Below, one piece after another: positions 1-64,000 of a DNA stretch of 64,000 bases; the first letter of the stretch is position 1, and each line of letters starts with the position of its first letter. The DNA lies in NCBI GenBank assembly GCA_022616275.1, contig JAKEFB010000031.1, positions 1 to 64,000 of the forward strand. The letters run 5' to 3'. Below the pieces are notes generated by a model that saw only the letters and a list, made by a program, of their open reading frames with translations, did not search any database and was not told the DNA's origin. The DNA comes from Chloroflexota bacterium (GTDB lineage: Bacteria; Chloroflexota; Anaerolineae; Promineifilales; Promineifilaceae). The translations under genes and the position numbers were made by a program.

Positions 1-334
1 GGACCACGCGGCCGGCCGCTTCGCACTGGTCGGCGTTAATAAAAGCAGCCGGGTGCTGGTTGGCCGGGTCGCCAATGTAGCCGGAGTCGCGGTAGCCCAG
101 GTTGTGCAGGGTCACGCCTAAAATTTGGGCCGCGGCCTTGACTTCCTCAGCCCGGGCCTCAACCAGCCGGTTGTGGTCGCCCTGCCACCGCTCGTCAATA
201 GAGCCGGCCGCGCCGTCCGTCGCAATAGCCACGTGGACGTCCACCCCTTCGCGGGCGTAACGGGCCAGCGTGCCACCCAGGCCGTAAGATTCGTCGTCGG
301 GGTGGGCCAGAACTGCCAATAAGGTCCGTTTCAT
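1..334 (-). CDS. PIG-L family deacetylase (partial, C-terminus off the left edge)
   Basis: Only the first ~111 residues are in the window. ATG at 334 opens MKRTLLAVLAHPDDE, which contains the AHPDDE zinc-binding motif (H11, D13-D14) of the PIG-L/LmbE family. Members of this family remove N-acetyl groups from GlcNAc-type substrates, for example in lipid anchors, thiol cofactors or secondary metabolites; the substrate cannot be told here. The gene starts 10 bases after the aminotransferase stop and is probably co-transcribed with it and the upstream hydrolase. The family assignment is firm because the N-terminal Rossmann-like start and motif are intact. The missing C-terminus prevents any finer call. 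Confidence 0.85.
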   Translation of the reverse strand, partial: MKRTLLAVLAHPDDESYGLGGTLARYAREGVDVHVAIATDGAAGSIDERWQGDHNRLVEARAEEVKAAAQILGVTLHNLGYRDSGYIGDPANQHPAAFINADQCEAAGRVV

Positions 335-344
335 GGTTGTATTA

Positions 345-1631
345 TTAATCCTCGAAAATTTCCTCAATGGCCTCTTCAAAGATGGTCAGGCCATCGTTAA
401 TTTGTTGTTCGGTCACGACCAGAGGGGGGATCCAGCGGATAACGTTGCCGTAGGTGCCGCAGGTAAGCAGAAGCATGTTGGCGGCCAGGCATTGGGCCTG
501 GATACGGCCGGCCAGGTCTTTGTCTGGCCCCCGGCCGGGCACGCCGATTTCAACCCCGACCATCAGGCCCGGGCCGCGCACGTCGCCCAGGAAGGGCCAG
601 CGCACTTGCAGTTCCTCCAGGCCATCGCGCAATTGCTGGCCGCGAGCCACGGCGTTATCCAGCAGCCCCTCCCCGCGAATGACCTGGATGGTAGCGACGG
701 CGGCGGCGGCGGCCACGGCATTGCCGCCATAGGTGCCGCCGTGGGTACCGGGCTGCCATTTGCTCATCAGCGCCCGCGACGCGGCCAGGCCACTGAGGGG
801 CAGCCCGGAAGCCAGCCCCTTGGCCATCACCAGGATGTCAGGTGTAATGCCGGCCTGCTCCAGGGCAAAGAACCTGCCCGTCCGGCCGAAGCCGGTCTGT
901 ATTTCGTCCAGGATGAGCAAAATGCCGTGCCGGTCGCACAACTGGCGCAGGCCCTGCAGGAAAGCGGCCGGGGCGGGCACGTAGCCGCCCTCACCCAGGA
1001 CCGGCTCGACGACCATCGCCGCCGTTTCGCCGGGAGCGGTCTGGCTATGGAGTAAGAATTCCAGCTCGTTCAGGCAAAACTCGACGGTCGTCTGTTCGTC
1101 CCAGCCGTAGCGGTAACTATAGGGGAAGGGGGCGACGAAGACGCCGGCTGCCAGCGGCTGGTAGCCGACCCGGTAGAGGGTTTTGCTGGTGGTCATAGCC
1201 ATAGCCTGGTTGGTCCGGCCGTGGAAAGAGCCCTGGAAAACGATAATGTTGGGCCGGCCGGTGGCGTGGCGGGCCAGCTTGACCGCCCCTTCAATCGCTT
1301 CGGCCCCGCTGTTGCTGAAGAAAAGGCTGTCCAGCGCTGGGGGCACTATTGGCCGCAATTCTTCTACCAGGCGCAGCAGGCTACTGCTATAGACGATGTT
1401 GGCCTGGCCGTGGAGGAGCCGGCCGGCCTGTTCCTGGACGGCCTGGACCACCCGGGGATGGCAGTGGCCGGTGTTGGTGACGCCGATGCCGCTGGTGAAG
1501 TCCAGGTATTGCTTGCCGGCCGCGTCGTAGAGGTAGCAGCCTTCGGCGCGCTCGACAATGATATCCGACAGGTGGGTCCAGACGGGGGAAAGATGCTGTC
1601 GGGGGTCGGCGAGGCTGTTGTCGTGAGTCAT
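345..1631 (-). CDS. class III PLP-dependent aminotransferase (GABA / acetylornithine type)
   Basis: A 428-residue fold-type I aminotransferase that transfers an amino group between an omega-amino donor and a keto acid using pyridoxal phosphate. The PLP Schiff-base lysine is K271 in LVMAKGLASG. The cofactor aspartate lies in LILDEIQTGFGRTG, and the phosphate-binding part is SNSGAEAIEGAVKLAR. Length is normal for 4-aminobutyrate and acetylornithine aminotransferases, and I cannot choose between these from sequence alone. The start ATG overlaps the stop of the upstream alpha/beta hydrolase by four bases (ATGA), suggesting coupled translation. The PIG-L gene follows after 10 bases. Confidence 0.9.
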   Translation of the reverse strand: MTHDNSLADPRQHLSPVWTHLSDIIVERAEGCYLYDAAGKQYLDFTSGIGVTNTGHCHPRVVQAVQEQAGRLLHGQANIVYSSSLLRLVEELRPIVPPALDSLFFSNSGAEAIEGAVKLARHATGRPNIIVFQGSFHGRTNQAMAMTTSKTLYRVGYQPLAAGVFVAPFPYSYRYGWDEQTTVEFCLNELEFLLHSQTAPGETAAMVVEPVLGEGGYVPAPAAFLQGLRQLCDRHGILLILDEIQTGFGRTGRFFALEQAGITPDILVMAKGLASGLPLSGLAASRALMSKWQPGTHGGTYGGNAVAAAAAVATIQVIRGEGLLDNAVARGQQLRDGLEELQVRWPFLGDVRGPGLMVGVEIGVPGRGPDKDLAGRIQAQCLAANMLLLTCGTYGNVIRWIPPLVVTEQQINDGLTIFEEAIEEIFED

Positions 1632-2398
1632 CTTTTTCTACCAGGAGGGGCGTGAAATTCCTGCAGCATGGGCAGGAGAGGAACCAGCCGGACCGAAGGA
1701 AAGGGGTGGCGCACGCCGGGCAAGACCAGCAGTTCGCCCTGGGGGAAGACGCGGCTCAGGCGCTGGGCCTCTTGCAGGGGAATCAACTCGTCCCGGTCAC
1801 CCACGCTAACCAAAACCGGGCACTGTGACCGCGAGGCCATGCCTTCGGTGATTCCCTGCTCGGAAATATAACCCACCAGGTCGGCCGCCTGCCGCACCAG
1901 CATCCGCCAGCGGCTACCGCCGTGTTCCTGGGCCAGTTGGTTGGCGTAGGCCGGTACCCTGGCGCTCATGGTGTCCGGGTCCAGTTGTTTGCGCATGTTG
2001 GTTACGGCATCTTTGGTCCAATAAAACTTGGTGGCGTGCATCAGGAGAGTCGCCACCCGGCGTGGCTGGTGGAGATGGAGCATCAATCCCAGGTAGCCGC
2101 CCAGGCTGTAGCCGCCAATGTGGACTGTCTCGGCGCCCAGGTGGTCCAATAGGCCGGCCAGATCCTCCATCATCCGCTCCGGCCGCAGGCTGGGTTCCCG
2201 GTTTTCGGACCGGCCGTGGCCGCGCAGATCGGCCAGGACAACCCGGTAGTCGGCCGCCAGGGGGTTAATGAAGTTGCGCCATTGGCTGCTGACAGCCCCC
2301 AACAGGCCGGGCAAAAGCAGCAACGTTTCTTTGCCCGGCGAATCACCATATACCTCAAAGTTGATTAACGTGTCGTCGTCTGTTTTCCACTGGGCCAT
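1628..2398 (-). CDS. alpha/beta hydrolase
   Basis: A 256-residue alpha/beta-hydrolase fold protein. The nucleophile elbow is GYSLGG with S98. A later acid is in VGDRDELIP and the catalytic histidine is in PGVRHPFP near the C-terminus, so the Ser-Asp-His triad looks complete. An LLLPGLLG segment near residue 30 fits the oxyanion region. The substrate is unknown; ester or lactone hydrolysis is typical. The gene overlaps the aminotransferase by ATGA and lies 24 bases after acpS. The gap before it is a short tandem repeat tract. Confidence 0.88.
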   Translation of the reverse strand: MAQWKTDDDTLINFEVYGDSPGKETLLLLPGLLGAVSSQWRNFINPLAADYRVVLADLRGHGRSENREPSLRPERMMEDLAGLLDHLGAETVHIGGYSLGGYLGLMLHLHQPRRVATLLMHATKFYWTKDAVTNMRKQLDPDTMSARVPAYANQLAQEHGGSRWRMLVRQAADLVGYISEQGITEGMASRSQCPVLVSVGDRDELIPLQEAQRLSRVFPQGELLVLPGVRHPFPSVRLVPLLPMLQEFHAPPGRKR

Positions 2399-2400
2399 TT

Positions 2401-2449
2401 CTCACCACTCATTGCTCATTGCTCATTGCTCATCACTCATCGCTCTTAA
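2401..2449. repeat. short tandem repeat tract, unit close to GCTCATT
   Basis: Seven-base units of the type TCATTGC are repeated in tandem with point differences. The tract runs from the acpS/hydrolase gap into acpS, where its complement codes the last residues (Arg-Ala-Met-Ser-Asp-Glu-Gln) and the TGA stop. The same unit type recurs at 33990-34036. Confidence 0.8.
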
Positions 2450-2803
2450 AGCCACAGCAAAACCAATTGCGTGCGTCTCGGTATGGGACAGGCTGATTGA
2501 CCAGTGCTGCAGCCCTTTGGCTTCGGCCATCCGGTGGGCCTTGTTGTGCAGCACCAGTTCGGGCTTGCCCCGGCCGTCACACACCACTTCGATGTCGGTC
2601 CAGTTAAAGTCGCCAATGCCGGTACCCATTGCTTTGGCCACGGCTTCCTTGACGGCGAAGCGACCAGCCAGGCTGGTGGCCCGGCCCTGACAAAAATCCC
2701 GCTCACGAGCGGTAAAAAAACGGCGGTAAAACCGTTCGCCGTGGCGGGCGACAGCCTGTTCAATCCGGGCCACTTCGATAATGTCAACACCCACCGCTAA
2801 CAT
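2423..2803 (-). CDS. acpS: holo-[acyl-carrier-protein] synthase
   Basis: AcpS moves the 4'-phosphopantetheine arm from coenzyme A onto apo-acyl carrier protein, activating fatty acid synthesis in the cytoplasm. The sequence begins MLAVGVDIIEVARIEQ, with the metal-binding aspartate of GVDI, and has the second signature SLAGRFAVKEAVAKA with the catalytic Glu and Lys. Its ~126 residues are the normal length. I chose ATG at 2803 over GTG at 2818 because the family starts at this Met-x-x-Gly-Val-Asp-Ile and AGG lies 8 bases upstream. The last seven residues are encoded by a short tandem repeat rather than family sequence. Confidence 0.93.
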   Translation of the reverse strand: MLAVGVDIIEVARIEQAVARHGERFYRRFFTARERDFCQGRATSLAGRFAVKEAVAKAMGTGIGDFNWTDIEVVCDGRGKPELVLHNKAHRMAEAKGLQHWSISLSHTETHAIGFAVALRAMSDEQ

Positions 2804-2821
2804 AGTTGGGCCTGTCACTCA

Positions 2822-2879
2822 GACGATGGACGATGGTTGACCTGAAGTGACTGTCGTCTGTCGTCCATCGTCCGTCGTC
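2822..2879. repeat. repeat with inverted arms (GACGATGGACGATGG type)
   Basis: The gap between the M16 homologue and acpS holds GACGATGGACGATGG at 2822-2836 and its inverted copy with one mismatch at 2865-2879. The right part is a loose tandem of GTCGTCTGTCGTCC-like units. The M16 stop codon lies at its edge. Related sequence occurs at 7425-7470 and 59165-59226. Confidence 0.7.
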
Positions 2880-4155
2880 AAGTGGCCGGTAACTCCGGCC
2901 CGGCGACGGCAATGGCCAGTTCTTCGGCGCTCAGGTACTTCTGGGCGGCCGCCTGGACAGTTTCCGGGGTAAGGGCGTTCAGCCGGTCCGGCAGCAGTTG
3001 CAGGTAGTCCAGGCCCAACGTGTACAGCTCCATATCGCTGATAATGCCGGCCAGCCCATCGTTGGTTTCCAGGCTAACGGGCAGCGATCCGGTGCGATAG
3101 GCTTGGCTGTCGGCCAGCTCTTCCTCCGGGATTGGCTCGTGGCACAGGCGGTCAATCTCGTGCAGGATGCTGCTGATAGCTTGCTCGACCTTGTCCGGGG
3201 ACACTCCGGTGCTGACGTACCAGGGGGACGGCCCCAGGCCGCCCTGCAGGCGGCTGTAAGCGTAATAGGCCAGGCCCTGAACCTCACGGACGTTTTGCCC
3301 CAGCCGGCCCATCATGCCAAAGACACCCAGGATGGTGTTGGCCATGCTGGCTGCCAGGTAATCCGGCGCCGCGCGAACCGGGCCAGGCAGGCCCAACAGA
3401 ATGTCTGATTGCGTTTTGTGGGGCATGTTTACGTGCCGGCGCACGGTCGTCGCCGGCCGGGTCACCGGCGGGAGATCGGGCATGGGCTGCTGCGCCGGCT
3501 GCCAGTCGCCGAGAGCGGCTTTCACTTTGGCCAGCACCTCCTCGTGCCTGACGGCGCCGACCACGGTCATAATCATGCCGCGCGAGCCGTAATAACGGTC
3601 GTGGAAGGCCACCAGGTCGTCGCGAGTAATGGTCGGGATCGAGTCCAGGTAGCCGTCCACATTCAGACCGTAAGGATGGTCCTGGTAGAGCAACTCCCGG
3701 AAAGCATGGGCAGCCATAGCGTGGGTATCGTTGGCCTGGATTTGCAGGGAGGTCAAGATTTCGCCGCGCAGCGCTTCAAGTTGCCGTTCGGGAAAGGCGG
3801 GGTGGCGGAGGGAATCGGCTAGCAGTTCCAGGACCAGGCCCAGGTCTTCGGCCAGGCTGCTGCCGGAAAATTCGGTCGTGTGGCGGCCGCCACTAATGTC
3901 CAGGCTGGCCCCTACTGATTCTAGTTCCTCGTAAATCTGCTCAAAAGTGCGCCTGGCTGTACCCCGCAGCAGCATTTCGGCCGTGAAGTTGGCCAGTCCG
4001 GCGTGCTGGCGGGTTTCGACCAGCGCCCCGGCGCGCACCAGGCCGTCAATGACGACTGTTTCGGCGGCAAAATTTTCGTATACCAGAAGGGTAATACCGT
4101 TATCTAAAACGGAACGGTGAATGGTCTCAGGACCAGGGTAAGCGGTATCGGGCAT
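2878..4155 (-). CDS. M16 family peptidase homologue, zinc motif lost
   Basis: About 425 residues with the two-lobed M16 (insulinase/mitochondrial processing peptidase) architecture: an N-terminal lobe starting LDNGITLLVYEN and a C-terminal lobe around residues 210-420. At the position of the HxxEH zinc motif the protein reads NFTAE, so both histidines and the catalytic Glu are gone. It is therefore probably the non-catalytic partner of the intact M16 protein encoded upstream (6087-7376), as in alpha/beta pairs of this family. I chose ATG at 4155 because GGAG sits 7 bases upstream; a longer frame would run into the phosphatase gene. The partner role is inference. Confidence 0.88.
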   Translation of the reverse strand: MPDTAYPGPETIHRSVLDNGITLLVYENFAAETVVIDGLVRAGALVETRQHAGLANFTAEMLLRGTARRTFEQIYEELESVGASLDISGGRHTTEFSGSSLAEDLGLVLELLADSLRHPAFPERQLEALRGEILTSLQIQANDTHAMAAHAFRELLYQDHPYGLNVDGYLDSIPTITRDDLVAFHDRYYGSRGMIMTVVGAVRHEEVLAKVKAALGDWQPAQQPMPDLPPVTRPATTVRRHVNMPHKTQSDILLGLPGPVRAAPDYLAASMANTILGVFGMMGRLGQNVREVQGLAYYAYSRLQGGLGPSPWYVSTGVSPDKVEQAISSILHEIDRLCHEPIPEEELADSQAYRTGSLPVSLETNDGLAGIISDMELYTLGLDYLQLLPDRLNALTPETVQAAAQKYLSAEELAIAVAGPELPAT

Positions 4156-4183
4156 TTTATCTCCAGGATGCGTTATATTACCA

Positions 4184-5998
4184 TTAGAGTCGTTTGACCA
4201 CAAAGAGCGTAAAGTCATCCGACTGCTCGATAGTGTGGGTAAAGGCATTCACGGCGTTGACGATGGACCAGAGAATGTGTTTGGCGTTGCCGGAGGCGTT
4301 GGCTTCTATGGCCACCCGCAGTCGTTCTTCGCCAAATTCCTCGTAACCGGCGGCCATCGCTTCGGTGACGCCGTCGGTGTAAAAAACGGCGACGTCGCCC
4401 GGCTGGAGGTCCACTACTTTTTCCTCCAGGGTAATCTGCTCTAAGACGCTCAGGACGATTCCCTCGGCCGACAGTTTCTGGAATTCGCCGGTGGCCGGCC
4501 GGTAGAGCAGCGGCGGATTGTGGCCGGCGTTGGCGTACACCAATTGGCCGGATTCAAGGTTCAGGATGCCGTAAAAGGCGCTCAGGAACAGGTCGGCCTG
4601 GCTCTCTTTTTGAATGAGAAAGTTGGCTCGTTCCAGGGCGGCCGCCGGCCCCCGGCCGGCCAGGGCGGCCCCACGGATCAGGGAGCGGCTGACCCCCATA
4701 AACAGGGCGGCCGGCACCCCTTTGTCGGCAACGTCGGCAATGACCAGCCCCATCCGGCCGTCTGGCAGCTCAAAGAAGTCGTAGAAGTCGCCGCCAACCT
4801 GGCGGGCGGCCTGGTAGATGTCGCAAAACTCCCAGCCGGGCGCCACCGGGGAGGACTTGGGTAGCAGGCTGAGCTGAATTTGCCGGCCGACCGACAGCTC
4901 TTCTTCCAGCCGCATCCGTTTAATCTCTTCCTGGTGCAGCCGCGCCTTTTCAATGGCCAGCGCAGCCTGGTTGGCCATGAGCTGTAAGAAGCGGATCTCG
5001 TCCTCGGTGAAGGTGCGCGGCTGCCGCGTGTCAATAACCAGCGTGCCGATGGAGCGCCCCTCGACAAGCAAGGGGACAATGGCCGCCGATTCAAAGCCTT
5101 CGCTCTGGACCCAGTCGGCGGTGGAGAGGGGGACGGTCTCCCATTCCTGGGTGCTGGGGATGATCAGCGGTTGCTGGCTGCGCATGACCCGGCCGGAGCC
5201 GCTACGGTCGTCGGCCGGAACGCGCCGCCTCTCGGCTACCGGCTCGCTCTGCCAGCCGGTAGCCGCCCGGAAGACCAGGTACTCTGGGTTCTCGTCGCGC
5301 AGCAGCAAGGCGCAGGCGTCTACCTGGAGCAACTCCTTAATTTCCTGGACCAGGTAGTTCATCAGGTCGTCCAGGTCGTGCCGGCCGAGCAACTGGTTGG
5401 AGAAGTCCAACAAGGCCGCCTGTTCGTGAATGCGCCGCTCCCGAATGATGTCGAAGAGCCTGGCCCGTTCCAGGGCGATGCCCATCTGGCTGCCGACGTT
5501 GGTTAGCAGGGCCAGGGCGCGGGGGCTGAAGGCGTCCCAGTCTGGCCCGGCCACGTTGAGGATGCCCAACACCCGGTCGCCGGAACGCAGCGGGGTGGAG
5601 GCGTGGACTTGCAAGCCACGGGTGTCGCCTTCCACGCCGGCCAGCCGGCTGCAGCGCACCTCGTTGTAGGCTTCGTTAAGCTGGCCCTTGTTGCACAACC
5701 CCTGGCAATCGCAGCCCTTGTTCCAGGCCTGGGGGCTATCCAGGGCCATGGCCGGCGGCAGGTTGTAGCTGGCCGCCAGCCGGTAACCCTTGCCGGCCCA
5801 CAGGTCACGGTCGTTTTCGTCGCTGATAAAGATCCAGCCGGCGTCCAGCCCCATCAACTCGACCAGTCTGGCCAGGGCGTCGTTCAGCGCGCCGCGCACG
5901 TCGGCCGCCCGGTTGAGGGTTTCGGCGATCTGGTTCAGGGTGATAAGGTCATTCAGTTCAGTGTTTTCTGCGGAGGGTCGCACAGCGTTAGAGACCAT
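4184..5998 (-). CDS. GAF-GAF-PP2C (SpoIIE/RsbU-type) protein serine phosphatase
   Basis: A 604-residue soluble signalling phosphatase. Two GAF sensor domains lie at about residues 25-180 and 200-345, joined by a helical linker (~345-375) to a SpoIIE-type PP2C domain (~385-600). Metal-binding signatures are visible: GGDFYDFFELPDGRMG, IADVADKG and VFYTDGVTEA, with the YANAGHNPP loop between. In this family such enzymes dephosphorylate STAS-domain anti-anti-sigma factors, but no anti-sigma or STAS gene is nearby. It lies between the two M16 genes, 28 bases before the inactive one and 88 bases after the active one. The first GAF has a Cys-rich loop (GCDCQGLCNKG) that could bind metal or act in redox. 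Confidence 0.92.
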   Translation of the reverse strand: MVSNAVRPSAENTELNDLITLNQIAETLNRAADVRGALNDALARLVELMGLDAGWIFISDENDRDLWAGKGYRLAASYNLPPAMALDSPQAWNKGCDCQGLCNKGQLNEAYNEVRCSRLAGVEGDTRGLQVHASTPLRSGDRVLGILNVAGPDWDAFSPRALALLTNVGSQMGIALERARLFDIIRERRIHEQAALLDFSNQLLGRHDLDDLMNYLVQEIKELLQVDACALLLRDENPEYLVFRAATGWQSEPVAERRRVPADDRSGSGRVMRSQQPLIIPSTQEWETVPLSTADWVQSEGFESAAIVPLLVEGRSIGTLVIDTRQPRTFTEDEIRFLQLMANQAALAIEKARLHQEEIKRMRLEEELSVGRQIQLSLLPKSSPVAPGWEFCDIYQAARQVGGDFYDFFELPDGRMGLVIADVADKGVPAALFMGVSRSLIRGAALAGRGPAAALERANFLIQKESQADLFLSAFYGILNLESGQLVYANAGHNPPLLYRPATGEFQKLSAEGIVLSVLEQITLEEKVVDLQPGDVAVFYTDGVTEAMAAGYEEFGEERLRVAIEANASGNAKHILWSIVNAVNAFTHTIEQSDDFTLFVVKRL

Positions 5999-6086
5999 TC
6001 ACCTGTTTTAATCTTTGCGAACGGTGGGCAGGTATAGCAGGCCATTCGATGTTGCTTCACAATTCCCACCGCTTGAATTCCCGCAT

Positions 6087-7376
6087 CTACTCAGATCCGT
6101 TGCCGGCCGGCTCGTACCAACCGACGACGCGGTTTTCCTTGCGCAGGTATTGCCGGCGAACCCGTTCCATGTCCTCCAGCGTGACGGCAGCGATGGCATC
6201 CAGGGTGTTTTCGTACCAGCGGTAGTCGCCGGCGATCATTTCGGCCATGCCGATCATCTGTCCCTGGCCGGTGACGCTTTCGCCGGCCATGACAAACTGG
6301 GCCTTGGCCCGCTTGAGGGCCTTGTCCAGTTCGGCCTGGGTAACCGGTTCCTTGTCCAGCCGGTCCAGCTCGGCCTGCAAGGCAGCCTCCACTTCGGCCA
6401 GCGTCCGGCCGGGGCGGGCCACGGCGCTGATGGTGTAGAGGTAAGGGTCCATCGTCGGGGCCACGTTGCCGGATACGGCCGCGGCGATGTCGGTGGCGAC
6501 CAGGGCTTTATACAATCGGGAGCTTTTGTTGCTGCCGCCGCCGCCAAAGAGGCCCAGGCTGCTGCCACCGGCATAGGCGGCGTTGAGGAGCACCAGGGGG
6601 TAGAAATCGGGGTGGGTGGCCGCCGGAGCGTGGAAGGCAAAAACCAGGTAGGCGGCGTCGCCGGGACCGCTGACCGTCACCCGCCGCTCGCCGCGCTGCG
6701 GCGGCTCCGGCCGGGCGCTCTCCTTAATCGGTGAACCAGATGGGATAGCGCCATACAGCTCGTTAATCCGGGCCAGCATGGCCTGGGTTTCAAAATCCCC
6801 TACGGCTACGATCACCGCATTGTTTGGGGTGTAGTAGCGCCGGTAATGGCTGTACAGATCGTCACGGGTCATCGTTTCCAGGTCCACTTCGTCGCCGATG
6901 GTGTCGTGGTGGTAGGAGTGGACGCGGAAAGCGGCCGCCATCAACTCTTCCCGGAGCAGAAAGGTGGGCTGGTTTTCGTACATGTGCCGCTCAGAAATGA
7001 TAACTGTGCGCTCCGAGTTGACGGCTTCCTCACTCATAATGGCGTTGACCATCCGGTCCGATTCCAGGCGCAGGGCCAGGTCAATGCGGTCGGAGGGCAT
7101 CGTTTCAAAGTAGGCGGTGAAGTCAACCCAGGTGAAGGCATTGAAGCGGCCGCCCTCGCGGGAGACCAGCCGGTCGAGGGAGCCGGGTGGGAACTGGGGC
7201 GAGCCTTTGAACATCATGTGCTCCACCCAATGGGACGCGCCGGTCATACCCGGCTTTTCGTTGCGGCTGCCAATCCGGTACCAGAGCCAAAAGCTGGTCA
7301 CCGGGGCATGGTGCATCTCGCGGAGGACGACCGTGAGGCCATTGTCGAGCGTGGTCTTGAAAACAGGTAAGGACAT
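6087..7376 (-). CDS. M16 family zinc metallopeptidase (active subunit)
   Basis: About 429 residues, one M16 unit pair. The inverted zinc motif HxxEH is intact as HWVEH (H49, E52, H53), and the downstream acidic ligand region EEAVNSERTVI is present. The family cuts peptides inside a clam-shell chamber. It probably pairs with the motif-less homologue at 2878-4155. I chose ATG at 7376 (MSLPVFKTTLDNGLTV) because the family motif LDNGLTVV follows directly; GGGAG lies about 13 bases upstream, a little far. This gene is probably first in a minus-strand operon reaching to the left edge, and it diverges from the ABC exporter at 7556. Confidence 0.92.
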   Translation of the reverse strand: MSLPVFKTTLDNGLTVVLREMHHAPVTSFWLWYRIGSRNEKPGMTGASHWVEHMMFKGSPQFPPGSLDRLVSREGGRFNAFTWVDFTAYFETMPSDRIDLALRLESDRMVNAIMSEEAVNSERTVIISERHMYENQPTFLLREELMAAAFRVHSYHHDTIGDEVDLETMTRDDLYSHYRRYYTPNNAVIVAVGDFETQAMLARINELYGAIPSGSPIKESARPEPPQRGERRVTVSGPGDAAYLVFAFHAPAATHPDFYPLVLLNAAYAGGSSLGLFGGGGSNKSSRLYKALVATDIAAAVSGNVAPTMDPYLYTISAVARPGRTLAEVEAALQAELDRLDKEPVTQAELDKALKRAKAQFVMAGESVTGQGQMIGMAEMIAGDYRWYENTLDAIAAVTLEDMERVRRQYLRKENRVVGWYEPAGNGSE

Positions 7377-7513
7377 GCTTCTTTGAATCTCCCATTGCAG
7401 AATCAAAGCGGCCGGGCGACAGACGATGGACGGCCGTTCGCCGTTACTTCTTATCTGTCGCTCGCCGCCCAAACAGAACCGGGATTATAACCCGTCCCCG
7501 GTAAACGTGAAAC

Positions 7514-7543
7514 TTGACACCCGGCCCCCATTCCCGCTAGACT
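7514..7543 (+). promoter_or_regulatory. candidate sigma70 promoter of the ABC-2 exporter
   Basis: TTGACA at 7514-7519, an 18-base spacer and TAGACT at 7538-7543 (4 of 6 matches to TATAAT). The predicted transcription start lies at about 7550, only a few bases before ATG at 7556, so the message would be almost leaderless. No Shine-Dalgarno sequence is visible there, which agrees with this. Confidence 0.45.
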
Positions 7544-7555
7544 TCCCGCTTGCCT

Positions 7556-8545
7556 ATGGAAATTGCCATTGAAACCCATCACCTGAGTAAGACCTTTCCC
7601 CGGCCGGGCGGCTGGCGGCGGCTGGCCCGGCGGGAAGGGACCACGGCCGTGAAGGACGTCAACCTGACCGTCTACCGGGGAGAGTTGTTTGGCCTGTTAG
7701 GCCCCAACGGCGCAGGCAAGACGACGCTGGTCAAAACGCTCTGCACGCTCATTTTGCCCACTCACGGTACGGCAACCATTGCCGGCTACTCCCTGGCCCA
7801 GCCAGGCAAGATTCGCGAGGTGGTTGGCCTGGTAGTCAGCGACGAGCGCAGCTTTTACTGGCGGTTGAGCGGCCGCAAGAACCTGACCTTTTTTGCCGCT
7901 ATGTACGGCCTGCACGGGGCGACGGCTGAGGAGCGGGTACACGAGGCCCTGGCCGAGGTAGATCTACTGGAGCATGCCGATAAGCGCTTCAGCAACTATT
8001 CAACCGGAATGCGGCAGCGACTGGCCATCGCCCGCAGCCTGCTCCACCAACCCCAGGTGTTGTTCCTGGACGAGCCCAGCCGCAGCCTGGACCCCAACGC
8101 TACGCTGCGCCTGCACGAGTTGATCCAGGGGTTGATGGCCCGCCGCCAGGTAACTGTTTTTCTGATTACCCACGATTTGCTGGAGGCGGAAAAGTTATGC
8201 CAGCGCGTGGCCGTCATGCACCGCGGCCGGATCCAGGTCGTGGGCCGCCCGGCCGAGTTGCGCCGCCAGTTGAAGCCGCAACTCCACTACGCCGTGCGGG
8301 TGGACGGCTTCGACGAGGCCGCGGCCGGGGCATTGCGCTCCCTCTTGCCCGACCTGCGCTGCGAACCGGCCGGCGCCCACCAACGGCTTTACTTCCAGGC
8401 CGGAGAAGAGGATGGAACGTTGATGGCGGCCCTGGACTGCCTACGCCAGCAGGGTGCCCAGGTCTATAGCGTGGAGGGCCATCCGGCCAGCCTGGAAGAA
8501 GTATTTGCCCACTACACCGGCAACGTGCTGGAGGGCGGTGATTGA
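7556..8545 (+). CDS. ABC transporter ATP-binding protein (ABC-2 type exporter)
   Basis: About 329 residues. Walker A is GPNGAGKTTL (from residue 49), the signature is YSTGMRQRL, Walker B is VLFLDEPSRSLDP, and the switch histidine is in LITHD. The C-terminal ~80 residues resemble the extra domain found in DrrA/CcmA-like drug or lipid exporters. It powers the permease that follows; the stop and the next ATG overlap as TGATG. The substrate is unknown. ATG at 7556 is used; TTG at 7550 is an alternative two codons upstream. Confidence 0.93.
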   Translation: MEIAIETHHLSKTFPRPGGWRRLARREGTTAVKDVNLTVYRGELFGLLGPNGAGKTTLVKTLCTLILPTHGTATIAGYSLAQPGKIREVVGLVVSDERSFYWRLSGRKNLTFFAAMYGLHGATAEERVHEALAEVDLLEHADKRFSNYSTGMRQRLAIARSLLHQPQVLFLDEPSRSLDPNATLRLHELIQGLMARRQVTVFLITHDLLEAEKLCQRVAVMHRGRIQVVGRPAELRRQLKPQLHYAVRVDGFDEAAAGALRSLLPDLRCEPAGAHQRLYFQAGEEDGTLMAALDCLRQQGAQVYSVEGHPASLEEVFAHYTGNVLEGGD

Positions 8546-9351
8546 TGTTGCGACGTTTGTGGGCTTTTTTTGCCCGTGATTTTTACACCGAGGTAAGCTA
8601 CCGCGTTGCCTTTCTCATTAACTTTCTGAGTATTTTCTTCAGCGTCTTCACCTTCTTTTTCGTCTCCAAGTTGATCGGTGACAGGGCCGATCCTTTTCTG
8701 GCCGAGTACGGCGGCAATTACTTTTCCTTTGTTCTGGTAGGAATTGCCTTTAGTGCCTATTTTGGCCTGGGGCTGAGCGGCTTTGCCCGCGCTCTGCGCG
8801 ACGCGCAGACAACGGGGACGCTAGAAGCGCTGCTGATGACCCCGACGCCGGTTTCGGTGGTCGTGGTCGGGTCGGCGTTATGGAACTACGCCTTTACCAG
8901 CCTGCGTGTCCTGGCCTACCTGTTTATGGGGGCGCTATTCCTGGGCTTTCGCCTGGGGCGGGCCAACTACCTGGCGGCGCTGGCCAGCCTGCTCCTCTCG
9001 GTCACCCTCTTTGCCAGCATCGGCATCATTGCCGCCAGCGTCATTATGGTCATCAAGCGCGGCGAACCAATTACCGGCCTGTTTGCCGGCCTGGCTAACC
9101 TCTTGGCCGGCGTCTATTACCCGGTTGAGATTTTGCCGGATTGGCTCCAGGCGGTGGCCAAAGTGATTCCCGTGACCTACGCCCTGCGGGCCATGCGGTT
9201 GTCGCTGCTGGTGGGCGCTTCCTGGACAGAAATTGGCCGGGAGCTGCTCATTCTGGCGGCTTTTACTATAGTGTTATTCCCCATCTCGCTCGTCGCCTTC
9301 CGCGCGGCCGTGGAACGAGCCCGTTATGAGGGAACACTGGCGCACTACTAA
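8545..9351 (+). CDS. ABC-2 type transporter permease
   Basis: About 268 residues with roughly six hydrophobic membrane segments. It has the ABC-2 pattern: an N-terminal segment (VAFLINFLSIFFSVFTFFFV), a central re-entrant region with TGTLEALLMTP, and the conserved LLAGVYYPVEILPDWLQ before the last helices. That motif is typical of exporters of drugs, lipids or polysaccharides. It is coupled to the ATPase by a one-base overlap of stop and start. It ends 5 bases before the convergent UDP-glucose dehydrogenase stop, with no obvious terminator in between. Confidence 0.92.
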   Translation: MLRRLWAFFARDFYTEVSYRVAFLINFLSIFFSVFTFFFVSKLIGDRADPFLAEYGGNYFSFVLVGIAFSAYFGLGLSGFARALRDAQTTGTLEALLMTPTPVSVVVVGSALWNYAFTSLRVLAYLFMGALFLGFRLGRANYLAALASLLLSVTLFASIGIIAASVIMVIKRGEPITGLFAGLANLLAGVYYPVEILPDWLQAVAKVIPVTYALRAMRLSLLVGASWTEIGRELLILAAFTIVLFPISLVAFRAAVERARYEGTLAHY

Positions 9352-9356
9352 AGGGT

Positions 9357-10820
9357 TCAATTACCACCTGTCTGTTTAGCCTCGGTCTGCTGGCGAGTAA
9401 CAGCCGTGCCCTCCTGGCCGTTGTCACTTTTCCCCTCGGCGACTATGGGCTTGAAAAGCGTGCCGCCCACGGGCAGGTACTCGTACCCTTTGGCCACCAG
9501 CGATTCAAAGTCGGGGATCATCCGCCGGCCGTCCATGATCAGATATGGCGGGGCGACGGCCTTCTCAATCGTCCGCGACAGGCCGCGGAACTCTTCCCAG
9601 TCAGTAGAGATGAAGACGGCGTCGCTGCCGGCGAGGGCCTCTTTGGCCGTTTCGTGGTAGGTGATGCGCTCGAAGAGGTGGTTATGGTCCGGGTTAAACC
9701 AGCGCCGGGCCTCGTTCATGGCCAGCGGGTCGTAAGCCTGGATAGCGGCCACGCCGCGCCCCAGCAGCGCCTCGACCACTTTCAGGGCCGAAGCATCACG
9801 CATGTCGTTGGTGTGCTTTTTGAAGGCCAGGCCCAACAGCGCCACCTTTTTCTGGTTGAAGCGAAAGCCGGCTTCGTGGACGGCCCGGTCAATGAGGTAT
9901 GTCTTCTGGAACTCGTTGATGTTGTAGACCGCTTGCAGCAGGTCGGTCGAACGGCCGGTGCGGTTAAGCTGGTAGATGAGGGATTGGATGTCCTTGCCAA
10001 AGCAGCTCCCGCCTGCGCCGTTGCTGACGTAGGAGCCCCAGGTGCTGATGCGGGCGTCGGCCGTCACGCCCAGCTTCAGGTCTTCCATACGAATGTTGTC
10101 GAAGGTCTCGGCCAGCCGGCCGCCGACGCCATTCCAGAAGGAAATGTAGGTCAACAGCAAGGTGTTGGCCACGTACTTGATGGTCTCGGCCGTTTCCGGG
10201 GTGGTCTCGATGTAACGGATACGAACGTGGTTGACAAATTGGGGGTAGACCCGGCGCATAATCGCAAAATCCTCGGCCGTGTCCGCGCCAACGACCACCC
10301 GGTCCGGCTTGCGCGAGGCTTCTACGGCGTTGCCCTGGGGCAGGAATTCCGGGTTGGAAGCCACGCCAAAGTTCTGCACGCCCCGGTCCACAAAGACCTG
10401 CTGCAGCAACCGGGCCGAACCGATGGGTACCGTGCTCTTGTTGACCAGGACTACCCGTTGAGTGGTCTCGCGCTGGGCCAGCAGATCGGCCAGGTGGTGG
10501 ATGGCGTTCATATAATGGCTCAGGTCAGTCGCACCGTCCCGCTTGGGCGGGGTGGGCAGACAGAGAAAGATGACGTCTGCGTCGTCAATGACTGGAGCGA
10601 CGTCCGTGGTAAAGAAGAGATAATGGCCTTTGTTTTCGGCAATAATATCGGCCAGGCCCGGTTCATTGACATAATGTTCAATCACTTCCCGCGAGCCGCT
10701 CTCGTAGGCGGTCATCCGCTTTTCGTCAATGTCATAGGCGTGAACCTCGTGACCATATTCCGAGCAAACGGCCGCGTGGGTCAGGCCGACAAATCCAGTA
10801 CCGACGACAATAATCTTCAT
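9357..10820 (-). CDS. UDP-glucose 6-dehydrogenase family protein
   Basis: 487 residues. It has an NAD-binding start MKIIVVGTGFVGLTHAA, the catalytic cysteine C273 in GGSCFGKDIQSL, and a C-terminal UDP-binding domain with AFKKHTNDMRDASALK. The family oxidises UDP-sugars (UDP-glucose to UDP-glucuronate) or GDP-mannose for surface polysaccharides. The last ~35 residues form a low-complexity Gln/Glu/Lys tail (GKSDNGQEGTAVTRQQTEAK) beyond the usual end. It follows the FAD oxidoreductase and flippase-like genes, so the three probably act in surface glycan or glycolipid synthesis. The exact nucleotide sugar is not certain. Confidence 0.9.
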   Translation of the reverse strand: MKIIVVGTGFVGLTHAAVCSEYGHEVHAYDIDEKRMTAYESGSREVIEHYVNEPGLADIIAENKGHYLFFTTDVAPVIDDADVIFLCLPTPPKRDGATDLSHYMNAIHHLADLLAQRETTQRVVLVNKSTVPIGSARLLQQVFVDRGVQNFGVASNPEFLPQGNAVEASRKPDRVVVGADTAEDFAIMRRVYPQFVNHVRIRYIETTPETAETIKYVANTLLLTYISFWNGVGGRLAETFDNIRMEDLKLGVTADARISTWGSYVSNGAGGSCFGKDIQSLIYQLNRTGRSTDLLQAVYNINEFQKTYLIDRAVHEAGFRFNQKKVALLGLAFKKHTNDMRDASALKVVEALLGRGVAAIQAYDPLAMNEARRWFNPDHNHLFERITYHETAKEALAGSDAVFISTDWEEFRGLSRTIEKAVAPPYLIMDGRRMIPDFESLVAKGYEYLPVGGTLFKPIVAEGKSDNGQEGTAVTRQQTEAKQTGGN

Positions 10821-10839
10821 AGGTATTACTCCTTTGTGA

Positions 10840-10869
10840 ATTTTAGATTTTAGATTTTAGATTTTGGAT
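10840..10869. repeat. short tandem repeat tract, unit ATTTTAG
   Basis: Three near-identical seven-base units (ATTTTAG) plus a variant. They lie between the FAD oxidoreductase and the dehydrogenase. The complement codes the last residues of the oxidoreductase (Gln-Asn-Leu-Lys-Ser-Lys-Ile) and its TAA stop. Confidence 0.85.
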
Positions 10870-12171
10870 TAGCCTGGCTGCCCGGCGTCCTATCTCTACG
10901 GCATAATTCGTTCCCCGGTCCCAGGGATAAACCTGGCTCATGCTGGCCAGGTACAGGTTAGGGATCGGGGTGCGAATGTCGGGGATTTTCCGCGAATGGT
11001 TGACTTCGGGCACCGGCTGGGCGTAGCGAGTGCGCCACAGCCAGCTTTTCCGCACCCATTCCGGCCGGAAAGCGGGGTTAAACTTGGGCAGGACGCCGGT
11101 AAACAGCTTTTCTATTTCTGGGTGGCTCATCTCAAAATAGACGTGGTCGGGGACCACGTAATCACCACAATAAATAACATGATCGCCGCCATAGTGCTTT
11201 TTGTCAATATAGTTGGTGTGCTCTACCAGGGCCAGAAAGGGGATTTCGCTTTGCGTTTTGTCCGGCGATTCGGCCGGCAAGTTAAGCCAGTACGTCTTTT
11301 CCATCAGTTGGTGGCCAAGGGCCAGCACCAGGACCACCGCGCCCATACTTTTCAACCCGGCCAGTTGGTCCAGGTAGCCGGCCGGCAGGGCCGGGACCAT
11401 GCGGCGCATCAGGCCGGGCGAAGTAGTCACCAGGCAGCTATCCACCACCGATTCCTGGCCATCCACGTGAACGGTCAGCCGGCCGTCCGGCCGGGGTTCG
11501 ATACAGCCCACCGGGCAGTTCAGCCGGACCCGGCCGCCGCGCGCCTCGACGGCCGCCGTCAGCGTGTCCACAAAAGCCTGGAAGCCGCCGGCGAAATAGC
11601 CCAGGCGCGGGCTGCGCACCTTCAGCCTGGCCCACATCCAGGCCATGTTCGCTTCCTGGTAGTAAGGGCCGAACTTGCCAATCAGTAGCGGCCGCCAGAC
11701 CATCTCGTAAATTTTGTCGCCGTACCAGCGCCGCAGCCAGGCGTCGGCCGTGGTTCGTTCCAGCTTGCGCCAGGGATTACTGAAGCGCAGGTAAGCGCTT
11801 ACCGACCCGAAGCGGGCCACGTCCAGCAGGTTGAAGCCAGGGAAGGTAATCCAGGCCCTGGGGGAGTCGAAAGGGACAATCCGTCCTTGATACAATACCG
11901 AAGTAACCGGCCGGGGGAAAAAGAGTTTGTCGGCTATGCCCAGCTCTTTGACTAGGCCAATGATGTGCTTATCCGAGGTGAAAAGGTGATGGTAAAATTG
12001 CTCCAGCGGCCACTCCCACTGCTCGTCAAGGAAGCCGGCCGCCAGCCCACCCGTCCGTTCGCTGGCCTCGTAGAGTGTCACCTGCCAGCCGGCGTTGAGC
12101 AGGTCGTAGGCGGCCGAGAGGCCGGCCACACCCGCGCCAACAATCGCCGCCTGCCGGGGCTGCCCGCTCAC
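10843..12171 (-). CDS. FAD-dependent amine-oxidase/protoporphyrinogen-oxidase-like oxidoreductase
   Basis: 442 residues. The N-terminal dinucleotide site is AAIVGAGVAGLSAAYDLL, followed by ERTGGLAAGF, and the C-terminal FAD-contacting segment is NLYLASMSQVYPWDRGTNYA. This is the flavin monoamine oxidase/HemY-like fold also used by enzymes acting on sugars and isoprenoids. Its place between a UDP-sugar dehydrogenase and a flippase-like protein suggests a role in glycan or lipid-linked sugar metabolism rather than haem synthesis, but that is inference. The start is GTG, overlapping the upstream stop as GTGA. The final residues are repeat-encoded. Confidence 0.8.
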   Translation of the reverse strand: MSGQPRQAAIVGAGVAGLSAAYDLLNAGWQVTLYEASERTGGLAAGFLDEQWEWPLEQFYHHLFTSDKHIIGLVKELGIADKLFFPRPVTSVLYQGRIVPFDSPRAWITFPGFNLLDVARFGSVSAYLRFSNPWRKLERTTADAWLRRWYGDKIYEMVWRPLLIGKFGPYYQEANMAWMWARLKVRSPRLGYFAGGFQAFVDTLTAAVEARGGRVRLNCPVGCIEPRPDGRLTVHVDGQESVVDSCLVTTSPGLMRRMVPALPAGYLDQLAGLKSMGAVVLVLALGHQLMEKTYWLNLPAESPDKTQSEIPFLALVEHTNYIDKKHYGGDHVIYCGDYVVPDHVYFEMSHPEIEKLFTGVLPKFNPAFRPEWVRKSWLWRTRYAQPVPEVNHSRKIPDIRTPIPNLYLASMSQVYPWDRGTNYAVEIGRRAARLIQNLKSKI

Positions 12172-13172
12172 GCTGCCACCTCCTGCTCGGCCACCTGGGT
12201 TGCCCGCCGGAAATCAGACCAGCCTAGCTGTTCCCGCAGCATGTAGACGAAGCCCAATAGGGTGATGGGCAGCCATAGAGCCGCGTGCAGCACCAGGGTA
12301 TAGGCCCCGGCCACGGCTTCCTCGACGCCATAGAGGACCAGGACGGCAATGCCCGGCGCGTCGAAGGTGCCGACGTAGCCGGGGGCCGAGGGCAGGGTGG
12401 TAGCCAGGTTGACCACGCCGTTCATCAGCATCAGGGCAAAGAAGCTAACCTGAAAGTCGAAGGCGTGCATGACAAACCAATATTTGACCGTTTCCAATAG
12501 CCAGATGACGATGGAGGTGAAGAAGATCATCAGGACGTTGCGGAAACTGCGCAGCGATTCCAGGCCATCCAGGAAACGCCCGGTGAACTCCAGGAACGGC
12601 CGGCGGGTGCGGGCCGGCAGGAAGCGCTGGCTAACCCAGCCGGCCAGGCGCAGGGCCCGCTGCGGCGCGGCTGCCAGGGCAAAGAAGACGATCATCGCCC
12701 CAAAGAAAGCGGCGCTGGCCAGGATAACCAGCGAGCGGATGACTTCGCTGGGCAAAGGAGCCAGGGGCAGGGCGGCGAAGACAAAGACGAGCATCACCAG
12801 CCCGTCAAAGACTCGTTCGACGATGACCGTGGCCAGGCTGGCGCTCATGGCCACACCCTCTTGCCGGCGCAGCACGTAAGAACGCAGCACCTCGCCGGCC
12901 CGCAAGGGGTAGACGTTGTTGCCCATGTAACCGATGACGACCACCGGGAAAAGGCGGCGCAGGGGAATGTGCTTGAGCGGCCGGAGCATGTACTCCCAGC
13001 GCCAGGTGCGGGCCCACACGGCCACGAAGTAAGTGAGGACGCTGGGGATCAGCCACAGATAATTGGCCTGGCGAATACTCCGCCAGACCTGATCTAGCTG
13101 CAGCCCGCGTAAGGCCAGCCACAAAGAAAAGGCGCTTACCAGGACGCCCAACCATAATTGCCAGCGTTTCAA
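12168..13172 (-). CDS. lysylphosphatidylglycerol-synthase-like flippase-domain membrane protein
   Basis: 334 residues with about eight membrane segments. The pattern is that of the UPF0104/AglD-type flippase domain: an early TWRWEYML segment, the GNNVYPLRAGEVLRSYVL motif and a later PGYVGTFDAP motif. Proteins of this family move lipid-linked products across the membrane, or sit beside glycosyltransferases. It has no catalytic lysyl-transferase domain. It is the first gene of the three-gene minus-strand set ending with the dehydrogenase, and its stop overlaps the next start (GTGA). Confidence 0.87.
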   Translation of the reverse strand: MKRWQLWLGVLVSAFSLWLALRGLQLDQVWRSIRQANYLWLIPSVLTYFVAVWARTWRWEYMLRPLKHIPLRRLFPVVVIGYMGNNVYPLRAGEVLRSYVLRRQEGVAMSASLATVIVERVFDGLVMLVFVFAALPLAPLPSEVIRSLVILASAAFFGAMIVFFALAAAPQRALRLAGWVSQRFLPARTRRPFLEFTGRFLDGLESLRSFRNVLMIFFTSIVIWLLETVKYWFVMHAFDFQVSFFALMLMNGVVNLATTLPSAPGYVGTFDAPGIAVLVLYGVEEAVAGAYTLVLHAALWLPITLLGFVYMLREQLGWSDFRRATQVAEQEVAA

Positions 13173-13254
13173 AACGGGACCTTTCTCATCGTCTCTTTAT
13201 ACACCTTACCAGATGCAAGCGCGCAATTGTACCATGACCAGGGCCTCTGTCACC

Positions 13255-13347
13255 CTTGCCCCTCGCCAACTCGCCAACCCGCAGACTCGCCAACTCGCCG
13301 CGACCCTTGGTCGCCACTCGCAAACTCCCAAAGTTGCAAAGTTGCCA
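13255..13347. repeat. short tandem repeat tract, unit close to ACTCGCCA
   Basis: Degenerate eight-base units (CTCGCCAA and variants) run through the gap upstream of tRNA-Pro and end in AAGTTGCAAAGTTGCC. The likely -35 box of the tRNA promoter (TTGCAA) falls inside the repeat. Confidence 0.75.
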
Positions 13348-13361
13348 GGATAGTCTATAAT
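13334..13361 (+). promoter_or_regulatory. candidate promoter of tRNA-Pro
   Basis: A perfect TATAAT at 13356-13361 with TTGCAA at 13334-13339 and a 16-base spacer. The predicted start falls 4-6 bases before the tRNA 5' end, as expected for a single tRNA transcription unit. Confidence 0.65.
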
Positions 13362-13371
13362 GCTTTGTGTT

Positions 13372-13445
13372 CGGGGTGTAGCTCAGCTTGGAAGAGCGCT
13401 GCGTTCGGGTCGCAGAGGCCATGGGTTCAAATCCCGTCACCCCGA
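13372..13445 (+). tRNA. tRNA-Pro, anticodon CGG
   Basis: A 74-base cloverleaf. The acceptor arm is CGGGGTG paired with CACCCCG, with discriminator A. The D arm is GCTC/GAGC. The anticodon stem is CTGCG/CGCAG with loop TTCGGGT, giving anticodon CGG for codon CCG. The T arm contains TTCAAAT. CCA is not encoded. G at position 37 (GGG in the loop) fits proline tRNAs. Confidence 0.96.
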
Positions 13446-13461
13446 CTGTGGATTTGATGCG

Positions 13462-13507
13462 AAAACGCGGCGGTGCAGAGGAATTCCTTTGCACCGCCGC
13501 GTTTTTT
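13462..13507 (+). terminator. Rho-independent terminator after tRNA-Pro
   Basis: A long GC-rich stem, AACGCGGCGGTGCA pairing with TGCACCGCCGCGTT around an AGGAATTCCT centre, followed by a run of T. This is the classic layout and ends the tRNA transcript. Confidence 0.93.
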
Positions 13508-13639
13508 ATTTATACGTAACCATTTTGACGAACGATAACGGAAAAGGCAAATCCAGGTCCATTGGACAAGCGGCTGGATTTACAGCCATCTGAGGGCGGA
13601 GTACAATGTGGCTATAGATGGGAGAGCGAGGGAGTGACG

Positions 13640-13786
13640 ATGAAGAAGTTATTAGCCGTTTCCGTGCTGATCCTGGCGACCGGTCCCTTTATTTTCGACT
13701 GGTGGGAGGTGTGGTATAGCCTGTGCCTGGTAGTGGCCTTTGGCGGAGGGCTCTTCCTGGCCTGGTATCGGGACAAAGGCCGTTAA
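13640..13786 (+). CDS. small membrane protein, unknown function
   Basis: 48 residues: a basic start (MKKLLAVSVLIL) and two hydrophobic stretches, at about residues 3-18 and 26-42, ending YRDKGR. GGGAG lies 6 bases before ATG, which supports translation. I recognise no family. Its TAA stop is shared, in the palindrome TTAA, with the stop of the convergent MocR gene. Confidence 0.55.
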   Translation: MKKLLAVSVLILATGPFIFDWWEVWYSLCLVVAFGGGLFLAWYRDKGR

Positions 13787-15285
13787 AAAACGCTGGCCAG
13801 CCGCCGCACACCTTCGACAATTTCATCCTGGCTCAGCCCACTGAAGCCGAGCAGGATAGACGGCCGGGCCGGCTGCTCTAGATGGTATGGCGCGCCAGGG
13901 TAGATGCCCACCCCGGCCACGGCCGCTCCCTGGACCACGGCCATTTCCTCGTAACCGGCCGGCAGGTACAACATGACGTGCAGGCCGGCGGCCACGTCTG
14001 AATATTCCAGCCGGCCGGGCAGATACTTTTCCAGGGCCTCGACCAGCGTCTGCCGCCGCTCGCCGTATTCCTGGCGTAGCCGCCGCAGGTGGCGTTCAAA
14101 GTGGCCCTCGGTGATAAAGTCGGCCACGGCCGCCTGGGTAAGGGTCGGCGCGCCCCGGTCCACCAATTGGCGGGCCTGGAGGAACGGATCGAGTAGCGCC
14201 GGGGGTAGGACAATATACCCCAGGCGCAGGGCCGGGAAGAGGACTTTGGAGAAGGTCCCTAAATAGACCACCCGGCCGTCCTCGTCCAGCCCCTGAAGGG
14301 CGGCCAGCGGGTGGCCGTCGTAGCGTAGCTCGCCATCGTAATCATCTTCCAGGATAAGGGCGTTGGCCTGTCTGGCCCAGCGAAGCAGCGCCAGGCGCCG
14401 GGCCAGAGGCATGGTTCCGCCTCGAGGGAACTGGTTGGATGGGGTGACGAAGGCGAAGCGGGCCCGGCTGCCGGCCGGGATACGCTCCACGGGAAACCCG
14501 GCCGCGTCCACCGGCAGAGCCACCAGCCTGGCCCCATAGGTGCGAAACAGCTCAAAGGCGTCGGCGTAGCCCGGCGTTTCCACCAGCACTTCGTCGCCGT
14601 GGCTGAGGAGCAGACGGATGAGAATGTCCAGGGCTTGCTGTAGGCCGCTGACAATGACCACCTGTTCCGGCGTGCAGTGTACGCCGCGCAGCCGTTGCAA
14701 GTAATCGGCCACGGCCTGGCGCAGGGGGGTGAAGCCGGCCGCCGAACCGTAGCGGGAGAGCATGGTGTCGTCCGTGCTGAGGTAGCGGGCCAGGAGCCGC
14801 CGCCAGACGTCGTAAGGGAAGATGTGCGGGAAAGAGCGGCCAAAGCCAAAATCAATGGCCGGCCGGCCGGGGAGTATTCGCGAATCAGCCTCAGCGCTGT
14901 GGGCGACGATGCGCTGGCCCCAGCGCGTGAGACGTGGAACAAAAGGAGCGCCGGCCGCCGGGAGCGGAACCGTCAGAGTGTCCACCACAAAGGTGCCGGC
15001 GCCGACCCGGCTGGTGACGTACCCCTCGGCTTCCAGTTGGTCGTAGGCGGCCGCCACCGTCACCCGGGCCACCTCATTCTGCCGGGCCAGATCACGGCTG
15101 GTTGGCAGGCGCGCCCCGGCTGGCAGCGCGCCTTGCAAAATCAGCTCTCGCAACTGGGCGTAAATTTGCCGGTAGAGAGGCGTGGACCGATTTTGATCCA
15201 GGTGGAGGACTATGTCCTTACTATGAACCAAGCCCATTTTGTTGCTATAATCATGAGCAGCGTTCCGGGTCATCGTATTTCGCAT
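13783..15285 (-). CDS. MocR/PdxR-type GntR-aminotransferase transcription regulator
   Basis: About 500 residues. The N-terminal GntR winged helix (residues ~25-90, TPLYRQIYAQLRELILQGALP then TSRDLARQNEVARVTV) is fused to a fold-type I aminotransferase domain. The PLP lysine lies in YLGTFSKVLFPALRLGY. Such regulators bind PLP and often control vitamin B6, GABA or amino-acid genes. The gene is divergent from the TetR/histidine kinase pair. ATG at 15285 has GGAGG only 3-4 bases upstream; inner Met codons at 15273 and 15237 are possible. The aminotransferase domain may be regulatory only. Confidence 0.9.
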   Translation of the reverse strand: MRNTMTRNAAHDYSNKMGLVHSKDIVLHLDQNRSTPLYRQIYAQLRELILQGALPAGARLPTSRDLARQNEVARVTVAAAYDQLEAEGYVTSRVGAGTFVVDTLTVPLPAAGAPFVPRLTRWGQRIVAHSAEADSRILPGRPAIDFGFGRSFPHIFPYDVWRRLLARYLSTDDTMLSRYGSAAGFTPLRQAVADYLQRLRGVHCTPEQVVIVSGLQQALDILIRLLLSHGDEVLVETPGYADAFELFRTYGARLVALPVDAAGFPVERIPAGSRARFAFVTPSNQFPRGGTMPLARRLALLRWARQANALILEDDYDGELRYDGHPLAALQGLDEDGRVVYLGTFSKVLFPALRLGYIVLPPALLDPFLQARQLVDRGAPTLTQAAVADFITEGHFERHLRRLRQEYGERRQTLVEALEKYLPGRLEYSDVAAGLHVMLYLPAGYEEMAVVQGAAVAGVGIYPGAPYHLEQPARPSILLGFSGLSQDEIVEGVRRLASVF

Positions 15286-15332
15286 TATCCTCCAATTCCT
15301 GATCCCGTCGAGCGCCGGGCAACCGGTTGACT

Positions 15333-15950
15333 ATGCCTTACCAAAGCACAGACCAGACACGCCAGAAGAAGGACGCCAAGCGCACGGCCATGATGCAGGC
15401 AGCGGTGCGCGTTTTTGCCGAGAAAGGCTATCATGCCGCCACGATTCGGGATGTCGTCAACGCGGCCGGCGTGGCCATCGGCACCTTTTACTTTTACTTT
15501 CCTGACAAAGAGACGTTGTTCGTTTACCTGTATGAAGAGACGGCCGACTTTCTGCTACAGGCTATTCAACAGGCTGTCACCGGCCGGGCGACGCTCCCCA
15601 AGCAATTTGCCGCCGGGCTGCAATCCTACGTGAATATTGCCCTCTACGAACCGGCGGTGGTCCAGTTACTATTGGTGGGCGGGGTGGGCGCTGTGCCGGC
15701 GTTGGTGGAACGGCAGGCCACCTTTCGTGAGCGACTGACGGCCATCTGGCAGCGGCCGTTGGACACAGCCCTGGACAAAAATCAAATTATTCCTCAAAAT
15801 ACACGACGGACGGCCGAAGCGCTGGCCGGCGCGTTTGACGAAATCGTGCTCAATCTACTCAATCTGCCTGAACCTGAAATGGAAGCGGACGCCGCCTTGC
15901 AGGACATGATCCACTTTGCCTTGCGGGCGGTGGCTTACACCGGGCACTGA
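15333..15950 (+). CDS. TetR family transcription regulator
   Basis: About 205 residues. The N-terminal helix-turn-helix is AVRVFAEKGYHAATIRDVVNAAGVAIGTFYFYFPDKETLFVYL (residues ~25-65 overall). An all-helical ligand-binding domain follows. The signal is unknown. The start is taken as ATG 15333; TTG 15327 is two codons earlier and neither has a good ribosome site. It ends 4 bases before the giant histidine kinase, so it probably controls that gene and the divergent MocR gene. Confidence 0.9.
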   Translation: MPYQSTDQTRQKKDAKRTAMMQAAVRVFAEKGYHAATIRDVVNAAGVAIGTFYFYFPDKETLFVYLYEETADFLLQAIQQAVTGRATLPKQFAAGLQSYVNIALYEPAVVQLLLVGGVGAVPALVERQATFRERLTAIWQRPLDTALDKNQIIPQNTRRTAEALAGAFDEIVLNLLNLPEPEMEADAALQDMIHFALRAVAYTGH

Positions 15951-15954
15951 AAAG

Positions 15955-18900
15955 ATGCAGGAAAAACAAACCCAAGACCAGATTATTGCGGCGCTACGGC
16001 GGGAAAATGCCCGGCTACTGGAAGCCGAGCGCCTCTACCGCCAGGAAGCTGAGACTCTACGCCAGGCGACTACAGCCCTAATCACGGCCGTGGACCTGCG
16101 ACAGGTGCTGGACGGCATCCTGCTCCACCTGGAGGGCGTGGTTCCCTACGACAGCGCCTGTATTTTCCTGTTGAATGGCAGCGGGCAACGAGTCGTTGCC
16201 GGCCGGGGCTTCGCCGATTTGAGCCAGGTGGTCGGCCGGGAATACGCCACCGACAATAATCTCTCCCGCGAGCTGCAGAGCACCCAACGACCCATTTATA
16301 TTACCGATGTCCAGGCCGATGAGCGCTTTGAAGGGTGGGGAGGGACCGATTATGTGCGCGGCTGGATGGTTGTGCCCCTCGTGGTTCGGGACCAGCTTAT
16401 TGGCTGCCTGACGTTAGATAGCCGGCAGGTAGGGACCTACGGCCCCACCCAGGCCACCCTGGCCCAGGCCTTTGCCAACCAGGCGGCCGTGGCCATTGAA
16501 AACGCCCGATTGTTTGAGACTGAGCGCCGGCAGCGGGCCCGTGCCGAAACATTGCAAAAGGTGGGCAGCCTGATCGCCTCCTCATTGGATCTGGACGAAG
16601 TCTTGAATAATATTGCCCAACAGGTGCTGGCGCTGCTCGACGCGCCGGCCTGCAACATCATGCTTCTGGAGTCGCCGGATACCCTCGCCTGGCGGGTGAG
16701 TATCGGCGTACCGGATGAGTGGTCACTGCTCAACCGGCGCCGCCTGGGCCAGGGCCTGTCTGGTTGGGTGGCTGCCCGGCGCCAGCCACTGGCCGTCTAC
16801 GAAATGGCCGAAGACCAGCGGGCCAGTAATCCCACCCTGGTCCGTAAGCACAATTTCCGCTCTTTCCTGGGTGTGCCCATGGAAATTAAAGGGGGGCTGG
16901 TGGGCGTGCTCAATATTTACACCCGCACTCCCCGCCACTTTAGTGATGAAGAGGTAGAGCTGATGGTGGCTTTTGCCGGCCAGGCGGCTATCGCTGTAGA
17001 GAATGCTCGCCTCTTTGCCCAGGTGCAGGCCCAGACCATTACCCTGGAAGCCAAGGTCATGGCCCGGACGACCGAGTTGATTTCCGCCAATGAGCAGTTG
17101 CGGGAGGAAGTGGCCGAGCGCCAGCGGATGCAGGAGGCGCTGCAAACGTATGCCACAAACCTGGAGCGCCGCGCTGTCCAGTTGCAGGTGGCGGCCGAGG
17201 TGGCCCGTGATGCAACCGTGGCCCGCAACTTGGACGATCTGCTGAAACGGGCTGTCAGCCTGGTCTGTGAACGGTTCGGTTTTTACTACGCCGGCATTTT
17301 CCTGGTGGACGACGCCGGCGAATATGTGGTGCTGCAGGCGGCGACAGGGGAAGCCGGCCGGCAAATGCTGGATCGGGGCCACAAGCTAAAAGTGGGTGAG
17401 GCCGGCATTGTCGGCCACGTAGCCGGCCGTGGTCAGCCACGGGTAGCCCTGGATGTGGTGGCAGACGCCGTTCACCTGAAGAACCCGCTGCTGCCGGAGA
17501 CCCGTTCCGAAATGGCCCTGCCGCTGCGGGTGGGAGAATGGGTGATTGGCGTACTGGACGTGCAAAGTGACGAGCCGGCCGCTTTTGACGATGACGACGT
17601 GGCTGTGCTGCAACTGATGGCCGACCAGTTGGCCGTGGCCATTGAGAGCATGCGCCTGCTGGCCAAGACCCGCCAACGTGTCCAGGAACTGGCTGGCCTG
17701 CACGAGATTGCCCAGGCCTTTGGCAACCTGACCGATGTGCGCGAAGCCTACAGCACCCTGGCCGAGCGAATGGGCCACCTGGTGGACGCGCCGATGTGTG
17801 TGGTGGCCCTGTTCAACCCGGCAACGGGCGAGATCGAGGCCCAGGCTCCTGGTTATGGCGTTAGCGATGAGATTGTGGTCGCGGCGCGCTATCAGGCCCG
17901 CGACCTGCAGGACGTGTGGCACTTCCGCAAGCATGGCACGTTTATGGCCAACAGCCGGGCTGAAATTCCACGATATTTTGACCGCTTCCTGGACCAATTC
18001 GGCCTCGAAGCAATACTGGTCAGCCCGATGTTGGTGGAGGGGCGGCTGGTAGGTGTAGTGGTAGTGGCCAACAAGCCGGGTGGTTTTAGCCAGGATGACG
18101 CCCGGCTGCTGGGCGTCTTTGCCAGCCAGGCCGGGGTGGTGATTGAAAACGCTCGCCTTTTTGCCGCTACCCGCCGCCAACTGGAGGAGCTGAGCGCCCT
18201 GCACGCCGTGACCGCGGCCGGAGCCACGGCCGCCAGCGAAGAAACTCTGATTGAGCGAGCCACCGAGTTGATTGGCGAAACGCTCTGCCCAAACAACTTT
18301 GGCATCCTGCTCCTGGACGAGGCGGCGGGTATGCTGCGGGTAACGCCTCCCTATTACGCCAGCGCCCCATTGGCGCTTCAGGAAGTTCCCTTGGGGCATG
18401 GCGTAACCGGCCGGGTAGCAGCCGAAGGCCGGCCGCTCCGGGTTGCAGACGTGACTCAGGTCGAGGCCTATATTGCCGGCGATTCGCAAACGCGCTCGGA
18501 GCTGTGCGTACCCCTCAAGATAGGCGAGCGAGTCATTGGCGTCATCAACCTCGAGAACTGGCGACCGAACGCCTTCAGTGAAGCTGACGAGCGCTTCCTG
18601 GCCACAATGTCCGGCCAGTTGGCTACGGCTATTGAGAAATTACGCCTGCTGGAAGCTGAACGCCGCCGGTCGCAGCAACTGGCCCTATTGAACGAGACAG
18701 CCCGGGAAATGGCCGGGGCCATTCACCTCTCCCACCTGTGCCAGGTGGTCGCCGAACGGCTGCAGAGTGCGCTGCGCTACTACAATGTAGAGATTTACAC
18801 CGTAGACCAGGGGACAGCCCGGGTCGTGATGCAGGCCATTGCCGGGGCTGGGACACACCTGGAGGGTTCGCAGCCCGGCCTCTACTGGCAGGCATTGGGT

Positions 18901-21432
18901 CAGGGGCTGATCGGCCGGGTGGCGGTGACGGGCGAGCGGCTTCTGGTTAACGACATCAACCAGAACCCTGATTTTTACGAAGCCTCTGGTCTGGCCATTT
19001 GCTCGGAACTGGTACTGCCGTTGCGTAGCGGTCAGCAGATTATTGGCGTCCTGAACGTAGACAGCGACCGGCCCAATGCCTTTGACGATGGGGACGTAGC
19101 TATCTTAACTATCGTGGCCGACCGGCTGGCGGTGGCCCTGGAACGGGTTCGCCTGTTTGAAGCCACCCAGCGGCAGGTGGAGGAACTGACGGTGCTGCAT
19201 AGCGTCGCCATTGCCGTTGCTGAGGCGACTCATGTGGATAGCCTCATTGAGCGGGTTACCGAAATAATCGGCAAGACGCTGTATCCAGACATCTTTGGTG
19301 TATTGTTGGTGGACTGGACGGCTGGCATCATTTACGCCCATCCCTCCTACCGGAAACGCACCGGCCCGCTGCCCGTAACCTCAGTGCCCATTGGTGTGGG
19401 CATCACCGGCAGCGTGGCCGCTGACGGCCTGCCCCGCCGGGTGTTGGACGTATCCCAGGAGCCAGCTTACTTTGCCGTTGACCCGCAAACGCGCTGCGAG
19501 TTGTGCGTACCGATCAAGATTGGCGAACAGGTTTTTGGCGTCGTCAATGCCGAAAGTTTCCGGCCGGCAGCCTTTAGCGCAGCCGACCAGCGGCTGCTGA
19601 CGACCATTGCCGGCCAACTGGCCACAGCTATCGAAAAATTGCAGTTGTTTGAGACTGAACGCCAGCGAGCAACGCGGCAGCGTAACCTGGCCGAAACGGC
19701 CGGAGCTATGCTGGCCGCCCTGGATATGGACATGCTCTGGCCGGCCATTACTACCACCGCCCGGCAAACGTTGGAAGCCGACCGGGTAGCCGTCTATGCC
19801 TACGAGGCGGCCAGAGATCGCCTCTCCTGCCCTTTTGCCGAAGGACTCTCGGCCGAGTACGTAGCCGAAATTAACCGCCGCTTCCATGACGCCCCCGGCA
19901 GCCGCCTGTTGCAAAACAGCCAGCCGATTGTCATCAACGACGTCGAGGCCAATCCGGCGACTGCGCCGTTGCGGGAATTGATGCTGCGGGAGGGGATCCA
20001 GGCTTACACCGTCTTCCCTCTCACCGGCCCGGAAGCGCCCCTGGGAGCGCTGGTTGTTTACCGCAACAGCCCGCGCCCCTTTACGGCCGAAGACCTGACC
20101 ACCGGCCAGACGCTGGCCCACATTGTGGCCGTGGCTTTGCAAAACTCCCGGCTGTTCGAGGAATTGACGGAGACGCTGGTCCGTGAACAGCGGCTGAATG
20201 AAGTGGCCAGGGCCATTAGCGGCGCTCTTGATTTGCCGACCATTCTGCCGGCTATCGTTCGCCTGGCGGTCGAGCTGGTGGGTGCCGACGCCGGGGCGCT
20301 CTCGCTGATCGAACCAGACGGAGAAACCACCAGCCATCCTTACATTTTCAACCTGCCTGAAGCATTGAAAGAAAGGCGAGAATCGCGAGGCGACAGCGTG
20401 GCCTGGTCTATTATCGAAAGCGGTGAATCACTACTGCTGGCCGATTACGCCAACCATCCCCGTGCGGCGCCGGCGTGGATCAAGGTGGGCGTGCGCGAAT
20501 TTATCGGCGTGCCAGTCATTGCCGGCGAGATGTCGCTGGGCGCTCTCGGGCTGTTTAGCCTGAGCGGTGATCGTTGCTTTAGCCAGCGAGACCTGGCCCT
20601 GGCCGAATCGGTCGGCCGGCAGGCCGGAGTGGCTATCCAAAACGCTCGCCTCTACGCCGAAGCGCGGCAGCGGGCCGAGCAACTGGCCAACGCTCTGGCC
20701 CGGCAGGAAGAGTTAGACCGGCTAAAGAGCGACTTTATCCAGAATGTCTCCCACGAGCTACGAACACCCCTCTCCATCGTTCACGGCTATGTTTCTCTAC
20801 TAACGGTAGGCGAGTTTGGCCCGTTGCAGCCGGACCAGGAGGAAGCCCTATCAGTCGTCACCCGGCGCGTTCAAATGTTGACCAAGCTGGTAGACAACTT
20901 TACCGCTATCTTAATGGCTGAGGCGAACGTTGGCCCCCGGGAACAGGTGGACCTGGTGGAGCTGGTCCGGATGGTGCTGGAGGACTTTCAAGTTTCCGCC
21001 CGCCAGGCAGGGATTACCCTGGCGGGCGAACTGGCCCTCACACCACCCGTCCTGGGCGATGGCGAGCAACTACGGCGAGTGCTGGATAACCTCATCGGCA
21101 ACGCCCTGAAGTTTACCCCGGCCGGTGGCCAGATCACCGTTCATGTCCGGCCGGAGGAGGAATGGGTCCTCTTGGAAGTGTCCGACACGGGAATCGGCAT
21201 TCCGGCCGAGCAGCTCGACCGCATCTTTGAGCGTTTTTACCAGGTGGACAGCAGCATGACCCGGCGCTACGGGGGGACCGGCCTGGGGCTGGCTTTGGTG
21301 AAGGAGATCGTCGCGGCGCACAACGGCCGGCTGCAAGTAAAAAGCGCCGCCGGGCAGGGGAGCGTGTTTCGCATCTGGCTTCAACCTGCCGAAGGTTGGC
21401 GATATTCATCGCCTGAACCTTCGGCGGGTTGA
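15955..21432 (+). CDS. giant cytoplasmic histidine kinase with nine GAF domains
   Basis: About 1825 residues with no membrane segment. I count nine GAF domains, at approximately 42-185, 200-355, 412-565, 578-735, 742-897, 905-1063, 1070-1228, 1241-1398 and 1408-1565. Most end in the helix pattern AVAIENARLF or a close variant that links to the next. The transmitter follows: H-box FIQNVSHELRTPLS with H1600, N-box NLIGNALKF, G1 DTGIGIP and G2 GGTGLGLAL. It should autophosphorylate in response to several small ligands. No response regulator is adjacent; stand-alone receivers lie at 35791 and 37833. ATG 15955 is the first Met after the TetR stop. The last residues (PSAG-stop) come from a palindromic element. 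Confidence 0.93.
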   Translation: MQEKQTQDQIIAALRRENARLLEAERLYRQEAETLRQATTALITAVDLRQVLDGILLHLEGVVPYDSACIFLLNGSGQRVVAGRGFADLSQVVGREYATDNNLSRELQSTQRPIYITDVQADERFEGWGGTDYVRGWMVVPLVVRDQLIGCLTLDSRQVGTYGPTQATLAQAFANQAAVAIENARLFETERRQRARAETLQKVGSLIASSLDLDEVLNNIAQQVLALLDAPACNIMLLESPDTLAWRVSIGVPDEWSLLNRRRLGQGLSGWVAARRQPLAVYEMAEDQRASNPTLVRKHNFRSFLGVPMEIKGGLVGVLNIYTRTPRHFSDEEVELMVAFAGQAAIAVENARLFAQVQAQTITLEAKVMARTTELISANEQLREEVAERQRMQEALQTYATNLERRAVQLQVAAEVARDATVARNLDDLLKRAVSLVCERFGFYYAGIFLVDDAGEYVVLQAATGEAGRQMLDRGHKLKVGEAGIVGHVAGRGQPRVALDVVADAVHLKNPLLPETRSEMALPLRVGEWVIGVLDVQSDEPAAFDDDDVAVLQLMADQLAVAIESMRLLAKTRQRVQELAGLHEIAQAFGNLTDVREAYSTLAERMGHLVDAPMCVVALFNPATGEIEAQAPGYGVSDEIVVAARYQARDLQDVWHFRKHGTFMANSRAEIPRYFDRFLDQFGLEAILVSPMLVEGRLVGVVVVANKPGGFSQDDARLLGVFASQAGVVIENARLFAATRRQLEELSALHAVTAAGATAASEETLIERATELIGETLCPNNFGILLLDEAAGMLRVTPPYYASAPLALQEVPLGHGVTGRVAAEGRPLRVADVTQVEAYIAGDSQTRSELCVPLKIGERVIGVINLENWRPNAFSEADERFLATMSGQLATAIEKLRLLEAERRRSQQLALLNETAREMAGAIHLSHLCQVVAERLQSALRYYNVEIYTVDQGTARVVMQAIAGAGTHLEGSQPGLYWQALGQGLIGRVAVTGERLLVNDINQNPDFYEASGLAICSELVLPLRSGQQIIGVLNVDSDRPNAFDDGDVAILTIVADRLAVALERVRLFEATQRQVEELTVLHSVAIAVAEATHVDSLIERVTEIIGKTLYPDIFGVLLVDWTAGIIYAHPSYRKRTGPLPVTSVPIGVGITGSVAADGLPRRVLDVSQEPAYFAVDPQTRCELCVPIKIGEQVFGVVNAESFRPAAFSAADQRLLTTIAGQLATAIEKLQLFETERQRATRQRNLAETAGAMLAALDMDMLWPAITTTARQTLEADRVAVYAYEAARDRLSCPFAEGLSAEYVAEINRRFHDAPGSRLLQNSQPIVINDVEANPATAPLRELMLREGIQAYTVFPLTGPEAPLGALVVYRNSPRPFTAEDLTTGQTLAHIVAVALQNSRLFEELTETLVREQRLNEVARAISGALDLPTILPAIVRLAVELVGADAGALSLIEPDGETTSHPYIFNLPEALKERRESRGDSVAWSIIESGESLLLADYANHPRAAPAWIKVGVREFIGVPVIAGEMSLGALGLFSLSGDRCFSQRDLALAESVGRQAGVAIQNARLYAEARQRAEQLANALARQEELDRLKSDFIQNVSHELRTPLSIVHGYVSLLTVGEFGPLQPDQEEALSVVTRRVQMLTKLVDNFTAILMAEANVGPREQVDLVELVRMVLEDFQVSARQAGITLAGELALTPPVLGDGEQLRRVLDNLIGNALKFTPAGGQITVHVRPEEEWVLLEVSDTGIGIPAEQLDRIFERFYQVDSSMTRRYGGTGLGLALVKEIVAAHNGRLQVKSAAGQGSVFRIWLQPAEGWRYSSPEPSAG

Positions 21433-21434
21433 AG
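21379..21434. repeat. palindromic element giving both convergent genes the same C-terminal end
   Basis: CTTCAACCTGCCGAAGGTT at 21379-21397 pairs with the inverted copy at 21414-21434 (one mismatch). Inside is a second stem, GGCGAT/ATCGCC. Both strands read Pro-Ser-Ala-Gly then TGA, so the histidine kinase and the convergent membrane protein end in the same four residues. It may also act as a bidirectional terminator, although no T-run follows. Confidence 0.85.
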
Positions 21435-22478
21435 CGGCGTTCTATCCGAAGACCACGGCGCCTTGGGGGCCATCGTCAGGCGGCAGAGGGCCAGGAGGAC
21501 GGTGTCGTAATTGACCCGCCAGCCGGCAAAGTCAAGCCAGGCCTGCTCCAGGTCCGGCTGCAAAGGGACGCCGGCCTCGGCCAGTTGCCGGCAGACCCAA
21601 TCGTACTCCTCGCGGGTGATGGAGATCGTATCTTCCGGGTAGTGGGGGTCGGCCTTATATTCGACGCGGAAAAAATCAGCAATGCGGCGCAAAGCGATAA
21701 AGCCGGCCCGGATGCATAACGCGGCCTGGGCCTCCCAGGGAATGGCCACCGTAGACAGAGTGAGGGAAGCGGCGTCCAGAACGGCCCCGGCGGCCGTCAC
21801 CCAGGAATGTTGCGGTTGGGGGGAGCGAAAAAAAACCAGCGCCGCCAGGGAGGTGTGGCTCTCCTCGATTTCGGCGAACCAGGTTTCCCAGGTCCGCCAG
21901 GTCTCGGTCAGGCGGTCCAACCCATGAATGCGCTGGTAACGTAGCAGCATTTCTAAGGCCGAGGGTGGATTGCCGGCCCGGACCTCCAGCATGGAGACCG
22001 GGACTTCCCGCCGGGAAAAGGCGCTGTACATCGTCGGTAAATAAGCAATCAGCAGTGCCACCAGAATCAGGCCGATGGTCGCCTCAGAAAAGGCCAGAAT
22101 AGTTTGGAAGAGGGTACCGCCCTGGGCAAAACCTAACGTCAGCAGCGAGGAGCCGCTAATGGTCAAAGCCTCGCGCCAGGAAGCGATGCCGCTGGCCCAA
22201 AATATGGCCATATACCCTATCAGGATCAGAGCCAACCAGGTGGGGAGTAAGGCCAGGAGGCTGACCGGGGCATAGAAAGCCAGGATGCCGTCACGGGCCA
22301 GGTACGTTTCGGCCCGGCCCAGGCGCAGGTTAAAGAGGCGGCGAATGGAGAGAAAAACGACACGAGTTAAGGGATCAGGGGCGCTGCGCGGCAGCACAAA
22401 CGTTCGGATGGCCGATCTTAACGTCAAAGTCGTAATGACCAGGCCGAGCAGAAAGGCGGCAATGCGGGCGAGGATCAT
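21381..22478 (-). CDS. predicted membrane protein with ion-channel-like pore region
   Basis: About 365 residues. The N-terminal third has four to five hydrophobic segments. One stretch, ALTISGSSLLTLGFAQGGT followed by a helix, looks like the pore helix, filter and inner helix of two-TM ion channels (usual filter T-V-G-Y-G), but here the filter reads TLGFAQ. The C-terminal ~200 residues are soluble and helical. No named family is certain. It lies downstream of sbcC and may be part of that transcript. The coding region overlaps the end of the convergent histidine kinase by 52 bases within the palindromic element. Confidence 0.6.
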   Translation of the reverse strand: MILARIAAFLLGLVITTLTLRSAIRTFVLPRSAPDPLTRVVFLSIRRLFNLRLGRAETYLARDGILAFYAPVSLLALLPTWLALILIGYMAIFWASGIASWREALTISGSSLLTLGFAQGGTLFQTILAFSEATIGLILVALLIAYLPTMYSAFSRREVPVSMLEVRAGNPPSALEMLLRYQRIHGLDRLTETWRTWETWFAEIEESHTSLAALVFFRSPQPQHSWVTAAGAVLDAASLTLSTVAIPWEAQAALCIRAGFIALRRIADFFRVEYKADPHYPEDTISITREEYDWVCRQLAEAGVPLQPDLEQAWLDFAGWRVNYDTVLLALCRLTMAPKAPWSSDRTPLQPAEGSGDEYRQPSAG

Positions 22479-22498
22479 AGTTAGTCGGGAGTGGGGTA

Positions 22499-25483
22499 TT
22501 AAATCACGGAGATAACGGACCCACCCGGCCCTTTTTCGACCTCAATTCGGGTGGGGAAGGCGTCGCGCAGCTCGTCAATGTGGGTAATGATCAGGATGCG
22601 CTCGAAATCGTTCTGGATGGTGTTGATGGCCTCAATCAGGCGCTGCCGGCCGTCGGGATCCTGGCTACCGAAGCCTTCGTCAATGACCAGGGTTTGCAGC
22701 CGGGCCCCGGCCCGCCGGGCCAGGACCCGGGAGAGGGCCAGCCGGATGGCAAAGTTGACTCGGAACTGCTCGCCGCCGCTATAATTTTCGTAGGGCCGTT
22801 CGCCGGCGCCGTCTACAATGCGAATGTCCAGCGTCTCGGTCAGGCGGTCGCTCGTCTTCAGCCGGCGCTGCGTGTCAAAAACAACCCGCATCTGCCCCCC
22901 GGTCAGCCGGTCCAGCAATTCGTTGGCGTCGTCCTCAATGTCCGGCAGGGCGCGCTCGATAAGCAGCGCCTGCACCCCCTCCCGGCCGCAGGCTTTTTCC
23001 AGCAGCTTGAGCCGTTGAATCAACTGCGTTACCTCAGCCCGCTCGGCCGTGAGTTGCTCGCGCTGCTGCCGCAGGTCGTCCAGCACGGCCAGCCGTTGTT
23101 GGGCCGCACCCACGCGCCGGTTGGCGGCAATTCCTTCTTCGCGCAGTTGAAACACTTCCTGCTCCACGCCGGCCAGGTCGGCCTTGTCGGCGGCCAACGC
23201 TTCCAGGGTGGCCTGCGCTTCGTCGTGTTGCCGGCCGTAGTCGGCAATAGTATTTTCCTGGTTAGCCACCTGGCGGTCCAGGTCGGCCAGGCTGTCCTCC
23301 AGCGGCCGGACGGCGGCCTGGGCCTGCTGCAACTGTTGGAGACGGGTGGGCGCTTCGGCCAGTTGCTGGCGCGCCTGGCGGGCCGCCTCGTGGGCAGCCG
23401 GGTCGTAACCCAATGTTGCCGCCTGGGCTTCTAACCCGGCCAGGGCGGCCTGGGCTTCAGGAACAATCTGGTCCTGGGCCAGCCGTTCCTGGCTGGCAGC
23501 CAGTTCGCTGGCCAGGCCGGCCCCTTCCCATTCGGCCACAGCCCGGTCAATTTCAGCCAGCCGGGCTTCGGCCGCCGAGAGTTGGCGCTCTTGGGTCTGT
23601 CTCTCTTTTTCCAGGGCCGCCTTGTGGCCCACGGTCGCTGCCAGCTCCCGGACGGCCGCCTGCTGGGCGATAATGGCCGCGTCGTCGGCTGCCTGGGCCT
23701 GCAGCGCCTCCAGCCGGCCAGCGTCACCGGCCTGCCACTCATTGATGGCCCGCTCAATTTCGTCCAGCCGGGCCTGGGCGGCCGCCAGCCGCTGTTGCTG
23801 GACCAACTGCTCCCGTTCCAGCCGCTCCTTTTGGCGAACTTTGACCTCCAGGTCGGCAATGTCGGCCACTAGTTGTTGGATCAGAGCCTGGTTTTGCCGG
23901 TAACGGTCGCCCATGTGTTTGCCCTGGAGTTCCAGGTCGGCTAGGACGGTTTGGCGGTGGCTTTCGCTGAGAGTCTGGCCACAGAGGGGGCAGGCGCCAC
24001 CCGTTTCCTGGCCTAGCCGTTCCAGCCGCTCCTTGAGCTTGTTCATTTCCTCTTTCAGGGTCGGCTGTTCGGCCTGGCGCTTGTCGCGGTCGGCCATGAC
24101 CACCATCAGGCGGGTGTTTTGTTCGGCTACGGCGGCCACCTGGGCGGCGGTCGTGGCCAGGGCGGCCTCGGCCTCGCGGCGGTTTTTCTCGACGACCGGC
24201 TGTTCTTCTTGCAGGACAGTTACGCGCCGGGCCTGGGTCTGCAACTGGTTGATTTCCTGGCGCAGCAGTTGGCCTGCCCCTTCCAGCTCTTGCAGTTTGG
24301 CCCGCGCTTCGTGCCAGGCCTGTTCCTGGCGGGCCAACTCGGCCAGTTGGGCGGCCAGTTGCGCCTGGCGGGCCTGGCCTTCTTGCAGGCCGGCCGAGAC
24401 CTGTTCCCGCTCCTGGCCCATGGCCGCCACTCGCCGTTCCTGGGACTCCAGCCCGGCCACCCGCTGGGCCAGCCGGCTGCGCTCTCGTTCAATGGCCAGT
24501 TCGTGGGGGCGCTTTTGCTGCTGGATGGCGTTGTGGGCTTCGGCCTTCTGCTGCCATTCCTGGACGGTGGCCTCGGCCGCCTGCCAGGCAGCGAAGCCGG
24601 CCGTGATGGCCTCGGCCTGGTCCAGCAGCGCCTGGTGGGCGGCGCGCTCGGCTTGCCGCCGGGCGCTTGTCTGCTGTAGCTCTTCCAGGCCGCGCCGGGC
24701 GCGAGACAGGTTGTCGGCCAGGCTTTTCAGGAGGTGCCTTTGCTGGTGGACGGCCGTTTCGGTGCGGCGTAGTTGCTCTAACAGTCGTTCCTGGGTTGCC
24801 AGCCGGCCGGCGATGCTTTCTAATTCCGATCGGGCTATGGCCAGGCCAGCTTCCCGCTCTGGCTGCTCGGCCAGTTCGGTGTCTATGTCGGCCAGGCGGC
24901 CGTCCAACAGCAGAAGCCGGCTCTCGGTATCCTTGCGCTGGGCCGCGGCTATCTCGCGGTACTGGTCCCACTCGTTGACGCCCAGCAGATCGGCCAGGAT
25001 TTCCTTACGCCGGTTAGGTGTCTTGGTCGTGAATTCGTCGGCCTTGTTTTGCAGCAGGAAACTGGCGTTGACGAAAGTGTCAAAGTTCATCTTGAGCAGC
25101 GCTTCGATGGCGGCCTGAGTGTCGCGCAGCTTGCCCTCGCTGAGGGCTTTCCACTTGCCATTGCTGACGGCCACCTGAAATTCCAGCAGCATCGGTTTTC
25201 CCGCCTGCTTGCGGCGAATAACGCGGTAGATGCTGCCTTCCAGCTCAAAGGTGAACTTGACTTCGGCCGTCTGGCCGTGGTTGACTGCCAGACGATTGAC
25301 CACGTCGTCGTCGCTTTTGCTGCGGCTCTGGCTGAACAAGGCCCAGGTGACAGCATCCAGGATGCTGGACTTACCGGCCCCATTGGCCCCCGAAACACAG
25401 GCCAGGTGAATGCCGTGGAAGTCCAGCACGGTTGGCTTCCGGTAGGAAAGGAAGTTACAGATTTCTAATTGAAGTGGGATCAT
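22499..25483 (-). CDS. sbcC: DNA double-strand break repair ATPase, SbcC/Rad50 family
   Basis: 994 residues with typical SMC-like layout. Walker A is GANGAGKSSILDAV (residues ~35-48), two long coiled coils flank the zinc hook CPLCGQ (C498 and C501), and the C-terminal lobe has the signature YSGGEQFRVNFAIRLALS and Walker B LVIDEGFGSQD. With SbcD it forms a nuclease that opens hairpins and processes blocked DNA ends. SbcD is encoded immediately upstream with a 34-base gap. Hairpin cleavage is notable here given how many long palindromes this genome carries. Confidence 0.96.
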   Translation of the reverse strand: MIPLQLEICNFLSYRKPTVLDFHGIHLACVSGANGAGKSSILDAVTWALFSQSRSKSDDDVVNRLAVNHGQTAEVKFTFELEGSIYRVIRRKQAGKPMLLEFQVAVSNGKWKALSEGKLRDTQAAIEALLKMNFDTFVNASFLLQNKADEFTTKTPNRRKEILADLLGVNEWDQYREIAAAQRKDTESRLLLLDGRLADIDTELAEQPEREAGLAIARSELESIAGRLATQERLLEQLRRTETAVHQQRHLLKSLADNLSRARRGLEELQQTSARRQAERAAHQALLDQAEAITAGFAAWQAAEATVQEWQQKAEAHNAIQQQKRPHELAIERERSRLAQRVAGLESQERRVAAMGQEREQVSAGLQEGQARQAQLAAQLAELARQEQAWHEARAKLQELEGAGQLLRQEINQLQTQARRVTVLQEEQPVVEKNRREAEAALATTAAQVAAVAEQNTRLMVVMADRDKRQAEQPTLKEEMNKLKERLERLGQETGGACPLCGQTLSESHRQTVLADLELQGKHMGDRYRQNQALIQQLVADIADLEVKVRQKERLEREQLVQQQRLAAAQARLDEIERAINEWQAGDAGRLEALQAQAADDAAIIAQQAAVRELAATVGHKAALEKERQTQERQLSAAEARLAEIDRAVAEWEGAGLASELAASQERLAQDQIVPEAQAALAGLEAQAATLGYDPAAHEAARQARQQLAEAPTRLQQLQQAQAAVRPLEDSLADLDRQVANQENTIADYGRQHDEAQATLEALAADKADLAGVEQEVFQLREEGIAANRRVGAAQQRLAVLDDLRQQREQLTAERAEVTQLIQRLKLLEKACGREGVQALLIERALPDIEDDANELLDRLTGGQMRVVFDTQRRLKTSDRLTETLDIRIVDGAGERPYENYSGGEQFRVNFAIRLALSRVLARRAGARLQTLVIDEGFGSQDPDGRQRLIEAINTIQNDFERILIITHIDELRDAFPTRIEVEKGPGGSVISVI

Positions 25484-25493
25484 GGTTATTCAG

Positions 25494-25521
25494 GTAGGAA
25501 CACGAACTATCGTGCCCCTAC
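25494..25521. repeat. palindromic element between sbcD and sbcC
   Basis: GTAGG-AA-CACGA and its inverted partner TCGTG-CC-CCTAC surround a four-base loop. The sbcD stop codon TAG is inside it. It belongs to the set of palindromes found at gene ends in this window. Confidence 0.6.
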
Positions 25522-26738
25522 GACAGGTCGGTGAAAATGGTTTTGGCCAGCTTTTGCATGGCGGCCGCCTCTTCCTCATCCAGACCAATAGTTTGCCAAT
25601 ATTGAGCCAGTAGCTCCTCTGGACCAAGGGCCTCGACGGCAATGGTATCTCCCAGCCTGGCCCGATTGCTGGAGTGGCGGTGCTTTTGGAGTTGGAAGAT
25701 CAAGGCCTTTTTGAAGCGCTCGCCGATGGCTGCTTCGTCCACCAGCGGCTCCCAATCGCGGGGGTAGCTAAGACGCACCCGGCAAATCAGGCCGTCTACG
25801 TCGTCGGCGTCCGGCAACTGGCGCAGGACGTCGGCCATGAACGTATCGGCCGAGGGGGTATCCACTTCCAGGTCCACAAAACGGCGCGTTTTCAGGGGCA
25901 TAAATTGCCAGGTGGTCCGGCCGCGGCTGACTTCGGCCAGCACGAACCCTTTTTCTTCCCTGGCCTCGCCGAAGTCAATGCGTTCGATGGAGCCGGCATA
26001 GACGATAGGCGGATGGTGGCTGCCGTTGAGGCATTGGTGGCGGTGGATGTGACCCAGGGCTACGTAATCCAGCCGTGGGTCGGCTATGACGCTGCCACTC
26101 AGGGTTAGTTCGTGGCCCAACATCACGGCCCGCTCGCTGCCGTACCTGGCGCCCTGGACGCTGGCGTGGGCAGTCAGAATGGTGGGCAAATCGGGATCAG
26201 CCTGGTCTATTAGTTCCCGGATAGCATCGTTGATCCGGCTCTCAATGATGGTCATGATCTCGTCCAGCGATTTGCCGGCCGTTTCTTCGCGGGTCATCAG
26301 AGCGCTGCGAGAGACCCAGGGCACGGTAATGATCTGGAGCGGCCGGCCCAACTCTTCCGGCCCCAGGAGTTCGATTTTATCGGCGACGTGAATGTGGGGG
26401 ACGCGGAGGGTCTTGAATTCCTGGACGGTGTGAGCCCGGCCGGCGGCCGGGGCCACGTCGTGGTTGCCCACCAGCAGAATGGTGGGAATGCCGGCTTCGG
26501 ACAGGCAGATCATCCGCTCGCCCCAGGCCCGTTGGAACGTGGGCTGTGGATTGCGGTCTTTGTAGGCATCCCCGGCAAAGATAACCAGGTCCACCTTTTC
26601 CCGGATCGCCCTATCCACGATCTGGTCCAGGGAATGAAGAAAATCTACTACCCGGACGGGCAGGCCCGTCTCCGGATCATGGCGGCCGTAATTGGCAATG
26701 TCAATGTGGGCGTCGGCAAAATGCAGCACGCGCAACAT
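25518..26738 (-). CDS. sbcD: DNA repair exonuclease SbcD/Mre11
   Basis: 406 residues. The calcineurin-like phosphoesterase motifs are intact: FADAHID (residues ~7-13), DLVIFAGDAYKDRNP, LLVGNHDVAP, LTAHASVQG and YVALGHIHRHQ, which supply the two-metal site. It is the nuclease partner of SbcC, cutting DNA hairpins and ends. It lies directly upstream of sbcC and two bases downstream of a secreted kelch protein. The stop codon falls in a palindromic element. Confidence 0.95.
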   Translation of the reverse strand: MLRVLHFADAHIDIANYGRHDPETGLPVRVVDFLHSLDQIVDRAIREKVDLVIFAGDAYKDRNPQPTFQRAWGERMICLSEAGIPTILLVGNHDVAPAAGRAHTVQEFKTLRVPHIHVADKIELLGPEELGRPLQIITVPWVSRSALMTREETAGKSLDEIMTIIESRINDAIRELIDQADPDLPTILTAHASVQGARYGSERAVMLGHELTLSGSVIADPRLDYVALGHIHRHQCLNGSHHPPIVYAGSIERIDFGEAREEKGFVLAEVSRGRTTWQFMPLKTRRFVDLEVDTPSADTFMADVLRQLPDADDVDGLICRVRLSYPRDWEPLVDEAAIGERFKKALIFQLQKHRHSSNRARLGDTIAVEALGPEELLAQYWQTIGLDEEEAAAMQKLAKTIFTDLS

Positions 26739-26740
26739 AG

Positions 26741-28762
26741 TTACCCCTCGAGGCGAATTTCATAGGGCAAGGTGGACGGGTTGGTGCCGGGTGGGGGGAA
26801 CATCCGCTCGACGATGACGTAATACCGGCCGGGACCCAGAGCTATGGTGATTACCTCGTCAATGTTGCCAATGTTGGTGCTGCTGGCCAGCCAGAACTTA
26901 TTGCTGTTGTAAAGATGAATGTCGAAATCGTTGCCCGACCCCAGGTGATTGAGGCGGATGGTGACCAACCGCGTGGAGGGTACGTCAAAGTAGAAGACAT
27001 CTACGTAATCATCTGGATGGACAAAGTAATGGAATTGAGATTGGTTAAAGGCCAACGGCCGGGCTTCTAGAAAGTTGTCGTCCGGCTCGCCGGGCCAGAT
27101 GGGCAATTGCCTGACGATCGGTAAAAAGTTGTCCAGGTCGGGCAGAAACAGCTTTTCTACCAGACTAATGATCAAATCCCCACCAGTTGTGTCCCGGTGG
27201 CCGCCCACCACCCACAAGGTATTGCCATAGAAACCACCACGCGGCCAGGTGCGGGGCGGCCGGCTGGGCTGGTTGGGGTCGTTGGTGCCCAGGTCGTAGC
27301 GGGAGTCCAGGGCAATCCAGCTATTGCTGGCCCGGTTGAACATTTCGGTGACAGGGATGGACTGGCCGGCGGCGTTGCTGCCTCCAAAAACGTACCAGTT
27401 GCCATTGGGGTCCACGGCGCTGCCGGCGTAATAACGGGGGAAGTTGAGCTGGCCGGCCGGGCTCCACTGGCCAGTGTTAGTGTTAAAGCATTCGGTGCTG
27501 GCTTCTACAGCCGGTCCCTGGGCGCCCTGGCTGATGCCGCCGGCCACGCAGACGTAGTCAACGCCACCAATATTTTGCAGGCCGGCCACGTGGCCGAAGC
27601 GGCCGGTGCTCATCGGCGTTTGGGAAATCCACTGGTCCAGGCTGGGCGAATAGCGGACCGTCATATCAATGGCGTCCCAGCCGGTGGTCTGCCCTGGAGC
27701 GGGAACCGGGCCTTGCAGGCCACCGGTTAAATAGTAGCCACTGACCCCCTGAATAGTGGCGGCTACGGCCCACGAATAAGCGGCCGGTACGCCGCTGGGC
27801 CAAAGGTTGTTTGGCGCTGCTGTGTCCCAATACCCGCCGGCAATGTCGTAGAACCAGTGAGTGCCGTCGTAGCTGTTATTGTTGCCCACATAGCCGGCCG
27901 GCAGGTAAATGCGGCCAGCCAAGTAAGCGGCCGTGGTGTTGGAGTAGCCCAGGTTGTCTGGGCCGGGCATGTTGGCCAGTTGGGTCCAGGTGTTGCTGGT
28001 GACGTTAAAACGATCGGTCCGGCCGGTGCGTACCGGGTTGCCACTCAACGAGGTCTGGCCGGCAATGACGTACAGGTTGTCATGGACCATAACGGCTGCG
28101 TGGCGGCTGCGTGGTACGGGCATCAGGGGGGGGACAACTTCCCAGTTATTGAAATACTCAATCCAGGCGGATAGGTCCAATACGGCGTCGCCGCTGGCGC
28201 CAAAGTTCCAATCCGCTACCTCGACGTAATAGGTCTGGCCGGCGACCACAGACACGGCTACCTGAGAGGTGAAGCCCACCTCGTCGTCGTTGCAGGCGAG
28301 TTGTACCATGCTGGCGCAACTTCCGGCGTAGATGGCCAGAACCGTATCGTAGTTGCTGCCGATCGTCTCAATGGTTACCCAACCGCTGACGGCCGGCGTG
28401 AACCTATACCAGACAGTCCGATACCCCTGGGGATTGGGCGGCGAGCCCCACATGCAGCCCAGGATGGGGTCAGCGGCGGACTCGGTCATGTTGTTGGTGA
28501 TGGTCTGGCCGCCATCGGGCAGACCCAGGACGGAGGCGTTGCTGCAGGTATCGGCCGCCGGCACACCCTCCGGGTTTTGCAGAAAATCCGGCGGTAGAAC
28601 GGGTTCCAGTTCAATTGGTTGTTGCCTTAACTCCCACTCCCCAGCCACCATTTGTTCCAGGGGCGCGCTCAAAGGGACAGCTTCAGGTTGGCTGTCCTGG
28701 GCTGAGACCAGCACGGCCGTGCCCACTATCAATACGAACAGCAAAATAAATTGACGGCGCAT
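26741..28762 (-). CDS. secreted kelch-repeat protein with PPC-like domains
   Basis: 673 residues. It has a signal peptide (MRRQFILLFVLIVGTAVLVSA, probable cut near residue 21). A first prepeptidase C-terminal (PPC)-like beta domain lies at ~70-205 (YRFTPAVSGWVTIET... YAGSC). A kelch/galactose-oxidase-like propeller lies at ~215-545 with repeats such as YVIAGQTS, YVFGGSNAAG and WVVGGHRDT. After FLPIVRQLPIWPGEPDD, a second PPC-like domain (DVFYFDVPSTRLVTIRL) ends the protein. It is extracellular; ligand and enzymatic role are unknown. GGAG lies 6 bases before ATG. Its place just before sbcDC is unlikely to be functional. Confidence 0.85.
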   Translation of the reverse strand: MRRQFILLFVLIVGTAVLVSAQDSQPEAVPLSAPLEQMVAGEWELRQQPIELEPVLPPDFLQNPEGVPAADTCSNASVLGLPDGGQTITNNMTESAADPILGCMWGSPPNPQGYRTVWYRFTPAVSGWVTIETIGSNYDTVLAIYAGSCASMVQLACNDDEVGFTSQVAVSVVAGQTYYVEVADWNFGASGDAVLDLSAWIEYFNNWEVVPPLMPVPRSRHAAVMVHDNLYVIAGQTSLSGNPVRTGRTDRFNVTSNTWTQLANMPGPDNLGYSNTTAAYLAGRIYLPAGYVGNNNSYDGTHWFYDIAGGYWDTAAPNNLWPSGVPAAYSWAVAATIQGVSGYYLTGGLQGPVPAPGQTTGWDAIDMTVRYSPSLDQWISQTPMSTGRFGHVAGLQNIGGVDYVCVAGGISQGAQGPAVEASTECFNTNTGQWSPAGQLNFPRYYAGSAVDPNGNWYVFGGSNAAGQSIPVTEMFNRASNSWIALDSRYDLGTNDPNQPSRPPRTWPRGGFYGNTLWVVGGHRDTTGGDLIISLVEKLFLPDLDNFLPIVRQLPIWPGEPDDNFLEARPLAFNQSQFHYFVHPDDYVDVFYFDVPSTRLVTIRLNHLGSGNDFDIHLYNSNKFWLASSTNIGNIDEVITIALGPGRYYVIVERMFPPPGTNPSTLPYEIRLEG

Positions 28763-28800
28763 TCTAATCTCCTATCGCTTGGTCACCTGATTGTACCGGT

Positions 28801-28908
28801 GAAAAGGCTGTAGGGCGAAAAAATGGAGAAAATCTTGCCCAACGCATTGGTCGAGCCTGGACGTCAGATAAAAGCGCCGTTGAAATTCTGGCCGAGATGC
28901 GCCGATGA
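28801..28908 (+). pseudogene. possible remnant of a VapB-like antitoxin
   Basis: A start-less reading frame in the kelch/ileS gap encodes about 35 residues ending GRAWTSDKSAVEILAEMRR then TGA. This resembles the C-terminal tail of some VapB-type antitoxins (W-x-S-D-K-S-x-E-I-I-x-x-I-R). A stop lies just upstream and there is no usable start. This is a weak call; chance coding is possible. Confidence 0.25.
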
Positions 28909-28970
28909 ATTGCACAATGGATAGAAAATCGTAACCGTTCAATTGTCAACTAGATAAGGGTCGCCAATTG

Positions 28971-31900
28971 TTACACTTTCCACAGGCTTAAGGTTACTTC
29001 ATGGTCGTCAACCTGGATGGCCTGGGAATAGGCGCCCTGTTCAGGCTGGCCGGCCGCCAGGCTGGTAGCCAGGGTTTCCTGTTGGATATAGCCGGCAAAG
29101 TTTTGCAGAGCCGCAGCTACATCGCCGCTGGCTTCATAAGTGAGGGCGATGCGGTCGTCCAGGGCCAGGCCGGCGTCCTTGCGCATGGTGTTGATGGCCC
29201 GCACCAGGTCACGGGCGTGGCCTTCTTGGATCAGCTCAGGGGTAAGGGTGGTATCCACAGCCACGGTGATCCCTTTTTCGCTGGCCACAGCCAGGCCGCC
29301 TCGCGATTCCGTCTGCACCAGGACCTCGTCGGCGTTGAGTTCGACCGTCTGGCCGTCTACGTCCAGCCTGAGCGAGCGGCCGCTTTGCAGCGTTCTGGCC
29401 GCCTCGGCCGGGTCCAGCCCGGCCAGGGCCGCCCGAACTTTGGGGAAGAGGCTGCCGAACTTTGGCCCCAGCGCCCGGTTATTGGGCAGCAGCTTGTAAT
29501 TGACCAGCTCCCCGACCTCGGAGACGATTTCGACGTCCTTGACGTTAATCTCTTCCTCAAGCACGTCAATTAACTCCAGCAGGTCGTTCTGCGCTTGCTG
29601 GCTGCCGACGTGAACACGGGCCCTGGCCAATGGCTGGCGCAGCTTGAAATCGGCCGCGCTGCGGGCTGAGCGGCCGAGACTGGCCACGTTGATCGCCAGA
29701 CGCATCTTATCCAGGAGGGCCTGATCCGGGCTGGCCGGGTCGGCCGTGGGCCAGTTGTCGTGGTGGATGCTGAGCGGGGCTTCCGGATTGACGCTGTGGA
29801 CCAGGTTCTGGTACATAGCCTCGGTGGTGAAGGGGATGAACGGCGCCAGCAGCCTGGCCAGCTCGACCAGAACGTGGTAGAGCGTGGCATAGGCGGCCGC
29901 TTTGTCGGCGTCGGTTTCGCTTTTCCAGAAGCGGCGGCGTGAGCGGCGCACGTACCAGTTGGACAGGTCGTCCAGCAACGCCTCCAGGGCGGCGGTCGCT
30001 TTGTCGGCGGTAAAGACCTCCAGGTTTTGGGTAACTTCCAACGTGGTTTCGTCCAGGCGGGTCAGGATCCAGCGGTCCAGTTGGGCGTGAGCGGCGATGG
30101 GCGACCGGTAGCGCGCGGCCAACTCGCTGCTCGCCAACCCCTGTTCGCCGGCGTCCGGCTGCCAGTTGTCCAGGTTGGCGTAAGTAACCAGGAAGGAGTA
30201 GACGTTCCACAAGGGAATAAGAAAGCGCCGCCGGGTCTCATTAGCCAGGTTATAGCCAAAGAGCAAATTTTGCTCCGGCTTGTGATTGGCAAAGAGCCAG
30301 CGCATCGTGTCGGCGCCCATGTTGTCGGCCCCTTCGTTGAACTCGATGGCGTTACCCCATGATTTGTGCATGGCCCGGCCGTCCTCGCCCAACAACAGGG
30401 CGTAGCCGAACAGGTTTTTGAACGGCGGCCGGTTCGTCAAGACCGTACTCTGGGCCAGCAGGCTATAGAACCAGTTGCGGAACTGGCCGGGGAAGCTTTC
30501 GGTAACAAAGTCGGCCGGGAACCACTTTTCCCAGTATTCCGGGTGGTCGCGATAGTGTAGCGTGCTGTAGGCGACGATGCCGGCGTCCAGCCAGGGATTG
30601 CCGACGTCGGGGATGCGAGAGGCCCGGCCGCCGCACTCAGGACAGGCGATCTTGACGGCATCTATATAGGGGCGGTGGGGAGAATGGCCCTGGAATTCTT
30701 CCCAGCCCTCAATGGCCCGTTCTTCCAGCTCGTACTCGCTGCCGACGACGTGGAAGTGGCCGCAGGCCGGGTCTTCGCAGACCCAGATAGGCAGGGCCAG
30801 GCCGTAGTAGCGCTTCTTGCTGATCATCCAGTCGTGCATATTGCGCAGCCAGTCCATTTCCCGGTCGTAGCCAAAGCCGGGGAACCAGTTGATTTCATCT
30901 ACTACGTCCATGATCTGGTAGCGCAGGCTGCGGGCCTTTTCTTCCGGGGTCACTGCCTCGCGCGGCTTGTCGTAGAGCGGGCCGGTGTCAATGAACCACT
31001 CGTCTACCAGCCGGTAGACCAGCTCTTCGCCGCAGCGCCAGCAGTGGGGGTAACGGTGGGTGTAGCGCTGCCGGCGGTAAAAGAGGCCCTCGTGCCGCAG
31101 ATTTTCCAGAATGTCCTCGGCCACGCCGTAGACGGAGCGGCCGGTTAGCCAGTCGAAGCCCTCGACGTAGACACCGTTCTCGTCCAGAGGGGCGATCACC
31201 GGCAGATAATTTTCCCGGCTAAGCTGGAAGTCCTCCCCACCGCAGCCAGGGGCGATGTGGACGACGCCGGTCCCTTCGGCGGCGCTCACTTCCTCCCAGG
31301 GGATGACGACGTGCCGGTAGCCCATCTCCTCGAAGGCCCGCCTGGCGGCCGGCAGCTTGTCAAAGGGGCCGTCGTAGAGCCAGCCAACCATCTCTTCGCC
31401 CTGCAACTCTTCCAGCACTTCATAATCGCCGGTAAGAGTGTTGGCCACGGCCTCTTTGGCCAGGTAGTACCTCCAGCCGTCGTCCTTTTGCAGCACCTTG
31501 ACGTAGGTCAGGTCAGGGCCAACGGCCGCAGCCACGTTGCTGGTCAGCGTCCAGGGCGTGGTCGTCCAGACGAGCAGCGCTTCTTTGTCCCGGCCGACGA
31601 GGGGGAACTTGAGAAAGACGGCATCGTGGGTCACTTCAAAGTAGCCCTCGGTGACGATTTCGTGCTGGCTGATGCCGGTGCCGCAACGGGCGCACCAGGG
31701 CATGACGTCGTGCCCCTTGTAAATCCAGCCCTTTTCAAAGCATTTCTGCAAAAAGCCCCAGATCTGGTAATTATTCTCGTCGCTGAAGGTGAAGTAGGAG
31801 CCGCCAACCTCCGGCCGGCCCAGGCGGCCGACGACCGCTTCGGCCGTAGCCGTGATGGCTCCTTTTGGGCCGTAGTAGGTAACGGTCTGCTGCGGGTCTT

Positions 31901-32381
31901 GTTCCAGTTGGTCGCGCAGACGGCGCAGCCCCTCCGGGTCGTTCCATTCCATCCAGTAACCCAGGCGCATAGATTGATCGGTCTGGACAGCGGCGTACTT
32001 GAGCACCTGCAGCTTGCAGGCATTGGTAAAATTGGCCAGGCCGTACTTTTCGATCTCCCGCTTGCTGTTAAAGCCCAGGACTTTTTCCACGTTGACCTCA
32101 ACCCACAACCCCTGGCAGTCAAAGCCGTTTTGCCAGCGCTGGTTGTAGCCCTGCATAGCCTTGAAACGCTGGTAGAGGTCTTTGTAGGTGCGGCCCCAGG
32201 CGTGGTGGACGCCCATCGGGTTGTTGGCGGTAATAGGACCGTCCAGGAAGCTCCACTGCTTGTCACTGTTGGCCCGCAATTCCTGGAGCTGGCGAAAAGC
32301 ATCAGTCGTTTGCCAGAAGGCCAGGATGGCCCGCTCCAGTTTGACGAAATCTACTTTATTGGGTACGTCCTTAAATGCCAT
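28971..32381 (-). CDS. ileS: isoleucyl-tRNA synthetase with swapped HIGH motif (GVHH)
   Basis: About 1136 residues. IleRS charges tRNA-Ile in the cytoplasm. ATG 32381 has AGGAG 7 bases upstream. The class I signature that is normally HIGH reads GVHH (residues 57-60, in NNPMGVHHAWG). The KMSKS loop reads AMHKSWGN (M671-N676). Two Cys pairs lie around WVCEDPACGHF and IACPECGG. The C-terminus lacks the zinc finger of classic bacterial IleRS and has LIQEGHARDLVRAINTMRKDAGL, as in type-2 (eukaryote-like) enzymes. The swapped motif is, from memory, reported in type-2 enzymes with extreme mupirocin resistance. It is controlled by the T-box at 34040-34350 through an operon with alaX. Confidence 0.95.
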   Translation of the reverse strand: MAFKDVPNKVDFVKLERAILAFWQTTDAFRQLQELRANSDKQWSFLDGPITANNPMGVHHAWGRTYKDLYQRFKAMQGYNQRWQNGFDCQGLWVEVNVEKVLGFNSKREIEKYGLANFTNACKLQVLKYAAVQTDQSMRLGYWMEWNDPEGLRRLRDQLEQDPQQTVTYYGPKGAITATAEAVVGRLGRPEVGGSYFTFSDENNYQIWGFLQKCFEKGWIYKGHDVMPWCARCGTGISQHEIVTEGYFEVTHDAVFLKFPLVGRDKEALLVWTTTPWTLTSNVAAAVGPDLTYVKVLQKDDGWRYYLAKEAVANTLTGDYEVLEELQGEEMVGWLYDGPFDKLPAARRAFEEMGYRHVVIPWEEVSAAEGTGVVHIAPGCGGEDFQLSRENYLPVIAPLDENGVYVEGFDWLTGRSVYGVAEDILENLRHEGLFYRRQRYTHRYPHCWRCGEELVYRLVDEWFIDTGPLYDKPREAVTPEEKARSLRYQIMDVVDEINWFPGFGYDREMDWLRNMHDWMISKKRYYGLALPIWVCEDPACGHFHVVGSEYELEERAIEGWEEFQGHSPHRPYIDAVKIACPECGGRASRIPDVGNPWLDAGIVAYSTLHYRDHPEYWEKWFPADFVTESFPGQFRNWFYSLLAQSTVLTNRPPFKNLFGYALLLGEDGRAMHKSWGNAIEFNEGADNMGADTMRWLFANHKPEQNLLFGYNLANETRRRFLIPLWNVYSFLVTYANLDNWQPDAGEQGLASSELAARYRSPIAAHAQLDRWILTRLDETTLEVTQNLEVFTADKATAALEALLDDLSNWYVRRSRRRFWKSETDADKAAAYATLYHVLVELARLLAPFIPFTTEAMYQNLVHSVNPEAPLSIHHDNWPTADPASPDQALLDKMRLAINVASLGRSARSAADFKLRQPLARARVHVGSQQAQNDLLELIDVLEEEINVKDVEIVSEVGELVNYKLLPNNRALGPKFGSLFPKVRAALAGLDPAEAARTLQSGRSLRLDVDGQTVELNADEVLVQTESRGGLAVASEKGITVAVDTTLTPELIQEGHARDLVRAINTMRKDAGLALDDRIALTYEASGDVAAALQNFAGYIQQETLATSLAAGQPEQGAYSQAIQVDDHEVTLSLWKV

Positions 32382-32397
32382 TGTCTTCTCTCCTGTA

Positions 32398-33102
32398 TCA
32401 GCGTTCATCATGAAAATCTGCGTCCCGTTGTATTGCCGGTTGGTAGCGCACGTAGCGGGTTTCCACGGCCGCCAGGCCATCGCCCCGGACCATCTTCACC
32501 GGCCAGCCGTATTCGTCCAGCCAGACGGTCCGTTCCTGGTTGTCCCAGCGAATGGAGAACGGCCGGGCCACGACACGTTGCCGGGCCACGACCAGCACCT
32601 CCTCCTGGCCGGCCGTCAGGTACACTTCTACCGGCCGCAGGACAAAGGCAGCGCTCTTGTCTAACGTTAAAGCGGGAAAGGCCGGCCGGCCGCCGGCCGC
32701 CCGGACCAGCAGGCCCAGGGCGGCCGTGGCCGGGAACCAGAAAAGCATCCCGGCCGGCCACCCGGCCACCGTTTCCAAACGCTGGCCATTCACGTCGCGG
32801 CTCAAGGAGACCATTGGCCCATCTAATAGCACGTCACCGGTCATGCGTGTCTCCGGCCCGAAGAAGCGAAACTTGAGTCGTTCCGGCCGGCCGGCCGGGT
32901 TGAGCGTCAGGTGGTACAGTGTGCTCTCGCCGCTGGCGGCCTGCCGGGCGTCCAGGTCCACGCGCAGGAAATGGTAGCCGTTCACGGCCTCCGTCCACCG
33001 CCACAGCTCTTCGGCCCCGGCCGGCCGGCCGTCCTGTTCATAGTGCAGCCGGCCGGCGGCCAGAGGTTTTTCGTAGTCCAGCTCGCGAATAATAAATCGC
33101 AT
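32398..33102 (-). CDS. conserved-looking protein of unknown function in the alaX-ileS operon
   Basis: About 234 residues (MRFIIRELDYEKPLAAGRLHY...), soluble, rich in beta-strand patterns and Arg/Gly/Ala. I recognise no domain. A C-terminal YARCH-like beta stretch, VWLDEYGWPVKMVRGDGL, resembles the sheet edge of lipoprotein-carrier-like DUFs but this is not convincing. GTG at 33111 is an alternative start. The DNA is unusually dense in GGCCGGCC. It lies 16 bases upstream of ileS, so the T-box should control it too. Confidence 0.65.
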   Translation of the reverse strand: MRFIIRELDYEKPLAAGRLHYEQDGRPAGAEELWRWTEAVNGYHFLRVDLDARQAASGESTLYHLTLNPAGRPERLKFRFFGPETRMTGDVLLDGPMVSLSRDVNGQRLETVAGWPAGMLFWFPATAALGLLVRAAGGRPAFPALTLDKSAAFVLRPVEVYLTAGQEEVLVVARQRVVARPFSIRWDNQERTVWLDEYGWPVKMVRGDGLAAVETRYVRYQPAIQRDADFHDER

Positions 33103-33106
33103 AGCG

Positions 33107-33220
33107 TCCACTTAAAGAACGCGAATGTCGCCAATGAACGAATGATGCGAATAAGTTTTAATAAATCATTCGCGGCATTCGCCTGATTTGTAGCCATTCG
33201 CGATAAAAATCAGCTTTCAC
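33107..33220. repeat. CGCGAATG-type dispersed repeat, copy 1
   Basis: The alaX/unknown-gene gap consists of CGCGAATG-, CGCCAATGAACGAATG- and ATTCGCG-like words in both orientations. The word series matches the element at 63126-63210, so this is a dispersed family. Confidence 0.65.
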
Positions 33221-33223
33221 TCC

Positions 33224-33934
33224 TTACTCATCCAATTCGATGTAGATTCGCTTGTTAATCTTGCCTTTGCTCAGATAGTTGGCGATCCGCATCCGGCCGA
33301 CTTCGCGGGTGTTGGCTACGTGGGTGCCGCCGTCGGCTTGCAGGTCCAGGCCGACGATCTCCACCGTCCGCACTTGCTGGATGCCGGCCGGCAGCAGGTT
33401 GATCTTGGTCCGGATCAGGTCGGGAATCTCGAAGGCCTTGTCCCGGGGCAGAATATCCACCACCACCGGCCGGGCAGCGACTACTTCCTGGTTGACGGCC
33501 GCCTCGATCTCGGCTACCAGTTCCTGGCGCATCGTCTCAAATTCAAAGTCCATCCGGCCGGCCAGCGGTTCCATGTTGCCGCCGGTAACCGAAGCCTGGT
33601 AATCACGCCAGATGACGCCACAGAGGATGTGCATGGCAGTGTGGGTGCGCATCAACTTGTAGCGCCGGTCCCAGTCCAGCCGGCCGGTCACGACCGTGCC
33701 CACGGCCGGCGGGTTGCCGTCCAGCAGGTGGACGAGCTGGCCCTCGACGCGCTTGAGACCCGTCACCGGCCACCTCTGGCTGCCGGCCGAGAGCGTGCCC
33801 AGGTCATTCGGCTGCCCACCTCCACCCGGGTAAAACGCCGTCTGTTCTAGCACCACGCTGCCCTCCGCCAATCCTGTCACCGTCGCCTCAAACTCCCGCA
33901 AATAAGAATCGGTTGCATACAATAAATTTGTCAT
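33224..33934 (-). CDS. alanyl-tRNA editing protein, AlaX family
   Basis: 236 residues. AlaX proteins hydrolyse Ser-tRNA-Ala (or Gly-tRNA-Ala) made by mistake. The N-terminal barrel has TAFYPGGGGQPNDLG. The editing core has the HxxxH motif HTAMH, and the second metal motif reads DGGTH where AlaRS editing domains have CGGTH, so one usual Cys ligand is Asp. GAGGT lies ~6 bases before ATG. It is the first gene after an isoleucine T-box, an unexpected partner for ileS in one transcript. The protein is full length and the other motifs are intact. Confidence 0.9.
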   Translation of the reverse strand: MTNLLYATDSYLREFEATVTGLAEGSVVLEQTAFYPGGGGQPNDLGTLSAGSQRWPVTGLKRVEGQLVHLLDGNPPAVGTVVTGRLDWDRRYKLMRTHTAMHILCGVIWRDYQASVTGGNMEPLAGRMDFEFETMRQELVAEIEAAVNQEVVAARPVVVDILPRDKAFEIPDLIRTKINLLPAGIQQVRTVEIVGLDLQADGGTHVANTREVGRMRIANYLSKGKINKRIYIELDE

Positions 33935-33989
33935 TGCTTTACCTCAGTCACTTCGGAAGCCTCAGTGCAGGCTCTCACTCCTTTCCACT

Positions 33990-34036
33990 CATCGCTCGTA
34001 ATTGGCCTTGCCAACTGCACTCATTGCTCATTGCTT
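33990..34036. repeat. short tandem repeat tract, unit TCATTGC
   Basis: CACTCATCGCTCG and CACTCATTGCTCATTGCT lie between the T-box terminator and alaX. They use the same unit type as the acpS tract at 2401-2449. Confidence 0.7.
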
Positions 34037-34039
34037 AAA

Positions 34040-34350
34040 AAACAAAAACGCCTTCATCCCAACCTTGGGACGAAGGCGCATATCCTCCGCGGTACCACCC
34101 AAATTCCCGGCGCGTTGGCGCCGGACGCTCATTCAACGACGGCCGGAGTAGCGGCTTATCGTTGCTTTCCCGGTAACGTGGGACAAATCCGGCCAGGCCT
34201 ACTGGGTCACTGTTAATGGCGACTGTTTAGTTGGCAGCTCCGGAGGGATTTTCGGCCGTTTGTCTTGCGCCTGACTTCCACCGTCTCAGGCTCGCTGGCC
34301 AATCAACGCTGGCTTACTCGTCTCCATCATTGCTATTGGTTATTCACGTG
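34040..34350 (-). promoter_or_regulatory. T-box leader, isoleucine specifier (ATC), controlling alaX-ileS
   Basis: Read on the minus strand: Stem I begins GATGGAGACGAGTA, its apical hairpin is GAGCCTGA-GACGGTGGAAG-TCAGGC, and the specifier loop reads GAAAATCCC with ATC (34249-34247), an Ile codon. It closes with CTCC pairing to GGAG. The T-box GGGTGGTACCGCGG lies at 34100-34087. A terminator stem CGCCTTCG...TGAAGGCG with T-runs lies at 34079-34037. Uncharged tRNA-Ile should favour the antiterminator and let transcription reach alaX, the unknown gene and ileS. Confidence 0.93.
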
Positions 34351-34356
34351 GCGGAG

Positions 34357-34385
34357 ATTATGCCAGAACCAGAGGTGAAAGTCAA
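34357..34385 (-). promoter_or_regulatory. sigma70 promoter of the T-box/alaX/ileS operon
   Basis: TTGACT at 34385-34380, a 17-base spacer and CATAAT at 34362-34357. The start is predicted near 34350, directly before Stem I of the T-box. Confidence 0.8.
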
Positions 34386-34451
34386 CTGGCACGACGGACC
34401 TGAAATGCCCTTCATTGGAGGTTGGGCGATACTCTGATAAAATCACCGTCC

Positions 34452-35699
34452 GTGCGCGTTCTCTCCCGTATCAGTTGGCATATCCGGGCTTTGCTCATGG
34501 CCGCTTTCCTGGCTGGGTTATGGCTGTCGGCCGGCCGGCCGGCCGCCCAGGGATCATCCCCACTGTCTCTCCTTCTATTGCCGGTAGGGAACGTACCCTT
34601 TGACCCAACTGACATTGCTATTTCTCCCCTGGCTGGGGATGATCGCCTGTTTGTTGTCCAACAAAATGGTCTGGTGCATATTGTCGAGCCAGACGGCACG
34701 GTGCTTGGCACACCTTTCCTGGATATTACGGATCGCGTCTTTAGCAGCCTCGAACATACCGAGATGGGATTGTTGGGGTTCGTCTTTCACCCACAGTACG
34801 AAACAAACGGTTATTTTTATGTTAACTACACCATCCGAAACGAGAAGGACTATCATTATTACACCCGTATTTCCCGTTTCCAGGTGATGGCCGATCCGGA
34901 CATAGCCGACCCCAACAGCGAACAAATTTTGCTCGTGATCGTCCAGCCTTTTGACAACCATAACGGTGGCGACCTGAACTTTGGGCCGGATGATGGATAC
35001 TTATACATTGCCCTTGGTGATGGAGGCGGTGCCGGCGATCCCTTCGATCTGGCCCAGAGTGGGAGCTACTTACTGGGTAAAATTTTGCGCATAGACGTGG
35101 ATGGTGGGTTCCCTTACACTATTCCACCTGACAATCCTTTTGTCAACAACCCGGCCGTTCTTGACGAAATTTGGGATTTAGGGCTGCGCAACCCGTGGCG
35201 CTTCTCTTTTGATCGCCTGACAGGTAATATGTGGATTGGTGACGTGGGCGAGGAGATCTGGGAGGAAATAGATTGGGAGCCGGCCGGCAACCCGGGCGGC
35301 CGTAACTATGGCTGGCGTTGTTATGAGGGGCTTGCTCCCTATAATACGACTAATTGTGGCCCGCAAAGCAGCTATATCAGCCCGGTCCACGTCTATAGCG
35401 AGCCACTGGGGGGCTGCGCTGTCGTCGGTGGCTACGTTTATCGCGGCAGCCAGTATCCGGCGCTGCAAGGATATTATTTATTCGCAGACTTCTGCTCGGG
35501 CCGGGTGTGGGGCCTGGATGTTGATGGTGGTGGGCAGGTTGTCCTGCTGGCTGAGGTGCCGGGTGCTCTGTTTTCGACGTTTGGCGAGGGACGCCAGGGT
35601 GAGCCATACCTGGCCGGGCAGACCGGCAACACGGTTTATCGCCTCGTCGAATCGAGTAGCCTGGTTCAAAAACGGTACTTGCCCCTCATTCAAAAATAG
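34452..35699 (+). CDS. secreted PQQ-type sugar/sorbosone dehydrogenase-like beta-propeller protein
   Basis: About 415 residues. An N-terminal signal (ISWHIRALLMAAFLAGLWLS) is followed by a six-bladed glucose/sorbosone dehydrogenase (GSDH/HHIP) propeller: PTDIAISP, DRLFVVQQNGLVHIV, FDNHNGGDLNFGPDDGYLYI, ALGDGGGAGDP, GLRNPWRFSFD and NYGWRCYEG. The family oxidises aldoses with PQQ, or is non-catalytic. The protein ends KRYLPLIQK, a tail shared in form with other secreted proteins here. GTG 34452 is used because it gives a good signal peptide; TTG 34422 is an alternative. It is divergent from the T-box operon. Confidence 0.85.
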   Translation: MRVLSRISWHIRALLMAAFLAGLWLSAGRPAAQGSSPLSLLLLPVGNVPFDPTDIAISPLAGDDRLFVVQQNGLVHIVEPDGTVLGTPFLDITDRVFSSLEHTEMGLLGFVFHPQYETNGYFYVNYTIRNEKDYHYYTRISRFQVMADPDIADPNSEQILLVIVQPFDNHNGGDLNFGPDDGYLYIALGDGGGAGDPFDLAQSGSYLLGKILRIDVDGGFPYTIPPDNPFVNNPAVLDEIWDLGLRNPWRFSFDRLTGNMWIGDVGEEIWEEIDWEPAGNPGGRNYGWRCYEGLAPYNTTNCGPQSSYISPVHVYSEPLGGCAVVGGYVYRGSQYPALQGYYLFADFCSGRVWGLDVDGGGQVVLLAEVPGALFSTFGEGRQGEPYLAGQTGNTVYRLVESSSLVQKRYLPLIQK

Positions 35700-35790
35700 T
35701 GGTAGACAAGCTTTTTTGCTTGTGATAAGCTTACGCTGTACTTATTGAATGACAGACATTCCCAAGTCCAGTTACAAAGTGCAGGAAAGA

Positions 35791-36186
35791 ATGATGGCTG
35801 ACAACGTGAGAAAAGTGGTATGCATCGAAGATGAACTGGAGATGATTGAGCTGGTCAAGCTCATTCTGGGACGGCACAATTTTCAAGTTTATGGGGCGGT
35901 GGGAGGTCAGCAAGGTCTGGATAAGATTGCTGAAGTCAAACCGGACCTGGTATTACTGGATTTGATGATGCCGGAAATGGACGGTTGGGAAGTGTACCAG
36001 AAGATGAAGGCTTCTGAGGAAATGCGCGATATCCCGGTGATTGTGGTAACTGCCAAAGCGCAGAGCATTGATCGCGTCTTGGGCTTGCACATTGCCCGGG
36101 TAGACGACTACATTACCAAGCCCTTTGGTCCCCAGGAGCTACTGGAAAGCGTGGAGCGAGTCCTGAGCAGCAAGGCCGCTCAGTAA
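35791..36186 (+). CDS. stand-alone receiver-domain response regulator
   Basis: About 131 residues, one CheY-like receiver. Acidic pocket VVCIEDELEM, phospho-acceptor Asp in LVLLDLMMPEMDGWE, Thr switch VVTAKA and Lys in YITKPFGP. There is no output domain. AGGA lies 4-7 bases before ATG 35791/35794, favouring these over ATG 35749. A terminator follows at once, so it is probably a single unit. A kinase partner could be the GAF kinase at 15955, but nothing in the sequence proves this. Confidence 0.92.
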   Translation: MMADNVRKVVCIEDELEMIELVKLILGRHNFQVYGAVGGQQGLDKIAEVKPDLVLLDLMMPEMDGWEVYQKMKASEEMRDIPVIVVTAKAQSIDRVLGLHIARVDDYITKPFGPQELLESVERVLSSKAAQ

Positions 36187-36215
36187 GTGAAAATTTGTGG
36201 AGAAAGCGTTTTCAA

Positions 36216-36252
36216 GGCTCACCCTGGCAATGGGTGAGCCTTTTTGTTTTTT
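36216..36252 (+). terminator. Rho-independent terminator
   Basis: GGCTCACCC pairs with GGGTGAGCC around a seven-base loop, followed by a T-rich run (TTTTTG then eight T). It ends the response regulator transcript. Confidence 0.92.
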
Positions 36253-36279
36253 TTGGTCCGCTCTGAACTTTGATATACT
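36252..36279 (+). promoter_or_regulatory. candidate extended -10 promoter of the metallo-hydrolase gene
   Basis: TATACT at 36274-36279 is preceded by TG one base upstream (TGATATACT), an extended -10. A weak TTTGGT lies 16 bases further up. It follows the terminator directly and lies 43 bases before the metallo-hydrolase ATG. Confidence 0.5.
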
Positions 36280-36321
36280 CGGCAACATGAGCCTGGTCAG
36301 GGTGATGGCGGAGAGGGGATA

Positions 36322-37173
36322 ATGCGGATTCGCTTTTGGGGCGTTCGTGGAACGATTCCAGCACCCGGTCCTGATACGGTGCGGCTGGGGGGTAACACTT
36401 CCTGTATAGATGTGTTGACCTCTGATCACCAGTTGATTGTCATTGACGCCGGGTCCGGGATTCGCCGGCTGGGGATCGCCCTGATGGAAGAGTACGCCGG
36501 CCGGATCGTCGGCACGATCCTGATCAGCCACACCCATTGGGACCACATCCAGGGCTTTCCCTTTTTTGCCCCGGTCATTGGCCCCCAGAGCCGCCACAAC
36601 CGTTTCGTTATTATTGGCCAGAAGCGTGTCGGCCAGCAGTTAGAAAACGTGCTGGCCGGGCAGATTATTGAACCGTACCTGCCCTTTGCCTTTAAGGAGC
36701 TGGCGGCCGATATTCACGTCAAAGAAGTGCGGGGTGGAGAAGAGGTGATTGTCGGCGACGAAACCATAATCCGGGTCGCCGAGTTGCGCCACCCGGGTGG
36801 CTGCCTGGGCTTCCGCGTGGAGAATGCCGGGCGCGTTCTCACTTACTGCACCGACAGCAGCCACGAAGATGACCAGTTAACGCAAAACGTTTTAGACCTG
36901 GCCCAGGACGCCGATTTGCTGGTGCATGATTCCCAATATTCGTTGGAACAGCGGGCCCAATACCCGGAATATGGCCATAGTAGCTGGCTGGAAGCGGCTC
37001 AGGTGGCAGTTGCCGCCAACGTCGGCTGCCTGGCCCTTTTTCACTACGATCCCAATGCCTCGGACGATTACATGGAAAGCATCCTCTTAAAAACACGGGA
37101 GATTTTCCCACGCGCCATTTTGTCGCGTGAAGGTTTGGAGCTGAACCTGCCGCTGGACGAAGGGCTGTTTTAA
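36322..37173 (+). CDS. MBL-fold metallo-hydrolase
   Basis: 283 residues of the metallo-beta-lactamase superfamily. The two-metal motif is SHTHWDHIQG (residues ~69-78), with other ligands in RHPGG, TDSSHEDD and the late HYDP. The start MRIRFWGVRGTIPAPG is typical of a subgroup of hydrolases/phosphodiesterases often found near signalling genes (e.g. PDE-like RNase Z relatives). The substrate is unknown. The stop overlaps the start of the Nudix gene (TAATG). Confidence 0.9.
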   Translation: MRIRFWGVRGTIPAPGPDTVRLGGNTSCIDVLTSDHQLIVIDAGSGIRRLGIALMEEYAGRIVGTILISHTHWDHIQGFPFFAPVIGPQSRHNRFVIIGQKRVGQQLENVLAGQIIEPYLPFAFKELAADIHVKEVRGGEEVIVGDETIIRVAELRHPGGCLGFRVENAGRVLTYCTDSSHEDDQLTQNVLDLAQDADLLVHDSQYSLEQRAQYPEYGHSSWLEAAQVAVAANVGCLALFHYDPNASDDYMESILLKTREIFPRAILSREGLELNLPLDEGLF

Positions 37174-37712
37174 TGGGCCGAAACGATCAGGGCGTTCGCG
37201 GCGGGCGGCCGCGCTATCAGGCTATTCCCCGCGTGCTGGTCTTTTTGCGCCACGGGCCGGACGTCCTCTTGTTGCAGGGAGCGCCTGACAAGCGACTGTG
37301 GGCCAACCTCTATAACGGAGTAGGCGGGCATGTGGAAGCGGCCGAGGATGTCTACACCGCCGCCAGCCGGGAAGTGACCGAGGAGACCGGCCTGGTGGTT
37401 TCTGATTTAAGCCTGAAAGCGGTGGTCAATATTGACGCTGGGGAACCAGACGCGGGTATTCTGATGTTTGTCTTTACCGGCTGGAGCCAGAGGCGACAGT
37501 TCAAACCCTCGGCTGAAGGAGAGCTGCGCTGGGTCCCGGCCGACCAGGTGAGCCGGTATGAGCTGGTGGAAGACCTGGCCTGGCTACTGCCCCGGGTGCT
37601 GGCCATGCCGCCGGACGCGCCGCCGTTGTTTCTGCACTATGGCTACGACTCGGCCGATCGGTTGGTCATCCAATCAGCCGAATTGCCGGAAAGCAATATT
37701 AGAATACAATAG
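37173..37712 (+). CDS. Nudix hydrolase
   Basis: 179 residues. The Nudix box reads GGHVEAAEDVYTAASREVTEETGLV, matching the Gx5Ex7REUxEExGU pattern, at about residues 50-74. It hydrolyses nucleoside diphosphate-linked compounds; the substrate is unknown. The C-terminal extension (DAPPLFLHYGYDSADRLV) is slightly long for the family. ATG overlaps the stop of the metallo-hydrolase by one base, so the two are translated together. Confidence 0.92.
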   Translation: MGRNDQGVRGGRPRYQAIPRVLVFLRHGPDVLLLQGAPDKRLWANLYNGVGGHVEAAEDVYTAASREVTEETGLVVSDLSLKAVVNIDAGEPDAGILMFVFTGWSQRRQFKPSAEGELRWVPADQVSRYELVEDLAWLLPRVLAMPPDAPPLFLHYGYDSADRLVIQSAELPESNIRIQ

Positions 37713-37732
37713 TACCCTGGTGGGTATTTGTG

Positions 37733-37814
37733 ATCATAGTTGGTGTTGATAGTTGGTTGGTAGTCAGTAGCTGGTAGCCACCAACTGATAGCTGAAAGCT
37801 GAAAGCTGAAAGCT
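37733..37814. repeat. short tandem repeat tract, unit AGCTGAA with TTGGTAG-like variants
   Basis: GATAGTTGGTTGGTAG and AGCTGGTAGCC pass into three exact copies of AGCTGAA. The tract sits just upstream of the ribosome site of the receiver gene at 37833. A shorter copy (AGCTCATAGCTGATAGCT) sits in the same place before the HAMP sensor at 41432. Confidence 0.85.
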
Positions 37815-37832
37815 ATTTTCGCAGGAGCAAGG

Positions 37833-38216
37833 TTGAGCTATTCAGTTTTAGTTGTTGACGACGAGCCAATGGCGCGAACGTTGCTACGCTTGATGTTGGT
37901 TCGTGCTGGCTTTGAGGTCCGGGAAGCTGAAGATGGGTACGATGCCCTGAATAAGGTCAAAAGTGACGTGCCCGATCTGATGATCTTGGACGTAATGATG
38001 CCGGGTATAGATGGCTTTGCGGTTTGTGAGGCCCTGCGCGGTGACCAAAAGACGGCCGGACTTCCCATCATTATGTTAAGCGCTAAGACAGATGTCGAAA
38101 GTGTAAACCGGGGCCTACGTTTGGGTGCCACGAAGTATTTGACCAAGCCTGTCTCGCCCGACGACTTAACCCGTCACGTGCGCGAGGCGTTGAGTATTGC
38201 GGAAAAGGAAAGGTGA
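37833..38216 (+). CDS. stand-alone receiver-domain response regulator
   Basis: 127 residues. Receiver motifs are complete: acidic pair VVDDEPMAR, phospho-acceptor Asp in MILDVMMPGIDGFAV, Ser/Thr in IIMLSAKTD and Lys in YLTKPVSP. No output domain. The start is TTG with AGGAG 5 bases upstream (GCAGGAGCAAGG), and no better Met exists. It lies 7 bases before the small membrane protein gene and may belong to a run reaching folD. Confidence 0.92.
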   Translation: MSYSVLVVDDEPMARTLLRLMLVRAGFEVREAEDGYDALNKVKSDVPDLMILDVMMPGIDGFAVCEALRGDQKTAGLPIIMLSAKTDVESVNRGLRLGATKYLTKPVSPDDLTRHVREALSIAEKER

Positions 38217-38223
38217 GCAAGTT

Positions 38224-38448
38224 ATGTTGATTAAGCGACTTTTATTGGCGGCTATTTCACTGGTTATTGGGTACGCAGCCACGTGGCTGATCGTAATTTT
38301 TCTTTTGGAAACGTCAGTAGCCGAGTTCTGGGTGGGGCCGGAACAGCCGGTGAACATTCCCTATTTCATTCTGACCGGGTTCTTTATTGCCCTGGCCGTA
38401 AGTATCTGGTTAGACTTATTTATGGGCACTGAAATCCTGCCCAAGTAG
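38224..38448 (+). CDS. small membrane protein with two transmembrane segments
   Basis: 74 residues. Hydrophobic segments lie at about 3-28 (KRLLLAAISLVIGYAATWLIVIF) and 47-67. It ends with WLDLFMGTEILPK. Translation is supported by AAGGTGAG upstream of ATG 38224. I recognise no family. It lies between a receiver and folD in the same direction. Confidence 0.65.
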   Translation: MLIKRLLLAAISLVIGYAATWLIVIFLLETSVAEFWVGPEQPVNIPYFILTGFFIALAVSIWLDLFMGTEILPK

Positions 38449-38457
38449 AAGTTCCCG

Positions 38458-39336
38458 ATGACGGCGCAACTCATTGATGGCAAAAGTATCGCGGCCAAAA
38501 TCCGCGAAGAGATTGGCACGGCCGTGGCTGCCATGCAGGCCCAGCACGATTACGTGCCCGGTCTGGCCACCGTCCTGGTGGGGGAAAACCCGGCCTCGGC
38601 GACCTACGTGCGGATGAAGCAGAAGGCCTGCGCCGAGGCGGGGATCCGCTCGATTGGCCACGAGCTGCCGGCCGGCACCGGCCAGACCGAGCTGGAGGAA
38701 TTGGTGCGGGCGCTCAACGCCGACCCGCAGGTCAACGGCATTCTCGTCCAGTTGCCGCTGCCCGACCACCTGGACGACGAAGCGGTCTTGAACAGTATTG
38801 ACCTGGGCAAGGACGTGGACGGCTTTCACCCGGTCAACATCGGCCGCCTGGCGATGAAGGGCCGGGACCCACTCTTTATCCCTTGTACGCCTTACGGGGT
38901 GATGGCCTTGCTGGAAGAAGTCGGCGTCCGGCTGAGTGGCGCCGAAGCAGTGGTGGTCGGCCGCTCCAACATCGTTGGCCTGCCGGTGGCCATGCTGCTG
39001 CAAAAAGCCAACGCCACCGTCACCATCTGCCACAGCCGCACCCGAGACCTGGCCGCCCACACCCGGCCGGCCGACGTGCTCATTGCCGCTATCGGCCGGG
39101 CCGAAATGATCACCGGCGACATGATCAAGCCCGGCGCAGTCGTCATTGACGTGGGTGTCAACCAGAAGGAAGATCCCACGGCCAAGCGGGGCTATCGCCT
39201 GGTGGGCGATGTGGAATTTGAATCGGCCGTAGAGGTAGCCGGGGCTATCACCCCTGTCCCCGGCGGCGTCGGCCCCATGACCATTGCCATGCTGCTGAAG
39301 AACACCCTGCGGGCGGCCGAGCTGGCGCTCGCGTAG
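38458..39336 (+). CDS. folD: bifunctional methylenetetrahydrofolate dehydrogenase/cyclohydrolase
   Basis: 292 residues. FolD interconverts 5,10-methylene-, methenyl- and formyl-tetrahydrofolate for purine and formyl-Met synthesis. Signatures: [14 protein letters not shown] with the catalytic Tyr/Lys, [25 protein letters not shown] and the NADP site [13 protein letters not shown], plus [15 protein letters not shown] near the end. Length and motif order are normal. Its stop codon TAG lies in a hairpin shared with the convergent mobA. Confidence 0.96.
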
Positions 39337-39384
39337 TTATGTGGTTGTGTAGTTTTCTACACAACCACACAACCACATAACTAC
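39333..39384. repeat. hairpin built of TGGTTGTG repeats, ending folD and mobA
   Basis: The left arm GTAGTTATGTGGTTGTGTAG pairs with a right arm that is identical except for one extra eight-base unit (TGGTTGTG). Both convergent genes take their TAG stops from the arm ends. It is likely to act as a bidirectional terminator-like structure, although no T-run follows. Confidence 0.85.
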
Positions 39385-39971
39385 ATCCCCTCCCCGGCCT
39401 GGGCCAGCTCTTCCGGCGTATTGAGGTTGGCGAAGGAACGGCCGGCGGGGTCGAAGCGGGCGATGGTCGGGCGGTCCAGGAAGTGGACGCGGACTTTGCC
39501 GAAGAAGGCCGTCAATTTCAGTAAACCGGCCCGCAAGTTTTCCTCAATTGGCTCCAGGCAAGCCCGGCCGTAGACGGCGTGGAGGGGTTCCGGGTATTTG
39601 TCCCATTGGGGGACGACGATGTCGGCCGTCTCCCGCAGCGAGATCATGTACTCCAGCAGCGGCCGGTTGAGCCAGGGCATGTCACAGGCGACGACCAGGA
39701 CGTGGGGGAAACGGGCGTGGCTGAGGGCGGTGTGGAAGCCGCCCAACGGCCCCCGGTCAGGGTAAATGTCGCCAAACATGGGCAGCCCCAGGTGGGCGTA
39801 GTCGCCGGGCTTGTTGGTGATCAGAATCGTTTCCTCACCCAACCTGTAGACCCGTTCCATCACGTGCTCAATCAGCGGTTTGCCAAGGAGGGGCACAAAG
39901 GACTTGTCCGTGCCCATCCGGCTGCTCTTGCCCCCGGCCATGATGGCCACAGTGATACCAGCCGCACTCAT
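39381..39971 (-). CDS. mobA: molybdenum cofactor guanylyltransferase
   Basis: 196 residues. MobA links GMP from GTP to molybdopterin. The N-terminal nucleotide-binding signature is IMAGGKSSRMGTDKSFVPLLGKPLIEH, and CDMPWLNRPLLEYM provides the metal site. Length fits. It is the only cofactor gene of this pathway in the window and implies a molybdoenzyme elsewhere. It may be co-transcribed with hemW upstream (77 bases). Confidence 0.92.
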   Translation of the reverse strand: MSAAGITVAIMAGGKSSRMGTDKSFVPLLGKPLIEHVMERVYRLGEETILITNKPGDYAHLGLPMFGDIYPDRGPLGGFHTALSHARFPHVLVVACDMPWLNRPLLEYMISLRETADIVVPQWDKYPEPLHAVYGRACLEPIEENLRAGLLKLTAFFGKVRVHFLDRPTIARFDPAGRSFANLNTPEELAQAGEGM

Positions 39972-40010
39972 ACCCCGTTAGACCTCGTCAGCAGTTCACA
40001 GATTACACCG

Positions 40011-40046
40011 CTGCAATAATCTCCAACCTCCAATCTCCAATCTCCC
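40011..40046. repeat. short tandem repeat tract, unit CCAATCT
   Basis: AATCTCCAACCTCCAATCTCCAATCTCC-like units (seven bases) between hemW and mobA, ending at the hemW stop. Confidence 0.75.
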
Positions 40047-40047
40047 G

Positions 40048-41223
40048 TTATAAAAACCGGTAAAAGACCTGGTTACTCAAGAACCGGCCGCGCTGGGTGA
40101 GGCGGAGGCGGCCATTTTCCTCACATAGTAATCCATACGCCACAAGCTGCTGCGTCGTTTCGGGGTAGGCGTCGTAGAGGCTCTGGCCAAAGCGGGCGGT
40201 GAAGGCGGCCAGGTCTAGTCCCTCTTGCAGCAGGCGCAGTTGGGTGATAACCGTGTCGGTCATGGCCTCGGCGCGGGATAGTTGGTGCTTCTCGGCCACG
40301 GCCGCCGACCACGGGTAGTGGTCGCCGTCGCCGCTCTCCATGCGCCGGATGTAGACCCGGGGCTGTTTGACGACGTAATAGCGGTAGCCGGCGGCGTGGC
40401 CGTGGGCGCCTGCGCCCAACCCCAGATATTCGTCGTTGTGCCAGTAGGTCAGGTTGTGAGCGCATTCCCGGCCGGGCCTGGCCCAGTTAGAGATTTCGTA
40501 GTGGACAAAGCCATACCCGGCCAGTAGTTCCCCGGCCAGCTCGTACTGGTCAGCGGCCAGGTCGGGGTCGGGGGGCTGGATGCGGCCGTTTTTCAGCCAG
40601 CGTTCCATCGGCGTGCCCGGCTCGATGGTCAGGCAGTACAGGCTGAGGTGGTCGGGGGCCAGGGCCAGCGCCTGGCGCAGCGTATATTCCCACGAGGCCA
40701 GCGATTGGCCGGGCAGGCCGTAGATAAAGTCCAGGTTCAGGTTGTCGAAGCCGGCAGCGCGGGCCATGGCCACGGCCCGGACGACGGTGGCAAAGTCGTG
40801 CTCCCGTTCCAGCAGGACCAGCTCGTTGGCGACGGCGCTCTGCGCCCCGAAGCTGAGACGGTTGGCGCCCAGAGCGCGGATAGCGGCTAAATAATCGCTG
40901 TCCACCGTGTCCGGGTTGGCTTCCAGCGTAATTTCGGCCCCGGCCGCCAGCTCAAAATTGTCCCGGATGGCCTGCAAAAGGTGGGCCAACAGGGCTGGCG
41001 GCATCAGCGACGGCGTGCCGCCGCCGAAAAAGATGGTGTGGGCGCGCCGGCCGGCCTGGCCACCCACCTGGCGAATTTCCCGGACGAGAGCCAGAGCATA
41101 CGCCTCCTTCAGGTCGCCCAGGCTGGTGTAGGTGTTAAAATCACAGTAAGCGCAGCGATGGCGGCAAAAGGGGATGTGGAGGTAGAGGCTAAGCGAAGTC
41201 AAAGCTGGCAACTTGTCCTCCAA
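40048..41223 (-). CDS. hemW: radical SAM protein HemW (coproporphyrinogen III oxidase-like)
   Basis: 391 residues. The radical SAM cluster motif is HIPFCRHRCAYCDF (CxxxCxxC). It is followed by the haem-binding/SAM region FFGGGTPSLMP and the later HNLTYWHNDEYLGLGAGAHG typical of HemW/HemN. HemW is proposed to be a haem chaperone rather than an oxidase. The start MEDKLPALTSLSLYLHIPFC is normal. A tandem repeat separates it from the divergent HAMP sensor. Confidence 0.92.
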   Translation of the reverse strand: MEDKLPALTSLSLYLHIPFCRHRCAYCDFNTYTSLGDLKEAYALALVREIRQVGGQAGRRAHTIFFGGGTPSLMPPALLAHLLQAIRDNFELAAGAEITLEANPDTVDSDYLAAIRALGANRLSFGAQSAVANELVLLEREHDFATVVRAVAMARAAGFDNLNLDFIYGLPGQSLASWEYTLRQALALAPDHLSLYCLTIEPGTPMERWLKNGRIQPPDPDLAADQYELAGELLAGYGFVHYEISNWARPGRECAHNLTYWHNDEYLGLGAGAHGHAAGYRYYVVKQPRVYIRRMESGDGDHYPWSAAVAEKHQLSRAEAMTDTVITQLRLLQEGLDLAAFTARFGQSLYDAYPETTQQLVAYGLLCEENGRLRLTQRGRFLSNQVFYRFL

Positions 41224-41253
41224 TCAGGCAGCCCAAGGGGCAGATATAACTTG

Positions 41254-41290
41254 CGCACTTGCATACTCGCATACTCGCATACTCGCAACA
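41254..41290. repeat. short tandem repeat tract, unit ATACTCGC
   Basis: Three to four copies of the eight-base unit CATACTCG, preceded by CTTGCGCACTTG, in the hemW/HAMP-sensor gap. Confidence 0.85.
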
Positions 41291-41388
41291 TCCCTGGATT
41301 TTACCCTGATTTTGTTACAGGTTGTATTGCCCATTTACCGAAGATGGCCGATAATTGCGAATCGCATCCCATTACAAACGACAAAAAT

Positions 41389-41413
41389 GCTGATAGCTCA
41401 TAGCTGATAGCTA
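41389..41413. repeat. short tandem repeat tract, AGCTGAT unit, before the HAMP sensor
   Basis: GCTGATAGCTCATAGCTGATAGCT lies just before the GGAGG of the gene at 41432. The same arrangement exists at 37795-37814 before a receiver gene. Confidence 0.8.
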
Positions 41414-41431
41414 TTTTTGAGGAGGCCTCGC

Positions 41432-42391
41432 ATGTCCCATTGGTCCGACAATTTCAAGATCCGCACCAAGATTATTGGCCCGGTGGCCATTCTGGTCTTA
41501 ACCGGACTGCTGACGATTGGCGGCATCTTGCTAAATATCTCCCGGCTGAAGACCACGGTGGAAGCAATTGTGCAGGAGGAAGACAAATTAGTTCACGCCC
41601 AAGCTGCGCTTATCTTTTTGCAGCAGCAGGAATTGGTCGAGAAGAACTTTCTGTTGACCGGCGACGATTCCCTCATGGCGCTGCACACCGAGTTAAATGA
41701 ACAGGTCGTCTTCCACATCCAGGCTGCCCTGGAGAGCGCGGCCGGGGAAGAAGACCGGGCGCTGATCGAGCAAGTTCAGGCCAACATGGCCCGGTATCAC
41801 GACCTGTACACGGACATGGTTGGCACGGCGCAGGCAGGTGATCGCGAGGGGGCGATGCAGCTTTCGTTGGACGTGGCCGATCCGATGGTGGCCCAGGTCC
41901 ACGAGGACGTGACCCGGTTAATTGACGACAGCAAGGCCAGCGTGGCCGCGCAGCTTGAGGGAGCGAAAGCGCAACGTGACCGGGCCATCCTCACCAGCCT
42001 GACGAGCACCCTGATCTTCCTGGTGATTGGCGTGGCTATCGTAGGCCAGGCCAGACGGATGACGGACCCGGTGGTGGCGCTGGCGGGGGCGGCCGCGGCC
42101 GTGGACGCGGGCAACTACAACGTGGACAGCCTGGCGGCCGTGGCCCGGCGTGGCGATGAGCTGGGCCAACTGGCGCGGGTCTTCCAGCACATGGCCCACC
42201 AGGTCTATCAGCGCGAAGAAAAGCTTAAGCAGGAAGTCCAGGAGCTACGCATCCAGATTGACGAAGCCAGGCGCGCCGAGGAAGTGGCCGAAATTACCGG
42301 GAGTGACTACTTCCAGGAGTTACAACGCAAGGCGCGGGAGCTGCGCCAGCAACAACCGGACGAACTGGGTGAAGAGGAGATTGTAGATTAG
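41432..42391 (+). CDS. HAMP-domain membrane sensor without an output domain
   Basis: About 319 residues. A first membrane helix (~18-36, IIGPVAILVLTGLLTIGGILL), a helical extracytoplasmic domain of about 150 residues (CHASE3/four-helix-like), a second membrane helix (~187-205, ILTSLTSTLIFLVIGVAIV) and a HAMP domain (RRMTDPVVALAGAAAAVDAGNYNVD) follow in order. A coiled coil runs to the end with GSDYFQELQRKARELRQQ. No kinase, cyclase or MCP module is present, so it must signal through a partner. GGAGG is 6 bases before ATG. The stop TAG overlaps the stop of the convergent ABC gene. Confidence 0.85.
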   Translation: MSHWSDNFKIRTKIIGPVAILVLTGLLTIGGILLNISRLKTTVEAIVQEEDKLVHAQAALIFLQQQELVEKNFLLTGDDSLMALHTELNEQVVFHIQAALESAAGEEDRALIEQVQANMARYHDLYTDMVGTAQAGDREGAMQLSLDVADPMVAQVHEDVTRLIDDSKASVAAQLEGAKAQRDRAILTSLTSTLIFLVIGVAIVGQARRMTDPVVALAGAAAAVDAGNYNVDSLAAVARRGDELGQLARVFQHMAHQVYQREEKLKQEVQELRIQIDEARRAEEVAEITGSDYFQELQRKARELRQQQPDELGEEEIVD

Positions 42392-42437
42392 CGATTGGCG
42401 ACCGAGTCAATCTCCAATCTCAAATCTCTAATCTCTT
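42374..42437. repeat. short tandem repeat tract, unit AGATTAG/CAATCTC
   Basis: Seven-base units cover the ends of two convergent genes. They code GEEEIVD in the HAMP sensor and EEIRDLRLEID near the end of the ABC transporter, and carry the HAMP sensor stop. Confidence 0.8.
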
Positions 42438-44376
42438 CCTCGGCCTCCTCGGCCTGTCGGCGAAACTGGCTCATATACAGGTCGTGGTAAAAGCCGCCGG
42501 CCGCCAATAGTTCGGCGTGTGTCCCCCGCTCGATAATGCGACCCTGATCCAGTACCAGCACCTGGTCGGCGTTGCGGATGGTGCTCAGGCGATGGGCGAT
42601 GACGAAACTGGTCCGGCCGTGCAGCAACTCCTCCAGCGCCTGCTGAATTTGCCGCTCGGTGCGTGTGTCCACGCTGCTGGTCGCCTCGTCCAGGATCAGG
42701 ATACGTGGACTGGCCAGCGCCACCCGGGCAATGGCCAGCAACTGGCGCTGCCCCTGGCTCAGCCCGCTGCCCCGCTCGCCCAGGACGGTCTGGTAGCCCT
42801 CCGGCAGCCGGCTGATAAAGTCGTCGGCCCGGGCCACTCTGGCGGCGGCAATAACCTCCTCGTCGCTGGCGTCCAGCCGGCCGTAGCGAATGTTGTTCAT
42901 AATCGTATCGCTGAAAAGGAACGTGTCCTGCAAGACAATGCCCATTTGTTCCCGCAGCGTGGCCCGGGTCACGCTGCGCACGTCGTGGCCGTCAACGGTT
43001 ACACTGCCGGCAATGACGTCGTAGAAGCGGGGGATTAGATTAATGATCGTCGTTTTGCCGGCCCCGGTCGGCCCGACGATGGCTACAGTTTCGCCCGGCC
43101 GGGCCTCCAGATTAACACTGCGTAGCACCGGCTCGCCGGTATTGTATTCGGCCCCCACGTCTTTGAACTGCACGTGGCCCTGGATGGGCGGCATAGAGAT
43201 TGCGTCCGGCCGGTCAGCCAGGTCCGGAGTTTCGTCCAGGAAGTCGAAGATGCGCTCGCCGCCGGCAATGGCGCTCTGAATGTTGGTCCACAGCAGGGCA
43301 ATTTGCTGCACCGGCCGGTTGAATTGTTGCGTATAGCCGATAAAGGTAACGATCAGGCCCAACGAAACGGTCGTGCCTAGCAAATCCTGGCCGCTAAGGA
43401 TGATAAAACCGCCAACGCCGGCCACAACAGCCAGGCTGACGTAGCTTAACGCCTCCAGGGCGGGGGCCAGGGCGCTGGTATAAGCCTGGGCTTTCACGTT
43501 GGCGTCACGGTTGGCGGCGTTGCTGACCCGGAACTGCTCGATATTCTCTTCTTCGCGGCTAAAAGCCTGGACCTCGCGGACGGCGGCGATATTTTCCTGC
43601 AAGCCGGCGTTGACGGCGCCGATTTCCTGGCGCGCCCGGCGGAATGCTTTGCGCGCCTGGCCGGAGAACCACTGGGTGGCGACAAACATGAGCGGCAGCG
43701 TGACCAGGCTGAGCAAGGCGTAGGGGGCGCTTTTGCTAAACATCGTGCCGACAATCCAGACGATGAGCAGCACACCCTGGACGACGCTGACCAGGCCAAA
43801 GCCGAGGACCTGGTTAATGGTGTCGGTGTCGTTGGTCAGGCGACTCATCACGTCGCCGGCTTCGTGCCGGGTGAAGTAACTCGTCGTCAGGCGGTGGATG
43901 TGGTGGAAAATGTCACCGCGTATGTCACGTAGCGCACGCTGCCCGGCCCAGGCCATCAGGTTGAATTGCAAGCCGGCGAAAAGAGCGCTGCCCACGTAAA
44001 GGCCCACAATCAGCAGGATGAGCTGGCCCAGGCCGGCAATTGTCTCCCCGGCCGTCGCCGTGGGGTTAGGGGTGGTATACCAACAATTGCTTTGGATGTT
44101 ATCCGTTCCGGCCGGTAAAGCGCCGGCCGGCAAGTCGCCGGGCAACTCGCCCAACAACTGGCCGGCGGCAAAGGGTTGCAGGTAGCAATCTACCGCCTGG
44201 CCGGTCAGGTCCGGGATCAGCGTTTGCATGTAGGTGCCGGCCACCACCAGGCTGGCCACCAGGAGAAGAACCAGCCTGTAACGGCGAAAATAGTTCCAAA
44301 AGCGCTTGAGCGTAACCTGGACGTTGCGTGCTTTACTGGTTTCAATACCCAATAATTGGGCCTGGCGATCAAACAT
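42388..44376 (-). CDS. ABC exporter half-transporter (catalytically consensus subunit)
   Basis: About 662 residues: six membrane helices (~1-370, with an unusual extracytoplasmic loop of ~60 residues after helix 1 containing two Cys) and a nucleotide-binding domain. Walker A GPTGAGKTTIINLIPR, signature LSQGQ, Walker B LILDEATSSVD with the catalytic Glu. With the gene upstream (44487) it forms a heterodimeric multidrug/lipid exporter of the BmrCD/TM287-288 type. ATG 44376 is used because GGAGG lies 5 bases upstream. The C-terminal EEEIRDLRLEIDSVANR is encoded by a tandem repeat. Confidence 0.93.
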   Translation of the reverse strand: MFDRQAQLLGIETSKARNVQVTLKRFWNYFRRYRLVLLLVASLVVAGTYMQTLIPDLTGQAVDCYLQPFAAGQLLGELPGDLPAGALPAGTDNIQSNCWYTTPNPTATAGETIAGLGQLILLIVGLYVGSALFAGLQFNLMAWAGQRALRDIRGDIFHHIHRLTTSYFTRHEAGDVMSRLTNDTDTINQVLGFGLVSVVQGVLLIVWIVGTMFSKSAPYALLSLVTLPLMFVATQWFSGQARKAFRRARQEIGAVNAGLQENIAAVREVQAFSREEENIEQFRVSNAANRDANVKAQAYTSALAPALEALSYVSLAVVAGVGGFIILSGQDLLGTTVSLGLIVTFIGYTQQFNRPVQQIALLWTNIQSAIAGGERIFDFLDETPDLADRPDAISMPPIQGHVQFKDVGAEYNTGEPVLRSVNLEARPGETVAIVGPTGAGKTTIINLIPRFYDVIAGSVTVDGHDVRSVTRATLREQMGIVLQDTFLFSDTIMNNIRYGRLDASDEEVIAAARVARADDFISRLPEGYQTVLGERGSGLSQGQRQLLAIARVALASPRILILDEATSSVDTRTERQIQQALEELLHGRTSFVIAHRLSTIRNADQVLVLDQGRIIERGTHAELLAAGGFYHDLYMSQFRRQAEEAEEEIRDLRLEIDSVANR

Positions 44377-44396
44377 AAGGGCCTCCGTCTGGGCCA

Positions 44397-44463
44397 AACC
44401 CCGCAGGTTTCTAAGGGCACCGAACGTGCCCCGGGCACGCTTCGTGCCCCAACCTGCGGGGTT
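44397..44463. repeat. large compound palindrome between the two ABC exporter genes
   Basis: Outer arms AACCCCGCAGGTT (44397-44409) and AACCTGCGGGGTT (44451-44463) are a perfect 13-bp inverted repeat. The interior holds two smaller stems built on GGGCAC/GTGCCC. It could fold as a three-way junction in the inter-gene mRNA, or be a mobile palindrome. Confidence 0.8.
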
Positions 44464-44486
44464 ATACCAAAAACTAAAATACTTCC

Positions 44487-46385
44487 TTACCCCGGGACGA
44501 CATCTTCCTCCAGTTGGGAGTGGTAAATCTCGGCGTAAATGGCGCTGTCTTCCAGCAGCTCTTCGTGTACCCCCTGGGCGATAATGCGGCCCTGGTCCAA
44601 GACCAGGATCTGGTCGGCGTTGAGCACTGTGCTGATGCGTTGAGCGATGACGAAACTGGTCCGCCCTTCCATGAGCCGGTCCAGGGCTTTTTGAATCTGG
44701 TACTCAGTGTTCAGGTCTACGCTGCTGGTCGAGTCGTCCAGGATGAGAATGTGGGGGTCTAGCAGCAAGGCGCGAGCAATGGCGATCCGCTGCTTTTGCC
44801 CGCCGCTGAGGGTAGAGCCGCGCTCGCCGACCGGCGTGTCGTAGCCCTGGGGGAAGGAGATGATAAAGTCGTGGGCGGCCGCCGCCTGGGCGGCGGCGAT
44901 AATTTCTTTGTCGGCGGCGTCTGGCCGGCCGAAGGCAATGTTCTCCCGGATCGTACCGCTAAACAGGGTCGTTTCCTGCAAGACAATGCCAATTTTCTGG
45001 CGCAGGCTTTCAATGGTCACGTCCCGCACGTCATGGCCGTCAATCACCACTCGCCCCTCGCTGGCGTCGTAGAAGCGGGGGATGAGGTTGATGATCGTCG
45101 TCTTACCACTGCCGGTAGCCCCCAGCAGGGCAATGGTCTGGCCTGGCTCGGCGACAAAGCTGACGTTTCGCAGCACTGGCTCGCTGCCGCCAAAGTAGCG
45201 GAAGGTGACGTGGTCAAACTCGACCCGGCCCATAACTTCCCCCAGGTCAATCGCCCCTGGCTTGTTTTCCACGTCGTTCTTAGCATCCAGGATTTCAAAG
45301 ATGCGCTGGGCGCTGGCGGCGGCCTGGGCCATCAGGGAAATGATGAAGCCCAGTTGGCCCATCGGAAGGAAGATGTAGACCAGGTAGAGGCTGAATTTTT
45401 GCCACTCGCCCAGGGTCAGCGTGCCGTTGACGATTTGGACGCCGCCAAAGTAGAGCACGGCCGCCTGGCCCAGGTTGGCAATCAGGAAAATGAACGGGAA
45501 CATGAAAGACAGCGTGCGGTTGATCTTTAGTTGTTGTTCCAGCAGTTCGTCATTGCTCTCGCCAAAGCGAGCCTGTTCGTAAGGCTCGCGAGCAAAGGCC
45601 TTGACCACCTTAAAACCGGCCAGGTTTTCCTGGAGAATGGTGTTAACTCTAGACAGGCGGATCTGGATCTCGCGGAACAAAGGTTGGACTAGCCCACCAA
45701 AGATGATGAAGGAGACCAGGGCAATAGGCAGAATGGGCAAGACGACGAAGGTAAGCTGGCGGTTGGTTATCCACAAAATAACGATCGTGCCAACTAACAG
45801 CACCAGCGCCTGAAGAGCCATCAACAACCCCTGGCCGATAAAGAGCCGCAGCCGCTCCACATCGTCGGTAGCCCGGATCATGAGCTGGCCAGTCTGGTTG
45901 CGGTCGTGGTAGCTAAAGCTGAGGCGCTGGATCTTGGCGAAAAGGTCGTTGCGCAGCTCAAAGGCGATGTTCTGGGAAAGAGCCTGGGAGAGATAGGTCT
46001 GGGCGAAAGTGAATAGCCCCCGGGCAATGGCAAAGATAATGATCGTGATCATGGCCAGGACCAGGGCGCGAGGGGCGTTGTCCAGCTCGACCTGGAGGTT
46101 GGCCAGGTCCAGGCCCAGGCGTTCGGCCGCTACTTGCTGGAAAGCGGCCGGCAAATCCAGGACGTTTTTCCGCGTGGCATTGGTGAGAACGGTGTCAATC
46201 ATGCGTTGCACCAGTTCCGGCACTGCCAGTTGAGCGGCCGTGGCCACCAATAGGGCTATGCAGGCGGTGAGGGTCAGGCGCGGGTAGCGGCCCAGGTAGC
46301 GCATGGCCCGGCCCATGGCCTGGTTATTTTGCTGGCGCTCGGCGCGGGAAGATCGTTGCATCGGTTGGCGTTGGGTCAGTTGCAT
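44487..46385 (-). CDS. ABC exporter half-transporter (degenerate-site subunit)
   Basis: 632 residues with six membrane helices and an ATPase domain: Walker A GATGSGKTTIINLIPR, signature LSGGQ, Walker B LILDDSTSSVD. The catalytic Glu after Walker B is Asp, as in the degenerate member of heterodimeric exporters. Its canonical LSGGQ and the partner's LSQGQ fit one consensus and one degenerate ATP site. It lies between marR and the partner gene. GAGAAAG precedes ATG. The substrate is unknown; MarR control suggests a toxic compound. Confidence 0.94.
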   Translation of the reverse strand: MQLTQRQPMQRSSRAERQQNNQAMGRAMRYLGRYPRLTLTACIALLVATAAQLAVPELVQRMIDTVLTNATRKNVLDLPAAFQQVAAERLGLDLANLQVELDNAPRALVLAMITIIIFAIARGLFTFAQTYLSQALSQNIAFELRNDLFAKIQRLSFSYHDRNQTGQLMIRATDDVERLRLFIGQGLLMALQALVLLVGTIVILWITNRQLTFVVLPILPIALVSFIIFGGLVQPLFREIQIRLSRVNTILQENLAGFKVVKAFAREPYEQARFGESNDELLEQQLKINRTLSFMFPFIFLIANLGQAAVLYFGGVQIVNGTLTLGEWQKFSLYLVYIFLPMGQLGFIISLMAQAAASAQRIFEILDAKNDVENKPGAIDLGEVMGRVEFDHVTFRYFGGSEPVLRNVSFVAEPGQTIALLGATGSGKTTIINLIPRFYDASEGRVVIDGHDVRDVTIESLRQKIGIVLQETTLFSGTIRENIAFGRPDAADKEIIAAAQAAAAHDFIISFPQGYDTPVGERGSTLSGGQKQRIAIARALLLDPHILILDDSTSSVDLNTEYQIQKALDRLMEGRTSFVIAQRISTVLNADQILVLDQGRIIAQGVHEELLEDSAIYAEIYHSQLEEDVVPG

Positions 46386-46401
46386 GATTCTTTCTCTGAA
46401 T

Positions 46402-46450
46402 CGTAATTGGCTAATTACTTAATTACCCAATTACCCAATAACTAAATGAC
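46402..46450. repeat. short tandem repeat tract, unit CCAATTA
   Basis: AATTACCCAATTACCCAATAACT and nearby TTACTTAATT units in the gap between marR and the first ABC gene. Confidence 0.8.
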
Positions 46451-46463
46451 CAGTGATAGCTGT

Positions 46464-47000
46464 TCAGGCCCCCTGTTGAACGGCCAGACTTTGGGCCAGC
46501 TTGTCCAGTAGCTGTCCCATCGCTTGTTGTTCGGCCGGGTCCAGTTCGTTGAAATGGTCGTGGACCGTGTGGAAGTGGCGGCTGGCGTATTCCTGCACCA
46601 GCTTCCGGCCGGCGTCGGTCAGGGTGATATTAAACTTGCGCCGGTCTTCCTCGTCCAGGTGGCGCTCCACCAGCCGGTCCTCTTCCAACTGGCGGATCAG
46701 GGCGCTGACGGTATTGCGGCCGATGCCCTGCCGTTCGCTGATCTCTGAAGGATTAAGTGCACCGCACCCCTCAAACCGCTCGCAAAAGAGCAGGTTCATC
46801 AGCAGGCGGTACTGGGCGTAGGACAGGCCGGCTTCCACCAGGCTACCCTCGCTGATCTGGTACAGGGCGTGGGCCACCCGGTGTAGCAGCCCCACCAGCC
46901 GGATCGTCCGGGGGTCGGTCTCCGGGCTTAATTCCTGGACAAAGGCCAGCCACTGCTGCCGCTTCTTTTCATCCCATTGAGGAGAAGGCCTTTTAGCCAT
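46464..47000 (-). CDS. MarR family transcription regulator
   Basis: 178 residues. The winged helix lies at about residues 60-125 (LNPSEISERQGIGRNTVSALIRQLEEDRLVERHLDEEDRR), flanked by dimerisation helices. It probably represses its own operon with the ABC exporter until a ligand binds. GGAG lies 6 bases before ATG. The promoter at 47101-47128 has two direct CGAATTATAC repeats around its -10, a good place for the operator. Confidence 0.92.
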   Translation of the reverse strand: MAKRPSPQWDEKKRQQWLAFVQELSPETDPRTIRLVGLLHRVAHALYQISEGSLVEAGLSYAQYRLLMNLLFCERFEGCGALNPSEISERQGIGRNTVSALIRQLEEDRLVERHLDEEDRRKFNITLTDAGRKLVQEYASRHFHTVHDHFNELDPAEQQAMGQLLDKLAQSLAVQQGA

Positions 47001-47017
47001 TTAGTACTCCAGTCTCT

Positions 47018-47050
47018 ATCCTCCCGGAGGTTTGGAACCTCCGGGAGGAT
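47018..47050. repeat. perfect hairpin in the marR leader
   Basis: ATCCTCCCGGAGGTT (47018-47032), loop TGG, then the exact inverted copy (47036-47050). It lies in the transcribed leader, 18 bases before marR ATG and just upstream of its ribosome site. It could be an attenuator or another member of the palindrome set. Confidence 0.8.
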
Positions 47051-47082
47051 GGGGCTGCTGAAACCACGCAAAAATGCGTGAG

Positions 47083-47107
47083 CGAATTATACAGCATCGA
47101 ATTATAC
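47083..47107 (-). promoter_or_regulatory. candidate MarR operator (direct repeat)
   Basis: CGAATTATAC occurs twice, at 47083-47092 and 47098-47107, spaced 15 bases centre to centre. The copies cover the -10 box and the predicted start of the marR promoter. Confidence 0.5.
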
Positions 47108-47128
47108 GTAGACGAACTATTTTGTCAA
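47101..47128 (-). promoter_or_regulatory. near-consensus sigma70 promoter of the marR-ABC exporter operon
   Basis: TTGACA at 47128-47123, a 16-base spacer and TATAAT at 47106-47101, all six bases matching in both boxes. A second TATAAT lies 15 bases downstream. Confidence 0.88.
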
Positions 47129-47160
47129 CCTGGGAGATTAGTCCTGGCCTGATGCAGGCT

Positions 47161-47186
47161 GTGGAACGATTTACCAATCGTTCTAC
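47161..47186. repeat. small palindrome next to the kelch-gene terminator
   Basis: GTGGAACGATT and AATCGTTCTAC (one G-T pair) with loop TACC, directly after the terminator of the large kelch gene. Confidence 0.55.
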
Positions 47187-47222
47187 AAAAAACAGGGACA
47201 CCCTGCATCCAGGGTGTCCCTG
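47187..47222 (-). terminator. Rho-independent terminator of the large kelch gene
   Basis: On the minus strand CAGGGACACCCTG pairs with its inverted copy around a four-base loop, followed by six T (47192-47187). It lies 22 bases after the stop at 47245. Confidence 0.9.
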
Positions 47223-47244
47223 CCTGGCTCGTGCCCGGCCTTGG

Positions 47245-50200
47245 TTACGGCCGTTGCACAATGGGGAGGAAAATAAAGAACTGCGGGGGCTCCGCAACGG
47301 GGTTGATGGTGATCGTCACCGTGGCCACGTTGCCAGGCAGCGCGCCGTCGGTGGCCTGGTAGGTGAAGCTATCCTGCCCGTTAAAGTTCGGGTTGGGCTG
47401 GTAAGTGAAAGAGCCGTCGGCGTTGAGTGTCAGGCTACCGTTGGCCGGACCACTGACCAGGACGGCCGTCAACGGGTCGCCGTCAGGATCGTTGTCGTTA
47501 GCCAGCACGCCGGGGGCAGCCACGCTCAACAGCGCGTCCTCGTCCACCATGTAGCTATCGTCCACGGTGACGGGGGCGTTGTTGGGAGCGTTAACGGTAA
47601 TCCCGACTACGGCCACGTTGCTCACTTTGCTGCCGTCGCTGGCCTGGTAAGTGAAGTTGTCGGCGCCGTTGAAGCCGGCGTCGGGCGTGTAAGTGAAGGA
47701 ACCGTCGGCATTCAGCGCCAGCGTGCCGTTGGCCGGACCACTGACCAGGACGGCCGTCAACGGGTCGCCGTCAGGATCGTCGTCGTTGGCCAGGACGCCG
47801 GGCGCGGGGATGGTCAGCGTGTTGCCTGTCTCAACGGCGTAAGTATCGTTGAACGCCTGGGGCGCGTTGTTGCCGGAGGTCATGGCGTAGTAACGGCCGC
47901 CGGTGTTGGTGTAGCCGTTGTGGTCGGTCTCGCCGCCCCAGACAATCATCTCGTTGCCGGTCCAGACGGCGCTGTAGAATTGCCGGCCGTCAGGCACGTT
48001 AGTCATCGTCGTGGCTGTCCAGGTGTCGGTCTGGGGATTATAGCGTCCGCCGCTTTCGCCGTTGTCCAGGCAACTGGCCGTGTCTATACAACCGCTCCAG
48101 ACAATCATCTCGTCGCCGGTCCAGACGGCCGAATGGCGGGCAGCCGCAGCCGGCGCTCCGGTGATGCTAATCGGCGTCCAGGTGTTGGTGGCCGGGTTGT
48201 AACGGCCGCCGTCATTCAGCAAGATGATCGGCGAGTAATCGGCCCAGCCGCCCCAGACAATCATCTCGTTGCCGGTCCAGATGGTAGTATGGAGCGCCCG
48301 CTCAACAGGCGCGTTGGTCAGGTTCATCGCCGACCAGGTGTTGCTGGCCGGGTTGTACAGCGCGCCGTCGCCAAGCATACCCGTTGAACCGGCGCCGCCC
48401 CAGATGACCATCTTCTCCCCCGACCAGACGGCGCTGTGCAGGTAGCGGCCCTGCGGCGCACCCGTCAGCGTAACCGGGGCCCAACTATCGGTGGCCGGAT
48501 TGTAGCGGCCGCCGCCGTTGCTCCAGGGATAGTTCCAGATGCTGCCGCCCCAGACAATCATCTCCGTGCCCGTCCAGACCGCCGAGTGCAGGGCCGGGGC
48601 GTCCGGCGCGCCGTTGATGCTGGTGGCTGTCCAGGTGTCAGTCATCGGGTTGTAGCGGCCGCCAGTTCCGGCCGTTTGCCAGCTCACGGTGTTGCCGCCC
48701 CAGATAATCATCTCCGTGCCGGTCCAGATGGCCGTGTGCGAGCTGCGCAGACTGGGGGCATTGGCTACGCTGGTTTCACTCCAGGCGTCAATCACCGGGT
48801 CATAAACACGGCCGGTGTCCAGGCCGCCGACAATGCCATCGCCGATGCCGCCCCAGGCGATCATTTCCACCCCAGTCCAGATAGCGGTGTGGAAGTAGCG
48901 GAACGAATAAGGGTCTTTGTCGCTAATCGGCGTCCAGGAGTCGCTGGCCGGGTCGTAGCGGCCGCCGTTGCGCGTTTCATTATAAGCGCCTGTGCCGTTG
49001 CCGCCCCAGACCAGCACCAGGTTGCCTGTCCAGAACATCTGCTGGTCAGAACGGCCGGCGGGGGCATTCAGCGTCCCGGTGGCCACCCAGGTATCGGTGG
49101 TTGGGTTGTAGCGGCCGCCGGTGTTGAGATAGCTGCTGCCGTTGTAGCCGCCCCAGACGATCATTTCTGCGCCAGTCCAGATTGCCCTGTGGCCCCAACG
49201 CGGGGACGGGGCGCTGCTCATAGTGGTCGGCGTCCAGCTATTACTGGTGGGGTTATAGCGGCCGCCTGTATTAAACGCAGTGGTACAGAAAGGGGTGCCT
49301 GTGCAGCCGCCCCAGGCGATGACTTCGGACCCGGTCCAGACCAGGGAGGCGGCCGTGCCGGCCGGGGCGTTGAAGGTGTTGATGGTTTGCCAGGTATTGG
49401 TGGTGGGGTTGTAGCGGCCGCCGGGGCTGCTGGCGCTGGCGCCGCTCCAGAGAATCATTTCGTCGTCAGTCCAGACCAGGGTTGGTTGGCGCCGGCCGGC
49501 TGGGGCGTTGGCTGTGGTCACGGGCTGCCAGGAGTTGGTCGCCGGGTTGTAGCGGCCGCCGTCATTATAGACGATGTTGCAATTCTGATTGCCATTCGAG
49601 TCCTCGGTGCAGCCGCCCCAGACGAGCATTTCCGTGCCGCTCCAGACCGCCCCATGATAGCGCCGGGGGCCGGGCGCACCGCTCATAGTGGTTGCCGTCC
49701 AACTATCGGTAGCCGGGTTATACCGGCCGCCGGCGCTGGTGGTGCAGAATTCGTGGCCACCGGTGCAGCCGCCCCAGGTGATCATTTCTGTGCCGCTCCA
49801 TACCGCCGTGAAGCCGCTAACCCGGTGCGGCGCGTTGATCGTCGTCATCGTTTGCCAGGTATCGGTGGCCGGGTTGTAACGGTATCCCTGGGTGACGGAT
49901 TCACCCAGGTAAAGCATCTCCGAGCCGGTCCAGACGCCGCGCCCCCGGACCTGCGAAGGAATGGCGGCCGTATCCTGCCAGGTGTCGTCTTGCAGGATGA
50001 CCCGGTTCAAGGGTGGCAAATAATAATTACCGGCCGGCGTGTTGGCCTCAAAGGCAAAGTCATCTTTCGCCGCAGCCCACCAGGTGGCGAAGTCACTACC
50101 GGCCAGGCGTTCGTCCTGCTCAAACCGCTCGCGCAGCAGGCGGTCCGCCAGCGCCGGCCGGGCCAGGCACTCGGCCACGAGGACGGGGTTATTGTCCAGG

Positions 50201-50637
50201 GCGGCCCAGATGTCCCCCAAAATTTCCGGCTGCTGGCTATTGGCCGCCTGCCGGTTGATCTCGGCCTGGAGCAGGGCCGGCGTCACCGGCTGCTGCCCCC
50301 ACTCGGCCAGCGCCTGGGATTGGGCCAGGCTGTCTGCTACTTTGGCCTCAATGACCGCGGCCGGCATGACCTGGCTGAGCGGCGGCTTGGGGCTGGGATT
50401 TTCCGCCGGCCAGGTGCGGGATTGCCAGTAGACCTCTTCCACGGCCGTCCGGCAGGCCAGACGGGTCTCCAGACTCAAGGGCTGCTCCGGCTGGATCAGG
50501 GCAAATGACGAGGTGGCCGCCGCCGCCGGTAACTCGGCCGCCTGGGCCGGCCCCAGCAGGGCGGCCAGAACCATAAACAAAAAGGCCCAGGCGACGGCCT
50601 GGCCAAAGAACGAAGAGCGCTGCCACTTTTTTTCCAT
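47245..50637 (-). CDS. large secreted protein with fourteen kelch-like repeats and two cadherin/VCBS-like repeats
   Basis: About 1130 residues. A signal peptide (SSFFGQAVAWAFLFMVLAALLGPAQA) is followed by a ~190-residue helical N-terminal region. Fourteen ~50-residue repeats come next, each carrying a form of A-V-W-T-G-x-E-M-I-V-W-G-G and G-G-R-Y-N-P-A-T-D-x-W, at about residues 210-940. Fourteen blades could form two seven-bladed propellers. Two ~85-residue cadherin/VCBS-like repeats (GVLANDxDPDGDPL, NADGSFTY) at ~945-1115 follow. The protein ends FFIFLPIVQRP. ATG 50637 has AAGGAG 6 bases upstream. Surface or secreted role; ligand unknown. Confidence 0.88.
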   Translation of the reverse strand: MEKKWQRSSFFGQAVAWAFLFMVLAALLGPAQAAELPAAAATSSFALIQPEQPLSLETRLACRTAVEEVYWQSRTWPAENPSPKPPLSQVMPAAVIEAKVADSLAQSQALAEWGQQPVTPALLQAEINRQAANSQQPEILGDIWAALDNNPVLVAECLARPALADRLLRERFEQDERLAGSDFATWWAAAKDDFAFEANTPAGNYYLPPLNRVILQDDTWQDTAAIPSQVRGRGVWTGSEMLYLGESVTQGYRYNPATDTWQTMTTINAPHRVSGFTAVWSGTEMITWGGCTGGHEFCTTSAGGRYNPATDSWTATTMSGAPGPRRYHGAVWSGTEMLVWGGCTEDSNGNQNCNIVYNDGGRYNPATNSWQPVTTANAPAGRRQPTLVWTDDEMILWSGASASSPGGRYNPTTNTWQTINTFNAPAGTAASLVWTGSEVIAWGGCTGTPFCTTAFNTGGRYNPTSNSWTPTTMSSAPSPRWGHRAIWTGAEMIVWGGYNGSSYLNTGGRYNPTTDTWVATGTLNAPAGRSDQQMFWTGNLVLVWGGNGTGAYNETRNGGRYDPASDSWTPISDKDPYSFRYFHTAIWTGVEMIAWGGIGDGIVGGLDTGRVYDPVIDAWSETSVANAPSLRSSHTAIWTGTEMIIWGGNTVSWQTAGTGGRYNPMTDTWTATSINGAPDAPALHSAVWTGTEMIVWGGSIWNYPWSNGGGRYNPATDSWAPVTLTGAPQGRYLHSAVWSGEKMVIWGGAGSTGMLGDGALYNPASNTWSAMNLTNAPVERALHTTIWTGNEMIVWGGWADYSPIILLNDGGRYNPATNTWTPISITGAPAAAARHSAVWTGDEMIVWSGCIDTASCLDNGESGGRYNPQTDTWTATTMTNVPDGRQFYSAVWTGNEMIVWGGETDHNGYTNTGGRYYAMTSGNNAPQAFNDTYAVETGNTLTIPAPGVLANDDDPDGDPLTAVLVSGPANGTLALNADGSFTYTPDAGFNGADNFTYQASDGSKVSNVAVVGITVNAPNNAPVTVDDSYMVDEDALLSVAAPGVLANDNDPDGDPLTAVLVSGPANGSLTLNADGSFTYQPNPNFNGQDSFTYQATDGALPGNVATVTITINPVAEPPQFFIFLPIVQRP

Positions 50638-50641
50638 TTCC

Positions 50642-50739
50642 AACTCCTTTGCGAAAGCAGGTTTGTCGTGGCACGACGAACCAAACCAGGGCTTTTGTGA
50701 TAAAAATCACTTATCTGCCCAATAAGTCGCAAAGGAGTA
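50642..50739 (-). promoter_or_regulatory. structured leader of the large kelch gene; ribosome site inside an inverted repeat
   Basis: ACTCCTTTGCGA at 50642-50653 and TCGCAAAGGAGT at 50728-50739 are exact complements 74 bases apart. On the minus strand the gene-proximal arm contains the AAGGAG of the kelch gene. Between the arms lie GTGATTTTTATCAC, GTCGT-GCC-ACGAC and a GGGC/GCCC pair. A TATACT overlaps the distal arm, so whether the anti-ribosome-site arm is transcribed is unclear. Confidence 0.45.
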
Positions 50740-50773
50740 TAAAAAGTAACGGGTGCGAGACTACAAAACTCCC

Positions 50774-50807
50774 AGGTGACTGTCACTTGCGCAAGTGACA
50801 GTCACCT
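50774..50807. repeat. perfect loopless palindrome at the end of rnhB
   Basis: A 34-base exact palindrome, AGGTGACTGTCACTTGC and its inverted copy with no loop. The rnhB stop TGA lies in it. Confidence 0.93.
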
Positions 50808-51473
50808 CTGAACCTGGCAGATTGGGGCAAACGTATGGCGGTGGATGGGGCAGGGGCCGTGGCGGGTCAGGTTGGCCTGATGGCCGGCTGTGCAGTAGCC
50901 TTTGTGGCTGGCAAAGCCATAGAGAGGGTATTGTGTGTCCAGGGCGGTCATTTCCCGGTCGCGAGTAACTTTGGCCACAATCGAGGCAGCGGCAATGGTC
51001 AGGCTAAGGTTGTCGCCGCGCACCACGGCCTGTTGGGGCAGGGTGACCCCGGGCAGCCTCAATGGACCGTCCAACAACAGGTATTGGGCTGTAGGATCGA
51101 GTTGGGCCAGGGCCAGTCGCATGGCTTTAAAATTAGCCGGTAGAATGCCAATGCAGTCAATCTCCTCGGCCGGGATGCGGCCGACGCCCCAGGCCACAGC
51201 CTGCTCCAGGATCAGGTCGTAAAGCGCCGCCCGCTGCCGGGCGGTCAACTGCTTGGAGTCGCGAACGGCGTGCAGCTTTGCCAGGCGATGCGGTTGTTCC
51301 AGGGGCAGGATGACGGCCGCAGCCACCACCGGACCGGCAATTGCCCCCCGGCCGGCCTCGTCCACTCCGGCAATCGTGGTTAGCCCCAGCTCCCGGTAAG
51401 CGGCCATTTCCAGCTCCAGGTGGGGCGTAGTGGCCGGGGGGGAAATGGATGCCAGGCGCGATTTCTGTTTCAT
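50802..51473 (-). CDS. rnhB: ribonuclease HII
   Basis: About 223 residues. RNase HII removes RNA from RNA-DNA hybrids and single ribonucleotides from DNA. Catalytic motifs: GVDEAGRGAIAGPVVAAAV (Asp-Glu), RDSKQLTARQR, and the later LDTQYPLYGFASHKGY. ATG 51473 is used because AGGT lies just upstream; it sits right after the stop of the cyclase/TPR gene (TAAGATG), so coupling is likely. A Met further in, at 51407, is also possible. The end of the gene lies in a perfect palindrome. Confidence 0.93.
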   Translation of the reverse strand: MKQKSRLASISPPATTPHLELEMAAYRELGLTTIAGVDEAGRGAIAGPVVAAAVILPLEQPHRLAKLHAVRDSKQLTARQRAALYDLILEQAVAWGVGRIPAEEIDCIGILPANFKAMRLALAQLDPTAQYLLLDGPLRLPGVTLPQQAVVRGDNLSLTIAAASIVAKVTRDREMTALDTQYPLYGFASHKGYCTAGHQANLTRHGPCPIHRHTFAPICQVQR

Positions 51474-51474
51474 C

Positions 51475-54400
51475 TTACCTGCCCAGGGCCTGCTCGATGA
51501 GTGGCCGCCAATCGCCGGCGGCAATGGCTACTCCCTCGGCCCAGACCTGGTCGAAGAGCGCGCCGTCCAGTTGGCCGCGTACGGCCGCCACTTCGCGGTC
51601 GTAATCGTCCTGGTCTACGGGTGACAGGTGCGTATCCAGCGCCTGCCGCCGGGCCTGGACCGCCGCCAGCCAGCAGGCCGCCTCAATGACCTGGCCTTGC
51701 CTCCCGGCCATCGCCGCCAGGCGTTGCAGCCCATCAATCACCAGCTCAGGACTACTCGAATTGTCCAACGCCCGCAACAGGCTGGTCCGGTAAAGGGCCA
51801 CTGCTCGGTCGTCGTCCCCCTGAGTCCGGGCCACGTCGCCCAGGACCAGGTTTATTTCGGCCATAATTTGCTGATCGTCTATTTCCCGGGCCAGGGCCAG
51901 CGCTTCACCCAATAGCGCCCTGGTCCTTTCGTCATCTCCTTGTCGCCAGACAACGGTACCCAGAAGACATAACGTATTGGCGGTGCCCTGCCGGTCTTCC
52001 AATTCGCGAAAAAGCCCCAGGGCCTCTTCGTGCAAGCTGGCGGCGCTGGTAAAATCGCCCTGGGCGTGGGCGACACGGCCCAATTGGTTGAGGGTGATGG
52101 ATGTCACCGGCCGGATTTTCAACCCCTGGGTGAGGGCCAGGCTTTCTTCCAGGAGAGCGGCCGCCCGTTGGTAGTGGCCCTGGACCCTGGCGATGCTGCC
52201 CAACAAGTCCAGCGCCGCGGCGATGCCGACCTTGACCCCCAGTTTGCGGCGCAGCATCAGGCACTCCTTAGCCATTGCTTCGGCCTGCTTGTAATTCCGG
52301 CGGAGAAAAGCACCCCAGCCGACCACGTTGAGGACCAGGGCCACTCCCCAATCGTTGCTCAATGCCCGGAAAAGGGCCAGGCTCTCCTGGAACAGAACGG
52401 CCGCCTGGGCGCGATCGCCCCGGCCGTTGTGGGCGTTACCCATGACGAAGAGGGCCAGGGCCAGCCCTTCCTGGTCGCCGGCCTGTTGCCGGGCCAGGGC
52501 CAGCCCTTCTCCGGCCAGCGCCGCCGCCCGCTCGCCGTCGCCCTGGAAAAAGGCCAGAAAGCCGGCCTGGGAAAGCGCCCTGCCGTGCCTGGCTGGAGGG
52601 ACGGGTAGCCCCTTGCCGGCTTCGGCCAGCAGCCCCTCGAACCAGCGCCGCCCTTCGCTGAGGTAGCCACGCAAGAACCAGAACCACCACAGGGCCGAGG
52701 CCAGCCGCAGTCCGCCCTCGGCCGACCAGGGCTCCTGCGGCAGCCAGACGGAACTGCCCTGGCCACTGCTCAACGACCAGTGGAGGGCGGCCCGCAGGTT
52801 GTCGTGTTCTACCTCCAGCCGATCCAACCATTCTTGTTGGCCCTGGTCCCGCAGCCGGGGTTCGGCCTCCTCGGCCAGGCGCAGGAAGTAAGCCCAGTGC
52901 CTCTGGCGGGCCAGGTCGCCTTCTCCGGCGTCCAGCACTTTCTCGCGGGCGTACTGGCGAATGGTTTCCATGAAATGGTAGTGAGTCTCTGCGCCTTGTT
53001 TGCGTTCGACGACGACGAGCGATTTGTTGGCCAGTTGGGTGAGCAGGTCCAACACATCGAAGGAATTTTGGATTGGTCTAAAATCGCAAATGGCTTCGGC
53101 CGCTGGCAGGGTCCAGCCGCCGGCAAAGACGGATAGTCGCCGGAACAAGACCCGCTCCGGCTCTGAGAGCAGGTTGTAGCTCCAGTCAATGAGGGTGCGG
53201 AGCGTTTGCTGGCGAGGGACGGCGGCCCGGCTGGTATTGGCCAGCACGGGAAAACGGTCGTCCAGCCGGGCGGCGATTTGCTCGACCTGGAGCGTCTTGA
53301 CCCGGGCGGCAGCCAGCTCAATCGCCAGGGGAATGCCGTCCAGCCGGTGGCAAATCTGGGCCACGGCCGGGGCGTTGTCGTTCGTGACCGTAAAGCCGGG
53401 CAGGGCGGCCCCGGCTCGCTCGATGAAGAGGCGGACCGCCTCGTATTGGGTCAGCGTCTCCACCGGCGGCCGGTGGCGGGAGCCGATTGGCGGCAGAGAC
53501 AGGGAAGGGACGGTAAAGGTACTTTCCCCGGCAATGCCCAGCGCTTCGCGGCTGCTGGCCAGGATCTTGACCCTGGGGCAGGCCCGCAAGATCGTTTCGG
53601 CCAGTTCGGCCGCGCCAGCCACCAGGTGTTCGCAATTGTCCAGGATGAGCAGCAGAGACCTGGCGCGTAGGTAGTCTACGACAGTCTTGACCAGGGGGTA
53701 GCCTGGCTCTTCGCGCAGCCCCAGCACGGCGGCGACGTTTTGCGGCACCAGGGCCGGGTCGGTCACCGGGGCCAGCTCGACGAAGCGCAGGCCGTCGCTA
53801 AAGAGTTCTTGCAGGTCGCCGGCTACCTGGAGGGCCAGTCGGGTCTTGCCCGTGCCGCCCGGGCCGGTGAGCGTCAGGAGGCGGGTTGTTCCCAGCAAGC
53901 GCCTGATTTCGGCCATCTCTTTTTCCCGGCCGATAAAGCTGGTCAGTTGAATGGGCAGGTTGTGGATGAACGCTTCCAGGGAGCGCAAGGGCGGGAAATC
54001 GGCCGTCAGTCCGGGGATGACGAGTTGGTAAAGGTGCTCCGGCCGGAGCAGGTCTTTCAGCCGGTGCTCGCCCAGCTCCAGCAGGCTGACGCCGAAGGGC
54101 AGGTCGTTCAGCGCCAGGTTGCAGGTCGCCTGGGTCAGGAGGACCTGGCCGCCGTGGCCGGCAGCGCAGACGCGGGCGGCGCGGTGAAGGTCCAGGCCCA
54201 CGTAGTACCCTTCTTCCGTCAGCAGCGGTTCGCCGGTATGCAGCCCCATCCGCACCCGGACGGCCGCTCCCTGGGGCCAGGGATGGGCGGCCAGGGCGCG
54301 CTGGGCGGCCACGGCCGCAGCCACAGCGTCGGCCGCGTGGCGGAAGACGACGAAAAAGGCGTCGCCCTGGGCGTCTATAACGATGCCGTCCCAGGCCCGG

Positions 54401-54528
54401 CAGGTCTCGCGCAGCAGGTGGTGGTGCTGGGCCAGCAGCCCGGCGTACTCATCCCCCAACAACTGTAACAACCGGGTGCTGCCCTCAATGTCAGTAAAGA
54501 GGAAAGTAACGAGGCCGGTGGGGAGCAT
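51475..54528 (-). CDS. class III nucleotide cyclase-like domain fused to NB-ARC ATPase and TPR repeats
   Basis: About 1017 residues. A nucleotidyl cyclase catalytic domain lies at ~1-170 (FLFTDIEGSTRLLQ with metal Asp, DAQGDAFFVVF with the second Asp, YYVGLDLHRAARV near the Asn/Arg pocket). It is followed by an NTPase of the NB-ARC/AAA type (P-loop LTGPGGTGKTRLALQV, Walker B LLLILDNCEHL, RxxxL, GIPLAIELAAARV) at ~185-530, and by TPR-like helical repeats to the end. These multidomain proteins are common in soil actinobacteria and Chloroflexota and act as signalling regulators. In the cyclase pocket D-L-H-R replaces the usual N-x-x-R, so activity is uncertain. ATG 54528 is used; TTG 54543 is an alternative. 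Confidence 0.88.
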   Translation of the reverse strand: MLPTGLVTFLFTDIEGSTRLLQLLGDEYAGLLAQHHHLLRETCRAWDGIVIDAQGDAFFVVFRHAADAVAAAVAAQRALAAHPWPQGAAVRVRMGLHTGEPLLTEEGYYVGLDLHRAARVCAAGHGGQVLLTQATCNLALNDLPFGVSLLELGEHRLKDLLRPEHLYQLVIPGLTADFPPLRSLEAFIHNLPIQLTSFIGREKEMAEIRRLLGTTRLLTLTGPGGTGKTRLALQVAGDLQELFSDGLRFVELAPVTDPALVPQNVAAVLGLREEPGYPLVKTVVDYLRARSLLLILDNCEHLVAGAAELAETILRACPRVKILASSREALGIAGESTFTVPSLSLPPIGSRHRPPVETLTQYEAVRLFIERAGAALPGFTVTNDNAPAVAQICHRLDGIPLAIELAAARVKTLQVEQIAARLDDRFPVLANTSRAAVPRQQTLRTLIDWSYNLLSEPERVLFRRLSVFAGGWTLPAAEAICDFRPIQNSFDVLDLLTQLANKSLVVVERKQGAETHYHFMETIRQYAREKVLDAGEGDLARQRHWAYFLRLAEEAEPRLRDQGQQEWLDRLEVEHDNLRAALHWSLSSGQGSSVWLPQEPWSAEGGLRLASALWWFWFLRGYLSEGRRWFEGLLAEAGKGLPVPPARHGRALSQAGFLAFFQGDGERAAALAGEGLALARQQAGDQEGLALALFVMGNAHNGRGDRAQAAVLFQESLALFRALSNDWGVALVLNVVGWGAFLRRNYKQAEAMAKECLMLRRKLGVKVGIAAALDLLGSIARVQGHYQRAAALLEESLALTQGLKIRPVTSITLNQLGRVAHAQGDFTSAASLHEEALGLFRELEDRQGTANTLCLLGTVVWRQGDDERTRALLGEALALAREIDDQQIMAEINLVLGDVARTQGDDDRAVALYRTSLLRALDNSSSPELVIDGLQRLAAMAGRQGQVIEAACWLAAVQARRQALDTHLSPVDQDDYDREVAAVRGQLDGALFDQVWAEGVAIAAGDWRPLIEQALGR

Positions 54529-54769
54529 GACCCTGAAGAACAAAGCGTGTAAGTAGGTGGCGTGAGAAATGGTTAGAATAGGGCATTCCCAACAATAGCC
54601 GAGGCAATAACCTTTGAAGCATTAAAGATCTCCAGGCCAATTGTTTGAGGGTATCGCTTTTCATAGAAACAACTTCAATCGAAATGAGCGTTTGTAGCTG
54701 CCTGGTGGGAGCATCACACGCCACGCGAACTTAGCGCCGGAGACCCGCCAATTGGGCGGGCCGATAGGT

Positions 54770-55537
54770 TCATAGAAAATCAAACGGCGTAGCAATCCCT
54801 ACTATTTGCGTGGGATGCTCTTCATCAATAACGACCATTGGTTTCCCATCGGACATCTCCAGTGCTTCGGCAACCTTTGTGTCCGCAAGGCATGTGTGCG
54901 CCGGCTCTAGTATAAGGCCCTCCTCCCTAGCAGACTTAAGTGTCTTTGCCAGGCGCTTCTTTCTATCGCCTTGTCTCAAGTACTGGGCAACGCGATAGTC
55001 TGATACGAGGTACCAGCGTGGCTGGTCTTCGCCGTCTAAACATAGCGGCAAATAGGTGAAAGCGTTCTTCAGCATTTGCTGCCGAATAAAGCTCAATGGC
55101 TGCCAAAGCGATGCACAGACAGGTTCCCGAACCATGAAGTTTCCAATGGTATCTTCTATCTCAGTCATTAGAGCATCCTCCAGTATGAGTGCCAACTGTA
55201 TGGCGTTATTGGTCAAATGACGGGCAAACGCTCCCTGGTGCAAAGCGTCGTTCCGAGCCTCTCGGACCAATTCGTAGATTTCTGAAAACCCGGAATGCCA
55301 GGCTTTGTGCTCTTTAGGGATATCAACTGCTAGGTGGGACCGCTTCGCTTCGCTTATGATAGCGTCCTTGTATCCCTTCAAAGTATTTATTTCCCCAGTG
55401 AGACAAATTCCAAAGCGTTCGAGCGCAAAGAGAATCTCCTGGAATCCTTCTGCATCTTGTAATGCAGTGATCCGTGCTCGTCGGAACTGATCTCGGAAAA
55501 AGCTGGCAACTTCGCGAGGTAGTTGCTCGTCTGCCAT
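54770..55537 (-). CDS. CBS-domain protein with possible N-terminal HEPN domain
   Basis: About 255 residues. The N-terminal ~130 residues are helical and contain YELVREARNDALHQGAF, where RNDALH fits the RNxxxH signature of HEPN RNases. Two CBS-like modules follow (FMVREPVCASLWQPLSFIRQ and DTKVAEALEMSDGKPMVVID). CBS pairs bind adenine nucleotides, so the protein could be a nucleotide-gated RNase toxin, but this is inference. It neighbours the PIN-like and DUF433 genes. ATG 55537 has GGAGG ~10 bases upstream. The base composition is lower in GC than the flanks, which suggests transfer. Confidence 0.6.
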   Translation of the reverse strand: MADEQLPREVASFFRDQFRRARITALQDAEGFQEILFALERFGICLTGEINTLKGYKDAIISEAKRSHLAVDIPKEHKAWHSGFSEIYELVREARNDALHQGAFARHLTNNAIQLALILEDALMTEIEDTIGNFMVREPVCASLWQPLSFIRQQMLKNAFTYLPLCLDGEDQPRWYLVSDYRVAQYLRQGDRKKRLAKTLKSAREEGLILEPAHTCLADTKVAEALEMSDGKPMVVIDEEHPTQIVGIATPFDFL

Positions 55538-55745
55538 ATCATCTATCCTCCGGGTTTGACAACGATGATCAGCAACTCGCGATGGAGCGCGGACATCCTG
55601 TCCGCAACGGGCAGGCAACTCGCCCACTCTCCCAAAGCATTTCGACCTATGTATACATCAGCAGTTCGGCTCGCCGCGCTCAGCGCGCCGGCCGCAACCG
55701 CTGCCAGCCATCAACCTCACCACCAATCTATGTCGAAAACAGGCT

Positions 55746-56159
55746 CTAGTCAAATCTATCAGGCCAAGTTAGCCGATGTAGTTGTTCCTCGCCTAGCTGC
55801 CAATAATCGATCTGGCCAGGGCGTACTCGTGCAACTTTACCCATGCGGACTGCTTTGGTGCGAAACTCAGATAGTCGCAGCAAGGCACGGAGCATTTGCG
55901 GAAGTTTGTATTGTTCTTCATTGGCGAGAGGAAAGCACAAAACACAATAATGAGCGTCTCGCAACCCTCTGTTCCAGAAGCCCATGTCAATAGTCACAAA
56001 AGTTGGCTGACGTAACTGTTTCAGCAAGACTGGCACTCGTTCGTCTTTGATCACTTCACCAGGCCGCAGATCACGCAAGCGTTGAACAGTAATCCAGCGA
56101 GCAATAGGAATAAGCACTTCCAGGTCAAAAAGCTGGTCATCAAGGACTATCTGGCTCAC
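55746..56159 (-). CDS. PIN-like (DUF5615-type) putative toxin
   Basis: 137 residues. The start MSQIVLDDQLFDLEVL and the segment FVTIDMGFWNRGLRDAHYCVLCF have the acidic residues and D-x-G-F-W pattern of PIN-like proteins that are usually encoded beside DUF433 antitoxins. The DUF433 gene is 16 bases upstream in the same direction. Toxicity and RNase activity are inferred only from this pairing. GC content is lower than in the surrounding genes. Confidence 0.65.
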   Translation of the reverse strand: MSQIVLDDQLFDLEVLIPIARWITVQRLRDLRPGEVIKDERVPVLLKQLRQPTFVTIDMGFWNRGLRDAHYCVLCFPLANEEQYKLPQMLRALLRLSEFRTKAVRMGKVARVRPGQIDYWQLGEEQLHRLTWPDRFD

Positions 56160-56175
56160 GATGGCTGCCGTGTTG

Positions 56176-56451
56176 CTAAACTACAGGTGTAGTTTCGGCA
56201 ACCGATTTGTCCGGTGGAGTGTAGCGTGTTTGCAGCGCCTGCGAGGCGAGATGAATAGCTTCTTCAATCGCCGGCCGCGTCAACTCAGGCCAACTTCTTA
56301 GAAGTTGGTCTACGGAATAGCCTTTGGCCAGGAAAGTTAAAACCGTATCTACCGGTATTCGCGTTCCCTTAAACGTCATCTGGCCATGGCATATTTCAGG
56401 GTCAATAACGAGATATTCGCCTACTTCAATCCTGGACATAGCTGTTCTCAT
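56176..56451 (-). CDS. DUF433 family putative antitoxin
   Basis: About 91 residues. The family pattern is clear: DPEICHGQMTFKGTRIPVDTVLTFLAKGYSVDQLLRSWPELTRPAIEEAI, a small helix-turn-helix-like fold. DUF433 proteins are usually antitoxins of PIN-like toxins, here the gene 16 bases downstream. Either ATG 56451 or ATG 56439 may be the start; no strong ribosome site favours one. Probably self-regulating, as is usual for antitoxins. Confidence 0.82.
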   Translation of the reverse strand: MRTAMSRIEVGEYLVIDPEICHGQMTFKGTRIPVDTVLTFLAKGYSVDQLLRSWPELTRPAIEEAIHLASQALQTRYTPPDKSVAETTPVV

Positions 56452-56513
56452 AAGTTAGCGACCGGCAAACTCTTGAAATTATGAGAAAATTACCCAATGA
56501 TTCCAACTACCAA

Positions 56514-57344
56514 TTACCACGACTGTTGGGCCTCTTTCGCCGCCGGAGGCGACTGGAGTTCGCCATCTTCGGCCTGGGCGTGGTTGTAAACGCCCCGGAG
56601 CAGGTTCCAGCGGACTTGCATTGCCTCGACAAAGGAGTTGACGTAGTCGCGGGAGGTGACGTGGGTATTCGGTTCATCCACCCAGTAAGCGCCGACCACC
56701 TCGATCCGGTAGCCAAGGCGGCGGGCCAGGGCCAGCGTCTCAAAGTCAAAGCCGAAGCGCTCAATGCGGGACAAAGAAAAGATTTTTTCGGCCGCGGCCG
56801 CCCTAAAAGCCTTGAAGCCGCATTGGGTGTCCCAAATGCCCGGCACGGCCACCACCTGGATAAAGAGGTTGCCCAGATCGCCCAACAGCCGTTTCAGCAA
56901 CGGTTGGGGGACGGCCTGGCGGGCGTCGGCCGCGTCCTTCTTGTCGCGAGAGCAGATGACGACGTTAGCCCCCCGTTCGAAAAGGGGTTTCATCTTGTCG
57001 AAGTGGGCCATGTCGGTCGAGTTGTCGGCGTCGGTAAACAGGCGAATGTCGCCCCTGGCCGCCAGCATCCCCTCGCGAATGGTATACCCCTTGCCCCGGT
57101 TTTCCTGGCGATCAATCCAGCGAAGGTGCTCTTTGCCGGCGCCGAAGGCCTGGACCACGCCCAGAGTATCGTCTTTGACTCCGTCCAGGACGACCAGCAC
57201 TTCCCAGGTGAAGGGCTGCCCTGCCAGGTAGGCGTAGATAGCCTCCAGGGTCGCGCCGATGCGCTTCTCTTCATCATAGGCTGGAATAATCACCGAGAGG
57301 TAGGGTTTCACGTCTTCCTCGTCTTTTGGCATCATCAGGTTCAC
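56514..57344 (-). CDS. family 2 glycosyltransferase (dolichyl-phosphate-glucose synthase-like)
   Basis: About 276 residues. GT-A fold: VIIPAYDEEKRIGATLEAI, TDADNSTDM (DxD-type metal site), DTQCGFKAFRA and RFGFDFETLALARRLGYRI. These match enzymes that put glucose or mannose on polyprenyl phosphate. The start is taken as GTG 57344, which has GAGGGGGG 7 bases upstream. It follows a second glycosyltransferase and rfbD. No membrane segment follows the catalytic domain, unlike some family members. Confidence 0.88.
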   Translation of the reverse strand: MNLMMPKDEEDVKPYLSVIIPAYDEEKRIGATLEAIYAYLAGQPFTWEVLVVLDGVKDDTLGVVQAFGAGKEHLRWIDRQENRGKGYTIREGMLAARGDIRLFTDADNSTDMAHFDKMKPLFERGANVVICSRDKKDAADARQAVPQPLLKRLLGDLGNLFIQVVAVPGIWDTQCGFKAFRAAAAEKIFSLSRIERFGFDFETLALARRLGYRIEVVGAYWVDEPNTHVTSRDYVNSFVEAMQVRWNLLRGVYNHAQAEDGELQSPPAAKEAQQSW

Positions 57345-57357
57345 GATGTTACCCCCC

Positions 57358-58317
57358 TCAAAGGGTCTCGTCAACCGGCGTCAGGACGGCCGTCAGGGAG
57401 TCGTCGGGCAGGCGGCGGCTGGCCTGGATGCGGCGGCGCTGGGACAGCATCTTGAACAGGCCCAGCAGGCCGGCAAGCTGGCCGCGCAACCGGGCCCGGG
57501 CCGCCGCGCCGCGCCAGGCCCGCAACCCCTCCCCGGTGATGCCCAGTTGGGCGCGCAGGATGGCCGGCCAGTGGCGGCGCAGCAAGCTGCCGGGATAATT
57601 TTTCCAGACCAGGTAGAGGAAGTTCCGGCCGTCGTAATAGCTGCCGGTGACGCTGCCGCCGGTGGCTTTGAGCTTGTGGTAGACGACGGCCGTGGGCACG
57701 TAAAGTACCTGCCAGCCGGCCAGGTGGATGCGCCAGGCCAGGTCCACGTCCTCGCAGGAAAAGTAAAAGGCCTCGTCAAGAAAGCCAATCTCCTCTAACA
57801 TCTCTCGGCTGTAGGCCGCCGCCCCGCCGCAGGCGCCAAAGACGAACTCCTCGCGGTCGTACTGCCCCCAGTCCTCCTGCCAGGCGCCGCGATTGCCAGG
57901 AATGCCGTCCAGGCGGTAGAAGTCGCCGGCCGTGTGGAAGTGGTCACGCCGGTCAAAGAGTAGAATTTTGCTGGCCACCGCCCCCAGGCGAGGGTGGCGC
58001 TCAAAAGCGCCGGCAATGGCTGCCAACCAGCCGGGGTCGGCCTCGGTGTCGTTGTTCAGCAGGCAAATGATCCGTCCCTGGGCGGCGGCGTAGCCGGCGT
58101 TGCCCGCCCCGGTAAAGCCCCGGTTCTCGCCCAGCTCCACCAGCCGGACCTCGGGGAACTGCTCCCGAACGTAAGCGGCCGAGCCGTCGGTGGAGCCGTT
58201 GTCTACCAGAATAACCTCGAAGTCCCGAAAGCTCTGCCGGCTCAACGCTTCCAGGCACACGCCCAGGTGCTGGCGGCCGTTCCAGTTGGGGATAATGACG
58301 GAGGCAGTCGGCATCAT
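57358..58317 (-). CDS. family 2 glycosyltransferase (rhamnosyltransferase-like)
   Basis: About 319 residues. GT-A motifs: SVIIPNWNGRQHLGVCLEAL, VDNGSTDGSAAYV, GFTGAGNAGYAAA, LLNNDTEAD and FYFSCEDVDLAWRIHLAG. The arrangement resembles WbbL-type rhamnosyltransferases. ATG 58317 overlaps the rfbD stop as ATGA, and rfbD makes dTDP-rhamnose, so rhamnose is the most reasonable donor (inference). The gene ends 13 bases before the next glycosyltransferase. Confidence 0.9.
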   Translation of the reverse strand: MMPTASVIIPNWNGRQHLGVCLEALSRQSFRDFEVILVDNGSTDGSAAYVREQFPEVRLVELGENRGFTGAGNAGYAAAQGRIICLLNNDTEADPGWLAAIAGAFERHPRLGAVASKILLFDRRDHFHTAGDFYRLDGIPGNRGAWQEDWGQYDREEFVFGACGGAAAYSREMLEEIGFLDEAFYFSCEDVDLAWRIHLAGWQVLYVPTAVVYHKLKATGGSVTGSYYDGRNFLYLVWKNYPGSLLRRHWPAILRAQLGITGEGLRAWRGAAARARLRGQLAGLLGLFKMLSQRRRIQASRRLPDDSLTAVLTPVDETL

Positions 58318-59156
58318 TGTAAATCTGCATCCTGCCAATATTCAGCGAGTGCATCTTGCCACGGGCGGAGGGTGATGCCCAGGGCGGCGCCGGCGACGTT
58401 GTAGAGCGCGCCGTAAGGCGGTGGGGTCGAGTCGCGCCGGTAGTCGCGCAACCGGATCGGGACGTTGTGTACGTCTTCCAGGCCGGCCAGGCGCAAAATT
58501 TCGTTGGCGAAGGCCCAGCGGGAACAGGTCCCGGCGTTGGTGAAATGGTAGATGCCGTACCGGCCGGTCAGGATCAGCCGGCCGATAGCCTCGGCCAGGT
58601 CGTTGGCGTAGGTCGGGTTGCCGATTTCGTCGGCCACCACCCGCACCTGGCCGGCCGACCTGGCCCGGTTGAGAATGGCGTGGATGAAGTTGCCGCCACC
58701 GGGAGCGTAGAGCCAGGCGGTGCGGACGATGTAAAAGCGGTCGAGCAGGTGGCGGACGAACGTTTCGGCGGCGGCCTTGGAGCGGCCGTAGGGGTTAATA
58801 GGGTCGAGGGGCATCCATTCCTGGTAGCCGGCCGGGTTGTCGCCGGCAAAAACCTCGTTGCTGCTGAGGTGGACCAGGGCCGCCCCGGCCGCCTGGCAGG
58901 CCAGGGCGACGTGTTGCGTGCCCAGGCCGTTGACCCGGTAAGCCCGCTCCGGGTCGCGGGCGCAGCCGTCCACGTCGGTGTAAGCGGCGCAGTGGATAAC
59001 CGCCTCCGGCCGGGCCTCCCGGATGGCAGCCAGGGCGGCCGGACCGTCGGTAATATCCATCTCCTGATGGGAAGTGATGATTAGTTCGTGGCCGGTTAGC
59101 TTCTCCTGGAGCGCTACGCCCAGTTGCCCCCGGCCGCCGGTAATGAGTAAGCGCAA
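58314..59156 (-). CDS. rfbD: dTDP-4-dehydrorhamnose reductase
   Basis: 280 residues. It makes the last step to dTDP-L-rhamnose. Nucleotide site LLITGGRGQLGVALQ, active segment INPYGRSKAAAETFV with the YxxxK pair, and RTAWLYAPGGGNFI are typical. No rfbA, rfbB or rfbC is in the window, so the earlier steps must be encoded elsewhere. It starts the sugar-gene run with two glycosyltransferases. Confidence 0.93.
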   Translation of the reverse strand: MRLLITGGRGQLGVALQEKLTGHELIITSHQEMDITDGPAALAAIREARPEAVIHCAAYTDVDGCARDPERAYRVNGLGTQHVALACQAAGAALVHLSSNEVFAGDNPAGYQEWMPLDPINPYGRSKAAAETFVRHLLDRFYIVRTAWLYAPGGGNFIHAILNRARSAGQVRVVADEIGNPTYANDLAEAIGRLILTGRYGIYHFTNAGTCSRWAFANEILRLAGLEDVHNVPIRLRDYRRDSTPPPYGALYNVAGAALGITLRPWQDALAEYWQDADLQ

Positions 59157-59161
59157 AGGAT

Positions 59162-59226
59162 ATCTCCTGTTTCAGACGGCAAACGACGGACGATAAACGA
59201 TGGCTGTCGTCTGTCGTCTGTCGTTG
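59162..59226. repeat. repeat tract, GACGATAAACGATGG / TGTCGTC units
   Basis: Loose seven-base units (TCGTCTG, GACGGAC, CGATGG) in both orientations in the peptidase/rfbD gap; related to 2822-2879. Confidence 0.65.
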
Positions 59227-59253
59227 GAATTATACGCCCTAAGAGAGAGGGGG

Positions 59254-59874
59254 CTACCCTTTTTTCATCCGCAGTTGCAGGGGGAAGGTTTCCTCGGCCG
59301 GGGTAATGATGAACATGTAATGATAATCTTCGACCAGCTTGCTCCGGTCGGTCTTGGGGTCGGTAAATTCGTTGTAGTCCCACCAGCGGCTGGCGAATTC
59401 GGCAAAAGTCAGGATGTGGTCGCGGGAGACGTAATCCTTGTAGGGGTCTACGATGATCAGCTCGTTCTTGTCCAGGTCCACGTAGGTGACGACGCTGAAA
59501 TGGCCGTAGTCGTCTTCGTCGTCGTCCTCATCCTCCTCGTCGCCGTCAAAGATACCCTGCCACTCCACGCCGACCGGGTGGCGAAACTCATCTACCAGCC
59601 GGATCAGCTCCTTCAATTTGGCGTTTTTCTTGTACCAGAACTGGGTCTGGGGGGCGAGTTGCCGGACGGCCAGGGCCAACTGGTCCGGCCGCATGCCTTG
59701 CAGCTCAATGTATTCGGCCGCGCCGCCGCTCTCGGCAACCATTTCCTGAGTGACTTCAATGCCCAGGTTGCTGAGCAACATTTGAATGACGGCCGGGCCG
59801 CAATGGGACTCGGAGATCTGGTGGGCCCGCCGGATCTGGAAATATTCAATCGGCTCGCTATATCTTCTTGGCAT
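59254..59874 (-). CDS. C39-like (papain-fold) cysteine peptidase
   Basis: About 206 residues. The probable catalytic Cys is in ISESHCGPAVIQMLLSNLG, the His in YGHFSVVTYVD and the Asp in LIIVDPYKDY, the order of C39-type peptidases. An acidic run (GDEEDEDDDEDD) sits directly before the His. No signal peptide or transporter is attached, so it is probably cytoplasmic. ATG 59874 overlaps the ATP-grasp gene by 17 bases, which points to coupled translation and joint function. Confidence 0.72.
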   Translation of the reverse strand: MPRRYSEPIEYFQIRRAHQISESHCGPAVIQMLLSNLGIEVTQEMVAESGGAAEYIELQGMRPDQLALAVRQLAPQTQFWYKKNAKLKELIRLVDEFRHPVGVEWQGIFDGDEEDEDDDEDDYGHFSVVTYVDLDKNELIIVDPYKDYVSRDHILTFAEFASRWWDYNEFTDPKTDRSKLVEDYHYMFIITPAEETFPLQLRMKKG

Positions 59875-60967
59875 GTTTGCTGACGAGACTGGCCAGGACT
59901 TCCTCAAAGGTGACGCCATAGAGAGCCAGGACCTCGGTAAACGGCAGGCCCATGTCCGGGCCAAAGGCGGTGTTGGGGTTGCAGTCGGTAAAGTAGGGGA
60001 TTTGCGTTTCCTCGTCCACCCGGATGTCGAACTTGGCATAGTCCTTGTACCGTAGGGCGGTGAAGGCTTTGCTGGTCAGCTTTTCAATCTTGGAGGCCAG
60101 CGATTCCTCGACCGGACGGTACTTATAGGCATTTTTGTCCTCGTAACTTTCCAGGCTGGTGAAGGCGTGTTTGCCGTCCGGCTTGGTGCGGAAGATCTTT
60201 TCGCCCAGGAAGACGTGCCGTTTGCGGTTGTCTTCAAAGAGCACGGCCGTGATTTCCGGGCCGTCTATGAAACGTTCGACGATGACCGGGACCTTATAGG
60301 CGCTCAGTAGCTCGTCCACCCGCTGTTGGGCCTCTTTCAACGTTTCCTTGACGGCGGCTGCGTCAATGCCGACGCTGCCGCCACTTTCGTTGAGCTTGAC
60401 GATGAGGGGCAGGCCCAAATCTTCACGGACATTTGTGCCCCGGCGGGCGATGAACTGGTAGTCGGGGGTAGGGATGTCGTTGGCCAGCAGCATTTGCTTG
60501 AAGAGGTTGCGGTCGTTGCCGATGACCAGGCCGCGCATTCCCGCGCCGGTGTAAGGGATGTTGGCCAGCTCGAGGGCGGCCGGAATAGAGGTCTGCAGCG
60601 CGTCCCGGCCGCGCAGCGTGTCCACCAGGTTCAGGACCAGGTCGGGATCGTCTACGATGAGGTTGGTGAAGAAGTACTGGTCGCCGGGGTAGCCCCTGGC
60701 CGGCACGCCCAACTTTTCCAGGGTTTCAATCACTTCCTGAGCCCGCTCCTCGACTTCCAATTCAGCCTCGTAAGCTTCTTCGGTAGGGAACCACTCCCGC
60801 TCTACGTGGGAATAGGCTACAGCCACCAACTTTAAGTTCTTTAGCGCCCGCTTATTCACCGCCAGCTTAACTTTACGGGGCGTTTTGGCCTTGTGCCCAT
60901 TAGACCGGGCCGGCTTCTGGCCGTTTTTTTGCGTAGTTTTCTCACTCCTGGTCCGCGTTCTGGCCAT
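59858..60967 (-). CDS. ATP-grasp ligase, D-alanine-D-alanine ligase-like
   Basis: 369 residues. A basic, low-complexity N-terminal tail of ~45 residues (MARTRTRSEKTTQKNGQKP) precedes an ATP-grasp fold: GNDRNLFKQMLLANDIPTPDY, PLIVKLNESGGSVGI, VIVERFIDGPEITAVLF and TDCNPNTAFGPDMGLPF with the metal ligands. It could join amino acids or peptides with ATP. The usual Ddl partner residues for D-Ala are not clear, and the overlapping C39-like peptidase suggests a peptide or amide substrate instead. AGGAA lies just before ATG. Confidence 0.85.
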   Translation of the reverse strand: MARTRTRSEKTTQKNGQKPARSNGHKAKTPRKVKLAVNKRALKNLKLVAVAYSHVEREWFPTEEAYEAELEVEERAQEVIETLEKLGVPARGYPGDQYFFTNLIVDDPDLVLNLVDTLRGRDALQTSIPAALELANIPYTGAGMRGLVIGNDRNLFKQMLLANDIPTPDYQFIARRGTNVREDLGLPLIVKLNESGGSVGIDAAAVKETLKEAQQRVDELLSAYKVPVIVERFIDGPEITAVLFEDNRKRHVFLGEKIFRTKPDGKHAFTSLESYEDKNAYKYRPVEESLASKIEKLTSKAFTALRYKDYAKFDIRVDEETQIPYFTDCNPNTAFGPDMGLPFTEVLALYGVTFEEVLASLVSKHAKKI

Positions 60968-61067
60968 TATTCCTGTCCCTGGAGCTAGAGTCCTGAGTTA
61001 GAGTTAGAGTTCCGCTCACTTATCTGCATAGCGTAACCCAGAACGGACACAGTTGGCCTGTATCTCC

Positions 61068-61076
61068 TGGTATAAA
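61068..61076 (+). promoter_or_regulatory. candidate extended -10 promoter of trmD
   Basis: TGGTATAAA (TG, one base, TATAAA) lies ~110 bases before trmD. No clear -35 is seen. The transcript would carry the long repeat tract as a leader. Confidence 0.4.
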
Positions 61077-61083
61077 AACAGTT

Positions 61084-61182
61084 ACATTTCCACACCCCTA
61101 CACCCCTACACCTCCACACCCCCACACCTGACACTTGACACCTGACACTTGACACTTACTACCTGACACCTGATACTTCCCC
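61084..61182. repeat. short tandem repeat tract before trmD (ACACCCCT and ACACTTGAC units)
   Basis: CACACCCCTACACCCCTACAC units change into CCTGACACTTGACACCTGACACTTGACAC units, running up to two bases before the trmD ATG. It is the longest repeat tract in the window. It leaves no Shine-Dalgarno sequence other than weak ones. Confidence 0.9.
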
Positions 61183-61184
61183 CC

Positions 61185-61979
61185 ATGCGTATTGACATCT
61201 TGACCCTCTTCCCAGAAATGTTTTCCAGCTACCTGGCGGCCAGCATCTTGCAGCGGGCCCAGGAGGTGGGGTTGCTGGCCGTCCACCTGCACAACATTCG
61301 CGACTACGCGGCCGGCAAGCACCGCGTCACCGACGAACCACCCTATGGCGGCGGCGGGGGCATGGTGTTGAAGCCGGAGCCGATCTTTGCGGCGGTGGAG
61401 GCAGTGCTGGAGAGGGGGAGACAAGGAGACAGGGAGACAAGGAGACAAGGAGATAGTCCCTCTCCCCCTCTCCCCCTCTCCCCCTCTCCCCCTCTTATTT
61501 TGTTGACACCACAGGGCCGCCTCTTCAACCAGCGGGTAGCCCAGGAATTGGCCGGCCGGGAGTGGCTGGTGTTAATCTGCGGCCGGTACGAGGGGCTGGA
61601 CGAGCGGGTGCGCCAACACCTGGTGACGGACGAGATTTCAATCGGCGATTACGTCTTGACTGGCGGCGAGCTGGCGGCCATGGTCGTGGTAGACGCCGTG
61701 GCTCGGCTGATTCCCGGCGTGTTGGGCGCGGCCGACGCTGCCCAGGAAGACAGCCACGCCACCGGGCTGCTGGAAGGGCCGCACTACACCCGGCCGGAAA
61801 GCTTTCGCGGCTGGACCGTACCCGAGGTGCTGCGCTCTGGCCACGCTGCCAACATCGCCCGCTGGCGGCGGGAACAGGCGCTGCGCCGCACCTGGCAGCG
61901 CCGCCCGGAACTGCTACTGGCGGCCGCCCTGACTGAAGAAGACCGCCAGTTCCTGGCCATTTTGGCCGAAGGTATGTAG
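61185..61979 (+). CDS. trmD: tRNA (guanine-N1-)-methyltransferase with repeat-coded insert
   Basis: 264 residues. TrmD makes m1G37 in tRNAs and is usually essential. Family sequence: [59 protein letters not shown] and the trefoil-knot SAM site. Between VLERGR and LILLTPQG there is an extra ~22-residue stretch, rich in Arg/Gln/Gly/Asp then Pro/Ser/Leu, coded by tandem GGAGACA and CTCTCCCC units. The frame stays open, so the gene is probably functional. The stop TAG lies in a palindrome. Confidence 0.94.
61413..61498. repeat. tandem repeat insert within trmD
   Basis: A block of seven-base GGAGACA-like units followed by four eight-base CTCTCCCC units, in frame within the trmD coding sequence. 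The two halves are roughly inverted copies of one another (GAGAGGGGGAGA and TCTCCCCCTCTC). Confidence 0.9.
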
Positions 61980-62021
61980 GTGGGTGGTCAGGTAGCGCGC
62001 TACCTGACCACCCACCTGCAT
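61974..62021. repeat. long loopless palindrome at the end of trmD
   Basis: A 48-base palindrome with one mismatch (T opposite G). The left arm reads GTGGGTGGTCAGGTAGC and the centre GGTAGCGCGCTACC. It holds the last codon and TAG stop of trmD. Confidence 0.93.
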
Positions 62022-62033
62022 TGGAGACAGACA

Positions 62034-63128
62034 ATGCGTGGTTGTTCACGTTTACTGGCTTTACTGATGGCTTTGCTGTTTGTGGCTACGGCCGTGCCAG
62101 TTTTTTTCCTCTATAACCTGGCCCAGGTGATCACCGACCGGGAGGCGGTCAAGCAGGCGCTGAACGGCGAGGAGCTGCTGAGCGAGGTAGCCACGGCCAT
62201 GGTCCGCCAGGAGCTGGAGAACCAGCCAGGCGTGCGTGACCTGCCGGCCGTCGTCCGCGAGTCGGAGGCGCTGCAGGCAGCGCTGGATAACCTGTTGCCG
62301 CCCGGCTGGGCGGCCAGCCAGACGGACGCGGTGGTGGACGCGATTTTCAATTATCTGGAGACGGGCGACGAGGCGGCCCTGGTGGTGACGGTAGATACCG
62401 GGCCGCTGGTGGAGGCGTTGCGCGGCGAGGCCGGCCGGCAACTGGTCCTGGCCGTGCTCACCAGCCTGCCGCCCTGCACCACAGAGCTGCCAAACATAGA
62501 CCTGGCCACCGGCCAGATTGACATTCCCGGCTGCCTGCCCCAATTTATACCGGTGGACCTGCTGGCTACCCAACTGCATGCGACCGTGGTCCTGGTTATT
62601 GACAGCAGCGGCGGCACGCTGGGTAGCCAGGTCTTGCAATTTAACCTGCTGGACCCCAACATCCCCGGCACGGCCGAGGCCCGGCAAACCTTGCAGCGGC
62701 TGCGCCAGATTTACCTGGTGAGCGAGCGTTGGTCGTGGCTGTTGTGGCTGGCCCCCCTGGTCTGCCTGGCCCTGGTATTCCTCTTGGGCGTGCGCTCGCC
62801 GGGCGGCTTTGGCCACTGGCTGGGCTGGCCGATCCTGGCTACCGGCGGCCTGTCCCTGTTCCTGGCCTGGTTCAGCCCGTACCTGTTTGATTATGGCTTG
62901 CGGGTGGCGCCGCCGCTGCAGCAGGAAGGAGCGGTGCTGTTGGTCGGCCGCTTTGTCCGGGCGGCCGTGGAGGCGCTCATGGCTATCTGGCTGCAGCGAG
63001 TCATGCTCCAGGGCGCTCTGACGTTCATCGCCGGGCTCTTCCTGGTCGGTCTGGGCTTCATCGCCGGCTGGATGCTGGCCGAGGTCGGACCTGGGGCCGG
63101 TTCAGCTCGCGAGTGGGAGTATAGATAA
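62034..63128 (+). CDS. multi-spanning membrane protein, unknown function
   Basis: About 364 residues: an N-terminal helix (LLALLMALLFVATAVPVFFLY), then ~210 soluble residues predicted to be outside (with a Cys pair, PPCTTELPNIDLATGQIDIPGC), and four C-terminal helices (~235-345). GGAG lies 7-8 bases before ATG 62034. I do not recognise a family. Gene order with trmD is probably accidental, and a palindrome separates them. Confidence 0.65.
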   Translation: MRGCSRLLALLMALLFVATAVPVFFLYNLAQVITDREAVKQALNGEELLSEVATAMVRQELENQPGVRDLPAVVRESEALQAALDNLLPPGWAASQTDAVVDAIFNYLETGDEAALVVTVDTGPLVEALRGEAGRQLVLAVLTSLPPCTTELPNIDLATGQIDIPGCLPQFIPVDLLATQLHATVVLVIDSSGGTLGSQVLQFNLLDPNIPGTAEARQTLQRLRQIYLVSERWSWLLWLAPLVCLALVFLLGVRSPGGFGHWLGWPILATGGLSLFLAWFSPYLFDYGLRVAPPLQQEGAVLLVGRFVRAAVEALMAIWLQRVMLQGALTFIAGLFLVGLGFIAGWMLAEVGPGAGSAREWEYR

Positions 63129-63210
63129 ATCGCGAAAAGCGCGAATGAACGAATGGCGCCAATGATTTTTGATTGATTCGCGTGATTCGCTCCATTCGTG
63201 TAGATTATCA
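63126..63210. repeat. CGCGAATG-type dispersed repeat, copy 2
   Basis: CGCGAATGAACGAATGGCGCC, a T-rich spacer and GATTCGCGTGATTCGCTCC repeat the word pattern seen at 33107-33220. It sits between two convergent genes. Confidence 0.7.
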
Positions 63211-64000
63211 GGCTTCGCCAGGGGGCTGTTTTTTATCTTCTTTCTTTGTCTCTTCAGGCTCGGCCTGGGGTTCTTTGTGGGCCGCTTCGGCCGTTTCGGC
63301 CGGCTGGAGCGCTTCGGCCGCCTCTTCGGCGGCCTCCTCCGCCCGGAGTTCTTCCAGTACCTCTTCTTCGATTTCTTCGGCGGTGGCCCCGCGCCGGCCG
63401 AAGAGGAAGTCCCAGCCAATCATGGCCAGGGCCAGTTGGGGCAGGCCCCACCAGACCAGGACGAAGGTGATGACGTTCTTGGCCAGCGTTTGCTGTTGGA
63501 GAACCTGAACGCGGAGTTGTTCGATGGTCTCGTTGAGCCGGGTGGCAATGTCAATGTACTGGTCAATGAGGGCCGGGACTTCGGCGACGCGGCTATTAAT
63601 CGTCTCGATGTCCGTGGAGATGTCGCTGATGCTGGTGCTGACGGTGGCCAGGTTTTGCGAAGTCACCTCCAGGTTTACTTTGGTCGAGCGCAGGTTTTCC
63701 GGCAGGCCGTCCAGGCTGTCGCCCAGGGCGGTAAAGGTGTCGTCAAAGGGCACGACGGGGTCATAGTCAATACCCAGGTCGTAATGAATCTGGTTTCCCA
63801 GGATATTTTCGTCAATGGCAAACGAATTCAGGGTAATTAAGGTCTGGTCAATGGCCCCGGCCACCTGGGCAATGTTGGGAATGGCATCCTGCATCGCTTC
63901 GACGCTGGACGGCGCGTTTTCACTGACGACCACGGCCACTTGATCGATCAGCGGCCGGGTATTGGTGATGGTCCGGGCAATGTTGACGGCCGCGCCCTCC
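63208..64000 (-). CDS. membrane-anchored coiled-coil protein with acidic tail (partial, N-terminus off the right edge)
   Basis: The frame is open to the right edge (reading EGAAVNIARTITNTRP), so the 5' end is missing. The first ~165 residues are helical with spaced Thr/Ile/Asp, like an extracytoplasmic coiled coil. One membrane segment follows (NVITFVLVWWGLPQLALAMIG), then a cytoplasmic ~70-residue tail very rich in Glu, Ala and Lys (EEEVLEELRAEEAAEEAAEA). I recognise no family. It is convergent with the membrane protein before it. Confidence 0.6.
   Translation of the reverse strand, partial: EGAAVNIARTITNTRPLIDQVAVVVSENAPSSVEAMQDAIPNIAQVAGAIDQTLITLNSFAIDENILGNQIHYDLGIDYDPVVPFDDTFTALGDSLDGLPENLRSTKVNLEVTSQNLATVSTSISDISTDIETINSRVAEVPALIDQYIDIATRLNETIEQLRVQVLQQQTLAKNVITFVLVWWGLPQLALAMIGWDFLFGRRGATAEEIEEEVLEELRAEEAAEEAAEALQPAETAEAAHKEPQAEPEETKKEDKKQPPGEA

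Follow-up and report, generated by a model that had tools for sequence, protein, structure and literature searches.

A remodeled Chloroflexota isoleucyl-tRNA synthetase clade adjoining type 2, with a swapped HIGH motif, an altered KMSKS loop and predicted mupirocin insensitivity

HIGH and KMSKS are the textbook signatures of class I synthetases. In type-2 isoleucyl-tRNA synthetases (IleRS2), the link between exchange of the first and third positions of HIGH (G/AXHH, with Gly or Ala first and His third) and mupirocin hyper-resistance is already known: according to the accessible text of PMC10485003, the swap lifts the mupirocin Ki up to 1000-fold, the ratios in its Table 1 give shifts of 175 to 823-fold on motif exchange, and the ALHH enzyme of Deinococcus has a Ki of 6.6 mM, against 0.2-1.1 uM in Table 1 for HXGH type-2 enzymes. 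The tree of 379 IleRS described in that text contains 86 G/AXHH IleRS2 and none among IleRS1. Structures of P. megaterium IleRS2 reported there have the third His replacing the first, with a modelled clash with mupirocin, and in P. megaterium IleRS1 the mupirocin carboxylate contacts the backbone NH of a KMSKS-loop lysine, whose IleRS2 counterpart is given as Lys593; in chain numbering we find Lys593 to be the second loop lysine. The same text singles out a minor clade with GXHH in its ancestor, and ascribes the weakness of an early branch to the scarcity of Planctomycetota and Chloroflexi sequences. As far as their available text goes, PMC4861432 names HYPFE as a distinguishing motif of the eukaryote-like (type-2) IleRS group, and PMC10450160 reports energetic coupling between HVGH and KMSKS in Pyrococcus LeuRS.

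The window analyzed here, a 64,000-nucleotide stretch of a Chloroflexota genome, encodes an IleRS that scores 661.5 bits against the curated TIGR00392 ileS model (cut-off 621.4), which identifies it as an IleRS of any type, and it is the only ileS match over the cut-off in its 98%-complete, fully scored genome. The start was taken as the ATG at 32379-32381; the mechanical open reading frame begins 33 codons further upstream. Pfam recognizes the class I core, the anticodon-binding domain and DUF5915 (PF19302), the last of which we take to be the marker of the type-2 IleRS C-terminal domain. The bacterial C-terminal zinc finger is absent, as originally predicted: the last cysteine is residue 583 of 1136, so that no C-terminal CxxC pair can be present, whereas in the E. 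coli row, which includes an upstream extension and spans 952 aa, cysteines still occur late, at 915, 918, 935 and 938 in row numbering. An Rfam search at gathering thresholds gave no regulatory RNA upstream of ileS, its sole match being tRNA-Pro at 13372-13445. An AlaX-like protein (33224-33934; alanyl-tRNA synthetase second additional domain), likely a mischarged-tRNA deacylase, is encoded near ileS on the same strand. Elsewhere in the window is a sensor histidine kinase of 1838 aa with nine GAF-domain matches (15916-21432).

Table. Features of the ileS locus, in window positions, with residue numbers of the encoded enzyme.
Feature	Position	Strand	Residues and basis
ileS, isoleucyl-tRNA synthetase, 1136 aa	28971..32381 (including stop codon)	-	TIGR00392 above cut-off
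AGGAG, likely ribosome-binding site	32390..32394	-	8 bases before ATG; inferred from sequence reading
GVHH, swapped class I HIGH motif	32202..32213	-	aa 57-60; direct translation
GFDCQGLW, replacing GWDTHGLP/GWDCHGLP	32103..32126	-	aa 86-93; QGL in 148/211 rows
45-residue insert in CP1	31800..31934	-	aa 150-194; in 96/148 group rows, not in 52
TTTPWTL, threonine block, presumably of the editing site	31545..31565	-	aa 273-279; alignment and motif search
GTGVVHIAPGCGGED, second block, presumably also editing	31230..31274	-	aa 370-384; alignment
HYRDH, at the place of HYPFE in most comparison enzymes	30543..30557	-	aa 609-613
FPGQFRNWF, at the place of DQTRGWF in most comparison enzymes	30468..30494	-	aa 630-638
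AMHKS, altered KMSKS loop	30360..30374	-	aa 670-674
C-terminal DUF5915 (PF19302), without zinc finger	28977..29567	-	aa 939-1135; 177.6 bits

Direct translation places GVHH within NNPMGVHHAWG, exactly as the original prediction read it, with positions 1 and 3 of HIGH exchanged in the G/AXHH manner; the sequence then continues HHAWGRTYKD, not NKIL. The predicted loop AMHKSWGN was likewise confirmed and turned out to mark a whole clade. It has neither the Lys at position 1 nor the Ser at position 3 of a canonical KMSKS; the first lysine is absent and the second is kept (Lys673; Arg in six rows of the alignment). Nearby, Gln replaces His and Trp replaces Pro in the GWDTHGLP block, and just before GVHH Met stands in place of Pro. 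The GWDTHGLP and DQTRGWF blocks presumably lie by the amino-acid pocket; the Asp of the GWD block and both editing blocks are invariant in a 19-row alignment. No Pfam family was named for the CP1 insert.

A comparison of 211 IleRS rows indicated that these features travel together. The group was defined by the QGL block alone, avoiding circularity with the HIGH and KMSKS motifs: blocks of the GFD[C/G/A]QGL type occur in 148 rows, GWD[TC]HGLPV in 58 others, and QGL in none outside the 148. G/AXHH is present in 147 of the 148 group rows, the exception being L037, which was counted in the group with an unreadable N-terminus, so the GVHH of the window is no accident of a single genome. This count is to be read with the source of the rows in mind, since one source was the best 80 of 576 relatives found with search patterns that included M[GA]VHH[AG]WG, which makes GXHH in those 80 loci partly a matter of selection; these patterns did not cover the loop. 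Position 3 of the loop is His in 147/148 group rows and Ser in 59/59 comparison rows, while at position 1 the group has P, E, A, Q, I, G, D, L or S, with Lys in 0/148. HYPFE occurs in 0/148 group rows against 47/59 comparison rows, and DQTRGWF in 0/148 against 54/59. In the catalytic half, 20 columns separate the group from the 59 comparison rows, each side being nearly fixed for a residue of its own (thresholds 93% and 85%); in GWDTHGLP, for instance, the group has Gln at the place of His and Trp at that of Pro.

When both motifs were tallied in the 209 rows that have them in place, 138 combined G/AXHH with xMHK and six G/AXHH with xMHR, 34 had G/AXHH with KMSK, 24 had HXGH with KMSK, and seven fell elsewhere: G/AXHH with EFHKS (two), G/AXHH with LMSKS (clade row L047, GVHH), HVGT with KMSK, HXGH with KLSKR, HLGT with EMHKS (Asgard) and an unreadable HIGH with xMHK (one each). 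HIGH is unreadable in L053 (masked) and L068 (cut). The 34 G/AXHH rows with intact KMSK come from Actinomycetota, one Bacillota record and Chloroflexota and also keep GWD[TC]HGLP; the GXHH swap can therefore do without the other changes. Twelve loci were removed as copies before comparison, some species still appear twice across collections (L052 and L175, for example, look alike), and the Chloroflexota rows read are the 30 best plus one or two per family from 301 sampled genomes. The comparison group contains no Deinococcus, Planctomycetota or eukaryotic rows, Streptomyces is not in the tree, and Thermus is represented by one PDB chain.

Phylogenetic trees were built without the insert and motif columns. 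In a tree of 61 rows and 636 columns, the window enzyme belongs to a 31-row clade (support 100/100) on a long branch (0.81), and the sister group of 27 rows (100/100) holds Thermus thermophilus, Bacillota, Actinomycetota, canonical Asgard enzymes and other Chloroflexota. A quick tree of 102 rows concurs (64-row clade, SH-aLRT 100) and places L164, an insert-bearing row, among insert-less ones. The outgroup is a single long E. coli IleRS1 row, and the root is not firm. The type-2 assignment of the original prediction thus holds in part: the enzyme is far from E. coli IleRS1 and adjoins IleRS2, but its clade branches as sister to the group of Thermus, Bacillota, Actinomycetota and Asgard rows rather than within it, and the enzyme lacks HYPFE. 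A type-1 placement, the outcome that the prediction had set against itself, did not occur. As far as the accessible text describes it, the sparsely sampled early branch of the 2023 Brkic tree probably corresponds to this clade. The Asgard enzyme with HLGT and EMHKS (L222, genome G341) sits on a branch separate from the window clade, and its sister, L221, has HVGT with KMSKS.

In Chloroflexota, a DNA pattern for the clade loop, which misses MHRS with CGN arginine and the FHKS and LMSKS forms, was found in 135/301 sampled genomes against 1/301 for the reversed control. By family, seven of the loop sites belong to CysRS, including one whose genome carries an IleRS site too, and visual matching assigned the rest to IleRS places; removal of the CysRS-only genomes leaves 129/301 with the clade loop in an IleRS. 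In 59 of 60 clade-bearing Chloroflexota genomes, taken from the pattern-positive ones at a completeness of at least 90%, the clade enzyme is the sole IleRS found (in eight of the 60, a few first-look candidates were unscored); in G153, the one exception, a GIHH/KMSKS enzyme is present as well. Similarly, 17 of 18 genomes of named loci have one IleRS over the cut-off, and Ktedonospora has two, the second being GVHH/KMSKS. Among the best 80 of the 576 relatives, named holders include Ardenticatenales, Anaerolineae and the isolates Thermogemmatispora carboxidivorans and Ktedonospora formicarum, together with metagenome-assembled genomes called Thorarchaeota, Bathyarchaeota, Brockarchaeota and Poribacteria. 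Given the lack of a second ileS match in the window genome and the single copy in nearly all clade genomes checked, the window IleRS is a housekeeping enzyme, which would make any insensitivity to mupirocin a built-in trait.

Three of 99 Asgard-phylum genomes (G301, G408 and G400) carry the clade enzyme, and in 11 of the 99 no IleRS match better than 1e-50 was found, so that IleRS may be missing there. On the Thorarchaeota chromosome G301, the Chloroflexota-type IleRS alone exceeds the ileS cut-off, and its neighbors include archaeal EF-2, a tetraether lipid synthase and an Arf-family GTPase. For G301, this archaeal neighborhood led us to reject contamination of the bin, and it makes acquisition of the sole IleRS by transfer from a Chloroflexota-like donor likely.

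The reading in which we place high confidence is that the window encodes a housekeeping Chloroflexota IleRS from a deep clade adjoining type 2, with a remodeled active site (GXHH, GFDCQGLW, GQFRNWF and xMHKS) and a predicted insensitivity to mupirocin. By analogy with the P. megaterium structures, His59, in third place of GVHH, would assume the role in activation of the first His, which is missing here, and its side chain would clash with mupirocin, so that the enzyme should be highly insensitive; the neighboring changes around GVHH and in GWDTHGLP render the transfer of that geometry to the window enzyme uncertain. The loop may function with Lys673 as its only lysine and dispense with the first.

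The alternative that survives best, though we still hold it to be the lesser possibility, is an ordinary GXHH type-2 IleRS of the same kind as the Deinococcus and Streptomyces enzymes, in which xMHKS and the other changes are lineage drift of no consequence for function. The C-terminal domain and missing zinc finger fit type 2, loop position 1 varies freely in the clade, and the comparison rows with GXHH and intact KMSK indicate that the swap can exist independently of the altered loop. Set against drift are the 20 contrasting, nearly fixed columns of the catalytic half and the absence of both HYPFE and DQTRGWF from every one of the 148 group rows. A bolder proposal, which we regard as tentative, is that of a third IleRS lineage that split early from type 2 and rebuilt its whole ATP site, moving the catalytic His within HIGH, giving up the first KMSKS lysine, gaining a new loop His, replacing the pocket blocks and performing activation with different side chains; from Chloroflexota it would then have reached some archaea of Asgard and Bathyarchaeota type, at least one of which has it as sole IleRS.

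It is rather unlikely that the loop His compensates for the His lost or moved in HIGH, in a trade between the two signatures. A link between HIGH and KMSKS is plausible, by analogy, because of the coupling described for Pyrococcus LeuRS in the available text of PMC10450160. In readable IleRS rows, xMHKS indeed occurs only with a non-canonical HIGH (G/AXHH, or HLGT in Asgard L222), and of six Chloroflexota CysRS with an xMHKS loop (L225, L226, L227, L228, L229 and L323), five of them picked for that loop, five have HXGN or TIGN for HIGH. However, the sixth has HLGH, 34 G/AXHH IleRS keep KMSK, and clade row L047 pairs GVHH with LMSKS. Moreover, among 95 Chloroflexota CysRS loci (5 chosen for xMHKS and 90 others, 30 of these search-picked and 60 hand-picked), of which 88 were readable, HXGN is common with KMSK (12/88), KMAK (8) and other loops, and strict coupling of loop and HIGH across families was rejected. 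The present IleRS and CysRS data do not show that one signature change forced the other. Other Chloroflexota CysRS loops read KMAHS, KMSHS or RMAKS, and the window genome itself has two CysRS-family genes over the cut-off, at C309:146-1501 and C308:5390-6580, the pair reading HIGN with RMAKS (L267) and HLGH with KMSKS (L268).

An acquired mupirocin-resistance gene beside a normal IleRS is very improbable. Such an origin might be suggested by the tie between GXHH and hyper-resistance in the accessible text of PMC10485003, by the second IleRS of Ktedonospora and G153, and by archaeal holders that point to transfer between lineages. We rejected it on the strength of the 59/60 genomes in which the clade enzyme is the sole IleRS found; the 17/18 genomes of named loci and the 129/301 Chloroflexota with the clade loop in an IleRS likewise speak against it, and none of the 246 plasmid records with a match reaches 60% identity. 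Least probable of all is a synthetase of changed amino-acid or tRNA specificity that is not the cell's IleRS, since the alterations in the GWDTHGLP and DQTRGWF blocks, presumably pocket blocks, are opposed by the lack of any other ileS match over the cut-off in a 98%-complete genome and by the invariant GWD Asp and editing blocks of the 19-row alignment.

This large natural clade, altered in HIGH, KMSKS and other blocks, lends itself to comparing how the signatures share work, and can serve as a test of whether GXHH always entails mupirocin insensitivity. In addition, the HYPFE rule for type 2 overlooks a large Chloroflexota branch, and the sole IleRS of an Asgard archaeon can be of the Chloroflexota type.

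A literature search found no assay or mupirocin affinity for any enzyme of the window clade. In the openly available text searched, there was no mention of MHKS together with aminoacyl-tRNA synthetase (Brkic Fig. 2b, which according to its legend aligns both motifs, may show the loop change) or of isoleucyl-tRNA synthetase alongside horizontal gene transfer and Thorarchaeota, and the one paper that brings together IleRS, Chloroflexi and aminoacyl-tRNA synthetase apparently concerns a lysyl-tRNA synthetase T box. The swap-mupirocin link given in the original prediction is published for IleRS2 in the accessible text of PMC10485003, for assayed enzymes that apparently include no member of the window clade; what goes beyond that text is the window branch with its loop, block changes, 45-aa insert and archaeal members.

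Compared with known systems, the window enzyme shares with E. coli-type IleRS1 the reaction and the TTTPWTL editing block; the E. coli row has HIGH, KMSKS, NKIL and the late cysteine pairs, and the window enzyme has none of these. Against the MupA and MupB models it scores 604.9 and 561.7 bits, far below the cut-off of 1900 bits, and mupA plasmids among the matches listed are about 31% identical to it. The minor IleRS2 clade (node 747), or Planctomycetota-Chloroflexi early branch, of PMC10485003, with an ancestral GXHH and few, weakly supported sequences, is probably the window clade; the accessible text on it does not discuss the loop and block changes, the 45-aa insert or archaeal members, and Table 1 apparently includes no member. 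Lastly, the G/AXHH type-2 enzymes of Deinococcus radiodurans (ALHH) and Streptomyces griseus, as described in the same accessible text, resemble the window enzyme in the swapped HIGH positions 1 and 3, the type-2 C-terminal domain and the housekeeping role. In contrast to the window enzyme, the G/AXHH comparison rows (Deinococcus and Streptomyces are not in the tree) keep KMSK and GWD[TC]HGLP, with HYPFE in most comparison rows. The assayed G/AXHH type-2 enzymes have mupirocin Ki values in the mM range, and the window enzyme is predicted to be highly insensitive as well.
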